From: Mesorhizobium sp. ZC-5
GTDB taxonomy: Bacteria > Pseudomonadota > Alphaproteobacteria > Rhizobiales > Rhizobiaceae
Assembly (NCBI RefSeq): GCF_025753855.1
Contig: NZ_JAOWPT010000012.1
Location: 1-64,000 of the forward strand
Direction of reading: 5' to 3'
Length of the DNA stretch: 64,000 bases
Below the pieces are notes generated by a model. The model made no database searches. It was not told the origin of the DNA and was given only the letters and a program-made list of their open reading frames with translations. Positions 1 through 64,000 of the stretch are shown in pieces. A program made the position numbers and the translations under genes. Position 1 is the first letter of the stretch. Each line of letters begins with the position of its first letter.

Positions 1-93
1 CACGGGCTCGAGCGCCCAGAGGTGTGTCGTGCTCCCGTCCGCCGCCGCACCCGCTACCTTAGCAGATGCGGACGTATTCAAGTTACAAGGTGG

Positions 94-175
94 ATCGGCG
101 AAGCCGAGACGGAGAGGGGGCTTGCCCGCAACGTCAACCAGGTGCCTGCCCCAAGCTTGTCGAAGGGAACCCTCA
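94..175. repeat. fragment of Mesorhizobium-type palindromic repeat
   Basis: The stretch carries 'gaagccgagacggagaggggg' words and an 'aagcttgtcgaaggg' word. Both recur near 53.3 kb and 63.07 kb in the same kind of intergenic repeat. It lies just past the 3' end of the first gene, and no gene was seen in positions 1-172. Only one arm is visible here, so it may be a remnant. Confidence 0.5.
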
Positions 176-1006
176 CACCGCCGGCAGGTCGGGATAGGTG
201 GGCGTCGCGTCGGTTTCGCGCACCGCGAGGCTGACGATCTCGGCCTCGTCGGCCCAGGAGGGGCCGTCGCCGCGTACCGACATCGCGTCGGCGATCATCA
301 AGCGGGTCATGGCGGCGAGGTCTTCGCCGCGCGGCTCTTGCGGCCACGAGAACACCGCCGCGAGGTCCATGCCGAATTTCACGTCGTGGCAGATGAAATC
401 GAGATCGATATGCCAGTGCTTCATCGGCTGGCTGCCCGGCGCGCGCGGCACGTCGGGCAGTTCGTGCGCCTGCGCCACATGGATCGTCGCCGGCCTGGCA
501 TCGGCGATGCCCTGGCGCTCGAACGCGGCGATCGCGTCGGCGCGGTAGTGTTCCAGAAGTTCCGGGCCGGTCGGGCGCTGCGGCCAGTTCAGGAAGCCGC
601 CGACCCAGACCGAATGGTTCGCCGCCTCTGTGACGAGGGCGGCGACATGGTAGCGGTGCAGTTTGCGCGGCGCCTGCTCGGCCTCGGTGGGTGTCCCGGG
701 CGCAAGCGCTGCCCAGTCGATCTCCTCGCGCGCCGCCGGATTGGCGATGTAGAAGTCGAGCGCGGCGCGGCCGGTGAATTCGTGGCCCAGCACCGAGCAG
801 TCCTCGCCGTAGACGTGCCACAAGCTTCTGAGCTCGGCGGCCGATTGGCCCGGCGCGCGCAATTCCTCGACCGAGGCGCGGGTGCGGGCCCGTGCATAGG
901 CCTCGGCCGCTTCGATGCTGGGAAAACCGGCGATCAAATGCTCGCCGTCAGGCTCGCCGGTGCGGGCCATGTCGAAAACGAGAACGGAGTGCGCTTGTCC
1001 GGCCAT
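173..1006 (-). CDS. hypothetical protein
   Basis: A 277-residue protein of a family I do not recognise. It is soluble-looking, with no signal peptide or membrane segment, and is rich in acidic residues and tryptophan. Two short segments look like weak internal repeats: 'GGFLNWPQRPTGPELL' near the middle and 'VFSWPQEPRGEDLAAM' near the end. This suggests two copies of one fold, each centred on a W-P-Q motif. I start it at the ATG at 1006 (MAGQAHSV); an in-frame ATG at 1033 would add nine residues, and neither has a clear Shine-Dalgarno site. The opposite strand also has a long frame here, but its composition (Arg/Ala/Gly-rich, no domain) marks it as a shadow. Confidence 0.7.
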   Translation of the reverse strand: MAGQAHSVLVFDMARTGEPDGEHLIAGFPSIEAAEAYARARTRASVEELRAPGQSAAELRSLWHVYGEDCSVLGHEFTGRAALDFYIANPAAREEIDWAALAPGTPTEAEQAPRKLHRYHVAALVTEAANHSVWVGGFLNWPQRPTGPELLEHYRADAIAAFERQGIADARPATIHVAQAHELPDVPRAPGSQPMKHWHIDLDFICHDVKFGMDLAAVFSWPQEPRGEDLAAMTRLMIADAMSVRGDGPSWADEAEIVSLAVRETDATPTYPDLPAV

Positions 1007-1131
1007 GACGCTGCTATCGTCGCAATGAAACATCGGTTGCGCAAGGCGGGGATTGCGTTTCGCTGTGGAATCGCAAGGATCAGTGCAGCGCGAACGTGTG
1101 TCGCGTGGCCGGGGGAGAGGGAGACTGCCAG

Positions 1132-1692
1132 ATGAGGTTCCTGACATCGTTCTTGCGCATTGGCGCGGTGGTGTTTTTGTTCGGCACGCTGCTTGCGGCC
1201 TGCGTGGTCGAGGAAACGCCCGGGCCTGGACCCGGCCGTCCGTTCCCGCCCGATCGGCCGCAATTCTGCACGCGCGAATACGCGCCGGTCTGCGGGCAGC
1301 GCCGCGGCGACCGCCAGACTTTCCCCAACGCCTGCCAGGCCGAGGCTGACGGCTACCGTGTTATCGCCCGCGGCGAATGCCGCAGCGGCGGCGGTGGTGG
1401 TGGCGGGCCGCGTGCCTGCACGCGCGAATACAATCCGGTCTGCGCGCGGCGCGGCGGCACTCGCCAGACCTTCTCCAATTCGTGCGAGGCGGAGAATGCC
1501 GGCTTCCGCATCATCTCCGGTGGCGAATGCCGTGGCGGCGGCGGCGGTGGTGGTGGCGGCGAGGAGCCGCGCTTCTGCACCCGCGAATACGCGCCGGTCT
1601 GCGCGCGGCGCGGCGGCGACCGCCGCACCTTCCCCAATTCCTGCGAGGCCGACAATGCCGGCTACAGGGTGATCTCCGACGGCGGCTGCTAA
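1132..1692 (+). CDS. lipoprotein with three Kazal-type inhibitor domains
   Basis: A 186-residue secreted lipoprotein. The signal peptide ends in the lipobox LLAAC, with Cys24 as the predicted lipidated residue. Three Kazal-like modules follow, at about residues 45-85, 90-130 and 140-186. Each opens with C-T-R-E-Y-x-P-V-C and carries four cysteines (C-x7-C ... N-x-C ... G-x-C), separated by Gly-rich linkers. Kazal domains are protease inhibitors; the four-cysteine form is common in bacterial versions, but target and activity are not known for this protein. The ATG at 1132 follows a GGGAGAGGGAG purine tract. A strong hairpin ends the transcript. It is probably monocistronic and anchored facing the periplasm or exterior. 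Confidence 0.88.
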   Translation: MRFLTSFLRIGAVVFLFGTLLAACVVEETPGPGPGRPFPPDRPQFCTREYAPVCGQRRGDRQTFPNACQAEADGYRVIARGECRSGGGGGGGPRACTREYNPVCARRGGTRQTFSNSCEAENAGFRIISGGECRGGGGGGGGGEEPRFCTREYAPVCARRGGDRRTFPNSCEADNAGYRVISDGGC

Positions 1693-1710
1693 GTCGCCTC
1701 CGCCAATAAA

Positions 1711-1736
1711 GGCCCCCGGCTTCCTTGCCGGGGGCC
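1711..1736 (+). terminator. rho-independent terminator after the Kazal lipoprotein
   Basis: A perfect 10-bp stem (ggcccccggc / gccgggggcc) with a 6-nt loop starts 19 nt after the stop codon. The T-run after it is weak (ttcc). Confidence 0.7.
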
Positions 1737-1828
1737 TTCCGGCCGACCCGCACCAAAGGCCAAGCCGGTCGGCATTGAACCCGCTTCTTTACCGGGGCAT
1801 GATTTCCGCCGCTAAAAGGGAGGAAGCC

Positions 1829-3631
1829 ATGCTTGAGAAGACGCCCAGCACCCGTGTGTCCGCCTTTCTGGAAAAGTTCGGCAAGGCGCTGGCGGACGGC
1901 GACGTCGCCGCCGCCGTCAACCTGTTCCAGCCCGATTGCTACTGGCGCGATCTCGTCACCTTCACCTGGAACCTGAAGACGCTCGAGGGCCACGACCAGA
2001 TCCGCGACATGCTGACGGCGCAATTGCCGAAGGTGAAACCGTCGGGCTGGCAGATCGCCGAAGGCGAGGAAGCGAGCGAAGCCGACGGCGTCACCGAAAG
2101 CTGGATCGAATTCGAAACGGACGTGGCGCGCGGCTTCGGGCTGATCCGCCTCAAGGACGGCCGCATCTGGACCTTGCTCACGACGATGAGCGAGCTGAAA
2201 GGCCACGAGGAGAAGGCCGGCTTCACGCGGCCGCTCGGCGCCAAGCACGGCCACGGCAAGGGCCGCAAGACCTGGCGGGAAGAGCGTGAGGAGGAGAGCG
2301 CCGAACTCGGCCTGTCGAAGCAGCCATACACGCTGATCATCGGCGGCGGCCAGGGCGGCATCGCGCTCGGCGCCAGGTTGCGGCAACTCGGCGTCCCAAC
2401 CATCATCATCGAGAAGAACGAGCGCGCCGGCGACAGCTGGCGCAAGCGTTACAAGTCGCTCTGCCTGCACGATCCGGTCTGGTACGACCATCTGCCCTAC
2501 ATCGACTTCCCGGCAAACTGGCCGGTGTTCGCGCCGAAGGACAAGATCGGCGACTGGCTGGAAATGTATACCAGGGTGATGGAGCTCAATTACTGGAACT
2601 CGACGACCGCGAAAAGCGCGAGCTATGACGAGAAAAAGCAGGAATGGACCGTCGTCGTCGAGCGTGACGGCAAGGAAATCACGCTGAAGCCGAAGCAACT
2701 CGTGCTGGCGACCGGCATGTCGGCCAAGGCCAACTGGCCGAAGTTCACGGGCCAGGATATTTTCAAGGGCGAGCAGCAGCATTCCTCGACGCACCCAGGC
2801 CCTGACAAGTACCGTGGCAAGAAGGTTGTCGTCATCGGCTCCAACAACTCGTCGCACGACATCTGCGCCGCACTCTGGGAAGGCGGCGCCGACGTCACCA
2901 TGGTGCAGCGCTCGTCGACCCACGTCGTGCGTTCCGACACGCTGATGGATATCGGGCTCGGCGCGCTCTATTCCGAACAGGCAGTCAAGAACGGCGTGAC
3001 GACGCGCAAGGCCGACATGATCTTCGCGTCTTTGCCGTACAAGATCCTGCACGAATTCCAGATACCGCTCTACGAGCAGATGAAGGAGCGCGACGCGGAT
3101 TTCTACGCGGCGCTCGAAAAGGCCGGCTTCATGCTCGATTGGGGCGACGACAATTCCGGGCTGTTCATGAAATATCTGCGCCGCGGTTCGGGCTACTACA
3201 TCGACGTCGGCGCATGCGATCTCGTCATCGACGGCTCGATCAAGCTGAAGAGCGGCTCGGATGTTCAGGAACTGACGGAGGACTCGGTGGTCCTCAAGGA
3301 CGGCACCCAACTGCCGGCCGACCTGGTCGTCTACGCCACCGGCTACGGCTCGATGAACGGCTGGGCCGCCGACCTGATCTCCAGGGAAGTCGCCGACAAG
3401 GTGGGCAAATGCTGGGGCCTCGGCTCCAACACCACCAAGGATCCCGGTCCATGGGAAGGCGAGCAGCGCAACATGTGGAAGCCGACCCAGCAGGAAGCGC
3501 TGTGGTTCCATGGCGGCAACCTGCATCAGTCGCGCCACTACTCGCTCTATCTGGCCCTGCAGTTGAAAGCCCGCATGGAAGGCATTGCGACGCCGGTCTA
3601 CGGCCTGCAGAAGGTGCATCACCTGTCGTAG
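1829..3631 (+). CDS. NTF2-like domain/flavin-containing monooxygenase fusion
   Basis: A 600-residue protein with two parts. Residues about 5-125 look like an NTF2/SnoaL-like fold. The rest is a class B flavin monooxygenase: an FAD-binding Rossmann motif GGGQGG near residue 172, a BVMO/FMO-type fingerprint 'FKGEQQHSSTHP', a second NAD(P)-binding motif 'VVIGSNNSSHD', and a C-terminal 'YATGYG' motif. This family oxygenates carbon or nitrogen centres using NADPH and O2, and plant YUCCA-type enzymes are relatives; the substrate here cannot be read from sequence. The start at 1829 is chosen because GGGAGGA lies 5 nt upstream; an earlier in-frame ATG at 1775 lacks one. The gene appears to be alone. 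Confidence 0.87.
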   Translation: MLEKTPSTRVSAFLEKFGKALADGDVAAAVNLFQPDCYWRDLVTFTWNLKTLEGHDQIRDMLTAQLPKVKPSGWQIAEGEEASEADGVTESWIEFETDVARGFGLIRLKDGRIWTLLTTMSELKGHEEKAGFTRPLGAKHGHGKGRKTWREEREEESAELGLSKQPYTLIIGGGQGGIALGARLRQLGVPTIIIEKNERAGDSWRKRYKSLCLHDPVWYDHLPYIDFPANWPVFAPKDKIGDWLEMYTRVMELNYWNSTTAKSASYDEKKQEWTVVVERDGKEITLKPKQLVLATGMSAKANWPKFTGQDIFKGEQQHSSTHPGPDKYRGKKVVVIGSNNSSHDICAALWEGGADVTMVQRSSTHVVRSDTLMDIGLGALYSEQAVKNGVTTRKADMIFASLPYKILHEFQIPLYEQMKERDADFYAALEKAGFMLDWGDDNSGLFMKYLRRGSGYYIDVGACDLVIDGSIKLKSGSDVQELTEDSVVLKDGTQLPADLVVYATGYGSMNGWAADLISREVADKVGKCWGLGSNTTKDPGPWEGEQRNMWKPTQQEALWFHGGNLHQSRHYSLYLALQLKARMEGIATPVYGLQKVHHLS

Positions 3632-3742
3632 AAGGCTACGACAATACGGCCGGGGAAGCAGTCCGGCCGTCTCGCTATTCTTGTCTCTGTCCACCTGCCC
3701 GCCGGACTTGCTATGATGGGCATCTGGGCGAAGGGGGCACGA

Positions 3743-4717
3743 ATGGAAGCAAGAGATTTCATGCCGGGCGAGGCGGTGATCGCCTCGATCAAACAAGATC
3801 TCGAACTCTACGAGAGCGAGCGGCGCAAGGCCACTCGGGCGAGGTGGCTGCTGCCGCTGTATTTTGGCCTGCTGGCCGTCGTGGTGGTGGGGCTTGCCTT
3901 ACTGTTCAACGAGTTCGCCGATCCCGCCGAACAGTGGCGCTCATTTCTGCACGTCGTCCTCTACTGTGCTGCCTGCGTAGGAGCCCTCCTGGCCTACAAA
4001 ATCGGGACGAAGCCCGCCAAGGGTCTGCAGCAGTCGTTCCGCCAGCATCTTTTGCCGATCATCTTCGGTTTTGTGGCGGACATAAACTATCGCAACGCGG
4101 CGAAGCCGGGTTCCTTCGACCGCCTGCCGCGCGAGGCTACGGGAAACTTCGACCGGCAGGAATTCGACGACGTGATTTCCGGGAAGTACGAGGGGTTCCC
4201 GTTCGAGATCTACGAGACGCATCTCACGGCAAAACAGATCGGCGCCAACGAAACCGCGACCTTGTTCAAGGGCGTCGTCGTCGCTTTCGAACAGGTCAAG
4301 CCGTTTCCGGGCCTGCTGGTCGCTACCAGGAGGGCAGGGCAGATATCGCAGTTCGGCGGCAGCGAACTTACCGAGATCGAATCCGGCGTTCCCGCGCTCG
4401 ACGGCCTTTATGAATTCCGCACCGACAATGCGGATGCGGCAAGGCCGCTGGTGGCGGGCCGTCTTGCCCAGGCGTTGCAATGGCTCGGCGAAACCTGGCC
4501 GGACGAACCGGCGCGCATTGCTCTTCAAGGCAATGACGGCTTCCTGCTTTTGCCGCTGAAACGGAATTTCTTCGAACTTCCCGACATTTCGACATCGCTC
4601 GACTACAAGCTGCATGTCCAACCGATCGTTGCCGACATGGCCGCTTTGCTGGCTACGGCGGCGCTTATCCGCAAGGTCGGCGCGGCCAACGACGCTGACG
4701 TCAAGGACGCCGGCTGA
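3743..4717 (+). CDS. DUF3137 membrane protein
   Basis: A 324-residue protein. A charged N-terminus precedes two hydrophobic segments at about residues 37-58 and 70-90, followed by a large soluble C-terminal domain. The stretch 'LLPIIFGFVADINY' and the rest of the soluble domain match the DUF3137 family as I know it; its function is unknown. The ATG at 3743 follows AAGGGGG with good spacing, and a start 30 nt upstream is less supported. It is probably an inner-membrane protein with a cytoplasmic domain. It stands between two unrelated oxidoreductase genes and has no obvious operon partner. Confidence 0.78.
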   Translation: MEARDFMPGEAVIASIKQDLELYESERRKATRARWLLPLYFGLLAVVVVGLALLFNEFADPAEQWRSFLHVVLYCAACVGALLAYKIGTKPAKGLQQSFRQHLLPIIFGFVADINYRNAAKPGSFDRLPREATGNFDRQEFDDVISGKYEGFPFEIYETHLTAKQIGANETATLFKGVVVAFEQVKPFPGLLVATRRAGQISQFGGSELTEIESGVPALDGLYEFRTDNADAARPLVAGRLAQALQWLGETWPDEPARIALQGNDGFLLLPLKRNFFELPDISTSLDYKLHVQPIVADMAALLATAALIRKVGAANDADVKDAG

Positions 4718-4848
4718 ATGCTCCATGCCTGGCGATCAAGCCGCATGTACGCCCGTCGATGCTGTTTCGCCAAAGCGCAGTTGAGCGGTGCATCGCTATG
4801 GTTTTTCTCTCAACCTCACGCTATCCGTGTGGCGGTCGGGGGGGTGAG

Positions 4849-6471
4849 ATGACGGCTGAAGGCAGGCGTTCGAGGATCTCGCGGCGGCTTCTCCTGGGTG
4901 CCGCCGTGCTTGGCGGAGCGGTGCTGTGGGGTGGAGCGACGATCGCACGGCTGACGCGCGATCCCTCAGGCCCGCAGAATGCCGGTCGCATAAGTGACGT
5001 CGACGGCATCGCCTTGCCGTTGCAGCCGCCCGCCAATGCGCCTGCCCATGACCCTGCGCTGCCCTGGCTCGCCAAGGGCGGCGAGATCAACGACGTCAGT
5101 GAACTCTCCCTCACGCCGGTCTTCGGCATCGTGGAAGTCAGCGAAGAAGCGCACATCGCGGCGGCGCTGGCCTTCGCCCGCGCCAACGGATTGAAGGTTT
5201 CCGTCGCAGCGATAAGGCATTCCATGGGTGGCCATGCCTTCGACGATAACGCGCTGGTGCTCGATATGCGCAAGTTCGACAAGATCGAGTTCGATGCCGC
5301 GGCGAAAACCGTCACCGTGCAGCCGGGCGCCACCTGGCACGCCATCCAGAACCAGCTTCATCCGCTTTTCGCGGTCAAGGCGATGCAGTCGACCGACATT
5401 TTTTCCGTCGGCGGATCGATTTCGGTGAATGCGCATGGCATGGACCACCAGGCGGGTTCCGTGGCCGGCAGCGTTCGATCGATGCGCGTTATGCTCGCCG
5501 ACGGCAGCATCGTCTCCTGTTCACGCAGCGAAAATTCCGATCTTTTCAACCATGTTGTCGGCGGCTACGGGCTGTTTGGCGTCATCCTTTCCGCCGTGCT
5601 CGATGTCGTCGACAACACCGTCTACCACACGGCGCGCCAGATCATCCGCTCCGAGGATTTTCCGGATTTCTTCGAAAACACGCTGGAGCCGGACAGAAAC
5701 ATCGGGCTGTTCTACGGCCACCTGTCGACCGCGCCCGGCAATTTCCTCGAAGACATGATCGTCTATCGCTACGACAAGGTCGCCGACCAGCCGCCGGCCG
5801 ATATGCCGGCGCTGGATGAGGCGACCGGGGTCAAGCTGAAGCGCCTGGTGATGAACCTGGCCAAGGAAGGCGGCCTTTTCCAGAGCCTCAAATGGTACAT
5901 GGAAAAGCACCTGGAGCCGAAATTCGAATCCTGCACGGTGCCGCGCACCGCGGCGATGGGCGAAGGCGAGGCCTGTCTCGTCAGCCGCAACAATCCGATG
6001 CACGATTCCGTGCCGTATCTGTTCAACGACCTGCCGGGCGAAACCGACATCCTGCACGAATATTTCATCCCGCGCGGCGAATACAACGCCTTCATCGCCG
6101 GCGCCCGCGAAATCATGGCAAATCAGAAGTTGCCGATCCTCAATGCGTCGATCAGGATCGTGCACAAGGAAGACACGGCGCTCACCTATGCGCCCGAGCC
6201 GGCGTTTTCGCTGGTGCTCTACATCAACCAGAGCACCAGCGATGCGGGCAATGCGGCGATGCGGCAACTGACCCGCGACCTGATCGACCTGACGCTGGAG
6301 CATCGCGGCCGGTTCTTCCTGCCCTACCAGTTGCACTATACCGGCAAGCAGTTGCTGGCGAGCTATCCGGAACTGCCGGCGTTCCTCGCCAAAAAACGCG
6401 AGCTCGACCCCACGGAACTCTTCGGCTCGACCTTCTACCGCGCGCTGAAGAGCCTTTCCGGCGTCGCCTGA
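4849..6471 (+). CDS. FAD-binding oxidoreductase with Tat-type leader
   Basis: A 540-residue flavoprotein of the PCMH-type FAD-binding family (PF01565-like). The leader 'SRRLLLGAAVLGG' resembles a twin-arginine signal (S-R-R-x-L-L plus a hydrophobic stretch), so it may be exported folded or stay membrane-anchored. The FAD domain is marked by 'IRHSMGGHAF', 'VQPGATWHAI' and 'SVGGSISVNAHGMD'. The C-terminal half resembles the substrate domain of sugar-lactone and cytokinin-type oxidases. The substrate is unknown. The start at 4849 is preceded by GGGGGGTGAG; an upstream in-frame ATG at 4759 has no ribosome site and would push the Tat motif inward. It appears monocistronic. Confidence 0.82.
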   Translation: MTAEGRRSRISRRLLLGAAVLGGAVLWGGATIARLTRDPSGPQNAGRISDVDGIALPLQPPANAPAHDPALPWLAKGGEINDVSELSLTPVFGIVEVSEEAHIAAALAFARANGLKVSVAAIRHSMGGHAFDDNALVLDMRKFDKIEFDAAAKTVTVQPGATWHAIQNQLHPLFAVKAMQSTDIFSVGGSISVNAHGMDHQAGSVAGSVRSMRVMLADGSIVSCSRSENSDLFNHVVGGYGLFGVILSAVLDVVDNTVYHTARQIIRSEDFPDFFENTLEPDRNIGLFYGHLSTAPGNFLEDMIVYRYDKVADQPPADMPALDEATGVKLKRLVMNLAKEGGLFQSLKWYMEKHLEPKFESCTVPRTAAMGEGEACLVSRNNPMHDSVPYLFNDLPGETDILHEYFIPRGEYNAFIAGAREIMANQKLPILNASIRIVHKEDTALTYAPEPAFSLVLYINQSTSDAGNAAMRQLTRDLIDLTLEHRGRFFLPYQLHYTGKQLLASYPELPAFLAKKRELDPTELFGSTFYRALKSLSGVA

Positions 6472-6582
6472 CCGATCCACAAAAATCTGTTGCCGGCTAT
6501 GCTAACAGCTCCGGCGCGGTATGTTATTGCTGTCACAATCGGGGGATAGAGCAATTTCGACCATTCGAAGGGATTTGATTCG

Positions 6583-7803
6583 ATGAAAATTGCGGTTCTC
6601 GGCGGTGACGGTTTCGTCGGCTGGCCCACCTCGCTTCATCTCTCAGACCAGGGCCACGAAATCCACATTCTCGACAATCTGTCGCGGCGCTGGATCGATA
6701 CCGAGCTCGGCGTGCAGTCGCTGACGCCGATGGATTCCATCCAGGAACGCACCCGCATCTGGCACCAGGAAACCGGCCGCCGCATCCATTTCCACCTGAT
6801 CGACCTGGCCCGTGACTACGAAGTCCTGAAACGCTGGCTCTCCGACAACCGGCCGGATGCAATCATCCATTTCGCCGAACAGCGCGCCGCGCCCTATTCG
6901 ATGAAGAGCGACCGCCACAAGAACTACACCGTCAACAACAACGTCAACGCCACCCATAATCTGCTCAACGCGCTGGTCGAGATCGACCTCGACGCGCATC
7001 TGGTGCATCTCGGTACCATGGGCGTCTACGGCTATTCGACCGTGGGCGCGGCGATCCCGGAAGGTTACCTGCCGGTCGGCATCGAGACCATCGGCGGCGA
7101 GACGGTGAAGCAGGATATCCTGTACCCGGCCAATCCCGGCTCGATTTATCACATGACCAAGTGCCTCGATCAGCTGCTGTTCCAGTTCTATGCCAAGAAC
7201 GACGGAGTGCGGATCACCGACCTGCACCAGGGCATCGTCTGGGGCACGCATACCGAACAGACGCGGCGGCATGTGCAGTTGATCAACCGCTTCGACTACG
7301 ACGGCGACTACGGCACCGTGCTCAACCGCTTCCTCATCCAGGCGGCGATCGGCTACCCGCTGACCGTGCATGGCACGGGCGGCCAGACCCGTGCGTTCAT
7401 CCATATCCAGGATTCGGTGCGCTGCATCGAGCTTGCGCTGAAGAACGCTCCCAAGCGCGGCGACAAGGTGAAGATATTCAACCAGATGACCGAGACGCAC
7501 CGGGTGCGCGACCTGGCCGAACTGGTGGCCAACATGGCTGGCGCCCAGGTCGCCTACCTGCCCAACCCGCGCAAGGAAGCGGCCGAGAACGATCTCGTCG
7601 TCCACAACGAGCAGTTTCTGGAGCTCGGGCTCGACCCGATCACGCTGGAACAAGGTTTGCTGGCCGAAGTGGTCGATGTGGCGAAAAAATATGCCTATCG
7701 CGTCGACCGCAACCGCGTGCCGGCGATCTCCGCCTGGACCAAGGACATCGCGGCGACCATCGAACACGACCCGGAAGGCAAGCGGCTGAAGAGCGTGTCC
7801 TGA
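6583..7803 (+). CDS. sqdB: UDP-sulfoquinovose synthase
   Basis: A 406-residue extended short-chain dehydrogenase/epimerase that makes UDP-sulfoquinovose from UDP-glucose and sulfite, the first committed step of sulfoquinovosyl diacylglycerol synthesis. Visible features are the NAD-binding motif GGDGFVG at residues 7-13, the catalytic Thr145 in 'LGTMGVYG', and Tyr189/Lys193 in 'YHMTK', matching the Thr/Tyr/Lys set known for plant SQD1. Length is typical. It heads an operon with sqdD and sqdC, an order known from Rhodobacter and Sinorhizobium. An AAGGGA purine tract precedes the ATG at 6583. A single CTGTCAC half-site at 6530-6536 recalls a Pho-box half, but no second half is present. Confidence 0.95.
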   Translation: MKIAVLGGDGFVGWPTSLHLSDQGHEIHILDNLSRRWIDTELGVQSLTPMDSIQERTRIWHQETGRRIHFHLIDLARDYEVLKRWLSDNRPDAIIHFAEQRAAPYSMKSDRHKNYTVNNNVNATHNLLNALVEIDLDAHLVHLGTMGVYGYSTVGAAIPEGYLPVGIETIGGETVKQDILYPANPGSIYHMTKCLDQLLFQFYAKNDGVRITDLHQGIVWGTHTEQTRRHVQLINRFDYDGDYGTVLNRFLIQAAIGYPLTVHGTGGQTRAFIHIQDSVRCIELALKNAPKRGDKVKIFNQMTETHRVRDLAELVANMAGAQVAYLPNPRKEAAENDLVVHNEQFLELGLDPITLEQGLLAEVVDVAKKYAYRVDRNRVPAISAWTKDIAATIEHDPEGKRLKSVS

Positions 7804-7831
7804 TGGCGTTTCTCGCAGGCCTCGAACTTCA

Positions 7832-8656
7832 TTGAGCAGCAATCGTGGCCATGCCTATGTGACGCTTGTCACCAATCGCGACTATGCGATGGGGGCACTG
7901 GCGTTGGTGCGGTCGCTGCGGCTGACCGGCACCGAGGCGGATATCGTCGTGCTGCACACCGGCGGTGTCGCGAAAGCCGATCTTGCGCCCCTTACAGCAC
8001 TTGGCGCGAGATTGATCGGAGCGGAATTGCTGCCGACATCGGAAGCGTTCAACGAGCGGCATGCCCGCGCCAAACTGCACGGTGCCGCACCCTTCACCAA
8101 GGGCAACAAGCCCGCCTTCCACACGCCGCTCGACAATTTCGCCAAACTGCGGCTCTGGCAGCTGACGGAATACGAAAAATGCGTTTTCATCGACGCGGAC
8201 GCGCTGGTGCTGAAAAACATCGACCGGCTGTTCGGCTATCCCGAATTCTCGGCGGCACCGAATGTTTATGAGACACTGGGTGATTTCCATCGGCTGAATT
8301 CGGGGGTGTTCACGGCGAAACCTTGCCGGGAAACCTTCACGGCAATGCTCGAAAAGCTCGACCGGCCGGAAGCCTTCTGGAAACGCACGGACCAGAGTTT
8401 CCTGCAGGAGTTTTTCCCCGACTGGCACGGCCTGCCGGTGTTTTTCAACATGCTGCAATACGTCTGGTTCAACCTGCCGGATTTGTGGGACTGGAAGTCG
8501 ATCTCGGTGCTGCACTACCAGTATGAGAAGCCCTGGGAGCAAGGTCATCCCAAGGCGGACAAATTGCAGCTGCTTATCGATCTCTGGCATGCCTATCACA
8601 GCGGCGAGGGCATTCCCGATATCGCCGGTCTGCCAAATCCGGTGCAACGCGGATGA
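7832..8656 (+). CDS. sqdD: glycogenin-like GT8 glycosyltransferase of sulfolipid synthesis
   Basis: A 274-residue GT8-type glycosyltransferase, thought to transfer sulfoquinovose from UDP-sulfoquinovose. The metal-binding D-A-D motif is at residues 121-123 in 'FIDADALV', and the N-terminal fold 'YVTLVTNRDY' is glycogenin-like. It lies between sqdB and sqdC exactly as in characterised sqdBDC operons. The start is uncertain: no in-frame ATG exists near the homologous N-terminus, and the best candidate is TTG at 7832. The sqdB stop overlaps an ATG at 7803 that opens a 10-codon frame ending at 7835, which may couple translation into this gene. The 3' end overlaps sqdC in an ATGA. Confidence 0.92.
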   Translation: MSSNRGHAYVTLVTNRDYAMGALALVRSLRLTGTEADIVVLHTGGVAKADLAPLTALGARLIGAELLPTSEAFNERHARAKLHGAAPFTKGNKPAFHTPLDNFAKLRLWQLTEYEKCVFIDADALVLKNIDRLFGYPEFSAAPNVYETLGDFHRLNSGVFTAKPCRETFTAMLEKLDRPEAFWKRTDQSFLQEFFPDWHGLPVFFNMLQYVWFNLPDLWDWKSISVLHYQYEKPWEQGHPKADKLQLLIDLWHAYHSGEGIPDIAGLPNPVQRG

Positions 8657-9564
8657 ATGGTGCTGCGACGCTGGTCTCCGGCGGTACCGGTTTCGTCGGA
8701 CGCTTCATCGTCGAACATCTGCTGGCGACAGGGCACGCTGTAGCCGTCATGGGCCGGACCGCGCCGCCTGAAGGGGTTTTTTCTGCGCCGATAAAATTCG
8801 TCGAGGGAACGCTCGACCCGGCTCGTGACCAGTCCATGGCCTTCGAGGACATTGATTTTTTTATCCACGCCGCCTTCGATCATGTGCCCGGCAAATACCG
8901 CGGCGGCGAAGGGGACGATGCCGCGGGCTTTCGTTTGAGGAACAGGGAGGGGTCGGCGGCGCTGTTCAAGGCGGCAAGGGCGATGGGCGTCAAGCGCACC
9001 GTGTTTCTTTCGAGCCGCGCAGTCTACGGCACCCAGCCGGCGGGCGCCGTGCTTACCGAAGAGACCATGCCGCATCCCGATACGCTTTACGGGGAAATGA
9101 AACTCGCGGCGGAACGCGATCTGCGAGACATGAGCGGCGATGGTTTCTGCGGCACGAGCCTGCGGGTTACCGGTGTCTACGGACCTGCCGGTACCGGTCT
9201 GGAGCACAAATGGACGGGTCTCTTTCGCGACTACCTTGCCGGCCGATCGGTGGAGCCTCACGCGGGAACGGAAGTCCATGGCGATGATGTCGCGAAAGCA
9301 GTGAAGCTGGTGCTCGAGGCGCCCGAGAAGGCTGTCTCCGGCCAGATATTCAACATATCGGACCTGCTGATCGATCGCCGCGACCTGCTGTCGGTCGCCA
9401 GTACCGTCGCGCGATGCAGACACCCGCTGCCTTCGCAAGCCGATCGCGCGGCGACGAATGTGATGGCGACGGAGAAGATCAGGGCACTTGGCTGGCGGCC
9501 CGGCGGGGTCGTTGCGCTCGAACAGTTCGTGCGGTCGCAAGTGGCTGGCGGGACGCCCCGTTGA
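8653..9564 (+). CDS. sqdC: NAD-dependent epimerase/dehydratase of sulfolipid synthesis
   Basis: A 303-residue atypical/extended SDR protein. The nucleotide-binding motif GGTGFVG lies at residues 10-16 and the active-site pair in 'YGEMK' (Y-x3-K). In Rhodobacter, loss of sqdC lets sulfoquinovosyl-dihydroxyacetone build up, so a reductase or channeling role is assumed for this family; the exact reaction is not settled. The gene starts inside the sqdD stop codon (ATGA overlap), so translation is coupled. It is the last gene of sqdBDC, and the next gene is convergent. Confidence 0.88.
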   Translation: MNGAATLVSGGTGFVGRFIVEHLLATGHAVAVMGRTAPPEGVFSAPIKFVEGTLDPARDQSMAFEDIDFFIHAAFDHVPGKYRGGEGDDAAGFRLRNREGSAALFKAARAMGVKRTVFLSSRAVYGTQPAGAVLTEETMPHPDTLYGEMKLAAERDLRDMSGDGFCGTSLRVTGVYGPAGTGLEHKWTGLFRDYLAGRSVEPHAGTEVHGDDVAKAVKLVLEAPEKAVSGQIFNISDLLIDRRDLLSVASTVARCRHPLPSQADRAATNVMATEKIRALGWRPGGVVALEQFVRSQVAGGTPR

Positions 9565-9591
9565 GGACGTCCAGCCATTCATCGTCCAGCG

Positions 9592-11046
9592 TCAGCTGGC
9601 GCGCCGGCGGCTTGCACCGTTGGTGCGGCGGGAAGCGGCCCTTGCTGCATCTGAAATCGCCACGCCGCTGACGTCGGAAGCACCGTTGGTCACTTCGCGC
9701 TGCCGCGCCTTGGCGACCCGATAGAGCCGCTCGAAAGGCAGAAGCTCTTTCACGCGATCGTTGAGCGCCGCGATCTCTGCGCGCAGGTCTTCGCATTCCT
9801 GCTTGTGGATATCGAGCTGCATCTGCTCCGATGCCTGCTGCAGCGACATCTGCGAGATGTTGGCGCTTGCGGCGGAAAGGTGCAGCTTGTCGTTGTCGTT
9901 TTCCTTGCGCAGCGCGGAAAGCTTCTCTTCCGCGACGTGTTTTTCCGTCATCGCGTCGCTCAATTGCACCTTGAGCTTCGCAACTTCGTTGGCGGTCTCG
10001 ATCGCTTCGTTCGAAGCGAGTTCGATCCGCGACTGCAGGCTCTGGATCTCGCTCTTCAATCCACGTATCTCGGCGGCGGTCCGCTGTATCTCGGATTCTC
10101 TCTCAGATTCCAGATTGCGGGCGACCTCGTTCATCTCGCCCTGTTTCGCCTGCGAGACTTCCAGTGCCTTCTGCAGTCGCATTGTTTCTTTTTCGCTCTT
10201 GGCCAGCGTCGCGAGCAGGTCGGAGTAACGCGACGCCTCGTTGGCGTGGATTGTCGAAATCTCGTCGAGCTTGCGGCGCGCCTCGGCCTCGCGCTTCAAC
10301 GAATTGTCGAGGTCGATGGAAAGATTGACGTGCTTTTCGCGCAGCACCTCGTTTTCGCGCAGGCGCCGTTCAGCCTCGACGGTCCTGGTCGACAATGTCT
10401 TCACCAGATCGCCCAGTTCGGATTCGGTCCTGGAGATCGTGTTGGTCGCCTCGACGAGTTCGAGCTTGGCTGCCGAAAGGGCGGTACGCAGGCTCTCCTT
10501 GTCCTGAAGATGTCCGGCTTCGCGATGCTGCAGCATCTCTACAGCGTTGTCGCGTTCCTGCTGCTTTCGGCCGACATCGTGAAGCTGCTCGATAAGTTTC
10601 CTGTTTTCGGAAACCAGCGTGGCATTGGTGAATTCCAGTTCATTGGCGCGATGGATATCGGCGTGGATGATGTTGAAGAATTCGCGGGTCAGATGGTGGG
10701 ATGTGGTCACCTCCGACAGCTTCGCGTTGATCTCCTGCAGATATATCTGGGCATCGCGGTAAAGTTCGTCGAAAGATGTGAGCGCCGCCAACCGGTTCTG
10801 CGTGTGCGATGTCAGACGCCTTCCAGCTTCCGGGCTCTCCTCCGCCGGTTCTTCGTCGGCGAGCAGATCTTCCTCTGAAATGAGATTGTCTTCGAACGTC
10901 TCGGAGACTTCCTCGGGGCCCTCCATCTGGGTCGGCGCCTCATCCAGGAAGAGGCTTTCGTCGAACGCCTCGGCCATCTCCTCCTGAAGCTCTTCGATGG
11001 CTTTGTCCACCTTGTCGCCGCGCTTCATAAGACCCATGAAATTCAT
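9592..11046 (-). CDS. long coiled-coil protein, unrecognised family
   Basis: A 484-residue protein. The N-terminal 70 residues are very acidic. From about residue 90 to 450 it is almost pure heptad-like Leu/Glu/Lys/Arg/Ala sequence that would form a long coiled coil, with Glu- and Lys-rich runs and no enzymatic motif. The C-terminus is basic (R-rich, ends 'SRRRAS'). There is no signal peptide or membrane segment, so a cytoplasmic filament, scaffold or cell-shape protein is possible. That is inference only. I start it at ATG 11046, which has AAGGGG about 10 nt upstream; a GTG at 11055 is too close to that site. The AT-rich region before it holds promoters on both strands. Confidence 0.8.
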   Translation of the reverse strand: MNFMGLMKRGDKVDKAIEELQEEMAEAFDESLFLDEAPTQMEGPEEVSETFEDNLISEEDLLADEEPAEESPEAGRRLTSHTQNRLAALTSFDELYRDAQIYLQEINAKLSEVTTSHHLTREFFNIIHADIHRANELEFTNATLVSENRKLIEQLHDVGRKQQERDNAVEMLQHREAGHLQDKESLRTALSAAKLELVEATNTISRTESELGDLVKTLSTRTVEAERRLRENEVLREKHVNLSIDLDNSLKREAEARRKLDEISTIHANEASRYSDLLATLAKSEKETMRLQKALEVSQAKQGEMNEVARNLESERESEIQRTAAEIRGLKSEIQSLQSRIELASNEAIETANEVAKLKVQLSDAMTEKHVAEEKLSALRKENDNDKLHLSAASANISQMSLQQASEQMQLDIHKQECEDLRAEIAALNDRVKELLPFERLYRVAKARQREVTNGASDVSGVAISDAARAASRRTNGASRRRAS

Positions 11047-11246
11047 AACCGGCACACCCCTTGCGCTACCCGTACAGACAATCTGTATTCACAGTTTGGT
11101 AACCTAACTTTACATCCGCTCCCTTCGACTGGGAAGCGCTCTTCATCATTGAAAACTAAGTATAGTAAATCACTGCGTTTTTTGGCGGGCAACAATATTC
11201 TGTAAGCGTTGGTTTTATTAAATTTTTACGAGGTTGTTCTGAAACT

Positions 11247-11252
11247 TATAAT
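11247..11252 (+). promoter_or_regulatory. -10 box of predicted 6S RNA promoter
   Basis: A perfect TATAAT stands in AT-rich DNA, with a weak TTTTAC-like -35 about 17 nt upstream. Transcription would start near 11259, just before the predicted 6S RNA helix. Confidence 0.5.
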
Positions 11253-11258
11253 TGCATG

Positions 11259-11440
11259 AGCCCTTTTCGTTGGCGCAGCTATTGCTGCCGTTTCTTCGAT
11301 TGCGTCATATTTTTGGGGGCGACTGCGAAACGCGGGAGGTGGCTTGCTCGGCCTCCGAAGTTGACGCGCATATGACGCTAAAATGCTTTTGGCCGTCGCG
11401 TGGACGCGGCATTGTTTGCCAACCACGCAGTACCCTGATG
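11259..11440 (+). ncRNA. ssrS: probable 6S RNA (ssrS)
   Basis: The 417-bp gap between the coiled-coil gene and the 5-formyl-THF cyclo-ligase gene has no coding frame of quality but folds as a long rod. Visible helices are GTTGGC 11269-11274 with GCCAAC 11418-11423, TGCCG 11286-11290 with CGGCA 11407-11411, a perfect 9-bp GCGTCATAT 11302-11310 with ATATGACGC 11370-11378, and GGAGG 11335-11339 with CCTCC 11352-11356. 6S RNA is known to sit directly upstream of the cyclo-ligase gene in many proteobacteria. Ends are estimated from the upstream TATAAT and the outer helix. 6S RNA binds the housekeeping RNA polymerase by mimicking an open promoter. Confidence 0.6.
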
Positions 11441-11463
11441 GCCCTGTCGCAAGGAGAGAGCAA

Positions 11464-12114
11464 ATGTCAGCGCCGGACGACGAGCATGAGGGAAGCGGTT
11501 CCTATGCTTCGCCGCCATGTTTCATGCACGAATTGGAGCCTGGATTTGCCGCCGATCCGCAAGCACGAGCGGACGTCATGCGTTGGCGCAAGGCGGAACG
11601 CGAACGTCTCATTGCCGCGCGGTTGGAGATTTCGGCAGACGAACGGGCCGCCATGGCTGGACGCATCGGGGAGGGACTCAACGGCGCAATCGGTAATGTT
11701 TCCAATCACTTGATAAGCCTGTACTGGCCGTTTCGCGGAGAACCCGATCTGCGATCGTGGATGGAGACCGTGTTCGAGCGCGGTGGCAGGATCGCCTTGC
11801 CGGTCGTCATCGAGAAAGGCCGCCCGCTCGTCTTCCGTGCCTGGCGCCAGGGCGACAGACTCGAAAAGGGGGTCTGGAATATCCCGGTGCCGGCGGAGGG
11901 ACCGCCTGTGCAGCCGACCGTGGTGATTGCGCCCGTCGTTGGCTTCGATTCCAGTAAATTCCGCCTGGGTTATGGTGGCGGCTTTTTCGACCGTACGCTG
12001 GCGGCCATGCCGGCAAAACCGCTGGTAATCGGCATTGGCTACAGAACGGCTGCGATTTCAACCATTTATCCGCAGCCGCACGACATCCCGATGGATAGGA
12101 TCGTGACGGACTAG
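11464..12114 (+). CDS. 5-formyltetrahydrofolate cyclo-ligase
   Basis: A 216-residue cytoplasmic enzyme converting 5-formyl-THF to 5,10-methenyl-THF with ATP. The family signature 'LGYGGGFFDRTLA' is near the C-terminus, and 'MRWRKAERERLIAARLEIS' near the N-terminus matches the phosphate/folate-binding helix. It has an unusual N-terminal extension of roughly 30 residues compared with the minimal enzyme. The ATG at 11464 has a clear AAGGAGAG upstream. It follows the predicted 6S RNA, the same association seen in enterobacteria (ssrS-ygfA), and could be co-transcribed with it. It ends convergently with the HtrA-like gene. Confidence 0.92.
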   Translation: MSAPDDEHEGSGSYASPPCFMHELEPGFAADPQARADVMRWRKAERERLIAARLEISADERAAMAGRIGEGLNGAIGNVSNHLISLYWPFRGEPDLRSWMETVFERGGRIALPVVIEKGRPLVFRAWRQGDRLEKGVWNIPVPAEGPPVQPTVVIAPVVGFDSSKFRLGYGGGFFDRTLAAMPAKPLVIGIGYRTAAISTIYPQPHDIPMDRIVTD

Positions 12115-12171
12115 GCGCGGATCGGCAGATTGTTCAGCAACTGCTAATAGAATCCAGGCGAGGCGAAGAGG

Positions 12172-13140
12172 TCAGGAAACGCGGGCAATCGGTGTTACCG
12201 TCCGCAAGGAAATCCGGGCGGCATGGACGAGTTTGAGCCCGACGGGCCTGCCAATGCGTTCGCCGTCCAGCAATCTTATCAGGTCGTCAACGCCGGTGAC
12301 GGGGTGGCCGTCGACCGCCAGTATCAGGTCGCCAACCGAGATTCCCGCCTGGGCGGCAGGTCCGTCGTTCTCCAGGCTGCGGACACGCAAGGTGCTCGTC
12401 GCGGCGATGCCGGCGGCAAGCGCCGTCCTCCTTGGCAACGGCACGGTGTCGGCCGAAATGCCGATGAAGGCGCGCCGCACGCGGCCGTGCCGCATGATCT
12501 CCGAAATGACGAAGCGGGCGGTGTTTGCCGCTACCGCAAACGCGATGCCCTGGGCGCCTCGAATGACAGCGGTGTTGATGCCGATGACCTTGCCGTTCGT
12601 GGCCACCAGGGGGCCGCCGGAATTGCCAGGATTGAGAGCGGCATCGGTCTGGATGACATCGTCGATAAGCCGTCCCGTAGAAGCCCGCATGCTGCGGCCG
12701 AGAGCTGAAACCACGCCGGTGGTGACGGTCCAGTCGAAACCGAGCGGATTGCCGATCGCAATGGCGATCTGACCTCGCCGCAAGGATTTGCTGTCGCCCA
12801 GTTCGGCAACCGCTCCGAAGTTCGAATTGGCGCGCAGCAGCGCGATGTCGGTATCGGGATCGCGGCCGAGAACACGTGCTTCCGCGGTCGATCCATCGGG
12901 GACGATAACCCGGACGGTGTTCGCCTGGCCGACCACGTGGCTATTGGTGACGACCAGGCCATCCGAGGAGATCACCACGCCGGATCCGAGACCCGCACGC
13001 TTTTCTGCCGGTGTCTCAACCCTGCAAACCGCCGGGCCTACCGTCTCGACGGCATTCGCGACCGACGACGAATAGGCATCAAGCAGCGTTTCGTCGGTTG
13101 AAGTTTCGGGATTGTTTGTGTTGTCCGCTCGATCAAGCAT
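12172..13140 (-). CDS. HtrA/DegP-like serine protease, cytoplasmic form
   Basis: A 322-residue S1C trypsin-like protease with one C-terminal PDZ domain at about residues 215-315. The catalytic triad is intact: His68 in 'TNSHVV', Asp98 in 'DPDTDIAL', and Ser174 in 'PGNSGGPL'. There is no signal peptide or transmembrane anchor, which is unusual for a family that mostly works in the periplasm. A GGAGA site precedes the ATG at 13140. It is divergent from a paralogue in which all three triad residues are replaced, and shares a 166-bp promoter region with it. This arrangement suggests joint control. Confidence 0.9.
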   Translation of the reverse strand: MLDRADNTNNPETSTDETLLDAYSSSVANAVETVGPAVCRVETPAEKRAGLGSGVVISSDGLVVTNSHVVGQANTVRVIVPDGSTAEARVLGRDPDTDIALLRANSNFGAVAELGDSKSLRRGQIAIAIGNPLGFDWTVTTGVVSALGRSMRASTGRLIDDVIQTDAALNPGNSGGPLVATNGKVIGINTAVIRGAQGIAFAVAANTARFVISEIMRHGRVRRAFIGISADTVPLPRRTALAAGIAATSTLRVRSLENDGPAAQAGISVGDLILAVDGHPVTGVDDLIRLLDGERIGRPVGLKLVHAARISLRTVTPIARVS

Positions 13141-13306
13141 CGCGTTTCTCCAGCGTTGGCGGCTGTCGATGCTTATATGAGTTTGCGGGTTGGCTTGCTG
13201 CGACCTGCCCGAATGGCCAGTCCGGTGTCGACCTAGCCGTGAGGCGAGTAGGAACGCAGGGCGAAATGGACGAGATTCCTCGCAATCGAATTAGAGGAGA
13301 AAGATC

Positions 13307-14185
13307 ATGCCGAACGCCAGTCTTGCGGACTTCTCGCGGGAAATCGCCGGCCTCGTTTCCGCCACCGCTCCGGCAATCGCCGCCGTTCACGCCAGCCGCC
13401 ATCATTCGTCGAGCGCCGTCCACTGGCGCGACGGGTTGTTCGTCGCCGCAAGCGAAACCATCGAGGCTGAGGAGGGGATCGAACTGACCTTGCCGTCCGG
13501 CGACAGAGTGCCGGCCGAATTCATCGGGCGGGACCCGACGACCGGAATAGCCGTGCTCAAATCGGAGCTTCCGGCAGAGGCGCCGACATTAAAAGCCGCC
13601 GGACCGGTTGAAGCGGGAAACCTTGTGATCGCGGTCGGCCGTGGAGAAACCTCGTTGCTTGCCGGCTATGGCATCGTGGCGGAAGCCGGGCCTGCCTGGC
13701 GCAGCATGCGGGGCGGCTTGATCGACCGCCGCATCCGGCTTTCGGCCAGCATCGATCCGCGTGCCGAAGGCGGTGCCGCGATTGATGCTGCGGGCGGCTT
13801 TGTCGGTCTCGTGCTTTTTGGTCCGCGCCGGCAGCCGCTGGTCATCCCGGCTGAAACGGTCGAACGGGTGGCGGCGACGCTCGCCGAGAAAGGCCATGTG
13901 CCGCGCGGCTATCTTGGCGCCGGCCTGCACCCAGTGCGGCAGGCAAATGCACATGGTGCGATGGTGATGAGCCTCGAGGAGGGAGGGCCGGCGGAGAAGG
14001 CCGGGCTGTTGCTCGGCGATATCATCACAGCTTGGGGCGGCGAAAGGATCGACGGCGTGCGCGACGTGATCCGACGCCTTGGTCCGGACAGCGTCGGCAA
14101 GACGATCGCGCTCGGCCTGCTCAGAGGCGGCAAGGAACACCAGATAGAGGTGACGATCGGTGCGCGTGGTCACAAGCGAGGATAG
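13307..14185 (+). CDS. catalytically dead HtrA-like protein with PDZ domain
   Basis: A 292-residue protein that aligns along its length with the neighbouring HtrA-like protease but has lost the active site. At the His position it has Glu50 ('AASETI' against 'TNSHVV'), at the Asp position Gly80 ('DPTTGIAVL'), and at the Ser position Glu154 ('RAEGGAAI' against 'GNSGGPL'). The PDZ domain at about 200-290 is kept ('GYLGAG', 'GPAEKAGLLLGDII'). It is most likely a binding or sensing protein rather than a protease. 'AGAGGAGAAAGATC' before ATG 13307 provides a strong ribosome site. The LuxR-type gene begins at the very next base after its stop, so the two form an operon. Confidence 0.85.
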   Translation: MPNASLADFSREIAGLVSATAPAIAAVHASRHHSSSAVHWRDGLFVAASETIEAEEGIELTLPSGDRVPAEFIGRDPTTGIAVLKSELPAEAPTLKAAGPVEAGNLVIAVGRGETSLLAGYGIVAEAGPAWRSMRGGLIDRRIRLSASIDPRAEGGAAIDAAGGFVGLVLFGPRRQPLVIPAETVERVAATLAEKGHVPRGYLGAGLHPVRQANAHGAMVMSLEEGGPAEKAGLLLGDIITAWGGERIDGVRDVIRRLGPDSVGKTIALGLLRGGKEHQIEVTIGARGHKRG

Positions 14186-14749
14186 ATGGCCGAACGCCGA
14201 TTGAGCGTGCTGATCGCGCTGTCGGATACGGAGCGCGCCGACGAACTCGCGCATGCGCTGGAAAACGACGGGTTATCCGTGGCCATGCAGTCCGAACTGG
14301 AGCAGCCGGACGGTTTCGATGTCGTCGTCACCGACGCCGAACTGCTCGACGGCGTGGCGCCGCACGTCCTGCTTGGCGATGCGGTCCCAGGTGCCAATGT
14401 TTATGCTGTATTGCCGGCCAATGCCGACGCGGCCCTGATCAGCGCAACGGCTAGGATTGCGCGGGCCGGTTACCGTCTGTTGCCTGTCGAGGCAAGGCCT
14501 GGCGATAACCTGCATCCGGCGGGCGAACACGCTGCGGGCGGGAGCCTGCACGCTGCGCTGACGCCACGAGAACTGGAAACCTTGACGCTGCTTGCCGACG
14601 GCGCTTCCAACAAGGTGATTGCTCGCCAGCTGGATATCTCGGTGCACACGGCGAAGTTCCATGTCGCCGCGGTGCTCACCAAGCTGCAGGCCCGCAACCG
14701 GGCCGATGCCGTGGCAATCGGGCTGAGGCACGGTCTGATCTATCTGTAG
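14186..14749 (+). CDS. LuxR-type transcriptional regulator with degenerate receiver
   Basis: A 187-residue regulator. Residues 1-105 have the length and strand pattern of a response-regulator receiver, including Asp50 in 'VVVTDAEL' at about the phosphoacceptor place. The acidic pair at the N-terminus is reduced and no Pro-Lys motif follows, so phosphorylation is doubtful. Residues about 125-187 are a clear LuxR/NarL helix-turn-helix ('LTPRELETLTLLADG', 'IARQLDISVHTAKFHV'). The ATG directly follows the TAG of the dead HtrA gene, so they are coupled. No histidine kinase is nearby. It may control the divergent protease pair, which is inference from position. Confidence 0.85.
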   Translation: MAERRLSVLIALSDTERADELAHALENDGLSVAMQSELEQPDGFDVVVTDAELLDGVAPHVLLGDAVPGANVYAVLPANADAALISATARIARAGYRLLPVEARPGDNLHPAGEHAAGGSLHAALTPRELETLTLLADGASNKVIARQLDISVHTAKFHVAAVLTKLQARNRADAVAIGLRHGLIYL

Positions 14750-14777
14750 GCCGACGTTCGGACCACAAAGCGATCGC

Positions 14778-15905
14778 CTAATAATCGTAAACGTGTTCGA
14801 GGCGCGCCTGCCCGGCAAGCGCCGGAAGGACCATATGGAGCTGACGCACGGCGACTGTCAGGCCGCTGCGGCGCACCGCCGGATCGGCGGGAAGCTGGTA
14901 GCCGAACAGCAGTCTTGTGCCGGCCGGCGGCTCGATGGCGTCGTTCGACAGGACCGTCAGCAGGATCTCGTCGTTGCCGCCGATTTCGACGAAACGCACA
15001 CCCTTGGCGATGAGGCGCGGGATCATGTCGGTGAATACCTGATAACGCTTGGTCACGAAGACGGCGCCATCGGCGCCGAAATCCTTCTCCAGCGTTGTAT
15101 CGGGTTCTCCGGCGATCGCCTGCGCCACCGGGCCTTTCGCCCAGACATGGATATCGAGGAAAGCCGGGTCCGATGTCGCGGCGAGCGCCGATTTGATCGC
15201 GTTCGCGTAGCCCTGCTTGATCCAATAGGCGAGGCCGAAGGCGAGCTTGCGTTCGCTGGTGCGCACCTGGTCCTCGCCGGGCGCGCGCACCACGGCCATC
15301 AGGCCGGCGCGTTTTTCGGCATAGGGAAACTGATACCAGGGCACCTGGTCGAGAAAGGCCGCATATTCGGCGGCGACGTTCGCCTGGTAGATGTCGACAC
15401 CGATGCGTTGGCGCGAGGTCCATTCGGTGATGCGACCGACGGTGTTTTCATAAGCCCACTGGATGACGTGTTCGATCGTATGGCTGGTGCCGATGACCGC
15501 GATCATCTGGTGGTTGGCGAAGTTGAATGGTGCGTCGGAGGTGGCGCGGATCATCGTCGCGTAGTCCTGCCAGAAACGGCCGATATAGGCCCAATAGGGG
15601 AACTGGCTTTCGCGCTCCTCCTCGACGAAGCCGGCATATTCGCGCGCCGCATAGACGATCGCCCATTCGGGATAGGTGAGGTAGGTGGACTCCTCAGGCC
15701 GTTTGTAGCCGGGTATCTCGCCCCGCAATTGATCAGCCACGGCTTGCGGCGGCGCGCCTTCGGCTGTGCCCGGCAACGGTGTGGCGTCGAGCGAATCCGT
15801 CGTCAGGAACCCGTAGGCAAGCCCGAGGACCGGGATCGCCAGGATCACGACGACGAGAATGACGAACCAGCGGATAATACGCCGCAAGAGCCGCAGGACA
15901 GACAT
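14778..15905 (-). CDS. membrane-anchored hypothetical protein
   Basis: A 375-residue protein with one strong N-terminal transmembrane segment ('WFVILVVVILAIPVLGLAYG') and a large domain, probably periplasmic, rich in Trp, Tyr and His. Possible metal or active-site clusters are 'NFANHQMIAVIGTSHTIEHV' in the middle and 'DIHVWAKG' later, but I do not recognise the family. It starts 6 nt after the stop of the small four-helix membrane gene, so the two are an operon, and the pair may form a complex. A long opposite frame spans the same DNA and is judged a shadow because it lacks domain character. Confidence 0.72.
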   Translation of the reverse strand: MSVLRLLRRIIRWFVILVVVILAIPVLGLAYGFLTTDSLDATPLPGTAEGAPPQAVADQLRGEIPGYKRPEESTYLTYPEWAIVYAAREYAGFVEEERESQFPYWAYIGRFWQDYATMIRATSDAPFNFANHQMIAVIGTSHTIEHVIQWAYENTVGRITEWTSRQRIGVDIYQANVAAEYAAFLDQVPWYQFPYAEKRAGLMAVVRAPGEDQVRTSERKLAFGLAYWIKQGYANAIKSALAATSDPAFLDIHVWAKGPVAQAIAGEPDTTLEKDFGADGAVFVTKRYQVFTDMIPRLIAKGVRFVEIGGNDEILLTVLSNDAIEPPAGTRLLFGYQLPADPAVRRSGLTVAVRQLHMVLPALAGQARLEHVYDY

Positions 15906-15911
15906 CGGTGC

Positions 15912-16346
15912 TCAGGCCGGCGCGAGCGACGCGGAGACCCGCTTCGACAGCCAGAAGCCGACGAACACCGCGAAGCCGCCGATCGCCAGATGCGGCGCGT
16001 TGGCGAAGAAGCGCGTCGGCAGGTCGATGTCGGTCAGTGGCCGGAACCCGTTGATGAAGATGCCTGCGTCGAGACAGCCTTCACCGGTGAGCAGGCCGAG
16101 CACGCCGTCGAACAGATAGATCGCGCCGAACAGCTTGAAATAGAGCACCGACTGGCGATGCGAGACGAAGGCGGCGATGCCTGCCCAGACACCCGAGAAG
16201 GCGTGCAGCAGGTGGTCGTACCATTGCAGTGAGAACAGGCCGAAGGTGTAGCCCCTTTCGTCCATGAATGCCGGCACGAAGCAGATCCCGACAACGGCGA
16301 AAAATATCAGCGCGTAAAAAATCGCCAGCTTCTGGATCAGCGTCAT
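15912..16346 (-). CDS. small polytopic membrane protein
   Basis: A 144-residue protein with about four hydrophobic segments (residues 8-26, 45-62, 72-88 and 115-135). Conserved-looking polar residues include 'WYDHLLHAFSG', a His pair inside a membrane helix that could bind a cofactor or metal. The family is not recognised. It is the first gene of a two-gene operon with the 375-residue membrane-anchored protein. The 267 bp upstream hold AT-rich DNA, probably its promoter, and no other gene. Confidence 0.7.
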   Translation of the reverse strand: MTLIQKLAIFYALIFFAVVGICFVPAFMDERGYTFGLFSLQWYDHLLHAFSGVWAGIAAFVSHRQSVLYFKLFGAIYLFDGVLGLLTGEGCLDAGIFINGFRPLTDIDLPTRFFANAPHLAIGGFAVFVGFWLSKRVSASLAPA

Positions 16347-16613
16347 TTCGGAAATCCCCTCCGTTGCCGCCCGCGATACTATCCGATTCCACGAAGAGTT
16401 GAACCGGGCGCTAAATCGAACAGAGCCGCTTTTTGCGGGGGCAGTTGCCGCCGCTCATGCCCGGAACTCGCGCGCTACCTCGCAAACTGATTCAACAGGC
16501 TCATAAATTGAATCAACGTGTTGTGCGATGGATTCATCGACGCATCTCAACAAGCTGAAATTATTCGCTAATCTGCCCGCAGATCGGTTCTGGCTAAGGC
16601 AATATTCCCGCGC

Positions 16614-17825
16614 TCACGGCATCAGCGGCGTCTGCATCATCTGCAAATGAAGTTCCTTGCCGTCATAGGGATGCGCTTCGCAAACCGCCTCGTCGAGTTC
16701 GACGCCGAGGCCCGGTTCGGTGGAAGGAATGACGTTGCCGTCCTGCCACTCGATCTTCTTCTTCAGCAGCTTTGCGTGGAAGCCGTCCCACTGCTTCAAC
16801 GATTCCAGGATGAGGAAGTTGGGCAGTGTCGCGGCAAGCTGGATGTTGGCGGCGCCGACGATCGGTCCGCAATAGCAGTGCGGCGCGATCTGGATGTGGT
16901 AGGCCTCGGCCATCGCCGCGATCTTCTTGGTTTCGAGGATGCCGCCGGAGCGACCGAGATCGGGCTGCAGGATGGTGGCTGCCCGGTTCTCTATGACGCG
17001 GGCGAACTCGAATTTTGTCGTCAGCCGTTCGCCGGTGGCGATCGGGATCGAGGTGCCGCGTGCCACCTGCGCCATCACTTCGGGCATGTCCGGCGGCACC
17101 GGCTCCTCGAACCAGAGTGGGTCGTAAGGTTCGATGGCGCGCGCCATCCTGAGCGCGCCCGACGCGGTGAACTGGCCGTGGGTGCCGAACAGGATGTCGG
17201 CGCGGTTGCCGACCGCCTCGCGGATCGCCCTGACCATGCGCGCCGACAGATCGATGTCAATCAAACGCGGCTGATGGCCATCGAACGCGGTGTAAGGCCC
17301 GGCTGGGTCGAGTTTCACCGCGTTGAAGCCCTGCTCGACATATTCAAGCGCGCAGGCGGCGGCGAGGTCGGGGTCGTTGTAGACGTTTCTGCCCTGGGCA
17401 TCCTCGCTGTGGACGCTGCCGGTGTGCGGGTAGAGGTAGGTGTAGGAACGCAGCGTCTCGTGCACCTGGCCGCCAAGCAGTTTGTAGATCGGCTTGTTGG
17501 CTTCCTTGCCGATGATGTCCCAGCAGGCCATTTCCAATGCCGAGAAGCAGCCCATGCCGGAGACGTCGGGCCGCTGCGTGAAGCCGGAAGAATAGGCGCG
17601 GCGGAAAAACGTCTCGATATCATGGGGATCCCGGCCGACGAGGTAGCGTTCGGCCATGTCCTCGATCATGCGCGCGGTGACGTGAGCGGAAAACGTGGCG
17701 TTGTAGGCCTCGCCATAGCCGACCACGCCGCCGTCAGTCGTCAGCTTGACGAAGATGAAATACTTGCCGCCAATGCCGGGCGGCGGATTGCCGACCACGA
17801 ATGTCCTGACGTCGGTGATTTTCAT
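16614..17825 (-). CDS. enolase-superfamily (mandelate racemase/muconate lactonizing) protein
   Basis: A 403-residue protein with an N-terminal capping domain and a C-terminal barrel, close in pattern to D-galactonate dehydratase. Barrel residues visible are Glu240/241 in 'WFEEPV', Glu266 in 'ATGERL', and His316 in 'APHCYCGP'. The first metal ligand, normally the Asp of 'D-x-H-G' in galactonate dehydratase, is Gly214 in 'FGTHGQ', so the metal site looks incomplete by this alignment. The ATG at 17825 overlaps the stop of the GMC oxidoreductase gene (ATGA), so translation is coupled. A sugar-acid dehydratase role following oxidation by the partner is plausible, but the substrate is unknown. Confidence 0.87.
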   Translation of the reverse strand: MKITDVRTFVVGNPPPGIGGKYFIFVKLTTDGGVVGYGEAYNATFSAHVTARMIEDMAERYLVGRDPHDIETFFRRAYSSGFTQRPDVSGMGCFSALEMACWDIIGKEANKPIYKLLGGQVHETLRSYTYLYPHTGSVHSEDAQGRNVYNDPDLAAACALEYVEQGFNAVKLDPAGPYTAFDGHQPRLIDIDLSARMVRAIREAVGNRADILFGTHGQFTASGALRMARAIEPYDPLWFEEPVPPDMPEVMAQVARGTSIPIATGERLTTKFEFARVIENRAATILQPDLGRSGGILETKKIAAMAEAYHIQIAPHCYCGPIVGAANIQLAATLPNFLILESLKQWDGFHAKLLKKKIEWQDGNVIPSTEPGLGVELDEAVCEAHPYDGKELHLQMMQTPLMP

Positions 17826-19438
17826 CAGTGGTCCTCCAGAATCAGGTCCGCGCCCTTCCATCCGGTCATGATCGAGGCAGCGTTGGTGTTGCCGGTAATA
17901 TTATCGGGAAAGATCGATGCGTCGATGACGCGCAGGCCGGCGATGCCGTGCACCCTGAGGCGCGGATCGACGACGGAATGCGAAGGGTCCGGTCCCATGC
18001 GGCAGGTGGAGACGGGATGATAGACCGTCCCCGAGCGCTTCCTGAAATCCTGAATCAGTTCCGCGTCCGAAGTGATTGACGGGCCAGGCAGAACCTCTTC
18101 CTCGATGATGTCGGCCATGGCCGGCATCGACGCGATCCTGCGCACGAACTTCACGGCGTCCAGCATCTCGACCACATCCTCGTCCGTGGACAAGGCATTG
18201 GCGACGATCTTCGGATAGTCGCGCGGATTGCTGGAGCGGATCATGATCTCGCCGCGGCTCGACGGCCGGCAGTTGGAGAGGCCGATGGAAAAGCCCGGCC
18301 ATGGGTCGGGCGTGAGGATGGGCCGCTCGCCGCTCTTCGGGATGACCGTCGAGAAGGCCTGGAAATAGAGCTGCATGTTGGGACGCGCCATGCCGGGGCT
18401 GGTGCGGAAGAAACCGCCGGCATTGTTCATCGACAGCGACAGCGGGCCGGAGCGCAGCAGCAGATACTGGATGCCGACCGCCAGCTTGCCCCACCAGGGG
18501 CGCAGGATCTGGTTCAGTGTCGGCTCGCGCCCTTTGAAAGTGTAGTTGATGCCGATATGGTCTTGCAGGTTGGCGCCGACATTGTCGTTGGCTTTGACGA
18601 TCGGAATGCCGAGGTCTTTAAGCAACTTGGCTGGACCGATGCCGGATAGCTGCAGCAGTTGCGGCGAATTAACCGAGCCACCGCTGATAATAACCTCGCG
18701 GGCCGCGCGGACGCTTTCCTTTTGGCCATTCTGTTCATATTCGACGCCGACGGCGCGACTGCCCTCGAACAGGATTCTGGTTGCCAGCGCGTTCGTCACC
18801 ACGCGGACGTTTTTCCGCCGCATGGCCGGTCGCAGGAAGGCCCGGGCCGCCGACATACGGCGGCCATTCTTCGTTGAGATCTGGTAGACGCCGACACCTT
18901 CCTGTCGCTCGCCGTTGAAGTCCGGATTGAGGGACAGGCCAGCCTGTTGCGAGGCAGCCAGATAACGTTTCGTCAGCGGATGGACGGCTTGTTCGCAGGT
19001 GGTTACGTGCAACGGGCCGCCGGTGCCCCGCCATTCGTTCGCGCCAGCCTGGTTGTCCTCCAGTGCCTTAAAGGCGGGCAGGAGATCGTCGAAACCCCAG
19101 CCGGGATTGCCGGCTGCCGACCAGGCGTCAAAGTCCTCGCGCGCGCCCCTGATCCAGACCATGGCGTTGATGGAACTGGAGCCGCCCAGGATCTTGCCGC
19201 GCGGCCAGTGATCGGCATTGCCGGCGAGGCCGGGATCGGGCTCGGTCTTGTAGTTCCAGTTTACCGCCGGATCGAAGAAGGTCTTGCCGTAGCCGAGCGG
19301 CATCTGCACGTAGAAGCGCATGTCGCTGCCGCCGGCCTCGAGCACCAGCACGGAGAATCGTCCGGAAGCCGACAGTTTTTCCGCCACGACCGAACCGGCC
19401 GAACCGGAGCCGACGATGATGAAGTCATAGGTCTGCAT
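17825..19438 (-). CDS. GMC-family FAD oxidoreductase
   Basis: A 537-residue glucose-methanol-choline oxidoreductase. The N-terminal dinucleotide motif is 'GSGSAG' at residues 10-15. The GMC signature region 'RGKILGGSSSINAM' follows. Near the C-terminus are the catalytic His of 'YHPVSTCRMG' and the Asn of 'GNTNAASIMTGWKGAD'. It resembles choline or alcohol dehydrogenases of the cytosolic PRK02106 type. The substrate is probably an alcohol or polyol. It is first in a two-gene operon with an enolase-superfamily protein, which suggests one catabolic pathway. No transporter or regulator sits beside the pair in this window. Confidence 0.92.
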   Translation of the reverse strand: MQTYDFIIVGSGSAGSVVAEKLSASGRFSVLVLEAGGSDMRFYVQMPLGYGKTFFDPAVNWNYKTEPDPGLAGNADHWPRGKILGGSSSINAMVWIRGAREDFDAWSAAGNPGWGFDDLLPAFKALEDNQAGANEWRGTGGPLHVTTCEQAVHPLTKRYLAASQQAGLSLNPDFNGERQEGVGVYQISTKNGRRMSAARAFLRPAMRRKNVRVVTNALATRILFEGSRAVGVEYEQNGQKESVRAAREVIISGGSVNSPQLLQLSGIGPAKLLKDLGIPIVKANDNVGANLQDHIGINYTFKGREPTLNQILRPWWGKLAVGIQYLLLRSGPLSLSMNNAGGFFRTSPGMARPNMQLYFQAFSTVIPKSGERPILTPDPWPGFSIGLSNCRPSSRGEIMIRSSNPRDYPKIVANALSTDEDVVEMLDAVKFVRRIASMPAMADIIEEEVLPGPSITSDAELIQDFRKRSGTVYHPVSTCRMGPDPSHSVVDPRLRVHGIAGLRVIDASIFPDNITGNTNAASIMTGWKGADLILEDH

Positions 19439-19631
19439 AGTGGTGGTGGCGGCTCCGGAATTTGGCCCACACTAGACGTGGCGCCGATGGCCCGTCACCG
19501 GACCTTCCGGCATGGCTTGTGAAAAAAGCGACCGTGCTTGCGGGTAAGCGTCGTTATCCGTCGGCCATCGCCTTGCCGTCGCAGTCTGTTGCTGCCATCC
19601 ATGTCCTGTAGAATTGATCGAGAGGGTTCGG

Positions 19632-20027
19632 ATGGTTCACTACGCCGAAGGCAGGCCGACGGGTGAGTTGACTCTGAGGACGCTGGCCATGCCGTCCGAT
19701 GCCAACGCGGCCGGCGATATTTTTGGCGGCTGGGTTATGGCGCAGATGGATCTGGCCTGCGGCATTCGTGCCGCCGAGCGCGCCAAGGGACGCGTCGTCA
19801 CCGCGGCGGTCAAGGAAATGTCCTTCGCCAAGCCGATGAAGATCGGCGACACGCTCTGCATCTACACGCATGTGAACCGGGTCGGCCGCACGTCCATGAC
19901 ACTGAAGGTCGAGGCGTGGGCGCAGCGCTATCTGTCCGACCTGATGGAAAAGGTTACCGACGCCGACTTCGTCATGGTCGCGCTCGACCAGGATGGGAAA
20001 CCCAAGCCGGTCCCGGAAGAGAAATAG
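19632..20027 (+). CDS. acyl-CoA thioesterase, hotdog fold (YciA-like)
   Basis: A 131-residue single hotdog-domain protein. The motif 'DANAAGDIFGGWVMAQMD' near the N-terminus is the characteristic helix and catalytic region of YciA/BACH acyl-CoA hydrolases, with Asp of 'GDIFGG' as the expected acid. It hydrolyses acyl-CoA to free acid and CoA in the cytoplasm; the chain-length preference is not readable. The ATG at 19632 has GAGAGG upstream; a TTG at 19614 would add six residues without support. It is divergent from the GMC operon. Confidence 0.88.
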   Translation: MVHYAEGRPTGELTLRTLAMPSDANAAGDIFGGWVMAQMDLACGIRAAERAKGRVVTAAVKEMSFAKPMKIGDTLCIYTHVNRVGRTSMTLKVEAWAQRYLSDLMEKVTDADFVMVALDQDGKPKPVPEEK

Positions 20028-20200
20028 TTTTTGCCCGAGCCTGGTAGTCGTGTTGGACGCCAGGAATCGTAGCCCATTCAGCGTGGGAGTTGCCCTTCGC
20101 CCGGCCGCGCAGAGCGGTTGGTCGCGCCGCAAGCGATTTTTCTGCTCCACAGCGAAAAAACAAACTCATTCAGCCAGACGGGACGCGGTCGAATTGCGGC

Positions 20201-20225
20201 GGAACAATGTCTCCATGAGTCTGTT
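20201..20225 (+). promoter_or_regulatory. EcfG-type general stress promoter
   Basis: GGAAC at 20201-20205 is followed after 16 nt by TGTT at 20222-20225, close to the GGAAC-N16/17-CGTT consensus of the rhizobial general stress sigma factor EcfG/RpoE2. It sits 28 nt before the 24-residue membrane peptide gene, placing that gene and its neighbour in the stress regulon by inference. Confidence 0.6.
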
Positions 20226-20252
20226 ATCAGAGACCTAATGGAGGACTATGCA

Positions 20253-20327
20253 ATGCACGGTATCATCTATCTCGTCGGTCTCGTTGTTGTCATTCTGTTC
20301 ATATTGTCCGCGCTCGGCCTGCGCTGA
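20253..20327 (+). CDS. 24-residue single-pass membrane peptide
   Basis: A very short gene encoding one transmembrane helix (MHGIIYLVGLVV followed by more hydrophobic residues, ending in Gly-Leu-Arg). The ATG at 20253 is preceded by GGAGG at 8-nt spacing, which is the main argument that it is translated. It lies 12 nt before the 296-residue membrane protein gene, so they share a transcript, and both follow an EcfG-like promoter. Small hydrophobic stress peptides are often induced under membrane stress; the role here is unknown. Confidence 0.7.
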   Translation: MHGIIYLVGLVVVILFILSALGLR

Positions 20328-20339
20328 TCGGAGGATGAC

Positions 20340-21230
20340 ATGACGATTTCAGAAACAGTTGGTCGCGAGACCCTCGTCGTCCAAGAAGCCGATGCGCGCG
20401 ACACCGGAGCTTCTTATATTGATTGGCCTGCAATCCTGGCCGGCGTCGTTGTAGCCAGTGCAATTTCTTTCGTGCTGCTGACCTTCGGCTCGGCGATAGG
20501 TCTGTCCATGACTTCGGCGCGCGAAGGTGAATCCACGTCGTTGTTCTGGATCTCTGTCGTCGGTGGCCTTTGGGTCCTTTGGGTACAAATTACTGCATCG
20601 CTTTGCGGTGGTTATCTGACCGGCCGCATGCGTCGCCGGGTAGGCGATGCAACCGAAGCGGAATCGGACATTCGCGATGGCTCCAACGGGCTTGTCATGT
20701 GGGGCCTTGCAACTCTCGTGGCGGCTTGCATTGCACTGTCAGGCGTGATGGGGGCGGCGAATGTTGCGGGCCAAACTGCGACCGCCGCGGCGTCCGCGGC
20801 CGGCCAGGCTGTAGACGCTATGGATCCCTCGGCTTTGCTCGTGGACCGAACACTTCGTGGGCGGCCCGACGCTCCAGCGGTGACTGAGGCGGATCGCCAG
20901 GCGATCGGGCGTATTCTTCTCGCCGCTGCCACCGGCGATCAGATCGATTCGGCCGACCGGGATTATTTGGTGGCTACGATAGCCTCGCGGACTGGTATTC
21001 CGCCGGAAGAGGCAGCCACCCGTGTCGACCAGTTGGTAGAGCAGGCACGCGCAATCGAGGCGCAGGCTCGAGAAGCAGCCGAGCGTGCTCGACACGCATC
21101 TGTGATCGCAGCGTTCCTCACTGCCGCTGCGCTGGCGATAGGCGCAGCCGTTGCCTACTACGCAGCCACTCTGGGCGGAAATCATCGCGACAACCAGACA
21201 GTTCTGGAGGGATGGTATCGTCCGTGGTGA
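20340..21230 (+). CDS. hypothetical membrane protein, likely stress-related
   Basis: A 296-residue protein with about four transmembrane helices: near residues 30-55, 70-92, 115-140 and 262-285. A soluble Ala- and Glu-rich region between 150 and 260 looks partly coiled-coil. The opening 'YIDWPAILAGVVVASAISF' is a sequence style I associate with a rhizobial family of uncharacterised inner-membrane proteins. A possible ribosome site is the GGAGG in 'gatcggaggatgac' just before the start. It is the second gene after an EcfG-like promoter. Confidence 0.78.
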   Translation: MTISETVGRETLVVQEADARDTGASYIDWPAILAGVVVASAISFVLLTFGSAIGLSMTSAREGESTSLFWISVVGGLWVLWVQITASLCGGYLTGRMRRRVGDATEAESDIRDGSNGLVMWGLATLVAACIALSGVMGAANVAGQTATAAASAAGQAVDAMDPSALLVDRTLRGRPDAPAVTEADRQAIGRILLAAATGDQIDSADRDYLVATIASRTGIPPEEAATRVDQLVEQARAIEAQAREAAERARHASVIAAFLTAAALAIGAAVAYYAATLGGNHRDNQTVLEGWYRPW

Positions 21231-21284
21231 TCCAAAGTGGTGCCCCGCCGTCGCGCGTCGACGGCGGGCAAACCAGGCGTCAAA

Positions 21285-21704
21285 TTAGCGCGCGGTCGGA
21301 TGACGTGAAGTCGCGGGAGGCAATGGTGCGACTTGGTTCGGCAGTGCGGAATCGAATCGCGCACGGGCTTCCTTAACCCGCGCGATGTTCACCCGGGCCC
21401 ATTCGCCAAGCGCGTTTACCGGAACGCGCAATTCGCGTCCGAGATCGGTCAATTCATAATCTACCCTTGGCGGAATACTGGGGAACACCGTACGGGTGAC
21501 GAAACCGTCGCGTTCCAGGCCGCGTAGCGTGATGGTCAGCATTTTCTGCGAGATGCCGCCAATGCCTCGCTTGAGTTCGCTGAAACGCATCGGGCCGGCA
21601 CTCAGGTAGCCGACGACGAGCACGGTCCATTTGTCGCCGACACGGCCCAGGATATCGCTGACCGCCCGGCAGTCCTCGCTTTCATGATGGAGAGCAGGTT
21701 TCAA
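21285..21704 (-). CDS. HxlR-family transcriptional regulator
   Basis: A 139-residue winged-helix regulator. It has the conserved Cys12 and motifs of the family: 'DCRAVSDILGRVGDKWTVLV', 'RFSELKRGIGGISQKMLT', and 'YELTDLGREL'. Several family members sense electrophiles or quinones through that cysteine. The start is a TTG at 21704, strongly supported by AAGGAGG 8 nt upstream, and no in-frame ATG is near. It is divergent from an NADPH-dependent FMN reductase, with a perfect palindrome between them that is its likely operator, so autoregulation and control of the reductase are expected. Confidence 0.92.
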   Translation of the reverse strand: MKPALHHESEDCRAVSDILGRVGDKWTVLVVGYLSAGPMRFSELKRGIGGISQKMLTITLRGLERDGFVTRTVFPSIPPRVDYELTDLGRELRVPVNALGEWARVNIARVKEARARFDSALPNQVAPLPPATSRHPTAR

Positions 21705-21747
21705 AAAAGTGCCTCCTTGCGCGTCGCTTTTTCACTCTCCTATATAG

Positions 21748-21772
21748 CTCTGGTATCCAAAAGATACCAGAG
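21748..21772. promoter_or_regulatory. likely HxlR operator, perfect palindrome
   Basis: CTCTGGTATC, 5 nt, then GATACCAGAG: two perfect 10-bp inverted arms. It lies between the divergent hxlR-type and FMN-reductase genes, just after a TATATA element at 21741-21746, so a bound regulator would block the promoter region. Confidence 0.75.
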
Positions 21773-21790
21773 TTTCCAAAGGAGAGAATG

Positions 21791-22396
21791 ATGGCCAAGC
21801 CAAAGATAGGTATCATAATCGGCAGCACACGTGCAGGGCGTTTTGCCGACCAGCCCGCAGAATGGATCCGCGACATTGCCAAAGCGCGAGGCGACGTCGA
21901 TGTCGAGGTGCTCGATCTGCGTGACTACCCGATGCCTTTCTTCGACGAAGTTGGCGGGCTCGCCTACACGCCAACCAAAAACGAGGTTGCGCAGAAGTGG
22001 CAGAAAAAGATCGCCGAACTCGACGGCTACATCGTTCTGGCCGCTGAGTACAATCGCGGGCCGACGGGCGTTCTGAAGAACGCGCTCGATTACGCCTACA
22101 ACGAATGGAACAACAAGGCCGTCGCTTTCCTCGGCTATGGTGGCGTCGGCGGCGCCCGTGCTGTCGAACAGCTGCGGCTCCACGCCGTCGAGTTGCAGAT
22201 GGCGCCCATCCGCGCCGGCGTTCATATCCTCTGGCCGGACATGCTTGCCGCCAAGAGCGAAGGCAAGAAACTCAGCGAGTTCGCCCACCTCAACCAGGCA
22301 GCCAGCGACATGCTCGATCAGCTTGTCTGGTGGACGAAGGCGCTGAAAACAGCCCGCGCCGCCGAAGCGCAAACAGCCGATATAAAGGCCGCCTGA
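21791..22396 (+). CDS. NADPH-dependent FMN reductase
   Basis: A 201-residue flavodoxin-like reductase. The FMN phosphate-binding motif 'GSTRAGRFADQPAEW' is near the N-terminus, and 'AEYNRGPTGVLKNALD' is the typical second motif of the NQO1/ArsH/ChrR-like family. It reduces flavin or quinones with NADPH in the cytoplasm. Two adjacent ATGs occur at 21788 and 21791; AGGAG at 21780-21784 is better spaced for the second. Divergent HxlR control suggests induction by quinones or other electrophiles. It ends at a strong shared terminator. Confidence 0.9.
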   Translation: MAKPKIGIIIGSTRAGRFADQPAEWIRDIAKARGDVDVEVLDLRDYPMPFFDEVGGLAYTPTKNEVAQKWQKKIAELDGYIVLAAEYNRGPTGVLKNALDYAYNEWNNKAVAFLGYGGVGGARAVEQLRLHAVELQMAPIRAGVHILWPDMLAAKSEGKKLSEFAHLNQAASDMLDQLVWWTKALKTARAAEAQTADIKAA

Positions 22397-22411
22397 TTCC
22401 AACAGCTATTG

Positions 22412-22445
22412 GCATGAGAAGCGCCGTTCGCGGCGCTTCTCATGC
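22412..22445. terminator. bidirectional terminator, 15-bp stem with TTCG loop
   Basis: GCATGAGAAGCGCCG and its exact complement flank a TTCG tetraloop between two convergent genes. The U-tract is weak on both sides, but the stem is perfect. Confidence 0.8.
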
Positions 22446-22459
22446 GCTTGTTTCGTGAT

Positions 22460-23767
22460 TTACCGGCGTACTTCGCGCCGTGCTCCAGGCAGGCGGCTGG
22501 CGAGGACCTTGTCGATGCGGCGTCCGTCGAGATCGACGACTTCGAAGCGCCAGCCATGCGCGTCGACCCATTCGCCCGTCGCGGGCAAGCGATGCATCTG
22601 CGAAAGGATGAAACCGGCAAGGGTTTCGTAGTCGCGGTTTTCGGGCAGCATGAAGTTCAGGTGGTCGGCCAGCTCGTCTGCCGGCAGGAAGCCCGGGAGC
22701 AGCCATGAGCCGTCCTCGCGTTTGACGATTTCCTGGTCGCCCGCCTCGATATCGGCGCGGAACACCCCGGTGATCGCTTCCAGAATATCGGCGGGCGTCA
22801 CGATGCCTTCGAAATGTCCGTACTCGTCATGGACCAGCGCGACCGGAATGTCGGATTCCTTCAAGGTGGTCAGCACGTCGAGCGCATCGGCCTGGTCGTG
22901 GACGATGGGTGCCGTGCGCACATGGCGCGACGGATCGAATTTCTGGCCCGCGAGCATCGCCGCCAGCACTTCCCGGGTCTGGATGACGCCGATCATCGCG
23001 TCGACGCTGCCGTCGCCGGCCGGCAGGCGCGAGTGCTGTGTTTCCATCAGCGTCTTGCGTGTCGTCTGTTCATCCGATTGCAGGTTTATCCAGTCGACAT
23101 CGGTGCGCGGTGTCATCAGGGCACGCACGGCCCGGTCGCCGAGCCGCATGACGCCGGCAATCATGCGCCGCTCGTCGGATTCGATGGTACCGTGATGCTC
23201 GGCCTCCGCGACCAGCATCTTGATCTCCTCGTCCGTGACTTTTTCCTCGCTTTCCTCCTTCTGGCCAAGCAGGCGCAGGACGCCCCGGCCGGAAATATCG
23301 AGCAGCCAGACCAGTGGTGCCGCCACCTTGGCGAGGATGGTCATTGCCGGCGCCACCTTGACGGCAACGCCCTCAGGATTACGCAGGGCGATCTGCTTGG
23401 GTACAAGCTCGCCGATGATCAGCGAAGCATATGTGATCACGGCCACCACGATGCCGACGCCGAGCGCATCGGCGATGCCATCGCGAATTCCGTAGTCGAC
23501 AAGCAGATGCGACAGCCGCTCACCGAGCGTCGCGCCGGAGAAGGCACCGGACAGAACACCCACCAGGGTAATGCCGATCTGGACGCTGGATAGGAATTTG
23601 CCGGGATTGGCGCCGAGCGCCAGTGCCCGCCCGGCGCCCTTGATATCACGGTCGATCATCGCCTTGAGGCGGGCGGGGCGGGACGAAACGATCGCCAGTT
23701 CCGACAGGGCAAGCAGGCCGTTGACGAGGATCAGGACGACGACCGTGGCAATCTCGACATAAAGCAT
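22460..23767 (-). CDS. CNNM/CorC-type membrane protein (DUF21-CBS-CorC_HlyC)
   Basis: A 435-residue protein. The N-terminal DUF21 membrane domain has about four helices (residues 1-180), with 'GELVPKQIAL' being typical. It is followed by a CBS pair around 205-330 ('MTPRTDVDWI', 'HDEYGHFEGIVTPADILEAI') and a C-terminal CorC_HlyC domain (345-425). Family members are called hemolysins by tradition, but are linked to Mg2+/Co2+ export or homeostasis. The start is at ATG 23767; ten upstream codons are open but unlikely. It is the last gene of a same-strand group with LssY_C and the extensin-like genes, without tight linkage. Confidence 0.9.
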   Translation of the reverse strand: MLYVEIATVVVLILVNGLLALSELAIVSSRPARLKAMIDRDIKGAGRALALGANPGKFLSSVQIGITLVGVLSGAFSGATLGERLSHLLVDYGIRDGIADALGVGIVVAVITYASLIIGELVPKQIALRNPEGVAVKVAPAMTILAKVAAPLVWLLDISGRGVLRLLGQKEESEEKVTDEEIKMLVAEAEHHGTIESDERRMIAGVMRLGDRAVRALMTPRTDVDWINLQSDEQTTRKTLMETQHSRLPAGDGSVDAMIGVIQTREVLAAMLAGQKFDPSRHVRTAPIVHDQADALDVLTTLKESDIPVALVHDEYGHFEGIVTPADILEAITGVFRADIEAGDQEIVKREDGSWLLPGFLPADELADHLNFMLPENRDYETLAGFILSQMHRLPATGEWVDAHGWRFEVVDLDGRRIDKVLASRLPGARREVRR

Positions 23768-23863
23768 GCCGCAACCCTTAGCATTGCGCCCTGCCACAAT
23801 TGAAGGGCCAACGTGGAAAATGAGAACCGATTGCTGGCTGGCCGGGTTCCAAGGATTGTCGCG

Positions 23864-24592
23864 CTACGGGGCAAGAACGCCAACCGTCACCATTCCATCG
23901 GTGAAATAAGGGTCGCCTCCGCCATTGCGCCCGCTGGTTGTCGGACCTCTTCCCGGAATCTGGTACTGCCGCGACAGCATCCCTGCATTCGAGAGGTCGA
24001 GGATGACGGTGTCGCGTTCGGCGTCGACGTCCGGACCGATGTGGTGGGTGATCTGGCCGGTATCGTGGCTCAGGCCGACGCCACGATCGAAACTTGCCGA
24101 GCCGAGCCATCTCGGTTTGCCGTCCTCGGCATCAGCCGAGGTCAGCCACAAACGGATGTGATGCCGCTGGTCGGCGCTTTTTCCGATCGGCTTCTCGAAC
24201 GCAAGGTCCTGGCGGCGGCCTTCATAGAGCAGCGTGCTAACGGGCGCATCCGGATAGGGGCGATCGAGAACGACACTGGCGCCGATCTCGATGCTGCTGC
24301 GCAAGGTGATCGCATCCGCCGGATCCCATTTCGCTGCCGCAAAGGCGCGCAGGACATTTTCCTTCGAGCCAATAAGCCCGACATTGATCGGGTCGCCGGG
24401 TATCCCTTGCGGCGTGACCGTCAGCATGTAGGTCGATGCGGGGGATTCATCGTCGTCCCGCCAGGTCCATAGCATTGGCAAAAGCGCATAGGCGACGGCG
24501 AGGTAGAAAACGGTAAGCAACGCCAACCAGCGAGCGGTTGATCTCAACCGTCGGCGTTTATGAATCTGGCTGTGGTCGGCCCCGTCCTGCAT
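23864..24592 (-). CDS. LssY C-terminal domain protein
   Basis: A 242-residue protein with one N-terminal membrane segment ('LALLTVFYLAVAYALLPML') and a domain matching the LssY_C family: 'PQGIPGDPINVGLIGSKENV', 'WDPADAITLRSSIEIG', 'RPYPDAPVSTLLYEGRRQDL'. In many bacteria this domain is the C-terminal part of a DedA-PAP2-LssY protein; here it stands alone with a single anchor. Function is unknown and probably relates to the envelope. The next gene upstream is 56 nt away on the same strand. Confidence 0.85.
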   Translation of the reverse strand: MQDGADHSQIHKRRRLRSTARWLALLTVFYLAVAYALLPMLWTWRDDDESPASTYMLTVTPQGIPGDPINVGLIGSKENVLRAFAAAKWDPADAITLRSSIEIGASVVLDRPYPDAPVSTLLYEGRRQDLAFEKPIGKSADQRHHIRLWLTSADAEDGKPRWLGSASFDRGVGLSHDTGQITHHIGPDVDAERDTVILDLSNAGMLSRQYQIPGRGPTTSGRNGGGDPYFTDGMVTVGVLAP

Positions 24593-24648
24593 GAGGACAG
24601 ATTACACAATCGCAGCCTCTCAAGGCAAAGGTCCGGCGGATGGTCGCC

Positions 24649-25779
24649 TCACCGGCAGGCGCGATAACCGTTCTTTCGCGGCTTGATGTCGAAATGGAAA
24701 TGGTTGCGGTGGTCGTAATTGTAACCGGGACCAAGCACGGTGGTGAAGTATTCGCAGCCATCGGCGCGGACGGTGTTGAGGAACCCTCGTTGACGAAATG
24801 CGAACCAGCCGGGTTTCTTGACGTCGATATCGCGGCCGTTGTCGAGCTCGATCCGCATGACATCGAGTGCGTTGCCGCGCGAATGCTCCGATGACGTATG
24901 GGTGCCGTTTATCCTGCGGCACGAATAGCTCGACCCTTGGTGGATCGTCTTGACGCCGGACAGGTAGCGGTAGCGGGAGGCTGGAGCCAGTTCCTTTTTC
25001 GTCCAGCGCGCGAAGGTGACCGCCATCTCGCAATTCAATGTCGCTGCGGGTTTCATCTTGATGCCGCCCGACAGGCCCGACACGGATACGGGGTGGTCTA
25101 TGCGACAGGACTTGCTCTCGTGGATGGGCGCCAGATCGCGATATTTCACGCCGAGGCGTTTCAGTTCGCGGCGGCAGGCCACCTCGTCGGCGGGCATGGC
25201 TTGCGGCGACGAAGCGCGAGGCTCCCGAGGCGCCTCAAGGCGCGGATAACCGGTCAGATAGGGGTTCGACGGCACCAGGCGCTGCAATCCGGGACCGGGA
25301 TTGGCTGCTGCGACACGCGTTTCAGGCAGAGCCTCCGGCTCTGCAATGATGTCGTTTTGCGGCGCAGGCTCATCGCTCTCCGTGCCATAGACGGGTTCAG
25401 TTGCCGGCTCCTCGACCATCAGGTCTGCCTGCTGGGAAAGGTCGGGACTGGTCTGTCCTTGGCCCTCCAAGTCTTCCGCCTGTTCGGAAAGGCTGCGTGG
25501 CTGTCGTGACACAAGATCCGGCTCGGAAGCATAATCCGGCATGGCCGCGACCTGTGGCGAGGCAAATTCCGGCTGCGATTGTTCCGCCACCGGCAAGTCG
25601 GTGGGCGATAGGGCTGAAGTCTGGACACCGACATCGACATCCGGGCGCAGGACAGCTTCTGTCGAGCAGGCCGAAGCCAGGATCGCGCCGGCGAGGGCGA
25701 CGCCGACCGCGACGCGCATTCGTTGTGCGTCGATTACCGTCGAACAGACGGCAACGGCCTTGCGAAATTCTGACAGCAT
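24649..25779 (-). CDS. extensin-like lipoprotein with LAS-peptidase-type motifs
   Basis: A 376-residue protein. An inner Met21 begins a signal peptide ending 'ILASAC', a lipobox-like site. A long low-complexity Gln/Glu/Pro linker (about residues 45-190) precedes a C-terminal extensin-like domain (PF06904 type). That domain carries 'SEHSRGNALD' and 'YDHRNHFHFD', a metal-site pattern like D-Ala-D-Ala/LAS metallopeptidases (H-x3-G-x-A-x-D and H-x-H). A cell-wall role is inferred. The start at 25779 has an AGGA site; the alternative ATG at 25719 gives a tighter signal peptide. A paralogue lies directly upstream. Confidence 0.87.
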   Translation of the reverse strand: MLSEFRKAVAVCSTVIDAQRMRVAVGVALAGAILASACSTEAVLRPDVDVGVQTSALSPTDLPVAEQSQPEFASPQVAAMPDYASEPDLVSRQPRSLSEQAEDLEGQGQTSPDLSQQADLMVEEPATEPVYGTESDEPAPQNDIIAEPEALPETRVAAANPGPGLQRLVPSNPYLTGYPRLEAPREPRASSPQAMPADEVACRRELKRLGVKYRDLAPIHESKSCRIDHPVSVSGLSGGIKMKPAATLNCEMAVTFARWTKKELAPASRYRYLSGVKTIHQGSSYSCRRINGTHTSSEHSRGNALDVMRIELDNGRDIDVKKPGWFAFRQRGFLNTVRADGCEYFTTVLGPGYNYDHRNHFHFDIKPRKNGYRACR

Positions 25780-25881
25780 TGATCGGCGTCCTGTCCCCGG
25801 ACACCAGGATAGGTGCGAAGGGTAAAGGAAAACTCAGCAGCGGCGTTTACGCCTGTGGCGGGAATCCGGCGAAGCCGCTCT

Positions 25882-26826
25882 TTATTGGCAGAAGGTCGAG
25901 CCGTTGCGGCGCTTTGCGAGGTCGAGATGGAAATGCGTCGCATGGTCCGCGTCGCTGCCGGGACCGAGCACTGTCTTGAACGGGCCGCAGGCTGCGGTGC
26001 GCACCTTCGAGAGGAACTGAGACTGTTTGGGGTTGCGGGTGGCGGTTACCTCGACCACCGTCCCATCCACGAGTGTGAAGCTCGCGATGTCGAACGCATT
26101 GCCGAAGGCATGTTCCGACAATTTGCTGGTGCCGTTGCGCGGGCGGCAGACGTAACCGGAGGCCTGCTGGATCGACTTGAGCTCGGAACCCAGCTCCTGC
26201 TTGGCGAGCTTCGATACGACGTCGGCCGAGAACTTGGCGACCGCCTCGGCAGTCGCGCAATTCACCAGTGCTTCGGGCTGGACGTCGATGCTGCCGCTGA
26301 GAGCGGTCAGTGAAAGCGGACGGGGCAGGGAACACCCGCTTGGATCGGTAAGCGGCGGGCGTTCTTCGAACTTGGCGCCCAGGGCGGTGAGCCGCTTGCG
26401 GCAAGCCGCCTCCTGCTCCGGCGATGTTTCCGGACGTGGCGGGGATTCGAGCACTGGCGGCGTCGAATCGGTTTTCTTTTCGTCGTCGGTTTCCGAGTGC
26501 GGCTTCCCGGTTTGCGGGCGCGGTGTCGGCTTTTCGTCGACCTCCGCCGGCTGTTCGGGCTGCTGCCTCGGCGAAGGCTTTTCGTCGATTTTTGCAGGTG
26601 GCGATTCTGGCCCGGACTCGACGACCGCGGGACGCGGATCGGGCAGGGGCGTATCGGCGGGTTTGGCTGGGGCGGTCTGTTGCGCGGGATCTCGCGGCAC
26701 GGGCTTTGGCGCCTTTGCAGGCAACGTCTCGCCAAGCGCGGTGCCGGCGGCGAAAACCGCCGCAAGAATGATCACGGTACGGATGCGGCCCTGGCCGGTA
26801 CAGTGGTCTGGCGGCGTTGTTCCCAT
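25882..26826 (-). CDS. second extensin-like protein, tandem paralogue
   Basis: A 314-residue protein with an N-terminal hydrophobic signal ('TVIILAAVFAAGTALG'), a Pro/Glu/Lys-rich linker (about 35-130) and a C-terminal extensin-like domain. The same pattern as its neighbour is kept: 'SEHAFGNAFD' and 'ADHATHFHLD'. Conserved cysteines (for example in 'QEAACRKRL', 'ALVNCATAE', 'GYVCRPRNG', and the final Cys) suggest periplasmic disulfides. It is not a lipoprotein by sequence, so the two tandem genes place similar domains as an anchored and a free or membrane-tethered form. The gap to the downstream copy is 102 bp. Confidence 0.86.
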   Translation of the reverse strand: MGTTPPDHCTGQGRIRTVIILAAVFAAGTALGETLPAKAPKPVPRDPAQQTAPAKPADTPLPDPRPAVVESGPESPPAKIDEKPSPRQQPEQPAEVDEKPTPRPQTGKPHSETDDEKKTDSTPPVLESPPRPETSPEQEAACRKRLTALGAKFEERPPLTDPSGCSLPRPLSLTALSGSIDVQPEALVNCATAEAVAKFSADVVSKLAKQELGSELKSIQQASGYVCRPRNGTSKLSEHAFGNAFDIASFTLVDGTVVEVTATRNPKQSQFLSKVRTAACGPFKTVLGPGSDADHATHFHLDLAKRRNGSTFCQ

Positions 26827-26904
26827 TGCTTCGAAATGGTGCGCCGCGCCGGTGCGGCAACTGTGCCGGCCATCACGATGGATTACGGTTGATATCCTCG
26901 CGGG

Positions 26905-27336
26905 CTAAGCACCGAGTGCTTCCAGGCCTTCTTCAAGCCAGTCGCCGAGCATGGGCATGCCCATCAGATATTTGGAAACCCGCTTGTTGGTGCGCTGGCG
27001 CGCCTCGTTCACCGCTTCGTTCCACTCCGCCGCCTCATAATCGCCGCGGCCGATCCAGGCGAGCGCGATCAGCTCGGCGGCTTCGTCGACGTTCAGATCG
27101 TTGATCAACTCGCGAAGTTCTTCCTCGGTGAGGTTTTCCTCGGCCTCTTCGGCCAGTCCGTCATGCAAATGTGAATCGCGCGACTGACCGTCGAGCTCGA
27201 CCTCGTGTTCGCTGCCGTCGGCATAATCCTCATTGACCGCGGCACTGATCGCCTTGGCCTTCAGGATGAAGAACCGAACGGTGTCGGGATCGATGGCGAG
27301 ATCCCATTCCTTTTCCAGACGCTTCTGCACGGACAT
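26905..27336 (-). CDS. DUF3775 protein
   Basis: A 143-residue cytoplasmic protein whose pattern 'VRFFILKAKAISAAVNEDYA', an acidic middle, then 'LNVDEAAELIALAWIGRGDY' and 'YLMGMPMLGDWLEEGLEAL' matches the DUF3775 family; function unknown. The reading frame is open much further upstream, but the protein-like part starts at ATG 27336 (MSVQKRLEKEWD). It is divergent from the DUF486 gene, with about 150 bp between, which should hold both promoters. Confidence 0.85.
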   Translation of the reverse strand: MSVQKRLEKEWDLAIDPDTVRFFILKAKAISAAVNEDYADGSEHEVELDGQSRDSHLHDGLAEEAEENLTEEELRELINDLNVDEAAELIALAWIGRGDYEAAEWNEAVNEARQRTNKRVSKYLMGMPMLGDWLEEGLEALGA

Positions 27337-27487
27337 TCTCCGGGAGGGCGCGTGTTGTCGCGTCTCATAATGCACGCAATGGTGAAAAAATCGAGGGAAG
27401 AGCTTCCGGCTTCCAGCTGCTGGCATTGACAGGACAATCGGCGGGAATGAAATGCAGCGCCCACCCTCTCGCCCGGATCCCCGCCAA

Positions 27488-27838
27488 ATGGCAATGCTTC
27501 TCTCTCCGAAGGTACTTCCTGTCATTCTGCTCGTGATGTCGAATGTCTTCATGACATTCGCCTGGTACGGGCATTTGAAGTTCAAGGCGGCACCGCTCTA
27601 TGCCGCAGTCATGTTCAGCTGGGGAATCGCGTTCTTCGAATATTGGCTGGCGGTGCCCGCCAACCGCATCGGCCATCAGGTCTATTCGGCAGCCGAACTG
27701 AAGACGATGCAGGAGGTTATAACCCTGGCGGTCTTCGTGGTTTTCTCGGTCTTCTACCTGAAGGAGGCCATCACCTGGAACCACGTCCTCGGTTTCACGC
27801 TGATCGCCGGAGGGGCGGCGCTGATCTTCAAGGCGTAG
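27488..27838 (+). CDS. DUF486 family small membrane protein
   Basis: A 116-residue protein with four hydrophobic helices, related to small DMT-superfamily proteins. The family signature 'SNVFMTFAWYGHLKF' is present, as is 'MFSWGIAFFEYWLAVPANRIGH'. Function is unknown; transport of a small molecule is plausible. The ATG at 27488 is chosen by homologous length; upstream in-frame starts add only basic residues. The last 11 bp overlap the end of the convergent EamA transporter gene. Confidence 0.85.
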   Translation: MAMLLSPKVLPVILLVMSNVFMTFAWYGHLKFKAAPLYAAVMFSWGIAFFEYWLAVPANRIGHQVYSAAELKTMQEVITLAVFVVFSVFYLKEAITWNHVLGFTLIAGGAALIFKA

Positions 27839-28718
27839 CCGGGCTTTTGCGGCCAAACGCCGGTGCGAGTTCCACAATCAGGATCGCCGAGAAGATCAGC
27901 GCGCAACCGAGGAAGCCTGTCGCCGGCAGCTGCTCGCCGAGCAGCAGGATGCCGAAGATGGCGGCGAATATCGCCTCGGAAGCGAGGAAGATCGCTGCTT
28001 GCGAAGCGGTGGTGTAGCGTTGGCCGACCGCCTGCAGGGTAAAGGCGATGCCGCCGGAGAAGATGCCGGTGAAGAGGATTTCCGGCGCCGCGATCCGCGC
28101 CGCGCTCCAGTCGATTTTCTCGAAAGTGAAGGCGATCAGCAATCCGAGGATGCTGCAAACGGCGAACTGGACCACCGCCAGTGTCACCGGGCGTCCCGTG
28201 TCGTTGGCATGCCGGCCGATGTAGATCAGTTGCAATGCCCAAAAGGCGGCGCACAGGACAGTGAGCCAGTCGCCGGTGGTCAATGTCGTGATTTCGCCGC
28301 CGGACAGGAACCAGATGCCGGCCAAGGCCAGCAAGGCCGCCGGCCAGATCGCCGGATGCGGCCATTGGCGGAAAAGGACGACCGCAAGCAGCGGGACCAT
28401 GATCACGTAAAGGCCGGTCAGGAAGCCCGAATTGGTGACGGTCGTGGTCATCAGCCCGGTCTGCTGCGCTGCCATGCCGCCGAACAGCAGGATGCCGATC
28501 CAGATAAACGCCCGCCAATGTGCAACGGACAGCGACTTTTCGCTGCGACGCGCCTCGCGCCAGGCGAAAGGCAGCATCGAGATGCCGGCGATGCCGAAGC
28601 GCAGCCCGACAAAGAGAAACGGGCCGATCGCCTGCATGGCGGTCGATTGCGCGACGAAACCCATGCCCCACAAGGCGCCGACGGTGAGCAGAACGAGATT
28701 GGCCTGAATTCGGGTCAT
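27828..28718 (-). CDS. DMT/EamA-family transporter
   Basis: A 296-residue inner-membrane protein with ten predicted helices made of two EamA repeats ('LLTVGALWGMGFVAQSTAMQ' opening the first, 'FSGGIAFTLQAVGQRYTTAS' in the second). Members export amino acids or other metabolites; the substrate is unknown. Its 3' end overlaps the DUF486 gene by 11 bp in convergent orientation. It is single and has no partner on its strand. Confidence 0.9.
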   Translation of the reverse strand: MTRIQANLVLLTVGALWGMGFVAQSTAMQAIGPFLFVGLRFGIAGISMLPFAWREARRSEKSLSVAHWRAFIWIGILLFGGMAAQQTGLMTTTVTNSGFLTGLYVIMVPLLAVVLFRQWPHPAIWPAALLALAGIWFLSGGEITTLTTGDWLTVLCAAFWALQLIYIGRHANDTGRPVTLAVVQFAVCSILGLLIAFTFEKIDWSAARIAAPEILFTGIFSGGIAFTLQAVGQRYTTASQAAIFLASEAIFAAIFGILLLGEQLPATGFLGCALIFSAILIVELAPAFGRKSPATP

Positions 28719-28919
28719 GATGCTAATTGGTGAGGAGTTTATGCTGCTTGATGAGAGGTTTGAGGCTGCATAACACCTCTCATCCTCACCGCAAGCGGCG
28801 TATCTTGTGCCAGCCGCCTCACGTCGATGTGATAAAGACTACAGACTGATAAACAAAATTCCCGGAAGAAACGTGCTTTCAAAGCCGTTAGTGTACTCAA
28901 GTCTCTTGGAGGAATTCTG

Positions 28920-29444
28920 ATGCGAGCACGATTGATAGTCAGCCTGGCGTCCATGCTTGTTGCCGCGCCCTTGCTGGTGGCGCCGGCTTTTTCCGCTGGC
29001 GGCGGCGCTGCCCCTGCGCCAAGCTGTGCGAAGGGCAAGGTCTATGACACGAAGTCCAAGAAATGCGTGCCGAAAACCAGCGCGGTGGATGACGACAGCA
29101 TCTATGAGACCGGTCGTTCGCTGGCCATGGAAGGCCGCTACGGCGAAGCCATCGAAGTGTTGAGCCTGGCCAAGGACAAGACCGATCCACGCATCCTCAA
29201 CTACCTCGGCTATTCGCACCGCAAGCAGGGTCGCGTGCTCGTCGGTCTCGGCTACTATCAGGAGGCGTTGCGCAACAATCCGGAGTACACGCTGGTGCGC
29301 GAATATATGGGCGAGGCCCATCTTCAGCTCGGCGATGTTGCCTCGGCGAAGGAACAGCTTAGCGAGATCGAGAAGCGCTGCGGCAAGGGTTGCAGTGAAT
29401 ACACCGAACTTGCTGGCCAGATCGACGCCTACGTGAAGGGCTGA
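28920..29444 (+). CDS. exported TPR-repeat protein
   Basis: A 174-residue protein with a clear signal peptide ending near 'AFSAGGG'. A Cys pair region 'SCAKGKVYDTKSKKCV' is followed by about three TPR units at residues 60-165 ('SIYETGRSLAMEGRYGEAIE', 'RILNYLGYSHRKQG', 'TLVREYMGEAHLQLGD'). TPR proteins serve as docking scaffolds; partner unknown. GGAGGAATT precedes ATG 28920 at good spacing. A clean terminator follows, so it is a single-gene unit. Confidence 0.87.
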   Translation: MRARLIVSLASMLVAAPLLVAPAFSAGGGAAPAPSCAKGKVYDTKSKKCVPKTSAVDDDSIYETGRSLAMEGRYGEAIEVLSLAKDKTDPRILNYLGYSHRKQGRVLVGLGYYQEALRNNPEYTLVREYMGEAHLQLGDVASAKEQLSEIEKRCGKGCSEYTELAGQIDAYVKG

Positions 29445-29475
29445 TTTTCCTGCACGTCGCAGGATCATATGCGCG

Positions 29476-29506
29476 AGCCCGGCGGTTCTGAACCGCCGGG
29501 CTTTTC
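29476..29506. terminator. terminator after the TPR gene, shared with the convergent PQQ gene
   Basis: AGCCCGGCGGTT and its exact complement with a 3-nt loop, followed by TTTTC on the plus strand. It sits 2 bp from the stop of the convergent gene. Confidence 0.85.
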
Positions 29507-29507
29507 A

Positions 29508-30647
29508 TCAGTCCGCGCGTGAAAGCCGGACGATCGCTCCCGGATTCTCGTCCGTCAGCAGCCAGATCGACCCATCGGGGGCGACGTTGATATCGCGGAT
29601 ACGACCGAATTCGCCGTCGAACAGGCGCTCTTCGCTGCTGATTTTCCCAGCCTCGTCACGGTCGAGCCGGACCAGCAACTGGAACTTCAGCGCGCCAACC
29701 AGAAGATCGCCGTTCCATTCGGGAAACATTTCGCCCTGATAAGCCGCCAGTCCGGACGGCGCGATCGACGGATCCCAGTAGTAGAGCGGCTGCTCGAAGC
29801 CCGGCGCCTCGGTACCCACACCGATCTTTGAGCCCGAATAGTCGACGCCATACGAAATTTCCGGCCAGCCGTAGTTCTTGCCGGCTTCCGGCTTGTTGAT
29901 CTCGTCTCCGCCCTTGGCACCATGCTCGACGGTCAGCAGGTTGCCGACAAGTGGATCGAAAGTCATACCCTGCGGATTGCGGTGACCTTTCGACCAGATT
30001 TCCGGCAGATGCTTCGATCCGTCAGGGGAAGGGTTGTCGGCGGGAACGGAGCCGTCCGTGTTGATGCGCAGGACGGCCCCGGCATGATCGTTCATGTCCT
30101 GGGCGCGTTTTCCTTCGCCACGGTCGCCGATGGTGAAGAACAAGGTGCCATCCTGCGCGAAGACCAGCCGCGAGCCGAAGTGGCGGCTGGTGCTGGACTT
30201 CTTGGCCATCGAGAAGATGACCTTGACGTCTTCGAGCCGGGGAGCGCCGTCGCGGGCAAGCTTCGCACTGGCGATCGCCGTCCCGGTGCCGCCCCGGCCC
30301 GCTTCCGAGAAACTGAAGAAGATCAGCCCGGATTCCTCGAAATCCGGCGCGGCGATGATATCGAGAAGTCCGCCTTGACCGCGCGCCACCACTTCGGGAA
30401 CGCCGGCGAGTGGCTCGGAAAGCTCGCCGCCGGACAAAAGCCTTATGCGGCCCGGCCGTTCCGTCACGATCACGTCGCCACCGGGCAGGAAATCCAACCC
30501 CCAAGGATTTTCGAGCTGATCTGTCAAAACCTCGGCCTCGACCCTGATATCCTCGGTGTCGAACACCTGACCTTCGGAAAAAGCGGGGGAAGCGCTGAAG
30601 GAGGCGGTCGACAGCAGCACGGCGGCGCGGACGGAGGTGTTGAGCAT
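29508..30647 (-). CDS. PQQ-dependent soluble aldose dehydrogenase
   Basis: A 379-residue periplasmic six-bladed beta-propeller of the GSDH/YliI family that oxidises aldose sugars with PQQ. It has a signal peptide ending 'SASPAFSEG'. Propeller and active-site motifs visible are 'TERPGRIRLL', 'SRHFGSRLVF' (with the likely catalytic His), 'FTIGDRGEG', 'GHRNPQGM' and 'EHGAKGGDEIN'. The start is set at ATG 30647, which has AGGACA upstream and gives a normal signal peptide; the frame is open 84 nt further. No PQQ biosynthesis genes are in the window. Confidence 0.92.
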   Translation of the reverse strand: MLNTSVRAAVLLSTASFSASPAFSEGQVFDTEDIRVEAEVLTDQLENPWGLDFLPGGDVIVTERPGRIRLLSGGELSEPLAGVPEVVARGQGGLLDIIAAPDFEESGLIFFSFSEAGRGGTGTAIASAKLARDGAPRLEDVKVIFSMAKKSSTSRHFGSRLVFAQDGTLFFTIGDRGEGKRAQDMNDHAGAVLRINTDGSVPADNPSPDGSKHLPEIWSKGHRNPQGMTFDPLVGNLLTVEHGAKGGDEINKPEAGKNYGWPEISYGVDYSGSKIGVGTEAPGFEQPLYYWDPSIAPSGLAAYQGEMFPEWNGDLLVGALKFQLLVRLDRDEAGKISSEERLFDGEFGRIRDINVAPDGSIWLLTDENPGAIVRLSRAD

Positions 30648-30792
30648 GATCGTCTGTCCTATCGTTTGGGCGATGTCGGAAGCCTCGATCGAAAATAGGG
30701 CAAAAGCTCCAGTCGACCGATGACGCTGCAATCACAAACCGGTGAAACCGGCTGGTGGGTCGCCCCTCTGGTTACCCTTGCGTCGGCAAAAT

Positions 30793-30825
30793 TTGACGTG
30801 AAAATCACACAAGAGTTGTTATATT
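30793..30825 (+). promoter_or_regulatory. candidate promoter for the greA leader
   Basis: TTGACG at 30793-30798 and TATATT at 30820-30825 are both good boxes but stand 21 bp apart, longer than ideal. A different -35 may be used. Confidence 0.35.
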
Positions 30826-30841
30826 CGGTGAAATTCAGGTG

Positions 30842-30883
30842 AAACGGTTCCGTTAGCCGAGGCTGCCGGACCGTTTTCTTTTT
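30842..30883 (+). terminator. intrinsic terminator inside the greA leader (possible attenuator)
   Basis: AAACGGT (30842-30848) pairs with ACCGTTT (30870-30876), continuing through CCG/CGG and a small AGC/GCT tip. It is followed at once by TTTTCTTTTT. It ends about 67 nt before the greA start, so most transcripts begun upstream would stop here and release a short RNA. Escherichia coli greA has a comparable leader terminator (GraL). Confidence 0.75.
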
Positions 30884-30949
30884 GTGTCTCACCGGTGAAT
30901 TTGAATGTGAAAAGGATCGCGGGGAGTCCGCGGCAGGAAGGAAGATATC

Positions 30950-31423
30950 ATGAACAAGGTCCCGATGACCGCCGGAGGATTCCAGTCGCTCAAGGAAGAG
31001 CTGCGCTGGCGCCAACAGGAGGAGCGTCCGCGCATCATCGAGGCCATTTCGGAAGCCCGCTCTCATGGCGATCTTTCCGAAAATGCCGAATATCACGCCG
31101 CCAAGGAAGCGCAGAGCCTCAACGAAGGCCGTGTCAACGAACTCGAGGATCTGGTCGCCCGCGCGGAGATCATCGACGTTTCGAAGCTTTCCGGAGACAA
31201 GGTGAAGTTCGGCGCGACCGTCGTGGTCGTCGACGAGGATACCGAGGAAGAGCGGACCTACCAGATTGTCGGCGACCAGGAGGCCGACGTGAAATCCGGT
31301 CGCATTTCGATCTCGTCGCCGATCGCCCGCGCGCTGATCGGCAAGGAGGTCGGCGAGACGATTGAAGTCAATGCGCCGGGCGGCGCCCGCGGCTACGAAA
31401 TCGTCCGGGTCCAGTTCATCTGA
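30950..31423 (+). CDS. greA: transcription elongation factor GreA
   Basis: A 157-residue factor that enters the RNA polymerase secondary channel and stimulates cleavage of backtracked RNA. The N-terminal coiled coil carries '[20 protein letters not shown]', with the acidic tip residues Asp and Glu in place, and the C-terminal FKBP-like domain ends '[13 protein letters not shown]'. AGGAAGGAAG precedes ATG 30950. A terminator hairpin in the leader suggests transcription attenuation. The LPS glycosyltransferase gene follows 20 nt later. Confidence 0.97.
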
Positions 31424-31443
31424 CCAATTGAAGCCACCGCCCG

Positions 31444-32532
31444 ATGGCGATGACCGGAAAAACGGCGCCGGCTGATCCGACACATGTTGACATCGGCGCG
31501 ATCGAGGTGATCGCGCCGAATTTCAAGCGCCGGCTTTCCGGCGTCACCAGCACGATCATCCATCTGGTGCCGGTGCAGATGCGGACGCTCGGCATCGCCA
31601 CGATCGGGCCGGGCCTGCCGGACACGCTGCCGAAGCTCCGGTTCCGGCAGCTTTTTGGCTTGCTGAAGCGCCCGAAGAAGCGGCCTTTCCGCATCTGGCA
31701 TGCACGGCGCAATCCGGAAATGCTGGCAGGCATCGTGCTGCGGGACATCTTCCGTGCGCCGGTGAAACTGCTCTTCACCTCCGCCGCGCAGCGCGATCAC
31801 AAACCCTACACGAAATGGCTGATCCGCCGCATGGACGCCATTATTGCGACCAGCGGGCGCTCGGGCAGCTTCCTCGAAGTGCCGCATACCGTCGTCATGC
31901 ACGGCATCGACCTTGGGGAATTTCATCCGCCGCGCACGAAGGATGACGATTTCGCGAATTCGGGTTTGCCCGGCCGCTACGCGATCGGCTGTTTCGGCCG
32001 TATCCGCCACCAGAAGGGGACGGACCTCTTCGTCGAGGCGATGGTTGAGCTTTTGCCGCGGTTTCCCGACTGGACGGCGGTGATCACCGGTCGCGTGACG
32101 CCCGAGCATCGGGGCTTTGCCGACGAACTCAAGGCCAAGATCGAGCGGGCAGGGCTGTCGGAACGGATCGTATTCCTCGGTGAAGTGCCGGATATCAAAG
32201 TCTGGTACCGGCGCGTATCGCTCTATGTGGCGCCGTCGCGCAACGAAGGGTTCGGGCTGACGCCGCTCGAGGCGATGGCGTCACGCACCGCCGTCGTGGC
32301 AAGCGACGCGGGCGCCTATGCCGAACTGATCGTGCCGGGCAAGACGGGTGCTGTGGTTCCCGCAGGCGATGGCGATGCGCTGCGGGAAGCGATCAAGCCT
32401 TACCTCGCCGATCCCGACCTCGCCCGGAAACAGGGCGAGGCAGGCCTTGCTGACGTCGTTGAGCGGTTTCCTCTGGAGCGCGAGGCACGCGCCATCGGCG
32501 ACGTCTATGAAAAGATGTGGTCGAAGGGCTGA
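31444..32532 (+). CDS. lpsB: LPS core glycosyltransferase, GT4 (LpsB/LpcC-like)
   Basis: A 362-residue GT-B glycosyltransferase of family 4. The C-terminal domain shows 'GCFGRIRHQKGTDLFVEAM' and the E-x7-E motif in 'SRNEGFGLTPLEAMASR'. The position directly after greA and facing lpsC-lrp matches the lpsB locus of Sinorhizobium, where LpsB/LpcC adds mannose to the inner core on the cytoplasmic side. Its own ribosome site is weak; ATG 31450 is an alternative start. It ends only 3 bp from the convergent lpsC-like gene. Confidence 0.85.
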   Translation: MAMTGKTAPADPTHVDIGAIEVIAPNFKRRLSGVTSTIIHLVPVQMRTLGIATIGPGLPDTLPKLRFRQLFGLLKRPKKRPFRIWHARRNPEMLAGIVLRDIFRAPVKLLFTSAAQRDHKPYTKWLIRRMDAIIATSGRSGSFLEVPHTVVMHGIDLGEFHPPRTKDDDFANSGLPGRYAIGCFGRIRHQKGTDLFVEAMVELLPRFPDWTAVITGRVTPEHRGFADELKAKIERAGLSERIVFLGEVPDIKVWYRRVSLYVAPSRNEGFGLTPLEAMASRTAVVASDAGAYAELIVPGKTGAVVPAGDGDALREAIKPYLADPDLARKQGEAGLADVVERFPLEREARAIGDVYEKMWSKG

Positions 32533-32535
32533 AAG

Positions 32536-33333
32536 CTATTCCGGCGGCGCGTTGTCGCCAAGCGACAGCCGGTAGAGCTTTGCTTCCACCAGGAACGCGT
32601 AGTGCGCGAACATCATCGCGTAGATGAAACCCGGCACCCCGCATAGGAAATTGCGGTGCGCGACGTAGCTCTTCAGGAACCAGCCGATGGGCTTGAAAAA
32701 GAGCCGCATCGGATTTGTCCGGCGACCGCGCGCGAATTGCTCCTTGGCTTTCAGGTCGGCGTAGGAGCTTGTTTTTGCCGCATCTTCCTTGATCGACATA
32801 TTTCGGAAATGCAGGATTGCGCCCTTGGGGATCGTATGTATCGGTCCCTCTCCGATCAGCGCCTCGTGAACCAGCGTGCTGTCGTCGAACCGCGCTGTTC
32901 CCTTGCGCACCAGCCTGAGGAATGCCTTCGCGTGCACGTATGACGGCTGGTAGCCGTAGCCCGGCAGATAATCGCGGCGAACGATCGCGTAGGACGAAAG
33001 CTTCGCCTCTTCGAACGGCATCGCCGCAAGGGTGGCCCTCATGCGATCGTCCAGCCGCTCGTCGGAATCCATGCTCAGACACCAGGGCTGGGTGCACTGT
33101 TCGAGCGCAAACTGCTTCTGCTTGGCAAAGCCCGGCCATTCGTTCGAGATCAGCCGGATCGGGTAGCCCTGGCCGATGTATGCGTCGATCAGGGCGAGGG
33201 TGCCGTCCGTAGAACCAGAATCGACGATGACGATCTCGCGGCAGAAATCGAGGCTCTCGATGCAATCGCCGAGCACCGCGACCTCGTTCTTGCAGATGAT
33301 GAAGGCCGAGATCGGCCTTTCGAACCGGTTCAT
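32536..33333 (-). CDS. lpsC: LPS core glycosyltransferase, GT2 (LpsC/KdtX-like)
   Basis: A 265-residue family 2 glycosyltransferase. The N-terminal GT-A fold shows 'SAFIICKNEVAVLGDCIESL', 'EIVIVDSGSTDGT' and the D-x-D in 'LSMDSDERL'. The C-terminal part with 'HRNFLCGVPGFIYAMMFAHY' resembles the WaaE/KdtX family of core glucosyltransferases. The start at ATG 33333 has GAAGG upstream. It begins 10 nt after lrp, so lrp-lpsC form an operon like the lrp3-lpsCDE unit of Sinorhizobium, but lpsD and lpsE are absent here. Confidence 0.85.
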   Translation of the reverse strand: MNRFERPISAFIICKNEVAVLGDCIESLDFCREIVIVDSGSTDGTLALIDAYIGQGYPIRLISNEWPGFAKQKQFALEQCTQPWCLSMDSDERLDDRMRATLAAMPFEEAKLSSYAIVRRDYLPGYGYQPSYVHAKAFLRLVRKGTARFDDSTLVHEALIGEGPIHTIPKGAILHFRNMSIKEDAAKTSSYADLKAKEQFARGRRTNPMRLFFKPIGWFLKSYVAHRNFLCGVPGFIYAMMFAHYAFLVEAKLYRLSLGDNAPPE

Positions 33334-33343
33334 CGAACGGCCT

Positions 33344-33826
33344 TCACGCGGGATCGTCGATGGCAACCAGTCCTTCGTCCTTGATCTGGCGTATGGTCAG
33401 TGCCGTACGCACCGTGTCGACGTTCGGTGTCGAGGTCAGTTCCTCGATGACGAAGCTCTGGAATGTCCCGAGGTCGCTTGCCACGCAATGCAGCAGGAAA
33501 TCGGATTCGCCCGATACCATCCAGGCGCGCCGCACCATCGGCCAGTTGCGGGTGCGGTCGGAAAACGCCTTCAACTCGACCTCATGCTGGTGATGCAGGC
33601 CGATAAGGCAAAAGGCGACGACATCGAAACCCAGGGATTTGCTGTTCAGCAATGCCCGGTAGCCGCGGATGATGCCGGCGTCTTCCAACCGTTTGACGCG
33701 CCTCAGGCACGGTGGTGCGGAGATGCCGACCCGCTTTGACAGTTCGACGTTGGTCATGCGGCCGTCGTCCTGCAGTTCCCTCAATATCTTCCAGTCGATG
33801 GAATCGAGGTCTGCTTTCAGCGGCAT
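33344..33826 (-). CDS. lrp: Lrp/AsnC-family transcriptional regulator
   Basis: A 160-residue regulator with an N-terminal helix-turn-helix ('LDSIDWKILRELQDDGRMTN', 'LSKRVGISAPPCLRRVKRL') and a C-terminal RAM domain that binds amino acids and drives oligomerisation. It is first in an operon with the lpsC-like glycosyltransferase. In Sinorhizobium the orthologous unit is activated by LsrB, whose gene is close by here. It is divergent from trxB across 269 bp that hold both promoters and no other gene. Confidence 0.93.
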   Translation of the reverse strand: MPLKADLDSIDWKILRELQDDGRMTNVELSKRVGISAPPCLRRVKRLEDAGIIRGYRALLNSKSLGFDVVAFCLIGLHHQHEVELKAFSDRTRNWPMVRRAWMVSGESDFLLHCVASDLGTFQSFVIEELTSTPNVDTVRTALTIRQIKDEGLVAIDDPA

Positions 33827-34083
33827 TTAATTCACTCCGGGCATCGGCGGCGCAAGAATCTGTCGCTCGCTTGAAATTAAACTATCGGAAGATGCCCGCT
33901 CGGCCAAGTTCTGCCACGGCCTTGACAAGGATTTCATGGCATTGGGCCAAAACCCGCGGTGGAATGCCAAAGCTTTCCGGGGAGGAACGATTCGTCGCCT
34001 TGCATCAGGGGTCTGGCAACACCTAAATTACGGCGGAATGGATTCATATCCGCCCGGCGCATCTTTGGTGCCGGCCGACATAG

Positions 34084-35070
<987 letters not shown>

Positions 35071-35095
35071 GCCGCCGATAGACTGAGGGGTCGGC

Positions 35096-35992
35096 ATGTC
35101 ACTGGACTGGGACAAGTTACGCGTGTTTCACGCAGCGGCGGAGGCTGGGTCGTTTACCCATGCAGCCGAGACGCTGCGGCTTTCGCAATCGGCCATTTCG
35201 CGGCAGGTGAGCGCGCTGGAGAACGATGTCGGCGTGCCGCTCTTCCATCGCCACGCCCGCGGCCTGGTGCTGACCGAGCAGGGCGAGATCCTCTATCGCA
35301 CCGCTCACGACGTGCTGATGAAGCTCGAGAACGTCCGCACGCGGCTGACAGAAGCGAAGGATCGGCCGTCGGGCGTGCTGCGTGTGACGACCACGGTCGG
35401 TCTGGGTACAGGATGGCTGACCGACCGCGTCCAGGAGTTCACCGACCTCTATCCCGACATCCAGCTCCAGTTGGTATTCGCCAATGAGGAACTCGACCTG
35501 ACGATGCGGCAGGCCGACTGTGCTATCCGTCTGCGCCAGCCGCAGCAGCCTGACCTTATCCAGCGCCGGTTGTTCACCGTGCACCTGCATCTCTTCGCGG
35601 CGCCGTCCTATCTCGAGCGCTACGGTAGGCCGACAACGGTGAAGGATCTCGACAAGCATCGCATCATCACCTTCGGCGAACCGGTGCCCAATTTCCTGCG
35701 TGAACTGAATTCGCTCGAAACGCTTGGCCGGCTTGATGGCGATCGGCGGCCGGCAACCTTGCAGATCAACGACCTGATGTCGGTGCGCCGGGTGGTCAAG
35801 CGGGGTGTGGGCATAGCCATGCTGCCGGATTACATGGCTGACAAGGATTCCAGCCTCGTGCAGGTCCTGCCGGAGATCGAAGTGCCGTCCTTCGACACGT
35901 TTTTCTGCTATCCCGAAGCGATGAAAAATCAGGCAAAGCTCAAGGCTTTCCGTGATTTCGTATTCTCAAAAGCCCGCAGCTGGTCATTCTGA
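35096..35992 (+). CDS. lsrB: LysR-type regulator LsrB/VtlR
   Basis: A 298-residue LysR regulator: winged helix 'DKLRVFHAAAEAGSFTHAAE' with 'LSQSAISRQVSALE', then an inducer domain at about 92-295. Its place right after trxB and before an AbcR-type sRNA matches lsrB of Sinorhizobium and vtlR of Agrobacterium and Brucella. Those regulators respond to oxidative state, control LPS genes (lrp3-lpsCDE) and activate the sRNA AbcR2. Cys residues occur in 'RQADCAIRLR' and 'TFFCYPE', of interest for redox sensing. Function is assigned from synteny and family. Confidence 0.88.
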   Translation: MSLDWDKLRVFHAAAEAGSFTHAAETLRLSQSAISRQVSALENDVGVPLFHRHARGLVLTEQGEILYRTAHDVLMKLENVRTRLTEAKDRPSGVLRVTTTVGLGTGWLTDRVQEFTDLYPDIQLQLVFANEELDLTMRQADCAIRLRQPQQPDLIQRRLFTVHLHLFAAPSYLERYGRPTTVKDLDKHRIITFGEPVPNFLRELNSLETLGRLDGDRRPATLQINDLMSVRRVVKRGVGIAMLPDYMADKDSSLVQVLPEIEVPSFDTFFCYPEAMKNQAKLKAFRDFVFSKARSWSF

Positions 35993-36040
35993 CGGCGCTA
36001 ACTGTCTAGTTTTTCTACATAAATTCTAAAAATACGCACT

Positions 36041-36056
36041 CATGCAAAAATGCATG
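36041..36056. promoter_or_regulatory. palindrome upstream of the AbcR sRNA, candidate LsrB/VtlR site
   Basis: CATGCA, AAAA, TGCATG: a perfect 6-bp inverted repeat about 57-72 bp before the predicted sRNA start, the usual distance for a LysR recognition site. The neighbouring lsrB gene encodes a plausible binder. Confidence 0.5.
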
Positions 36057-36112
36057 GGTGAAATGCAGAGGGAAAGCTTGTTTTTTGGGCAAGAGGCGCC
36101 CATATCTCAATC

Positions 36113-36229
36113 ATCTCCTGGGCGCGTTCCTCCTCCCATTAGCGCCCAGTGAGTGTTCCCCTCTGGAGGTTTAGCCCTAACGGGCACTTCCAATCAACTC
36201 AGCCGGATCGTTTCGATCCGGCTTTTTTG
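36113..36229 (+). ncRNA. abcR: AbcR-type (alpha-r15) small regulatory RNA
   Basis: About 117 nt downstream of lsrB. CTGGGCGC (36118-36125) pairs with GCGCCCAG (36142-36149) and presents the loop GTTCCTCCTCCCATTA, whose CCUCCUCCC is complementary to ribosome binding sites, the hallmark of AbcR RNAs. It ends in a strong terminator, AGCCGGATC/GATCCGGCT at 36201-36223, with T6. A likely -35 TTGTTT (36078-36083) and -10 CATATC (36101-36106) place the start near 36113. AbcR RNAs act with Hfq to silence many ABC-transporter mRNAs. Sinorhizobium and Agrobacterium carry tandem copies here; I see one clear copy. Confidence 0.82.
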
Positions 36230-36555
36230 TTGCCTTTTTTCTCGAGCTTCCCGACGATTTTTTCGTCTCTAAAATGCAATCGGGTTTCGGCGAACGTAGC
36301 ATCGGAAACGCTGTGTCGGGTTACATATAACGCCGCCTGCGTTTGACGTAACAGTCACATGTAACGTCAGGTAACCTTATGGCCGGCGAGACGGACAGGT
36401 AGACCTGTTGTCAGGACGCGATGTTGTCCGCCGGGAGATGGGGGCATCACTCGGCAGACGGGCTCAGCAACCTTCGCGTCCAGCTTTATTCGTCCGCCAC
36501 CATGGCGGCAGACCGCGGCGGACCTGCCGTACCGCCTCCCGCGGTTACGGTCCGC
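36230..36555 (+). other. non-coding stretch with possible structured RNA
   Basis: No convincing gene. After AbcR the DNA contains short inverted repeats such as ACAGGT-AG-ACCTGT near 36398-36411 and CCGGCG...CGCCGG, a TATAAC box near 36327, and then the large terminator at 36556-36590. A second small transcript on the plus strand is possible, but I do not recognise a family. Confidence 0.3.
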
Positions 36556-36590
36556 AAAAAACGGCGCCCGGTACCCGGGCGCCGTTTTTT
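36556..36590. terminator. bidirectional terminator beside the EF-G-like gene
   Basis: A 16-bp perfect stem (AAAAAACGGCGCCCGG with its complement) and a 3-nt loop, with T-runs on both strands. It ends the minus-strand EF-G-like gene, 15 bp past its stop, and could also end a plus-strand RNA from the AbcR side. Confidence 0.9.
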
Positions 36591-36605
36591 TGTTTGATGC
36601 GAAGC

Positions 36606-38657
36606 TCAGGCGGCCTTGCCGTTTGCGTTCATCGCTTCGTCCGCCAGCCGGCCGGTCAGTTCCGCCATGTGGTCGAAGTGGGCACTATAACTGGCGACGC
36701 CCGCAGTGGCGGAACGCAATTCGATGATGAGGTCGCCGATCGCCGATTGCGGCATGGTCGCTTCCACCACATCCCAGCCCGGCCAGCCGGGCCGAGCGTC
36801 GAAGCCAAGGATCTGTCCGCGCCGTTGCGGTACGATCGCAGTCACCTTCGCGGTCGCGTCGTTGGGCGTATAGATGTCCACCTTCATGATGGGTTCCAGC
36901 AGAACCGGCGAACATGCCGCCATGCCTTCCTTCATGGCGAGCTTGGCCGCCATCTGGAATGCCATGTCGGACGAGTCGACCGAATGGTACGAGCCATCCG
37001 ACAGGTTGACCGACACATCGACGACCGGGAATCCCATTGGCCCCGATTTCAGATAGTCGCGCACGCCGGCCTCCACGGACTGGATGTAGGTCTTGGGAAC
37101 GACGCCGCCGGTAATCGTGTCGGTGAACTGGAAGCCGCTGCCGCGTGGCAGTGGCTTGATGTCGATCACGACATCGCCGAACTGGCCGTGGCCGCCCGAC
37201 TGTTTCTTGTGGCGGCCGCGTTGCGACACCGATTTGCGGATGGTTTCGCGGTAGGGAACCGCCGGTGCATGCCCGTCCACGGGTATCTGGTTCCTGCCCT
37301 CCAGGCGTTCAATGGTGACGCGCAAATGCATTTCACCATGTCCCGAGATGACCATCTCGCTGGAATCCTGATGGTGCTCGATGCGCAGCGATGGGTCTTC
37401 TTCGGCGATGCGGTGGATGGCTGCCGAGAGTTTCACATCATCCTTGCGTTCTCTTGAACGCAACGCCACTGAGTAAACAGGCTGCGGAACCTCCAAGCCG
37501 ACCAGCGCCGGGATGCCGCCCTTGACCGAACTCAGCGTGGCGCCGGTCTTGACGTCGTCGAGCTTGCCCAGCGCGACCGTATCGCCGGCTTTGGCGGATG
37601 CGAGCTTTGCCTGGTCCTTGCCGAGCATGCGGTAGATGCCGGAGACTTTTGCGGTATCTCCGCCGGAGATGGTCAGTTCGGCGCCGTCTGTCACCGCGCC
37701 GGAAAGAATGCGCGAGATCGACAGCTTGCCGCCATGGGCGGTGTGTATGGTCTTCATCACCTGGACGACGGTGTTGCTGCCCTCGGGCACGCCGAGTCGC
37801 TTGCGGGTCGCGGCGACGTCCGGAGCGTCGTGACGAATGGCCTTCAGAAGCCGCAGCACGCCGTTGCCTTTTTCAGCCGAACCGATGAGAACGGGGGTGA
37901 CCAGGCCGTCGCGCACGTCTGCCGCCAGATCGTCGAAGATCGCATCCTTCGGCGGATCGATCTCGTCCAGCAATTGCTCCATCAACTGGTCGTCATGGTC
38001 GGCCAGCGTTTCGAGCATCGAGAACCGCGCCTCGATCTCGCGGGCCTTTTCGTCGCTCGGAATCTCGGCGATCTCGCTCTCGGCATATTCGCGATAGATG
38101 TAGGCGCGCTCGAGCGCCAGATCGATCGAGCCGATCACGATGCCTTCCTTGCGCAACGGAATCTGGCGGAGCAGCAGAGGCGCGCTGCTGGTCGGCTGCA
38201 GCAGTTTCAGCGTGTCGCGGACGCCGGCGTCGCCCTTGTCGATCTTGTTGAGGAACAGAATGCGCGGGACACCGAGATCATCGAGCTTGCGCATGATGAG
38301 CTGCAAGGCAGGGATCTTCTTCTCGTCGGCTTCCGCGACCACGACGGCGATGTCGCAAGCTGCGAGCGTCGGTTCGGCCTCGAAGGAAAATTCGATGGAG
38401 CCGGGGCAATCGATGAAGGTCAGGCTTTCGCCCATGAATTCGGTTGTCGCTGCCGCTGCCTCGATGCTCATCTGGTGAGCGCGGGCTTCGGGCGAGTGAT
38501 CTCCCACCGTATTGCCGGACGAGACCTGGTTCTGGCGGGGAATTGCGCCCGTTCGGGCTAGGATTGCTTCGAGAAGTGTCGTCTTACCGCTTGCAAAGGG
38601 ACCGACTATGGCGATGCATTTCGGTCCCGTGCGTCGTCCTCCGGCGCGATTACCCAT
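36606..38657 (-). CDS. EF-G-like GTPase (second elongation factor G type)
   Basis: A 683-residue translational GTPase. G1 'GPFASGKTT' near residue 18, G3 'DCPGS', and G4 'NKID' are visible; the domain order G-II-III-IV-V is kept, including 'RGRHKKQSGGHGQFGDVVID' in domain IV. The G-domain is shorter and more divergent than in canonical FusA, as in the EF-G2 group, whose job is unclear. The start is set at ATG 38657, with GGAGGT upstream; the open frame continues 117 nt before it without support. It is divergent from the cupin gene. The main fusA is not in this window. Confidence 0.9.
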   Translation of the reverse strand: MGNRAGGRRTGPKCIAIVGPFASGKTTLLEAILARTGAIPRQNQVSSGNTVGDHSPEARAHQMSIEAAAATTEFMGESLTFIDCPGSIEFSFEAEPTLAACDIAVVVAEADEKKIPALQLIMRKLDDLGVPRILFLNKIDKGDAGVRDTLKLLQPTSSAPLLLRQIPLRKEGIVIGSIDLALERAYIYREYAESEIAEIPSDEKAREIEARFSMLETLADHDDQLMEQLLDEIDPPKDAIFDDLAADVRDGLVTPVLIGSAEKGNGVLRLLKAIRHDAPDVAATRKRLGVPEGSNTVVQVMKTIHTAHGGKLSISRILSGAVTDGAELTISGGDTAKVSGIYRMLGKDQAKLASAKAGDTVALGKLDDVKTGATLSSVKGGIPALVGLEVPQPVYSVALRSRERKDDVKLSAAIHRIAEEDPSLRIEHHQDSSEMVISGHGEMHLRVTIERLEGRNQIPVDGHAPAVPYRETIRKSVSQRGRHKKQSGGHGQFGDVVIDIKPLPRGSGFQFTDTITGGVVPKTYIQSVEAGVRDYLKSGPMGFPVVDVSVNLSDGSYHSVDSSDMAFQMAAKLAMKEGMAACSPVLLEPIMKVDIYTPNDATAKVTAIVPQRRGQILGFDARPGWPGWDVVEATMPQSAIGDLIIELRSATAGVASYSAHFDHMAELTGRLADEAMNANGKAA

Positions 38658-38882
38658 GACTGACCTCCACTCAGGCGTTTCCCTGTGAGCGGCGGCCGGC
38701 CTGTCGACCGTCGCGGGTATTTTTGTCAGCCTCCTGCCTTGCCTTATCGTCACACGGCTTTGCGAATGGGGCAAGAAAAATAGGGACTATAGGTCGCCGG
38801 CGAACGACTGCCATGCGGTTGCGCTGCAACTCATATCGGCCGAAGGTACTGTCTAACCGCAAACGGCTGAGGATTACCAACG

Positions 38883-39278
38883 ATGAAGATCATACCCTGC
38901 GGGAGCGTTCAGACTATTGTTGCGCCCGACGCATATTTCACCGGCCGCGTCCTGCAGACGCCGATCATCGAGAAGGAGGCGCCCGCAAGGCTGCGGGCCA
39001 CGATGGTCCAATTCGAACCCGGTGCACGCACAGCCTGGCACACGCACCCGTTCGGACAGACGCTGTTTGTGGTTTCGGGCGCCGGTCGCGCCCAGAGCTG
39101 GGGCGAGCCGGTTTTCGAGATCAAGGCAGGCGACGTGGTTTCATTCGCGCCAGGCGAAAAGCATTGGCACGGTGCCGGCCAGTCGACGGTCATGGCCCAC
39201 ATCGCCATGCAGGAAGCGCTCGACGGCAAGGCTGCCGACTGGCTGGAAAAGGTTACCGACGAGCAGTATGGCGGGTGA
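38883..39278 (+). CDS. cupin-domain protein
   Basis: A 131-residue single-cupin protein. Motif 1 is seen in 'AWHTHPFGQTLFVVSGAGR' with His-x-His for metal binding, and motif 2 in 'GDVVSFAPGEKHWHGA'. The pattern resembles the TM1287/GtHNL-type small cupins, some of which are Mn-dependent hydroxynitrile lyases or decarboxylases. The role here is unknown. It is cytoplasmic and apparently a single gene, divergent from the EF-G-like gene and convergent with aatA. Confidence 0.88.
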   Translation: MKIIPCGSVQTIVAPDAYFTGRVLQTPIIEKEAPARLRATMVQFEPGARTAWHTHPFGQTLFVVSGAGRAQSWGEPVFEIKAGDVVSFAPGEKHWHGAGQSTVMAHIAMQEALDGKAADWLEKVTDEQYGG

Positions 39279-39316
39279 GGCGACTGCCCTCCGCCGGAGC
39301 GAAGGGCAGGGCATTC

Positions 39317-40642
<1,326 letters not shown>

Positions 40643-40706
40643 TTAACGGGCGGTAAAATCTTGAGCAGCTATGGTTCTCCGTCAATCCTGACGGAATGCC
40701 GGAGCA

Positions 40707-41615
40707 ATGAACGTGTCGGGCAGTAGCGGATTCGCTCCAATCATCCGGCAAGACGACGGCACCTTTGCCGGCGTCTGGGGCCCTTTTGCGTTGAAGACGG
40801 CTTTCCAGCCGATCTTCACCTTTCAGGAAGACCGACTTTTCGCGGGAGCCTTCGAAGGCTTGATCCGGCCGCTACGCGATGGCGAGCCCGTCCCGCCCAC
40901 CACTTTCTTCAATTCGGTTCCGGCAAGTGAGCGGCTGCATGTCGAGACGTTGACGCGTACATTACATTTACAGAATGCCGGCGTATGCCTTGATCCCGAG
41001 GCATCGATCTTCATCAATTTCGATCCGTCGGTGTTCGATGAGAAGAGCGTCGCCGACGCCGCCTTGAGCGATATGCGGCTTGTGCTCCAGGCTGCCGCCA
41101 TCGACCCCAGGCGGGTTGTCTGCGAAGTCACCGAGCAGAAATCCGCATCGGAGGCTGCACTCTACCGCTTCGTGCAGGCGCTCAAGCTGCACGGTTTCCG
41201 CATCGCCATCGACGACTACGGTTCGGCGGATTCGGATATTCACCGCGTAAGAGGGCTGAAACCCGACATCGTCAAATTCGATGCCCAATGGATCACGCGG
41301 CTGATGGAGACCGGACCGGGTTTCGCCTTGCTGTCGACGATGGTTTCGGCTTTCACCGAGCAAGGCATAAAAACGGTATTCGAAGGCATCGAGGAATCCT
41401 GGCAATTGGAACTCGCCGAGAAATCCGGTGCGTCGATGGTGCAGGGCTACGTCTTGGCGAGACCGCAAATCGCCTCCACGCGATTGGCACTCGATTACCC
41501 GGCGCTTGGCAAATCGCCCGGCGCAGCGACATCGAGCGAATACCCCGGGACCGGACCTCACGAGCACAAGGGACCTGCGCGCGGCGTCTTCGGCCGGCGG
41601 GTCAAATTGCCATAG
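40707..41615 (+). CDS. EAL-domain protein (possible c-di-GMP phosphodiesterase)
   Basis: A 302-residue stand-alone EAL protein. The signature is changed to E50-G-L ('FEGLIRP'), but the other residues needed for metal and c-di-GMP seem present: Asn104 in 'FINFD', Glu140/Glu143 in 'CEVTE', Asp169-Asp170 in 'IDDYG', Lys190 in 'IVKFD', Glu226 in 'FEGIE', and Gln246 in 'VQGY'. Activity is therefore possible. It has no membrane segment or sensor domain and a disordered basic C-terminal tail after residue 265. It opens a run of four same-strand genes of c-di-GMP and HerA type. Confidence 0.85.
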   Translation: MNVSGSSGFAPIIRQDDGTFAGVWGPFALKTAFQPIFTFQEDRLFAGAFEGLIRPLRDGEPVPPTTFFNSVPASERLHVETLTRTLHLQNAGVCLDPEASIFINFDPSVFDEKSVADAALSDMRLVLQAAAIDPRRVVCEVTEQKSASEAALYRFVQALKLHGFRIAIDDYGSADSDIHRVRGLKPDIVKFDAQWITRLMETGPGFALLSTMVSAFTEQGIKTVFEGIEESWQLELAEKSGASMVQGYVLARPQIASTRLALDYPALGKSPGAATSSEYPGTGPHEHKGPARGVFGRRVKLP

Positions 41616-41893
41616 CCGAAATGGCATCGGATCAGTAGCAGACGACAAACCACAAATCGTCCCGGTTGCATTAACTGCCGGTCAAACTCCTCCTGTTATG
41701 TTCTGCCCAAAGCCGAAGAAGAGCTGAACAGGGCAGGTCGTGTATAAGGGTCTGGGTTTCCCGGCGCATCCGTTCGGATCGCTGGCATTCACGTTTTTCG
41801 GGCACCGGTCGCAACGACCGCATTGGTGCTCGGCATCGCTATGCCGCCCTTGCTTCTCCAACTCGGTGCTTCCATGCCTGGAGAGGTCGGTCC

Positions 41894-42757
41894 ATGGCTG
41901 AGGGCTTCCCGGAGGAATACGAAGTCGACAGGGCGATCTTTGTCGATGAGGTCGGGCTGGAGATCGGAATTTACGGGCAATATCGCCTGAAAACCTCTTA
42001 CCAGCCGATTTTCAGACGCGAAGGATCGAACCTCGTTCCTTTCGCCCTTGAGGCGCGTGTGGCGCCATATCGCGAGGGCCAGCAGACGACCGCCACCGAA
42101 TTTTTCGATGTGGTGCCATCGGCGGACAGGCGATTTGTCGAAGCGGTCTGCCGGACATTGCATTTGCGCAATCACCGCAATCTCGGCGCCGACGACGCCG
42201 CGAGCCTGCAGCTTTATCTCACGGTGGATCCGCGCCTCGAAATGCAGGGTCAAAACTCAGGCCTGCTGGCTTCGATCACCAGACTGGCCGAAGAATCGGA
42301 CCTGTCTCCCGGCATGATCACGTGCGAAATCCTTGATGCACCGACGCTATCGACGAAAGCGCTTGCGGCGACCGTGGATGCGTTGCGTGACTATGGAGTG
42401 CGGGTTTCGATTGCCGAATTCAGGGTGGGTAAATCCGCGATCGACCGCATCATGCGGATCGAGCCGGACGTCATCAAGATCGATGGAGCCTGGTTCCGCA
42501 ACGTACAGGACAGCGCCGAAACCGCCGTGCTCTTTCCGGCGGTCATAACGGCGTTTCAGGGACTTGGCGCCAACCTCCTGGTGCAGGGTATCGAAACGCC
42601 TTTTGAACTGGACGCAGCATTGAAATCGAACGCCAACTACCTGCAGGGTGTGCTGCTGGCGCGCCCGGCTCTAGTCGGGACGATCGTAGACGACAGGCCT
42701 CGGCCGATTACCTACTTCACGGAGCAGGACCGCAAGATCATGCCAACCCGGAGTTAA
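41894..42757 (+). CDS. degenerate EAL-domain protein (inactive paralogue)
   Basis: A 287-residue protein aligning with the upstream EAL gene across its length, sharing 'SYQPIF' and 'LQGVLLARP'. Key catalytic positions are lost: the DD pair is Ala174-Glu175 ('IAEFRVG'), the Asn is Thr110, the second Glu of the E-x-x-E is Asp148, and the loop Glu is Gln231. Lys195, Glu145 and Gln251 remain. It should not cleave c-di-GMP but might bind it or a protein partner. GAGAGGT precedes ATG 41894. The pair looks like a tandem duplication with decay of one copy. Confidence 0.85.
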   Translation: MAEGFPEEYEVDRAIFVDEVGLEIGIYGQYRLKTSYQPIFRREGSNLVPFALEARVAPYREGQQTTATEFFDVVPSADRRFVEAVCRTLHLRNHRNLGADDAASLQLYLTVDPRLEMQGQNSGLLASITRLAEESDLSPGMITCEILDAPTLSTKALAATVDALRDYGVRVSIAEFRVGKSAIDRIMRIEPDVIKIDGAWFRNVQDSAETAVLFPAVITAFQGLGANLLVQGIETPFELDAALKSNANYLQGVLLARPALVGTIVDDRPRPITYFTEQDRKIMPTRS

Positions 42758-42884
42758 GCATCGTCCGACCGTCCGCTTCAATGAATAAAGTATTCACCAT
42801 GTCAAATTATTAAGTGCTTGCGCTTAACTCCACCGAAATTTGAAACCTGATATCAATGGCCGGATTGGCAGGCGGGGGCGTACT

Positions 42885-44696
42885 GTGAATTTTGAAGAGC
42901 GAATTTCCAGCGAGATCGGCGGCAATCGGGCAAAGGTGTCCCTCGGGCAGGTTCTGTCCTGTCGCGGTTCGGAAGCCCGGATCGGATTGAGCGGATTGCC
43001 TTCATTGGGCACCGAACGCGCCACGATCGGCAAGTTCGTCGCCATCAAATGCGGACAGACGCTGTCCGTAGGCATGATTTCCGAGGTGACCAACACCCAA
43101 TCCGACAGTAGGTCGGCCCCGGGTTACAGTGCTGTCGCTCGCGTCGATCTGATGGGAGAGATCGTTCTCGCTCCCGGCCAGGCAAACGTTTTTCGCCGCG
43201 GTGTTCGCAACTACCCTGCAATCGGCGACCAGGCCGAAGTGATATCCCGGTCGGACCTCAACCTCATCTACGCGCCCGCCGATGAAAGCTCGATCTCGAT
43301 CGGGCATCTGCATCAGGACGCATCGATTCCCGCCAGCGTTAACGTGGAAGGTTTGCTGACCAAGCATTTCGCCGTTCTGGGATCGACCGGTGTTGGCAAG
43401 TCCAGCGGAGTGGCGGTGATTCTGGGTGAGCTTATGAAGGCGAGGCCGGACGTTCGCATTCTGTTGCTCGACGTTCACAACGAGTACGGCAAAAGCTTCG
43501 CCGAAGACGCGATCGTCATTGGCTCTCACAATTTCAAGCTGCCGTTCTGGTTGCTGAATTTTGATGAGATGACCGACATCATCTATGGTGGAAAACCAGC
43601 GATCCCTGAAGAAGTAGAGATCCTGGCCGAACTGATCCCCGTCGCGAAAGGGGTCTACCTGAATTACAAAAACGGCGGCGATCGCCCCATCTTGTCGCGC
43701 AAGAGCCACAAGATCGGCGGTTTCACGGCTGACACTCCGTCCCCTTACCTCGTCCAGGACCTGCTTTCGCTTATCGATGAGCGGATGGGCAAGCTGGAGA
43801 ATCGCTCCACGCGGATGGCTCATCACCGGCTGATGATGCGCATCGAGGGCATCAAGAACGACCAGCGCTATTCATTCATGTTCGAGAACGCGAATGTAGG
43901 CGGCGATACGATGGCGGCGGTGCTCAACCAGCTGTTCCATCTTGATTCCGAAAAGCGCGGCGTCACCATCCTGAAATTGGCGAGTCTTCCTGGCGAAGTC
44001 GTCGATGCAATCGTCTGCGTGACCGCCCGTCTCGCATTCGAGTTCGGTCTGTGGAGCGATGGCGGTATTCCGCTGCTCCTGGTGTGCGAGGAGGCGCATC
44101 GCTACGCTTCCGCCGATCATTCGCTCGGGTTTGCTCCGGCACGCCGGGCTTTATCGAGAATCGCCAAGGAAGGTCGCAAATATGGCGTCCACCTTGGCCT
44201 GGTTACGCAACGGCCGGCCGAGTTGGATCCGACGATTATTTCGCAATGCAGCACGCTCTTCTTCATGCGCATGGCGAACGACAGCGATCAGCACATCATG
44301 CGATCCGCGGTCTCCTATGCGACGGAAAATCTGCTGTCCTTCATTCCGTCGCTCGGCACCGGAGAGGTGGTCGGTATCGGGGAAGGCATGCCATTGCCCG
44401 CGCGGTTTTCGTTCAACACCTTGCCCAGGGAACTGTTGCCCTGCAGCGAGCCAGGGACCGATGACTCGCATGAGGTCAAGAATCTCGGACGTGGGGAGCT
44501 CGTAAAACGAGCAGTCGAGCGCTGGCGCCGCGCCACCACCAATCAGACCCCCTGGTTGATGGAAGAGAACACGCCCGAAATCGAGAAGGCTCCCGAAACC
44601 CAAAGCGCCCTGACGCGTGGCTTGCAGGCTTTGGCGGCGGAGCACGAGCGGCTTCGCCCCCTCGATCCCGAGCGATATACGTTGCTGAAGCGCTAG
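42885..44696 (+). CDS. HerA-like hexameric ATPase/DNA translocase
   Basis: A 603-residue P-loop ATPase of the HerA/FtsK class (DUF87). N-terminal HAS-barrel-like region, Walker A 'GSTGVGKSSG' at residues 166-175, Walker B 'LLLVCEEAHRYAS', and a sensor-like 'GLVTQRPAELDPTIISQCST'. HerA enzymes translocate on DNA ends, usually with the nuclease NurA; no NurA is beside it. The start is GTG 42885, supported by GGCGGGGG upstream; a TTG at 42840 is poorer. It sits between EAL and GGDEF-EAL genes on the same strand, 41 nt before the latter. Confidence 0.88.
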   Translation: MNFEERISSEIGGNRAKVSLGQVLSCRGSEARIGLSGLPSLGTERATIGKFVAIKCGQTLSVGMISEVTNTQSDSRSAPGYSAVARVDLMGEIVLAPGQANVFRRGVRNYPAIGDQAEVISRSDLNLIYAPADESSISIGHLHQDASIPASVNVEGLLTKHFAVLGSTGVGKSSGVAVILGELMKARPDVRILLLDVHNEYGKSFAEDAIVIGSHNFKLPFWLLNFDEMTDIIYGGKPAIPEEVEILAELIPVAKGVYLNYKNGGDRPILSRKSHKIGGFTADTPSPYLVQDLLSLIDERMGKLENRSTRMAHHRLMMRIEGIKNDQRYSFMFENANVGGDTMAAVLNQLFHLDSEKRGVTILKLASLPGEVVDAIVCVTARLAFEFGLWSDGGIPLLLVCEEAHRYASADHSLGFAPARRALSRIAKEGRKYGVHLGLVTQRPAELDPTIISQCSTLFFMRMANDSDQHIMRSAVSYATENLLSFIPSLGTGEVVGIGEGMPLPARFSFNTLPRELLPCSEPGTDDSHEVKNLGRGELVKRAVERWRRATTNQTPWLMEENTPEIEKAPETQSALTRGLQALAAEHERLRPLDPERYTLLKR

Positions 44697-44737
44697 ATCG
44701 AACGACCGATCGCAGTCTTGGATTTTGTTGCAATAAA

Positions 44738-46423
44738 ATGTCACCGGAAATTGCCCACAGTCTCACTGATCAAACCAGTCCGGCCACCGATTGGGCTGCT
44801 GGTGGTCGGGATCAATCTGGAGCGACCGCAACATTCCATCCGTTGAATGCCATTCTCGAAGGCGCCGGATTCGGCATCGAGATCAGGTCTGCGCTAGGGA
44901 CTACCGTTTATTCCAACAAACTTGGTTTGTTGGCGCATGAACTGACAACGGAAGGCAATGCAAATCCCGGCCGGAAATTCCGCAGCAGGAGGTATGATGT
45001 CTCTTGCAGTGCGCAGAGTTACCGGGTTGACCTGACACTGGACGAGACGGAGCACGACGAGCGGGAACGTGAACTCATCCAGAAAGCGTATTTCGACGAC
45101 CTGACCAGGCTGCCGAACCGCGCGTTGTTCGAGCGGAGCGTCCAGTCCCTTATCGAGGACGGCCAGCCGCCTTTCGCACTGGCCTTCCTCGATATCGACG
45201 GCTTCAAGCAGGTCAACGACTACTACGGACACGATACAGGCGACGAACTGCTCGCGAAAATCGCTGAACGTCTGGGCGGCAGCTTGCGTTCATCAGACAT
45301 GCTGGCGCGCCTCGGAGGCGACGAGTTTGCCCTCCTGATTTCACCTTTCGGCGAGATGGATGAACTTGTCGAAACCATCGGCTGGATCGCCAGCCGGATC
45401 AAAGACCCTTTCTTCGTCATGGGACATGAAGTTTTTACCTCGGCTTCGATTGGCGTCAGCATCTATTCGCGCGACGGCAGCAACTATGAGATGCTTCGCT
45501 CGAATGCGGATCGCGCGATGTACAAGAGCAAGGGCAAGGCCAAGGGTTCGATACAATTCTTCGATTCCAGCATTGAACACGCGGCGGCCGAGCGCAGCCG
45601 CCTGGAACAGAGGCTCAGGCTTGCAATCCGCGACCGTCGGGTCTGCTGCGCATATCAACCAAAGGTCGATCTCCGCTCGGGAGCCGTTGCCGGTATCGAG
45701 GTTCTTATGCGCTGGCGAGACGAGGACGGCGCCATCCAGCCGCCTGGAGAGTTCCTGCAACTCGCCATTGAGTTGGGACTCATGGATGACCTTACTCATC
45801 TTATTCTCGCCGAGACCATACGATCGATCGACCGCATCAACGAGGCGTTCGGCGCCGGCTGTTCGATCAGCATCAATGTCGCTGCCCGACAGGCGGACAA
45901 CCCGGATTTCATGGAATCCCTGGTAGCTGCGCTGGACGTGACCGGCTTTGCGGACAGGTTCATGCTGGAATTGACCGAAGAGGCGTTTCTTTCAAAAAGC
46001 GTCTTCCAGACGCGGATATTGCCGCTGGTCAGGAAAACCGGCGCGCGCGTTTCGATCGATGATTTTGGCAGCGGGTATTCCTCGCTGTCGGCCTTGGCCG
46101 ACATAACCGCCGACGAAGTGAAGGTCGATCGTTCGTTCATTACGGACATCCACAAGAAGCCGCGCAACCAATCGATCCTCAAGGCGATCGAGGCGCTGGG
46201 ACATTCGCTCGGCATGTCCGTGATCGTCGAAGGTGTCGAGACCTTCGAGGAGTTGGCGTACTTGCAGGCCGCGACGCGGATCAAATATGCCCAAGGCTAC
46301 TATTTTTCCCAGGCTATCCTTCTGGAGGATCTGGAGGCGGTTTCGATCAGCGAATTGCGGCCCACCTCGCTCGCCCGCAGCAACGCGCCCAGCAGAACTG
46401 CGGGCTATGCTGGGAGCCGTTGA
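44738..46423 (+). CDS. GGDEF-EAL bifunctional c-di-GMP protein
   Basis: A 561-residue cytoplasmic protein: a PAS-like N-terminus (about 35-110), a GGDEF domain with intact G193-G-D-E-F197 and an inhibitory RxxD site at 184-187, and a C-terminal EAL domain with E-V-L, 'NVAARQ', 'ELTEE', 'IDDFGSGYSSL', 'VKVDRSF', and 'VEGVET'. Both activities look possible, so it may make or degrade c-di-GMP depending on input. No membrane segment. It follows the HerA-like gene by 41 nt and may be co-transcribed with it. Confidence 0.92.
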   Translation: MSPEIAHSLTDQTSPATDWAAGGRDQSGATATFHPLNAILEGAGFGIEIRSALGTTVYSNKLGLLAHELTTEGNANPGRKFRSRRYDVSCSAQSYRVDLTLDETEHDERERELIQKAYFDDLTRLPNRALFERSVQSLIEDGQPPFALAFLDIDGFKQVNDYYGHDTGDELLAKIAERLGGSLRSSDMLARLGGDEFALLISPFGEMDELVETIGWIASRIKDPFFVMGHEVFTSASIGVSIYSRDGSNYEMLRSNADRAMYKSKGKAKGSIQFFDSSIEHAAAERSRLEQRLRLAIRDRRVCCAYQPKVDLRSGAVAGIEVLMRWRDEDGAIQPPGEFLQLAIELGLMDDLTHLILAETIRSIDRINEAFGAGCSISINVAARQADNPDFMESLVAALDVTGFADRFMLELTEEAFLSKSVFQTRILPLVRKTGARVSIDDFGSGYSSLSALADITADEVKVDRSFITDIHKKPRNQSILKAIEALGHSLGMSVIVEGVETFEELAYLQAATRIKYAQGYYFSQAILLEDLEAVSISELRPTSLARSNAPSRTAGYAGSR

Positions 46424-46580
46424 TTCCTGAGATCCGGCTTCGCCTGAACAACCGTCGGTGTCGGACCGGTTGGGACATCGATGCCCGGCATCAGCGCGAC
46501 TGATGCTTTCCCAAAAACAACTGACTGGAAGCCGCTCCATCGTCCGGGGTATTTGCAACGGAATTGGGAGGAAGCGCCAC

Positions 46581-47198
46581 GTGATCACCCTCTACGGCAT
46601 GACCGACAGCGGCAATTGCTACAAACCCAGGCTGCTGTTGGCGAAGCTTGGCGAGCCGTTTCGCCACGTCGAGACCAACGCGATGGATGGTTCGACCCAT
46701 TATGCCGAGTTTCTGGCCAAGAACCCCAATGGCAAGGTGCCGCTGATGGAGTTCGAGGACGGAAGGCTGTTGGCTGAATCGAACGCCATGTTGCTCTATC
46801 TGGCGGAGGGAACGCGCTTTGTCCCCGCACGGCACTATGAGCGGGGTCTGGCCTATCAATGGCTGTTCTTCGAACAATACAGCCACGAACCCTATGTGGC
46901 GGTGAGGCGCGCGCTGTTGAGATTTCCCGAGCGAGCGAAGGATGCAACGCCGGAGCGGCTGGCGTCGACGCTTGCGGGCGGCAACAAGGCGCTCGATGTC
47001 ATGGAAGCCCAGTTGAAGCGCACACCGTTCCTTGTCGGTGATGCAATCTCGGTCGCGGACATCTCTCTTTATGCCTACACGCATGACGCCGGTCTGCATG
47101 GATTCGATCTCGGATCGTTTCCTGCGGTGTCGGCGTGGCTGCGGCGGGTCGAGGCCGACGATGGCCACGTGCCGCTCGACTGGACGCCGTCGGCTTAA
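46581..47198 (+). CDS. glutathione S-transferase family protein
   Basis: A 205-residue GST. The N-terminal thioredoxin-like domain shows 'ITLYGMTDSGNCYKPRLLLA', with Ser/Asn/Cys near the glutathione site and 'NGKVPLMEF' carrying the cis-Pro; 'LLAESNAMLLYLAEG' binds the glutathione glutamyl group. The helical C-terminal domain ends 'VPLDWTPSA'. The start is GTG 46581 with GGGAGGA at about 9 nt; an earlier ATG at 46458 adds unlike sequence. Substrate unknown. A hairpin follows the stop. Confidence 0.9.
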   Translation: MITLYGMTDSGNCYKPRLLLAKLGEPFRHVETNAMDGSTHYAEFLAKNPNGKVPLMEFEDGRLLAESNAMLLYLAEGTRFVPARHYERGLAYQWLFFEQYSHEPYVAVRRALLRFPERAKDATPERLASTLAGGNKALDVMEAQLKRTPFLVGDAISVADISLYAYTHDAGLHGFDLGSFPAVSAWLRRVEADDGHVPLDWTPSA

Positions 47199-47212
47199 CG
47201 CCAGACGCAAAA

Positions 47213-47234
47213 AAGGCGGGACTGATCCCGCCTT
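47213..47234. terminator. hairpin terminator between GST and cspA genes
   Basis: AAGGCGGGA/TCCCGCCTT with a 4-nt loop. On the minus strand it is followed by a T6 run, so it fits best as the terminator of cspA, though it lies about 165 nt past that stop. It may also end the GST transcript. Confidence 0.6.
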
Positions 47235-47399
47235 CCACTGCTTGGTAGCCTGATCTGTAACATGCTCGGTTCCGGTGTCGGCAGCAATCTGCTGCGTCGA
47301 CGTCCGGTTCGTCATCATGCACTCGCGCGCTCTTGGCGCGGCCGCCAGTACATCCGTGACTTGCCGCGCGCTTCCGGTTGCCCGGGGCGCGCGAAAAAA

Positions 47400-47612
47400 T
47401 CAGGCTGCCTTGCTAAGAGATCCAGCGGACGACTTGCCGGTGCGGCGGTCCTGCTCGATCTCGAAGTTGATTTTCTGGCCTTCAACGAGGTTCGTCATGC
47501 CAGCGCGCTCGACAGCGGAGATGTGGACGAAAACGTCCGCGCCGCCGTTGTCCGGCTGAATGAAGCCGAAGCCCTTGGTGCTGTTGAACCACTTAACGGT
47601 GCCAGTAGCCAT
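47400..47612 (-). CDS. cspA: cold-shock protein, CspA family
   Basis: A 70-residue single-stranded nucleic-acid binding OB-fold protein. RNP1 is 'KGFGFIQ' and RNP2 'VFVHIS', both intact. It acts as an RNA chaperone. The start is ATG 47612, with AAGGA about 8 nt upstream; a longer frame begins 27 nt earlier. The 306 bp between it and the divergent 110-residue gene have no other gene and should contain its 5' untranslated leader, which in this family can fold in response to temperature. Confidence 0.95.
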
Positions 47613-47918
47613 ATGCGTATTCCTTGACAAAGTTTGCAACGTGAATAGTCCGACTAGATGTCAGACCGGTTGTATCGAGATTTTGGAGATAGACGTCAGC
47701 AAACGCGGGTTCCGCGGGGCCACTAGATCGATCGGCCGAAATATCAACGGAACGGATATAGGCCGGAAAGCCCGCCAACACAAGAGGCATTGGGCAACTA
47801 TTCCTCGAACGGGCATTGGCAGGTGCCCTAACGTCGCCTAAATCCATTGCAACGGGTGAAACAGAGCACCGTTGCCGTCCGTATCTTCAGACGAAGAACC
47901 CTCCGTGGAGGCTGGACC

Positions 47919-48248
47919 ATGATGAAATTTCTGCTCGCGATGTCGGTCCTGCTGGTTTCCATGCCGGCGCACGCGATCACCCGCTACAACTCGACCAGCA
48001 TGACCTGCCAGGAGGTCCAGGCGACGATCCGCCGGGATGGCGCGGCCATCATGCGCTATCGATCGACCCGCAATCCATCGCTTCAGCTTTATGGCCGCTA
48101 CGTCAGCGACGATCGCTTCTGCAAGCAGGAGGAGAGGGCGGAAACGGTCTTCATCCCCTCCGCAGACCGCAAATCCTGTCCGGTCTACGAATGCAAGGTC
48201 GTGGATTTCGACGACGATTTCCCGATCTTCCGGCTGCGTCGCGACTGA
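47919..48248 (+). CDS. small exported Cys-containing protein
   Basis: A 109-residue protein with a clear signal peptide ('MMKFLLAMSVLLVSMPAHA', cleavage after Ala19). The mature part has four cysteines ('MTCQEV', 'RFCKQE', 'KSCPVYEC') that could form two disulfides in the periplasm. The family is not recognised. GGAGG lies about 8 nt before ATG 47919. It is convergent with ogt, and is the same size as small rhizobial envelope proteins of unknown role. Confidence 0.8.
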   Translation: MMKFLLAMSVLLVSMPAHAITRYNSTSMTCQEVQATIRRDGAAIMRYRSTRNPSLQLYGRYVSDDRFCKQEERAETVFIPSADRKSCPVYECKVVDFDDDFPIFRLRRD

Positions 48249-48259
48249 GCGATCGCGCC

Positions 48260-48817
48260 TCAAAACCCGAATGCAGTCTGAGCCGGCGGTGGCGGACCGA
48301 CGCGCACGCCTTCCATGTTGAGTAGCTTTTCCTTGGTGGTGCTTCCGCCGGGAGCCGAAAATCCGCCGATCTTGTTGCCGGCTGCCAGGATGCGATGGCA
48401 CGGCACGACGATCGGTACCGGATTCTGGCCGAGAGCCTGGCCGGTATCGCGCGCTTCGCCCGGATAGCCTGCGCGGGTTGCCAGTTCGCCATATGTCGTG
48501 GTCTCGCCAAAGGCGAGCTTGCGGGCGGCATCGTAGATCGCCAGCCGGAAGGCATCGATGCCGGTGAGGTCCACGGGCACCGAGGAGAAATCGACTTGCT
48601 CGCCCGCTGCATAGCGCCTCAGGGTCTCGACAATCTCGGCCACCCAGGCAGGAGGATCGCTTTCGACGCCGTCGACCGTGCGGCGCTGCAGCCGGCGTTC
48701 CGTCGCGGTGCGGTCATGCGAAGGCAATTGCAACTGAGTCAGGCCCTTTTCGCTCCAGGCGATACCGAGCCAGCCGAGCGGCGTTTCGAATACGTGGTAT
48801 TTTTGCAAGGAAGACAT
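48260..48817 (-). CDS. ogt: methylated-DNA-protein-cysteine methyltransferase
   Basis: A 185-residue suicide DNA-repair protein that removes alkyl groups from O6-alkylguanine. The active site 'VPCHRI' is intact, with the Asn hinge in 'ALGQNPVPIVVPCHR' and 'GETTTYGELA' before it. The N-terminal domain is short, as in Ogt-type rather than Ada-type proteins. The start is set at ATG 48817 with GGGAA upstream; 33 nt more are open. It appears to be single. Confidence 0.94.
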   Translation of the reverse strand: MSSLQKYHVFETPLGWLGIAWSEKGLTQLQLPSHDRTATERRLQRRTVDGVESDPPAWVAEIVETLRRYAAGEQVDFSSVPVDLTGIDAFRLAIYDAARKLAFGETTTYGELATRAGYPGEARDTGQALGQNPVPIVVPCHRILAAGNKIGGFSAPGGSTTKEKLLNMEGVRVGPPPPAQTAFGF

Positions 48818-49003
48818 GGCAAATTCCCAACGGTCTTGTCTCTTGATCATGAACTGGTCCGACGGACATTTCAGGAACGGCCGTCAGCTACCCATGCACC
48901 GTAATCTAGTGTGCCGCGGCGTTTTCGAACACCCGATTCCAGACACGTTGCTGACACAACGGCCTTGATGTAAGGAGAACCAGGGCGCGACGCCTGTTTT
49001 TTG

Positions 49004-49675
49004 ATGGAACGAGAGGTGTTTTTGTCCGAAATCCGGACCTTCCTGGCGGTTGGCGCCATGCTTGCCTCGATCGGGCTGACCGCCTGTACGTCGACCGGCG
49101 ACAGCACGTCGGCAAGCCTTGCCATGTCCTCCAGTGCCGACCTGACGTTGCCGGACACCGTGGCGGTCGTGCCTACATCCTTCGCCCCGGATCCCACTGC
49201 ACCGGCAGCATTCGCGGAAACCAGCGAAGCCAAGGCAGCGGTGACCGAGGTGGCTTTCACGCCGAACGCCTATGCCAAGGCCAATACGCCCAGCAGTGAT
49301 CTCGACACGCTGATCGCCAAATACGCCGCGGTCTATGAAGTACCGGTCGACCTGGTGCGCCGCGTGGTCAAGCGCGAGAGCACGTTCAATCCGCGCGCTT
49401 ACAACAAGGGCCATTGGGGTCTGATGCAGATCAAGCATGCGACGGCGCGCGGCATGGGCTACACCGGTCCGGCGAAAGGCCTGCTCGACGCTGAGACCAA
49501 TCTCAAATACGCGGTGAAGTATCTGAAAGGCGCTTTCCTCGTCGCGGACGGCAACCAGGATCTCGCCGACCGGCTTTACCAGCGCGGCTATTATTATGAC
49601 GCTAAGCGCAAGGGCCTGCTCGACGAAACCGGGCTCGGCAAGGACCGGCGACGGCGGATGGCGTCCAATTCCTGA
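49004..49675 (+). CDS. lytic transglycosylase (SLT) lipoprotein
   Basis: A 223-residue lipoprotein with a lipobox 'IGLTAC' and a low-complexity Thr/Ala/Ser linker to about residue 95. An SLT domain follows, with the catalytic Glu in 'VVKRESTFNP' and the core motif 'GLMQI'. It cleaves peptidoglycan with formation of 1,6-anhydromuramic acid. The start is uncertain: ATG 49004 has no ribosome site, while a TTG at 49022 has GAGAGG at 5-nt spacing and gives a compact signal peptide (MSEIRTFLAVGAML). The C-terminus is Arg- and Lys-rich. A hairpin follows. Confidence 0.88.
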   Translation: MEREVFLSEIRTFLAVGAMLASIGLTACTSTGDSTSASLAMSSSADLTLPDTVAVVPTSFAPDPTAPAAFAETSEAKAAVTEVAFTPNAYAKANTPSSDLDTLIAKYAAVYEVPVDLVRRVVKRESTFNPRAYNKGHWGLMQIKHATARGMGYTGPAKGLLDAETNLKYAVKYLKGAFLVADGNQDLADRLYQRGYYYDAKRKGLLDETGLGKDRRRRMASNS

Positions 49676-49688
49676 TTAAACATGCAAA

Positions 49689-49710
49689 AAGGGCGGCTTG
49701 GGCCGCCCTT
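49689..49710. terminator. hairpin terminator shared by convergent genes
   Basis: AAGGGCGGC/GCCGCCCTT with a 4-nt loop. The T5 run is on the minus-strand side, fitting the small exported protein gene, and it sits 13 bp past the SLT stop. Confidence 0.75.
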
Positions 49711-49731
49711 CTGCTATGCGGAATATCTCAT

Positions 49732-49965
49732 TTACTTCTTGAGCGTGTCGGCCGCCGGCATCGCGTCGGCGTTGCTTTTGGTCTGGTGCTTGCCGGAAAC
49801 GATCTTGCGGACGATCGAACCGGTCGACGTGCGGTCGAGTTCGGGCGTTGCCGGCTGGCTGACGCTCCGGGCTTCCGGATAGTGGAGGGTTGCGGCGAAA
49901 TCGCCTGCGAAAGCTGCGCCTGAAGTGACGGCGAGGGCCGCGAGGGTGAGAGCAATCGTCTTCAT
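49732..49965 (-). CDS. small exported protein (DUF680-like)
   Basis: A 77-residue protein with a signal peptide (MKTIALTLAALAVTSGAAFA) and a short polar mature part ending 'ADTLKK'. Its size and layout resemble the DUF680 proteins that are common in Mesorhizobium, but the match is by pattern only. GGAGA stands 7 nt before ATG 49965. Two copies of TTCGTACAT(A/G)TACG lie 43-98 bp upstream of the start and recur near the TetR gene, so this gene is a probable target of that regulator. Confidence 0.75.
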   Translation of the reverse strand: MKTIALTLAALAVTSGAAFAGDFAATLHYPEARSVSQPATPELDRTSTGSIVRKIVSGKHQTKSNADAMPAADTLKK

Positions 49966-50007
49966 GGTCATTCTCCGTTGGCAATAATTCTTATACGCGT
50001 ACGCTAC

Positions 50008-50063
50008 TTCGTACATATACGAGCCAATCGGGAGACTTTCAACATAATTTCGTACATGTACGG
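50008..50063. promoter_or_regulatory. pair of TetR-type operators upstream of the small exported protein gene
   Basis: CGTACATATACG (50010-50021) and the perfect palindrome CGTACATGTACG (50051-50062), both preceded by TT on the plus strand, are spaced 41 bp apart. The same motif flanks the promoter of the adjacent TetR gene. Confidence 0.6.
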
Positions 50064-50164
50064 TAAAATTTTCGAGAGCGCGCCGAAAACCCGGAGCGGC
50101 GGTACCTCGTGAAATGGCGATGCAGAGAATGACGATGCGGTTGTGCGCTGCCGGCGGGCAGAAT

Positions 50165-50809
50165 TCAGCAGAGGGCGGCTGGTCCTGACAGCGGCTGCAC
50201 TTCGCGCGAACGAATAGCGGCCAGTGCCAGTTCGATGACGGCGTCGGCATAGTCCTGGCCGGGGCCGAACGAATACTGCGGAAAGTTGATCACGGCCGAG
50301 ATCGCACCGTGGGTGGTGGTCCACAGGAAGGTCGTGATGGCGTGCTCGTCGCCCTTGAGCAGGCCCGCCTCGAGGCAAGCCATCACGCATTTGCGCATCG
50401 ACAGCAGCGCCGGGTTTTTCTTCTCCAGTTCCGCCGCCATCTCCGGGTCGGCCGGCTGCGGTTTCTGGGTCATGAAGATGATGCGGTACTCGTTCGGGTT
50501 TTCGAGGCCGAAGGCGGCGAACTCGCGCATGCCGTGGCGCAGCGCCGCAAGGGGTTCTTCTGGCAGGTTGCGCTCGGCCCGCCGCGCCAACTGCTCGAAG
50601 ACGTCTTCGGCGAGCGCCAGCAGGATATCCTGCTTGTCGGCGAAATAGGAATAGACCGACATCGGCGCATAGCCGACGCGCTTCGCCAGCTTGCGGATGG
50701 TGAGGCCCTCATAGCCCTCGTCCTTGACCAGCGCATGGGCGGCGGCGACAAGCTCTGAGCGCAGCTCGGCCTTGTGACGTTCCCGGCGGCTCTGGACGGT
50801 GACCGGCAT
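50165..50809 (-). CDS. TetR-family transcriptional regulator
   Basis: A 214-residue regulator. The N-terminal helix-turn-helix is 'LTIRKLAKRVGYAPMSVYSYF' (residues about 35-55); the C-terminal ligand-binding part is of the all-helical TetR_C type. The start is chosen at ATG 50809, with AGGA upstream; a GTG at 50845 would overlap the operator. Palindromic motifs flank a TATAAT at its promoter, indicating autoregulation. The same motif lies before the adjacent small exported protein gene. The inducer is unknown. Confidence 0.9.
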   Translation of the reverse strand: MPVTVQSRRERHKAELRSELVAAAHALVKDEGYEGLTIRKLAKRVGYAPMSVYSYFADKQDILLALAEDVFEQLARRAERNLPEEPLAALRHGMREFAAFGLENPNEYRIIFMTQKPQPADPEMAAELEKKNPALLSMRKCVMACLEAGLLKGDEHAITTFLWTTTHGAISAVINFPQYSFGPGQDYADAVIELALAAIRSREVQPLSGPAALC

Positions 50810-50833
50810 TTGCGTGGTGGTCCTGCTCTTCTT

Positions 50834-50864
50834 CCGTACCTGCACGAATTATATACGCTGTACG
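50834..50864 (-). promoter_or_regulatory. promoter of the TetR gene with embedded -10 and operators
   Basis: On the minus strand, two CGTAC-type motifs (the complements of CGTACCTGCACG at 50835-50846 and of the ATACGCTGTACGG end) flank a TATAAT -10 at 50849-50854. A regulator bound to either would cover the -10, the classic self-repression layout. Confidence 0.6.
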
Positions 50865-51089
50865 GGACCACAACAAGTTGAAGCTATTCCGGCTGCCTCA
50901 ACAAGGATTGACGCAACGTCATTTCCCGGCGCGGTTGGTGAATTCGGCATTTCGCACAATAGTTGCGGTCGATAGAGGGCATAAAGACATGAAAACAGTG
51001 TGCGGCCCTGACAACTTGGCGCGGGAAACTATCATTTGCCGATTTTTTTGATACATTTGGCTTGGGGATGGCTTGGGAGTGTGCGCTGA

Positions 51090-51542
51090 ATGACGAACGC
51101 GAAGGTACTGATCAACACGCAAGCGGGAACGATCGAACTGGAAGGTGAGGATTCCTTTGTCCGCACCTATCTGGACAAACTCATACCGATCATAGAGCGC
51201 GCCCGTTTCGGCGCCGGTGCGGTGATCGCCAATGGCGTCGCCATGGCGACCGGCGATGATACCGCCCCGAAGGTCCGCACCAGGCGCCGGGTCACGCCGA
51301 CGCCGCTGGGCGATTCCTGCCGCGACCGCGTCAAGCGGCTGCGCGACGACGGCTTCTTCGCCGAGAGGCGCGGCATCAGCGACATCGTGCACGGGCTCGA
51401 GGCGCAAGGGCATGCCCACAACGTCAACCAGGTGGGCGCTGCGCTCACCACCATGTTCGAGCGCAACGAGATCCAGCGCACCCCGGTGGAAGGCAAGTTC
51501 AAGTACCATTGGGAGCACGGCACGCAGTCCGTCGCGGCATGA
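51090..51542 (+). CDS. hypothetical protein with C-terminal winged-helix-like part
   Basis: A 150-residue protein I do not recognise. Residues 1-50 look like a small alpha/beta domain ('KVLINTQAGTIELEGEDSFV'). Residues 68-140 read like a winged helix ('DRVKRLRDDGFFAERRGISD', 'GAALTTMFERNEIQRTPVEG'). A DNA- or protein-binding role is possible. There is no signal peptide. It is flanked by a TetR gene on the other strand and a GFA gene 172 bp downstream. The GGGAG upstream is loosely spaced. Confidence 0.7.
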   Translation: MTNAKVLINTQAGTIELEGEDSFVRTYLDKLIPIIERARFGAGAVIANGVAMATGDDTAPKVRTRRRVTPTPLGDSCRDRVKRLRDDGFFAERRGISDIVHGLEAQGHAHNVNQVGAALTTMFERNEIQRTPVEGKFKYHWEHGTQSVAA

Positions 51543-51714
51543 GGCGTTCGCCCGCGCTTCATGCGGGCGGCGAACATCCCCAAACGAAATGAAATCCGAT
51601 GCGTCGTTCCCACGCAAGCTGATGGCAGCATAGCGCGCCTGCCGTCGTCCCCCGGTTTGCTTTCTCGTTCGTGCAGGCGATAAAACCGTCGACACGAACG
51701 GAGGAGCTTTTGCC

Positions 51715-52176
51715 ATGCACTGGAAACTGCCGCGCGAGGGCGGCTGCCGTTGCGGCCAGGTGCGGTTCAAAGTGAGCGCAGCGCCCTATGTCACGATGGC
51801 CTGCCACTGCACCGGCTGCCAGCGGATGAGTTCGTCGGCCTTTTCCCTCTCTGCCGCCATTCCCGCCGACGGTTTTGAAGTCACGCAGGGCGAGCCGGTG
51901 ATCGGCGGACTGCACGGTGCGACGCGGCACTATTTCTGTCCGCGCTGCATGAGCTGGATGTTCACCCGGCCGGAAGGGCTCGATTGGTTCGTCAATATCC
52001 GCTCCACCATGATCGACGACACCGGCGGCACTGCGCCATTCGTGGAAACTTGGAGAGCCGAGGGTTTTGCGTGGGCGAAGACCGGTGCGCCGCACTCCTT
52101 CGAAAAGCTGCCGCCCGACGATGCATGGGAAGGCCTGATGAAGGGCTACCGGGAGTGGACGCCGCCTGGCGCGTAG
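51715..52176 (+). CDS. GFA-family (glutathione-dependent formaldehyde-activating type) zinc protein
   Basis: A 153-residue protein with the GFA/CENP-V zinc pattern: C-R-C in 'GGCRCGQVRF', 'CHCTGCQRM', and 'FCPRC'. Although named for one enzyme, most members have unknown reactions, often with glutathione adducts. GGAGGAGC precedes ATG 51715. It is probably a single gene. Confidence 0.9.
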   Translation: MHWKLPREGGCRCGQVRFKVSAAPYVTMACHCTGCQRMSSSAFSLSAAIPADGFEVTQGEPVIGGLHGATRHYFCPRCMSWMFTRPEGLDWFVNIRSTMIDDTGGTAPFVETWRAEGFAWAKTGAPHSFEKLPPDDAWEGLMKGYREWTPPGA

Positions 52177-52299
52177 CGAAGCGCAGCACATCGATTGGCC
52201 CGCAACACCGGGCGGCAAATTTTTTTGCGCCGATGTCGGGACCGCGCTCCGCCGTTCGTCGTACAGGCATCCAGATCGGATCATACGAGGAGAACACCG

Positions 52300-53160
52300 A
52301 TGTTGCGTACCCTGATTGCCGCCTTCGCGCTGATGGCAGCACCCGCCTTTGCCGACGACGCGCCGAAGGGCGAGCGTGTCGAGGTCAACGGCATGCAGAT
52401 GTATTACGAGACGAGCGGGGAGGGCGATCCGCTGATCGTGCTGCACGGCGCCTACATGAACATCCCGTCGATGGGCGAGATCGTCCCGATGCTGGCCAGG
52501 ACCCACAAGGTCTATGCGCTGGAGTTCCAGGGCCACGGCCGCACCACCGATATCGACCGGCCGATCACCTATCCGAACCTCGCCGACGATGTCGCGGCCT
52601 TCATGGACAAGGTCGGGCTCGAGAAGGCCGATGTGTTCGGCTACTCGATGGGCGCGGGGGCCGGGCTGCAGTTCGCCATCCGCCATCCGGAGAAGGTCGA
52701 CCAGCTCATCGCCGCCTCGGTCGCCTACGACCTCAAGGGTTGGCAACCGGAATTCACCGCCTTCATCCCGCAGATGACGGTGGAGATGATGGTCAACATG
52801 CCGTTCGCGGAGGACTACAAGAAGCTCGCCGCCGACCCGGACGGCTTTCCCAAGCTGGTGGAAAAGCTGATCCAGCTGGAGAAGGAGCCGATGGAATGGG
52901 AGGCGGACGTCAAGGCGCTGAAGGCGCCTGTGCTGATCATTACCGGCGATGCCGACGTCAACACGCTGGAGCACGCGGTGGCAATGTTCCGCCTGCTCGG
53001 CGGCGGCGGCATGGGCGACATGGGCAAGCCGCTGCCGGCCTCGCGGCTGGCCGTGCTGCCGGCGACCTCGCACACGGCGGTGATCGGCCAGGCGGCCGTG
53101 CTGCACGGGTTCATCGAGCAGTTCCTGAAGGGCGAGACGCCGAAGGGCATGTTCGAGTAG
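52300..53160 (+). CDS. exported alpha/beta hydrolase
   Basis: A 286-residue hydrolase with a signal peptide (MLRTLIAAFALMAAPAFA) and an alpha/beta fold. Nucleophile Ser in 'FGYSMGAGAG', oxyanion region 'LHGAYMN', acid Asp in 'ITGDADVN', and His in 'ATSHTAV'. Substrate is unknown; similar exported enzymes are annotated as esterases or lactonases. GAGGAG precedes ATG 52300. The region after the stop is a long palindromic repeat. Confidence 0.88.
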   Translation: MLRTLIAAFALMAAPAFADDAPKGERVEVNGMQMYYETSGEGDPLIVLHGAYMNIPSMGEIVPMLARTHKVYALEFQGHGRTTDIDRPITYPNLADDVAAFMDKVGLEKADVFGYSMGAGAGLQFAIRHPEKVDQLIAASVAYDLKGWQPEFTAFIPQMTVEMMVNMPFAEDYKKLAADPDGFPKLVEKLIQLEKEPMEWEADVKALKAPVLIITGDADVNTLEHAVAMFRLLGGGGMGDMGKPLPASRLAVLPATSHTAVIGQAAVLHGFIEQFLKGETPKGMFE

Positions 53161-53172
53161 GGCGGGCGCGCA

Positions 53173-53385
53173 TTCCTCGCCCCACGCATGTGGGGGAGAG
53201 GTGGTTTGCGAAGCAAACCGGAGAGGGGGATTAACGAATCGCCCCTCGCGACCGTGAGAGCGGGCCGCCTGAGCCGGCGCCTCGCATTTTTCGGCTTCTT
53301 GTTTTGGAAGCGCCCCCTCTCCGTCTCGGCCCTTCGACAAGCTCAGGCCCGAGCCACCTCTCCCCCGCTCCGCGGGGGCGAGGAA
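53173..53385. repeat. palindromic repeat element
   Basis: The left arm starts 'ttcctcgccccacgcatgtg' and the right arm ends in its inexact complement 'cgcgggggcgaggaa'; inner parts 'gagaggtgg' and 'ccacctctcc', and 'ggagaggggg' and 'ccccctctcc', also pair. This is the Mesorhizobium-type intergenic palindrome, 213 bp, lying between convergent genes and not coding. Confidence 0.8.
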
Positions 53386-53418
53386 CCCAGGCTGGAGAAG
53401 CAATCGCAGCGGCCGTCG

Positions 53419-54411
53419 TCAGGACGTGTCGCGGCGCTCCTCCAGGACGTCGAAGGCAAGGCCGTGCAGGTCTTTCAGGATTTCGTGGATCTCGTGCCGG
53501 GATTTTTTCCGGCCCCGCCTCGGGTGCTGGCCGGGTGGGCGGCCGGGGCGCAGCGGCCATATGCGGTGCGGCTTGCTGCGGCGCGGTTCTCCGGTTGGCG
53601 CGGCGGCATCGCCGTTTCTTTCCTGCGCGATGATCGCATCGCGGCGCGCGCGCCAGCGGGCGAAGCGTTTTGCCTGGCGCGGCAGGTCGTCGAGGGCCGA
53701 GGCAAGCGTGGCGAGCCGGCGGCCAAGCCGCGTGGCGTCGACCGGGTCGTCGGGCGATGGCAGACGGCGGGGCACGATGGGAGACAGTGTGGTGTAGCCG
53801 GGCACCGAGATGCGCGGCACGCTGTTGGGGATGGGACGGCGGGGGCGACTTTCCCATCGCGGAAGCCGGTCGAACAGCGGCAGCGTGAGCGTGGGGGTAG
53901 ATGCGCTCTTACCCCCACCCCTTACCCCTCCCCACAAGGGGGAGGGGGATTTTGGCGCGTTTGCGCTTGACGCGTTCGCTGCTGGACCTTGTGCGGCGAG
54001 GACGCCTCCCTCCCCCTTGAGGGTAGGGGTAAGGGGTGGGGGTCCGGGCGGCATCAGGATGCCGGTTCCGATGCCGTTGCGCAGGATCGTCGGCGCAGGC
54101 TTCGCCTTGCGCCGGCGCGACGGCGATGGCGGCGCCACCACGATCCCGCGCGCCGCCACGATGATGAGCCGCCGCACGGCAGACTCGGCCGGCCGCAGCA
54201 GGCGGAGCACGGTGGTGTGGAGATGGCGCGGCAGGGTAAATGCAAGGGACAGTTTACTTTTTTCCGCCAGCGCCGAACCGTGAGGCAGCGCGCTTTCCTG
54301 CGGAAAGAAAGTAAACTGTCCCCGGGAGCCCAGCCCGGCCATGGCGACGAGCATCGCCAGGATGCGCTTCAGCGCCTCCGTGTTCCGCTCGATCGCCAGG
54401 TTCCAGTCCAT
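53419..54411 (-). CDS. hypothetical protein interrupted in frame by two palindromic repeats
   Basis: A 330-residue protein of unknown function. The N-terminus (MDWNLAIERNTEALKRILA) and the parts 'TTVLRLLRPAESAVRRLIIV' and the C-terminal 170 residues read as one normal rhizobial family. Two inserts break it: residues roughly 30-58, translated from the palindrome at 54246-54322, and residues roughly 124-168 (containing 'PPLTPTLKGEGG' and 'PSPLWGGVRGGG'), translated from the repeat at 53911-54043. The frame stays open through both. The start is ATG 54411, with GGAAGGAA upstream; a longer upstream frame runs into repeat DNA. Confidence 0.75.
   Translation of the reverse strand: MDWNLAIERNTEALKRILAMLVAMAGLGSRGQFTFFPQESALPHGSALAEKSKLSLAFTLPRHLHTTVLRLLRPAESAVRRLIIVAARGIVVAPPSPSRRRKAKPAPTILRNGIGTGILMPPGPPPLTPTLKGEGGVLAAQGPAANASSANAPKSPSPLWGGVRGGGKSASTPTLTLPLFDRLPRWESRPRRPIPNSVPRISVPGYTTLSPIVPRRLPSPDDPVDATRLGRRLATLASALDDLPRQAKRFARWRARRDAIIAQERNGDAAAPTGEPRRSKPHRIWPLRPGRPPGQHPRRGRKKSRHEIHEILKDLHGLAFDVLEERRDTS
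53911..54043. repeat. palindromic repeat inserted in a coding frame
   Basis: Perfect 19-bp terminal arms (53911-53929 ACCCCCACCCCTTACCCCT against 54025-54043) with inner complementary words 'ctccccacaagggggaggg' and 'ctccctcccccttgaggg'. It is a 133-bp unit within the hypothetical gene on the minus strand. Confidence 0.85.
54246..54322. repeat. 77-bp palindromic (REP-like) element inside a gene
   Basis: Perfect 15-bp arms GGGACAGTTTACTTT at 54246-54260 and 54308-54322, extended by TTTCCGC/GCGGAAA with a one-base bulge, so a 22-bp stem. It differs from the other repeats in sequence, so it is a second family. Confidence 0.85.
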
Positions 54412-54517
54412 TGCCGTTCCTTCCAAGCTCATGGAAAGGATTATGCGGGGCGGCTGGAGGGGTGGGGATAAAAGGGAGAGAAAATTCCTGACAGATGATG
54501 ACAAAGATGACGGCTCT

Positions 54518-54708
54518 CCCTTCTCCCCTTGTGGGAAGAAGGTGCCTGAACGCAGCGAAGGCGGATGAGGGGTGCTGCGAGGAATGCGATGTTTCAAGAT
54601 CGTTGCCTGGCGTTGCCGTCGTGCCGTTTCTGAAGCGTCTCGCTCCGTCCAGCACCCCTCATCCGACCTCGCTGCGCTCGGCCACCTTCTCCCACAAGGG
54701 GAGAAGGG
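54518..54708. repeat. palindromic repeat in the intergenic gap
   Basis: Arms CCCTTCTCCCCTTGTGGGA (54518-54536) and its complement (54690-54708), with inner pairs 'ggatgaggggtgctg' and 'cagcacccctcatcc'. The 368-bp gap 54412-54779 otherwise holds no gene. Confidence 0.85.
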
Positions 54709-54779
54709 GAGGCGCAACAAGCTCGCCCCTCGACAAGCTCTGGGGCGGGGATATGGTGGCTGCAACCGGAGGAGGTGTC

Positions 54780-55256
54780 ATGCGGCGTTGGGCAATCATT
54801 CTCGTTGCGGCCGGCCTTGCCTGGCCCGCGCTGGCCGATGGCTGGGGCGTCTACGGCAATGCGCGCTTTTCCTATCTCATGCCGCTGCCGCCCGGCTTTT
54901 CGGCGGTCGCCGAGGCCGACAACAGCGACGGCGGCACCAGCCGCTCCGCCGACGGCACGGCGACGCTTGCCGTGTGGGGCACCAACCTGCTCGACACGCC
55001 GTTCGAGACCGAAGTGGCCGGGCGCATGGCGTCTGACGAGGCGGACGGCTGGAAAATCAGCTACCGGCAGGGCAACGGCGCCGGCGCCAGCTGGTCGGGC
55101 ACGCGAAACGGCCGCGTGCTCTACATGCGCGCCGTGCCGCTCTGCGCCGACGAGGCGGCGTTCTTCCGGCTGGAATATGGGGAGGCGGAGATGAAGGCTT
55201 ATGACGCGGTGGTGGCGCGGATGGTCAAGGGGTTTGGGGGCGAGGGGTGTGAGTGA
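54780..55256 (+). CDS. small exported protein
   Basis: A 158-residue protein with a signal peptide (MRRWAIILVAAGLAWPALA) and a mature domain with 'NARFSYLMPLPPGFSAVAEA' and 'VLYMRAVPLCADEAAFFRLE'. The pattern suggests a small periplasmic beta-rich domain of unknown role. GGAGGTGTC precedes ATG 54780. It lies between a repeat element and the low-GC cassette. Confidence 0.82.
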   Translation: MRRWAIILVAAGLAWPALADGWGVYGNARFSYLMPLPPGFSAVAEADNSDGGTSRSADGTATLAVWGTNLLDTPFETEVAGRMASDEADGWKISYRQGNGAGASWSGTRNGRVLYMRAVPLCADEAAFFRLEYGEAEMKAYDAVVARMVKGFGGEGCE

Positions 55257-55473
55257 CTCTGAGTTCTAGAAATCGCAAGAGAGGGATCTTCGAGGGAATG
55301 CGCCATTATTTATTACACTATAACCGTCGCCTCATTCAAAGCAAAGTAAGCGCCTTCACGGTAGTTTCTTTCTTTCTGCGATTCAGACACTGCATACAAA
55401 TATAAAATCGCTTGACGAATCTTGCGATCCACCCAATGTTCTCTTATTGTTCGTTGAGGCAAGGGGGTGGAAA

Positions 55474-56082
55474 ATGGCGAAGCAACAGTTGTCAAAAGGC
55501 GGCGCTAAGGTTCGTTTCATAATGCTAGAGGCTGATATTCCGGACGGCGATCTTAGCCAAATAACAGCTGCTATTCAGAATGCCTTGAAGCCGACTACCA
55601 TAGTCCAGCAGCGACTTAACGGTTCCTCACCAGCGACTGTTATGTTGGCGGGTGGTAATGGCCAGATGTCAGAGAACGCTGAGGTCATAGACCTAGAAGA
55701 GCAGGAAGAAGTGCCATCTCCGCCAAAAACAAGCCGTCCGGCACGCCCTCGTAAACCAACAACACCCGAGGTTCTTGATCTAGATTTCTCATCAGATCTT
55801 TCACTGGTGAATTTTGCCGAACAGCATCCTGCCGAAACTGAGCCTGAGAAAAATCTTGTCATCGCTGCTTGGTTTAAGGAGCATCGAGATACGCCTGCCG
55901 TTACAACTGCTCATATCTATACGGGATATCGAGTGATCGGTTGGTCTGTTGGATTTGAAGACTTTGGATGGCCGCTCCGTTATCTGAAGAAAGAAAAACT
56001 GATGTCAAGCTCTAGCCGAGGGTCTTATGAAATCAATCATCTCGGGTTAGACAAGGTCCAGAAACTTAGGTCCGGCGGTTGA
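55474..56082 (+). CDS. winged-helix protein, first gene of low-GC cassette
   Basis: A 202-residue protein of no family I recognise. Residues 1-60 form a small alpha/beta domain ('KVRFIMLEADIPDGDLSQI'). An acidic/Pro-rich linker (65-120) follows. The C-terminal part (about 124-200) resembles a winged helix: 'AAWFKEHRDTPAVTTAHIYT', then 'LRYLKKEKLMSSSSRGSYEI'. That C-terminal domain resembles the N-terminal domain of the next gene. AAGGGGGTGG precedes ATG 55474. Base composition is clearly more AT-rich than the neighbours and codons ending in A/T are common, indicating recent transfer. It ends overlapping the next gene. Confidence 0.75.
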   Translation: MAKQQLSKGGAKVRFIMLEADIPDGDLSQITAAIQNALKPTTIVQQRLNGSSPATVMLAGGNGQMSENAEVIDLEEQEEVPSPPKTSRPARPRKPTTPEVLDLDFSSDLSLVNFAEQHPAETEPEKNLVIAAWFKEHRDTPAVTTAHIYTGYRVIGWSVGFEDFGWPLRYLKKEKLMSSSSRGSYEINHLGLDKVQKLRSGG

Positions 56083-56831
56083 GCGCAATACAAGATTTTT
56101 CTTCGTCCACGAATGGATTTTATCGTAAGTCAGCAGTCGATCAACTGTTGATACTCTCATGGTTTGTAGAAACCCATGAAGGGCGCCCCTTTTTTGACGG
56201 TTCCTACATGCGCAAGTGTTTCCGGGATGTTGGCCTCGACCCGCCTGACATGAGCGTTTATCTTCCTCGTTTGGTCGCGAAGAAGCCACCCCAGCTTGTA
56301 CGGGAGAAAGGTGGGTATCGGTTAGCAGGTGGCCTACGCCGTGATCTCGATAGGCGGTTTGGGGTTGATCCCGTCGTGGCAGTTGTTACGCAAACGCTGT
56401 CCGAGTTGCCACAAAAAGTGCCGGACCTCGCGGAGCGGGCGTTTCTCACAGAGGCGCTGAATTGCTATCGGGTGAGGGCGTATCGAGCGGCAATAGTGAT
56501 GACTTGGAACCTAGCCTACGACCACCTAGTTCGGTGGCTCTTTAAAGATGCATCGCGCATTGTTGCCCTGAACGCGGCAATAGGAACGAAATTTCCAAAG
56601 AAAAGCATTGTTATAAATAACATTGAGGACTTAGATGATTTGAAGGAATATGAACTTATCGAATCTTGTCGAGTTGCGCGTCTTTTAGACAAGAACACTG
56701 TCCAGATTCTAAAAGATAAGCTATCCCGGAGGAATATTGCGGCACATCCTTCGCGTGTGATAATAAATCAGCATCAAGCCGATGATACGATTAGTGATTT
56801 GGTAAATAATGTAATTCTTTTTCTTACTTAA
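56079..56831 (+). CDS. winged-helix/HEPN-domain protein, second gene of low-GC cassette
   Basis: A 250-residue protein. Residues about 18-92 look like a winged helix related to that of the upstream gene ('LLILSWFVETHEGRPFF', 'YLPRLVAKKPPQLVREKGGY'). Residues about 115-250 are all helical with 'RAYRAAIVMTWNLAYDHLV' and the HEPN signature Arg218-x4-His223 in 'SRRNIAAH', the active-site pattern of HEPN RNases in toxins and defence systems. Activity is not shown. The start is a TTG overlapping the upstream stop (TTGA), so translation is coupled. It is AT-rich like its partner. Confidence 0.75.
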   Translation: MSAIQDFSSSTNGFYRKSAVDQLLILSWFVETHEGRPFFDGSYMRKCFRDVGLDPPDMSVYLPRLVAKKPPQLVREKGGYRLAGGLRRDLDRRFGVDPVVAVVTQTLSELPQKVPDLAERAFLTEALNCYRVRAYRAAIVMTWNLAYDHLVRWLFKDASRIVALNAAIGTKFPKKSIVINNIEDLDDLKEYELIESCRVARLLDKNTVQILKDKLSRRNIAAHPSRVIINQHQADDTISDLVNNVILFLT

Positions 56832-56961
56832 GGCACTGTTCGCGGCAGCAGCTAAGCGCCTTGCAAGAATATCGCTTTAGCTGCCCGACCTCCAATGCCC
56901 GGTCTTCAGCGCCGCGGCGGCTTCGGCGACGGCGGCGGCGCCCTAGAGCGTGGTGCAGAGG

Positions 56962-57492
56962 CTGGCGCTGCCCCTCACTGCCGGAATCTCTCTCCGTAAA
57001 CAGGGAGAGAGAAGCAGCTTCGGTGCCTCGCGCTTTCGTCGCGCCCTACCCGGCGCGTTTCTCCCTTCTCTCCGTTTAAAGGGAATAGGTGGCCCCGAAG
57101 GGTCGGATAAGGGGCGGAGCGAACTATTCAGGTCTTGGCGCTGCCCCTCACCTGCCTGCCGGCATCCTCTCCCCGTGAACGGGGAGAGGAAAGCAGCGTA
57201 GGCGCCGCGCGCTGCCGCAGCGACCCACGCGACGGCGCTTCAGGCGGCAAGCTCGGCGGGACAGCGCCCCCCTCTGGCCTGCCGGCCATCTCCCCACAGG
57301 TGGGGAGATGGCTAATCGCGATGCTTGCGCCAGCGGAACCACCCCCACCCGGCGCGTCTTTCCTTTCTCCCCGTGAACGGGGAGAGGGGCGCAGCTTCGG
57401 CGGCATCGCTTTTCTGCTCGATGGCGGCATCTGAGAAGACCCCCACCCGGCGGGCTTTGCCCGCCGACCTCCCCTCAAGGGGGAGGTGAAAA
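56962..57492. repeat. mosaic of palindromic repeats before carB
   Basis: The 667-bp gap between the cassette and carB holds no gene. It holds several repeat units: two copies of 'ggcgctgcccctcac' leading to 'tctctccgtaaacagggaga' or 'ctccccgtgaacggggagag' hairpins, 'ctccccacaggtggggag' near 57290, another 'ctccccgtgaacggggag' near 57370, and 'acctcccctcaagggggaggt' at 57470-57490. These look like several insertions or nested copies of repeat families. Confidence 0.75.
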
Positions 57493-57498
57493 AGGCGC

Positions 57499-60987
<3,489 letters not shown>

Positions 60988-61233
60988 GTCGAGAATTCCG
61001 TTCGGCGGGCGGCTTGCACGAAAAGCCGGGACGGGAAGACCCGGCCGGTTGTGCTCGCGATTCTGGTATCAGGCTAGGAGGGCCTTATAGGGAAGAGTGT
61101 GGCGCTATGTAACCCCGAAAATGCGGGAAAACCGTTGATGATTGCGCAGGCGTTTTTGCCGGCATCCACCCGGAAAACAGCCACCCTGTTCGCCGGTCGG
61201 CGAAAGCCTATAATCATGGATCGGGAGGGAAGT

Positions 61234-61848
61234 ATGCTGCACGCTGTTGCCATCCTTGCAGCGCTGGTGCCTGCGTTGCTGCAGGCCGGGCACGCGCGTG
61301 CCTACATGCTCTACCCCGACAGTGACGATCCGGGAAACCTGATTGTGGTGATCGAGCGGGCGACTGGCGACCTGGTGCGGTTCGCCTCGCTGCCGCCGCC
61401 CTACAATGTGGCGCGGCAGATGGCGCAGGCGCCGGAGCGGTTCTCGTTCCGGTGGCGCTATGCAAGGCGGCAGCAGGGGCTTGCCTGGCTCAATGTCGAC
61501 GCTGCCGGGCGAGGCGTGCTTACGGTCGAGTTCTCAAGTGCGGAAATGATCGACGGCGACAGTTTCGGTGCCGCGGCCGTGCTGATCGGCAAGGACGAAA
61601 AACCACTGCACACGTTCTATGCCAGGGTCGATGTGCGTGGAACGACGTTTGACGGCGGCACGGACAGGAAGCGCATCCGGCTGGTGCTCGAACGGCCACC
61701 GGACTGGTGGCACGATGTCGGCGCGATCTCGTTCCATTACATGAAATACGCCAAGCACCAGGAACTCGACGACGCGGAGATGTGGGCCGCGATGCGGTCG
61801 GTGGTCGGGAGATTCACCAAGGGGGAGGGGACCGAGCAGAGGCGGTAG
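61234..61848 (+). CDS. exported hypothetical protein
   Basis: A 204-residue protein with a signal peptide (MLHAVAILAALVPALLQAGHARA). The mature part is soluble and rich in aromatic and charged residues ('FSFRWRYARRQQGLAWLNVD', 'DWWHDVGAISFHYMKYAKHQ'). Family unknown. The start is ATG 61234, with GGGAGGGA just upstream; ATG 61216 would put that site inside the gene. It is divergent from carB. Confidence 0.78.
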   Translation: MLHAVAILAALVPALLQAGHARAYMLYPDSDDPGNLIVVIERATGDLVRFASLPPPYNVARQMAQAPERFSFRWRYARRQQGLAWLNVDAAGRGVLTVEFSSAEMIDGDSFGAAAVLIGKDEKPLHTFYARVDVRGTTFDGGTDRKRIRLVLERPPDWWHDVGAISFHYMKYAKHQELDDAEMWAAMRSVVGRFTKGEGTEQRR

Positions 61849-61920
61849 ACGCCAGATAGCGTTGGATGATCGCGAGTGTTGGTTGCAACCAACCTCGGCA
61901 AGGCCGCCACATATGAATTA

Positions 61921-62057
61921 CCCCACCCCTCCCCACAAGGGGAGGGGACTTTTCCGGATTACCGTCTTGCACGAAACATGGACGACCTTGGCCCAAGCTA
62001 TAGCGGCGGTTCCTCCCCCTTGTGGGGAGGGGGACCGCCGGAGGCGGTGGAGGGGGC
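61921..62057. repeat. palindromic repeat between convergent genes
   Basis: 'ccccacccctccccacaagg' facing 'ccttgtggggaggggga', with outer 'ccccac' and 'gtggaggggg' words. About 137 bp, no coding potential. Confidence 0.8.
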
Positions 62058-62095
62058 TTATGCCCGCCTATTCGCGGAGAAAGTGCGAACTTCGC

Positions 62096-62758
62096 TCAGC
62101 TCAGGTTCTTCCGCCGTTCCAGTTCCGCTTCGCTCGGCTCGGCCAGCGCGAACGACCCCGTCTTGACCTCTCCGTCGGGGACGTATTTCGTCACGATCAC
62201 GCCGGTCGGATAGGATTGCGACTTCACCAGCTTGAGGCCGGCCGGCGCCACTTCGTCGCCGAACAGGCGCTTGCCTTTGCCGAGCAGCACCGGGAAGACC
62301 AGCACGTTGAACTCGTCGACCAGGCGATGCTTCCACAGGGTCTGGAGCAGGTTGCTTGAGCCCTGGACCAGAAGGTCGGGGCCGTCTCCGGCCTTCAGTT
62401 TCTTCAATGCGCCGACGGTGTCCTCGCCGAGCCAGTGGCTGTTGTTCCACGTCAGGTCCCGCTTCGAGCGCGAGGCGACGTATTTGTCGATCCGGTTGAA
62501 TGCTTCGGCGATCGGCGCATCGGGTCCACCCTCGGCGAAGGGCCAGTGGGCGGCGAAGATGTCGTAGGTCTTGCGGCCGAGCAGCAGATCGTAGGGTCGG
62601 CTGAAAATCTCGTCCATCGCGGCGCCCGATGCCTCGTCGAAGTGCGGAGCCACCCAGCCGCCGAACCTGAAGCCGCCCGTCGGATCCTCCTCGGGACCGC
62701 CCGGCGCCTGCATGACGCCGTCGAGGCTGACGAATGTCGCAACAATGATCTTTCGCAT
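62096..62758 (-). CDS. RibD C-terminal/dihydrofolate-reductase-like protein
   Basis: A 220-residue protein of the RibD-C/YyaP reductase-like family. Motifs are 'KIIVATFVSLDGVMQAPGG', 'LLLGRKTYDIFAAHWP' and 'GSSNLLQTLWKHRLVDEFNV', where the latter two form the NADPH-binding region. It is a stand-alone version with no deaminase domain, so it is not a riboflavin enzyme; substrate unknown. GGAGA precedes ATG 62758. Confidence 0.9.
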   Translation of the reverse strand: MRKIIVATFVSLDGVMQAPGGPEEDPTGGFRFGGWVAPHFDEASGAAMDEIFSRPYDLLLGRKTYDIFAAHWPFAEGGPDAPIAEAFNRIDKYVASRSKRDLTWNNSHWLGEDTVGALKKLKAGDGPDLLVQGSSNLLQTLWKHRLVDEFNVLVFPVLLGKGKRLFGDEVAPAGLKLVKSQSYPTGVIVTKYVPDGEVKTGSFALAEPSEAELERRKNLS

Positions 62759-62909
62759 GGGAGGTCTCCATTCTCGCTTTTTACATCCCGGCAAATCACC
62801 GGGTCATTGCAACGACGAACGAAGCGATGCGGTTTCGACAATGGCGCGCGAATTTTCTGGCCTTGGCAATGTGCCGGCCCGACCCTCGCCCCCGGTCGTA
62901 TGTGGAATT

Positions 62910-63093
62910 ACCCCCTAACCCCTCCCCACAAGGGGGAGGGAGACTTTGCGGCAGCGCATCCAGCGCTCAAGCGCGAGCCGCCAGATTGGCATATGCGATT
63001 GCCTGCGCTCGAGGGGGAGGAAGCGTCGCATTTCCTCGCCCCACGAATGTGGGGAGAGGTGTCGAGGGCGAAGCCCGAGACGGAGAGGGGGAT
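62910..63093. repeat. palindromic repeats in the 362-bp gap
   Basis: 'cccctaacccctccccacaa' with 'gggggagggagac', followed by 'ctcgccccacgaatgtgggg' and 'cgaagcccgagacggagagg', shared with the repeats at 53.2 kb and 94-175. No gene is seen from 62759 to 63120. Confidence 0.75.
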
Positions 63094-63120
63094 CTTGAGC
63101 AGGTCCCCGGAGGTTATGGC

Positions 63121-63345
63121 TCAGGAAGCGATCCGTTCAACCAGCCAGCCGTCCGGACTCGAATCCAAATTGCGCCTGATCTCCTCGGGCTTTGTGATGC
63201 CCTCGTTGAACAAGCCCATGATGCGAGCAGCCAAGCGGTCGCGTGCCGCCTTGTCGCCGGCAATGCCGATTTCCTTCGAATATTCGTCCAGAAGCCTGGT
63301 GAGCGCCGCCAGTTGTTCGGCGTCTGCTATGCCCCACAGTGTCAT
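63121..63345 (-). CDS. small hypothetical protein
   Basis: A 74-residue soluble, mainly helical protein ('ADAEQLAALTRLLDEYSKEI', 'AARIMGLFNEGITKPEEIRR'). Family unknown. ATG 63345 has AGGGAGA at about 7 nt, which favours it over the longer open frame that starts at 63429. It is divergent from the 55-residue gene. Confidence 0.7.
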   Translation of the reverse strand: MTLWGIADAEQLAALTRLLDEYSKEIGIAGDKAARDRLAARIMGLFNEGITKPEEIRRNLDSSPDGWLVERIAS

Positions 63346-63525
63346 CGCGCGTCTCCCTTTGCGTTGGGCGAAAGCGTGATCGACTCTTTCAATCGCCCCC
63401 GTGCCGTTCGATAGCGGGCGACAGCTCACCCTATGCCTTCCGGTGGAGGAGTCTATTCACAAAGACGTAGTACGGCATGAAACTCGTGATGGCTTGCCAC
63501 GTTATTTCCCTCGGAGGTGCTTCCG

Positions 63526-63693
63526 ATGGCCGACGACCCCAGCAAGCAGGATGCGACGAACGGCCCGGTGGTCCAACGCCTCGTCAGGGAAACAAGCATC
63601 ACTGAGGAACAGGCTCGCGAACTCATCGCGCTGCTGGGGATGAACTGGTCGTCGCTCCTCCGTGAAGCCCGGCAGCTGAACCGGAAGCGTTAG
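63526..63693 (+). CDS. 55-residue hypothetical protein
   Basis: Translation from ATG 63526 gives 55 residues, beginning MADDPSKQDATNGPVVQRLV and ending 'SLLREARQLNRKR'. The middle 'TEEQARELIALLGMNWSSLL' has a helix-turn pattern typical of small rhizobial stress-related proteins. GGAGG lies about 8 nt upstream. It ends four bases into the convergent oxidoreductase gene. Confidence 0.72.
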   Translation: MADDPSKQDATNGPVVQRLVRETSITEEQARELIALLGMNWSSLLREARQLNRKR

Positions 63694-64000
63694 CCCTCCG
63701 CCAGCCTGACCAGCATCTTGCCGGTGTTGTCGCCGGAGAACAGGCCGATGAATGCCTTCGGCGCGTTCTCCAGGCCTTCGACGACCGTATCGCGCGACTT
63801 GATCCTGCCTTCGGCAAGCCAGCCTGCCATCTCGCGGGTCTCGTTGGTGAGATCGGGATAGTCGAGGATGATGTAGCCCTGCATGGCGATGCGCTTGACG
63901 ATGAGGGCGGCAAGGTTGCGCGGGCCGGGCGGCGGCGTCTCGTCATTGTACTGCGCGATCATTCCGCAGATGGCGAAGCGTGCATATCTGTTGGCGACGG
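63690..64000 (-). CDS. NADP-dependent oxidoreductase, CurA/MDR type (3' part only)
   Basis: The C-terminal 102 residues of a medium-chain reductase of the curcumin/double-bond reductase (YncB/CurA) type. 'VANRYARFAICGMIAQYND', 'KRIAMQGYIILDYPDLTN' and 'GLENAPKAFIGLFSGDNTGK' are the usual final motifs, including the NADPH-adjacent region. The gene runs off the window on the 5' side; an internal ATG at 63962 is not the start. Confidence 0.9.
   Translation of the reverse strand, partial: VANRYARFAICGMIAQYNDETPPPGPRNLAALIVKRIAMQGYIILDYPDLTNETREMAGWLAEGRIKSRDTVVEGLENAPKAFIGLFSGDNTGKMLVRLAEG

Follow-up and report, generated by a model that had tools for sequence, protein, structure and literature searches.

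A winged-helix gene overlapping a predicted HEPN ribonuclease gene, preceded by a putative LexA-type box, in Mesorhizobium sp. ZC-5

The gene pair and its surroundings

The window, i.e., the whole stretch of 64,000 nucleotides of Mesorhizobium sp. ZC-5 DNA that was analysed, carries two small genes, here called A and B, which stand alone between chromosomal genes. Gene A (55474..56082, + strand) starts with ATG and encodes a protein of 202 amino acids with a small N-terminal module, a disordered linker and a C-terminal winged helix, probably a regulator of B. Gene B (56079..56831, + strand) starts with TTG and encodes a protein of 250 amino acids composed of a winged helix and a HEPN domain, a predicted ribonuclease effector. 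The two genes overlap in a TTGA (56079..56082, + strand), where the stop codon of A (TGA) lies inside the start region of B (TTG), and the GC content across the pair is 0.47-0.53, vs. mostly 0.60-0.71 in the flanks. The ORFs and the GC profile are those described in the original prediction, which had been made from the letters of the DNA. The neighbours it named, an exported-type ORF and carB, are both present: a small ORF ending at 55256, whose signal-like start was judged by eye, lies on the left, and carB (57499-60987, minus strand), convergent with the pair, on the right. Repeat arrays had also been proposed to bound the pair. Short palindromic repeats of REP-like appearance (TCTCCCCGTGAACGGGGAGA type and others) do flank it on both sides (56989-57487 and 53904-54711), but they are scattered and form no clear tandem or CRISPR-like arrays, and arrays of either kind around the pair were rejected. 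At the beginning of the window (1256-1684) there is a 150-nt tandem repeat in 2.8 copies, whose translation resembles, by eye, Kazal-type inhibitor repeats. Scans for sigma-70 promoters and terminators gave results at chance level.

Domain architecture and characterised relatives

In the predicted structure of protein A, the confident fold is the winged helix (residues 111-199; 55804..56070, + strand). The N-terminal module (residues ~12-44; 55507..55605, + strand) reads as strand-strand-helix in the alignment, while the model, with 10-residue means of ~56-82 in this part, shows only a helix at 27-38. Pfam gave no match to A above cut-off, and searches of the PDB by profile found nothing at E 0.4 or better with a seven-sequence profile of A and nothing at E 1 or better with a 64-sequence profile; broken, partial or odd A genes were left out of the A structure and profile alignments. 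Protein B begins with its own winged helix (residues 17-96; 56127..56366, + strand), which is homologous to that of A (hhalign probability 97.0, E 1.2e-10, 84 columns). The proposal that one winged-helix domain is common to the C-terminal part of A and the N-terminal part of B is thus supported by the profile-profile comparison and by the two structure models.

The second half of B (residues 113-250; 56415..56828, + strand) adopts, according to the model, the structural matches and the profile, the all-helical HEPN fold that had been anticipated. It contains the predicted catalytic motif R218-N219-x3-H223-P224 (56730..56750, + strand), and the Arg218-x4-His223 signature on which the original prediction had relied turned out to be conserved among homologues, R218, N219, H223 and P224 being identical in 81/81 aligned B sequences, window included. 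The B alignments omit the duplicate loci L001-L008, the HEPN-only L009, L010 and L089, and L062, where B is split; the structure alignment additionally omits L011, and the tree, with 78 rows, further omits L011, L054 and L058. The invariance of the motif is not a selection effect, because the scan that collected the loci used a different stretch (residues ~135-143), whereas that of R136, I139, M141 and W143, which this stretch covers, is. In passages of PMC3710099 the HEPN motif is described as Rx4-6H with a polar residue after R, which fits the N that follows R in B, and a second element, Ex3[KR], is reported for many families, not all; as written, the latter is not matched in B, where the invariant E125 is followed by C129 (80/81). 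Taken together, sequence and model predict that B is a HEPN-type ribonuclease.

As judged from profiles, the closest characterised relatives of B are the HEPN parts of PD-T7-3 and Dandelion, two proteins that are built differently. PD-T7-3 (PADLOC PDLC04108), a single-gene anti-phage protein, falls in the same HEPN sequence family as window B (E 8e-5), and the HEPN-only relatives L010 and L009 match it at 2e-12 and 1e-5, respectively. Its profile of 432 positions is matched near the N-terminus, whereas B, with 250 amino acids, has the winged helix first and the HEPN domain last, and has the upstream partner gene A. The HEPN core of Dandelion (PDB 9wx2, 9wxf) matches B by profile up to the R-x4-H-P end (E 4.8e-6), within a chain of 460 amino acids as compared to the 250 of B. 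In both, one long protein carries HEPN close to its N-terminus, followed by a long C-terminal part, an architecture that B does not share. In MNT-HEPN (HepT/MntA) systems the partner is a nucleotidyltransferase, as entry titles also indicate, whereas A has a winged helix and gave no nucleotidyltransferase match in comparisons that bear mainly on its C-terminal part. Since neither this architecture nor such a partner is found here, the pair lies outside the HEPN systems compared, in agreement with the original prediction, which could not assign it to a named system. Full-text literature searches, judged by titles and abstract starts, found no description of the A/B pair, and no paper on Dandelion was among those listed. 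Of the 31 further systems validated with DefensePredictor (PMC13092281), four are HEPN systems, and the available passages do not include the pair.

Pairing, distribution and insertion site

A scan of genome contigs, from which 80 of 91 loci were kept, places the family in Pseudomonadota, Cyanobacteriota, Myxococcota, Bacteroidota, Chloroflexota, Acidobacteriota, Armatimonadota and others. A gene A, or at minimum its winged helix, directly precedes B in 76/80 loci, as counted with an A profile built largely from those same upstream genes; a seven-sequence profile, used first, found A in 86/92 loci, duplicates included. A is intact and adjacent in 64 of the 80 loci, in pieces in 6 (including L062, in which A is whole and it is B that is split), partial in 6 and absent in 4 (L032, at a contig edge, L054, L058 and the HEPN-only hit L089). 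The expectation that homologues of the two genes occur together is therefore borne out across several phyla. Full-length B was found in 7 genomes of a class sample of 385, with A adjoining in 7/7, and a B match in 9 of an order sample of 397, with A present in 9/9; the own genome is in both samples, and G499, G412, G648, G1052, G1040 and G1051 repeat loci already scanned. Over the 64 loci with intact A, the correlation between the pairwise distances of A and those of B is 0.94, a value reached by 0/2000 permutations; it is 0.81 when only 18 loci from the clade of the window are taken. This shows co-inheritance, not function.

Among 298 genomes of the same family, window B has matches in 10. 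Seven of these matches, that in the own genome among them, span all or nearly all of B, and a profile showed the same for an eighth (G090, L008). By tblastn, window B matched 1 of 72,556 plasmids (Ochrobactrum pLM19O1, with A beside B) and none of 50,697 phage records, searches that reach mainly close relatives; A as query recovered the same single plasmid and nothing further. A scan of viral contigs, again reaching mainly close relatives, gave one locus, the first 8 kb of which match no phage record, and no match with E below 0.001 was found in a viral fold library. On the phage, plasmid and viral-contig counts, which concern mainly close relatives, a phage or plasmid origin of the pair was rejected.

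Window B groups with homologues from Sinorhizobium glycinis, a Mesorhizobium and a Novosphingobium (65-67% identity), whereas the distant pair that lies at carB in Aliihoeflea (L065), with A in pieces, has a B only 33% identical to that of the window, a contrast consistent with horizontal movement. At the carB site of eight relatives neither A nor B was detected in ~15-16 kb (0/8, threshold E 1e-4). The spacing between carB and an anchor conserved on its left ranges from ~1.7 to 8.2 kb, the window having 7.8 kb. Just downstream of B there is a 57-nt imperfect copy (74%) of the 3′ end of carB (56899..56955, no strand assigned; E 3e-4 in a small local database), which involves the 57499-57600 region of the gene and is possibly an old insertion scar. 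In a survey that kept 30 loci of 57 genomes with a match, a comparable copy occurs in 1/29 other relatives (L113, 55 nt, 82%). The two copies and the separate Aliihoeflea pair beside carB hint at a possible insertion hotspot at carB. At two other loci, inspected by eye, the Sinorhizobium glycinis pair (L012, 7349-8750), with A frameshifted, lies beside a guaA-like gene (seen from L002), and in L054 (~7150-7900) the end of a tyrosine recombinase-like frame seems to run into a remnant similar to the N-terminal helix of A, adjoining a B gene without A.

Defence genes near the pair were counted with PADLOC. The 150 nearest neighbour ORFs matched 107 models at 1e-15 or better, and the control, 14 stretches of the same bacterial family, 4 models among 134 of 179 ORFs. 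This contrast is misleading, because a single neighbour, a type I methylase-specificity fusion (L085:4672-7254), alone matches 91 models at 1e-10, and defence-gene enrichment was withdrawn as evidence. When ten larger neighbours were scanned singly, the only clear defence genes were this fusion and an HmaC-like protein in L033. The PADLOC matches listed, 25 of the 107, include a type IIG enzyme and mad3 with 2 members each (the control likewise has 2 for mad3), and Orf5, PDC-S11, HEC-06, a DRT and a CARF-WYL protein (1 each). Pfam identified three phage-type integrases among the 150 neighbours, and a single-integrase query, too insensitive for a mobile-element test, matched 2/81 loci vs. 0/14 controls.

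A putative LexA-type box and the role of the pair

Upstream of A, on the + strand, lies a putative LexA (SOS) box, GTTCTCTTATTGTTC (55438..55452), an exact GTTC-N7-GTTC that spans 22-36 nt upstream of the gene and ends 21 nt before the ATG. GTTC-N7-GTTC is given as the LexA motif of alphaproteobacteria in the passages seen of PMC3323433. The alphaproteobacterial LexA regulon (lexA, recA) shares with A a box of this type close upstream of the start, but the pair is an accessory HEPN module rather than a repair gene, and the site here is putative. Two genes of the own genome served as controls: GAACACAACTGGAAC (GAAC-N7-GAAC) lies ~53-67 nt upstream of the likely ATG of lexA, and a one-mismatch box precedes recA at -71. 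The motif was first noticed by eye in upstream stretches, so the test that follows is post hoc. The clade to which the window belongs provides 21 loci, that of the window among them; within 160 bp, the exact box occurs in 7 and a box with at most one mismatch in 16. In 300 dinucleotide-keeping shuffles the means were 0.14 and 2.79 (max 7 for the latter), respectively, and none reached the observed counts, but the shuffle comparison overstates significance, since loci that are related do not represent separate lineages. The exact boxes begin at -46 (L012), -43 (L013), -28 (L014) and -66 (L029), and two lie on the other strand near -150 (L022, L024). Since flanks and box positions differ, a simple shared ancestry of the upstream DNA is disfavoured. 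The computation shows clade-level enrichment of a LexA-type box in front of A. Even with one mismatch allowed, no box was found in L015-L018 and L033, which belong to the 21 loci, nor in L011 and L031, which do not; its frequency in clade II (0/20) and clade III (1/23) is at or below chance. Eight loci came to light later: an exact box lies at -41 in L160, with an A that by eye looks like those of clade II, and a one-mismatch box at -96 in L180, while the other six have none. In several clade II loci (L046, L051-L053, L055, L056, L064) another element, CTTGCAAGCAA(G), precedes A by ~50-70 nt and is perhaps a different operator.

The putative box, which the original prediction had not noted, suggests that DNA damage may be among the triggers of the pair, and this too the original prediction did not consider. 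The reading that we find best, and hold with middling confidence, is that the pair is a LexA-controlled HEPN ribonuclease module of two genes in which A regulates B. The pair would be an accessory, horizontally moving module, with B as ribonuclease and A as its dedicated winged-helix partner or regulator. LexA would repress both genes through the box at 55438-55452 and would be removed upon DNA damage, or upon phage infection that causes damage; A and B would then be produced together, as the start of B overlaps the stop of A. The two proteins may bind each other, with the homologous winged helices perhaps forming the contact, and the N-terminal module of A with its disordered linker may hold or trigger B. 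An active HEPN dimer would cut cellular RNA by means of R218 and H223 and bring about growth arrest or aborted infection. The pair may accordingly be an unnamed emergency growth-arrest or anti-virus device, and its mode of action may resemble that of toxin-antitoxin or abortive-infection HEPN systems.

A type II toxin-antitoxin, in which A would constantly bind and silence B until its degradation sets B free, also consists of two small, overlapping or adjacent, co-inherited genes, and the pair resembles one in its regulator-first order and its regular pairing; HEPN toxins are common in such pairs according to passages of PMC3710099, and TTG, in the assignment made by a script, seems to be the start codon of many B genes. 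A strict antitoxin role of A, which the original prediction had cast as sensor or antitoxin with B as the effector, is weakened, however, by at least 6 of the 80 loci (L012, L022, L030, L047, L065 and, by eye, L083) in which A is split by frame changes while B is open with its motif intact, and by G635 of the class sample, where stops inside A lie beside an open B; the reverse, stops inside B, was seen in G365. Such loci speak against B being lethal without A, some of them being explainable by draft-genome errors or recent decay. Moreover, a perfect 7-nt palindrome upstream of A is present in just two of the 21 loci (L019, L042) and not in the window, and on balance we consider this explanation rather unlikely. 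The pair might instead be a dedicated anti-phage system, A sensing a phage product and switching B on, with SOS control secondary or local to some lineages. The related PD-T7-3 protects against phage according to the part of PMC9519451 seen, and BxaP, structurally like PD-T7-3, against T4 according to that of PMC10799925; the spread of B is patchy (full length in 7/385 class genomes), single loci lie beside the HmaC-like gene and the methylase-specificity fusion, and most loci outside clade I have no LexA box. Against it stand the near absence of window B from phage, plasmid and viral-contig sequences, in searches that reach mainly close relatives, nearest-neighbour defence genes not clearly above the control, and the solitary position of the window pair between chromosomal genes. 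A lack of island context would not speak against a defence role, since PD-T7-3 itself, in the passages of PMC10799925, does not appear in defence islands; as the primary role we regard it as unlikely. That both proteins are transcription regulators, binding DNA through their winged helices, with a HEPN domain that is non-catalytic or binds a ligand, would agree with the matches of the winged helices to the PadR/MarR/MntR families and of B to the HEPN-like MtlR among its structural matches, yet R218, N219 and H223, identical in all 81 aligned sequences, argue for catalysis, and a count of net charge over the winged-helix parts gives low values (A +1, B +5), which makes this explanation very improbable.

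Beyond the window, we tentatively extend the LexA-controlled reading to a damage-triggered RNA-cutting device, one lineage of which, under direct SOS control, would answer DNA damage or phage attack by RNA cleavage, within an unnamed, phylum-crossing family of HEPN ribonucleases, each with its winged-helix partner, A being perhaps the common adaptor of a larger, undescribed winged-helix/HEPN class. If true, a portable two-gene unit would link arrest or defence by a HEPN ribonuclease with the SOS response, two responses that are as a rule considered separately. The profiles of A and B define a searchable family, for which no Pfam or NCBIfam entry passes its cut-off and PADLOC 2.0 gives a weak partial match only.

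The adaptor role is suggested by A-like proteins that occur beside other HEPN-like proteins and in triplets with A and B. Nine genomes of the class sample have an A-like match without this B. In G380 and G678 two genes come after the A-like gene, one containing a winged-helix-like stretch and the other helical, with R-x6-H; in G380 there is also a weak MarR-like match. In G337 (L171) a similar helical gene lies downstream of the A-like hit. All these genes were read as HEPN by eye. The A-like genes or hits of L168 (1321-3291), L170 (1306-3267) and L171 (2243-3052), together with a winged-helix-like gene and a helical gene that by eye has an R...H stretch, possibly form a second A/HEPN class. 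Finally, in L050, G444/L173, L183, L184 and L185 a second A-like gene (A′) lies directly upstream of A, giving A′-A-B triplets.
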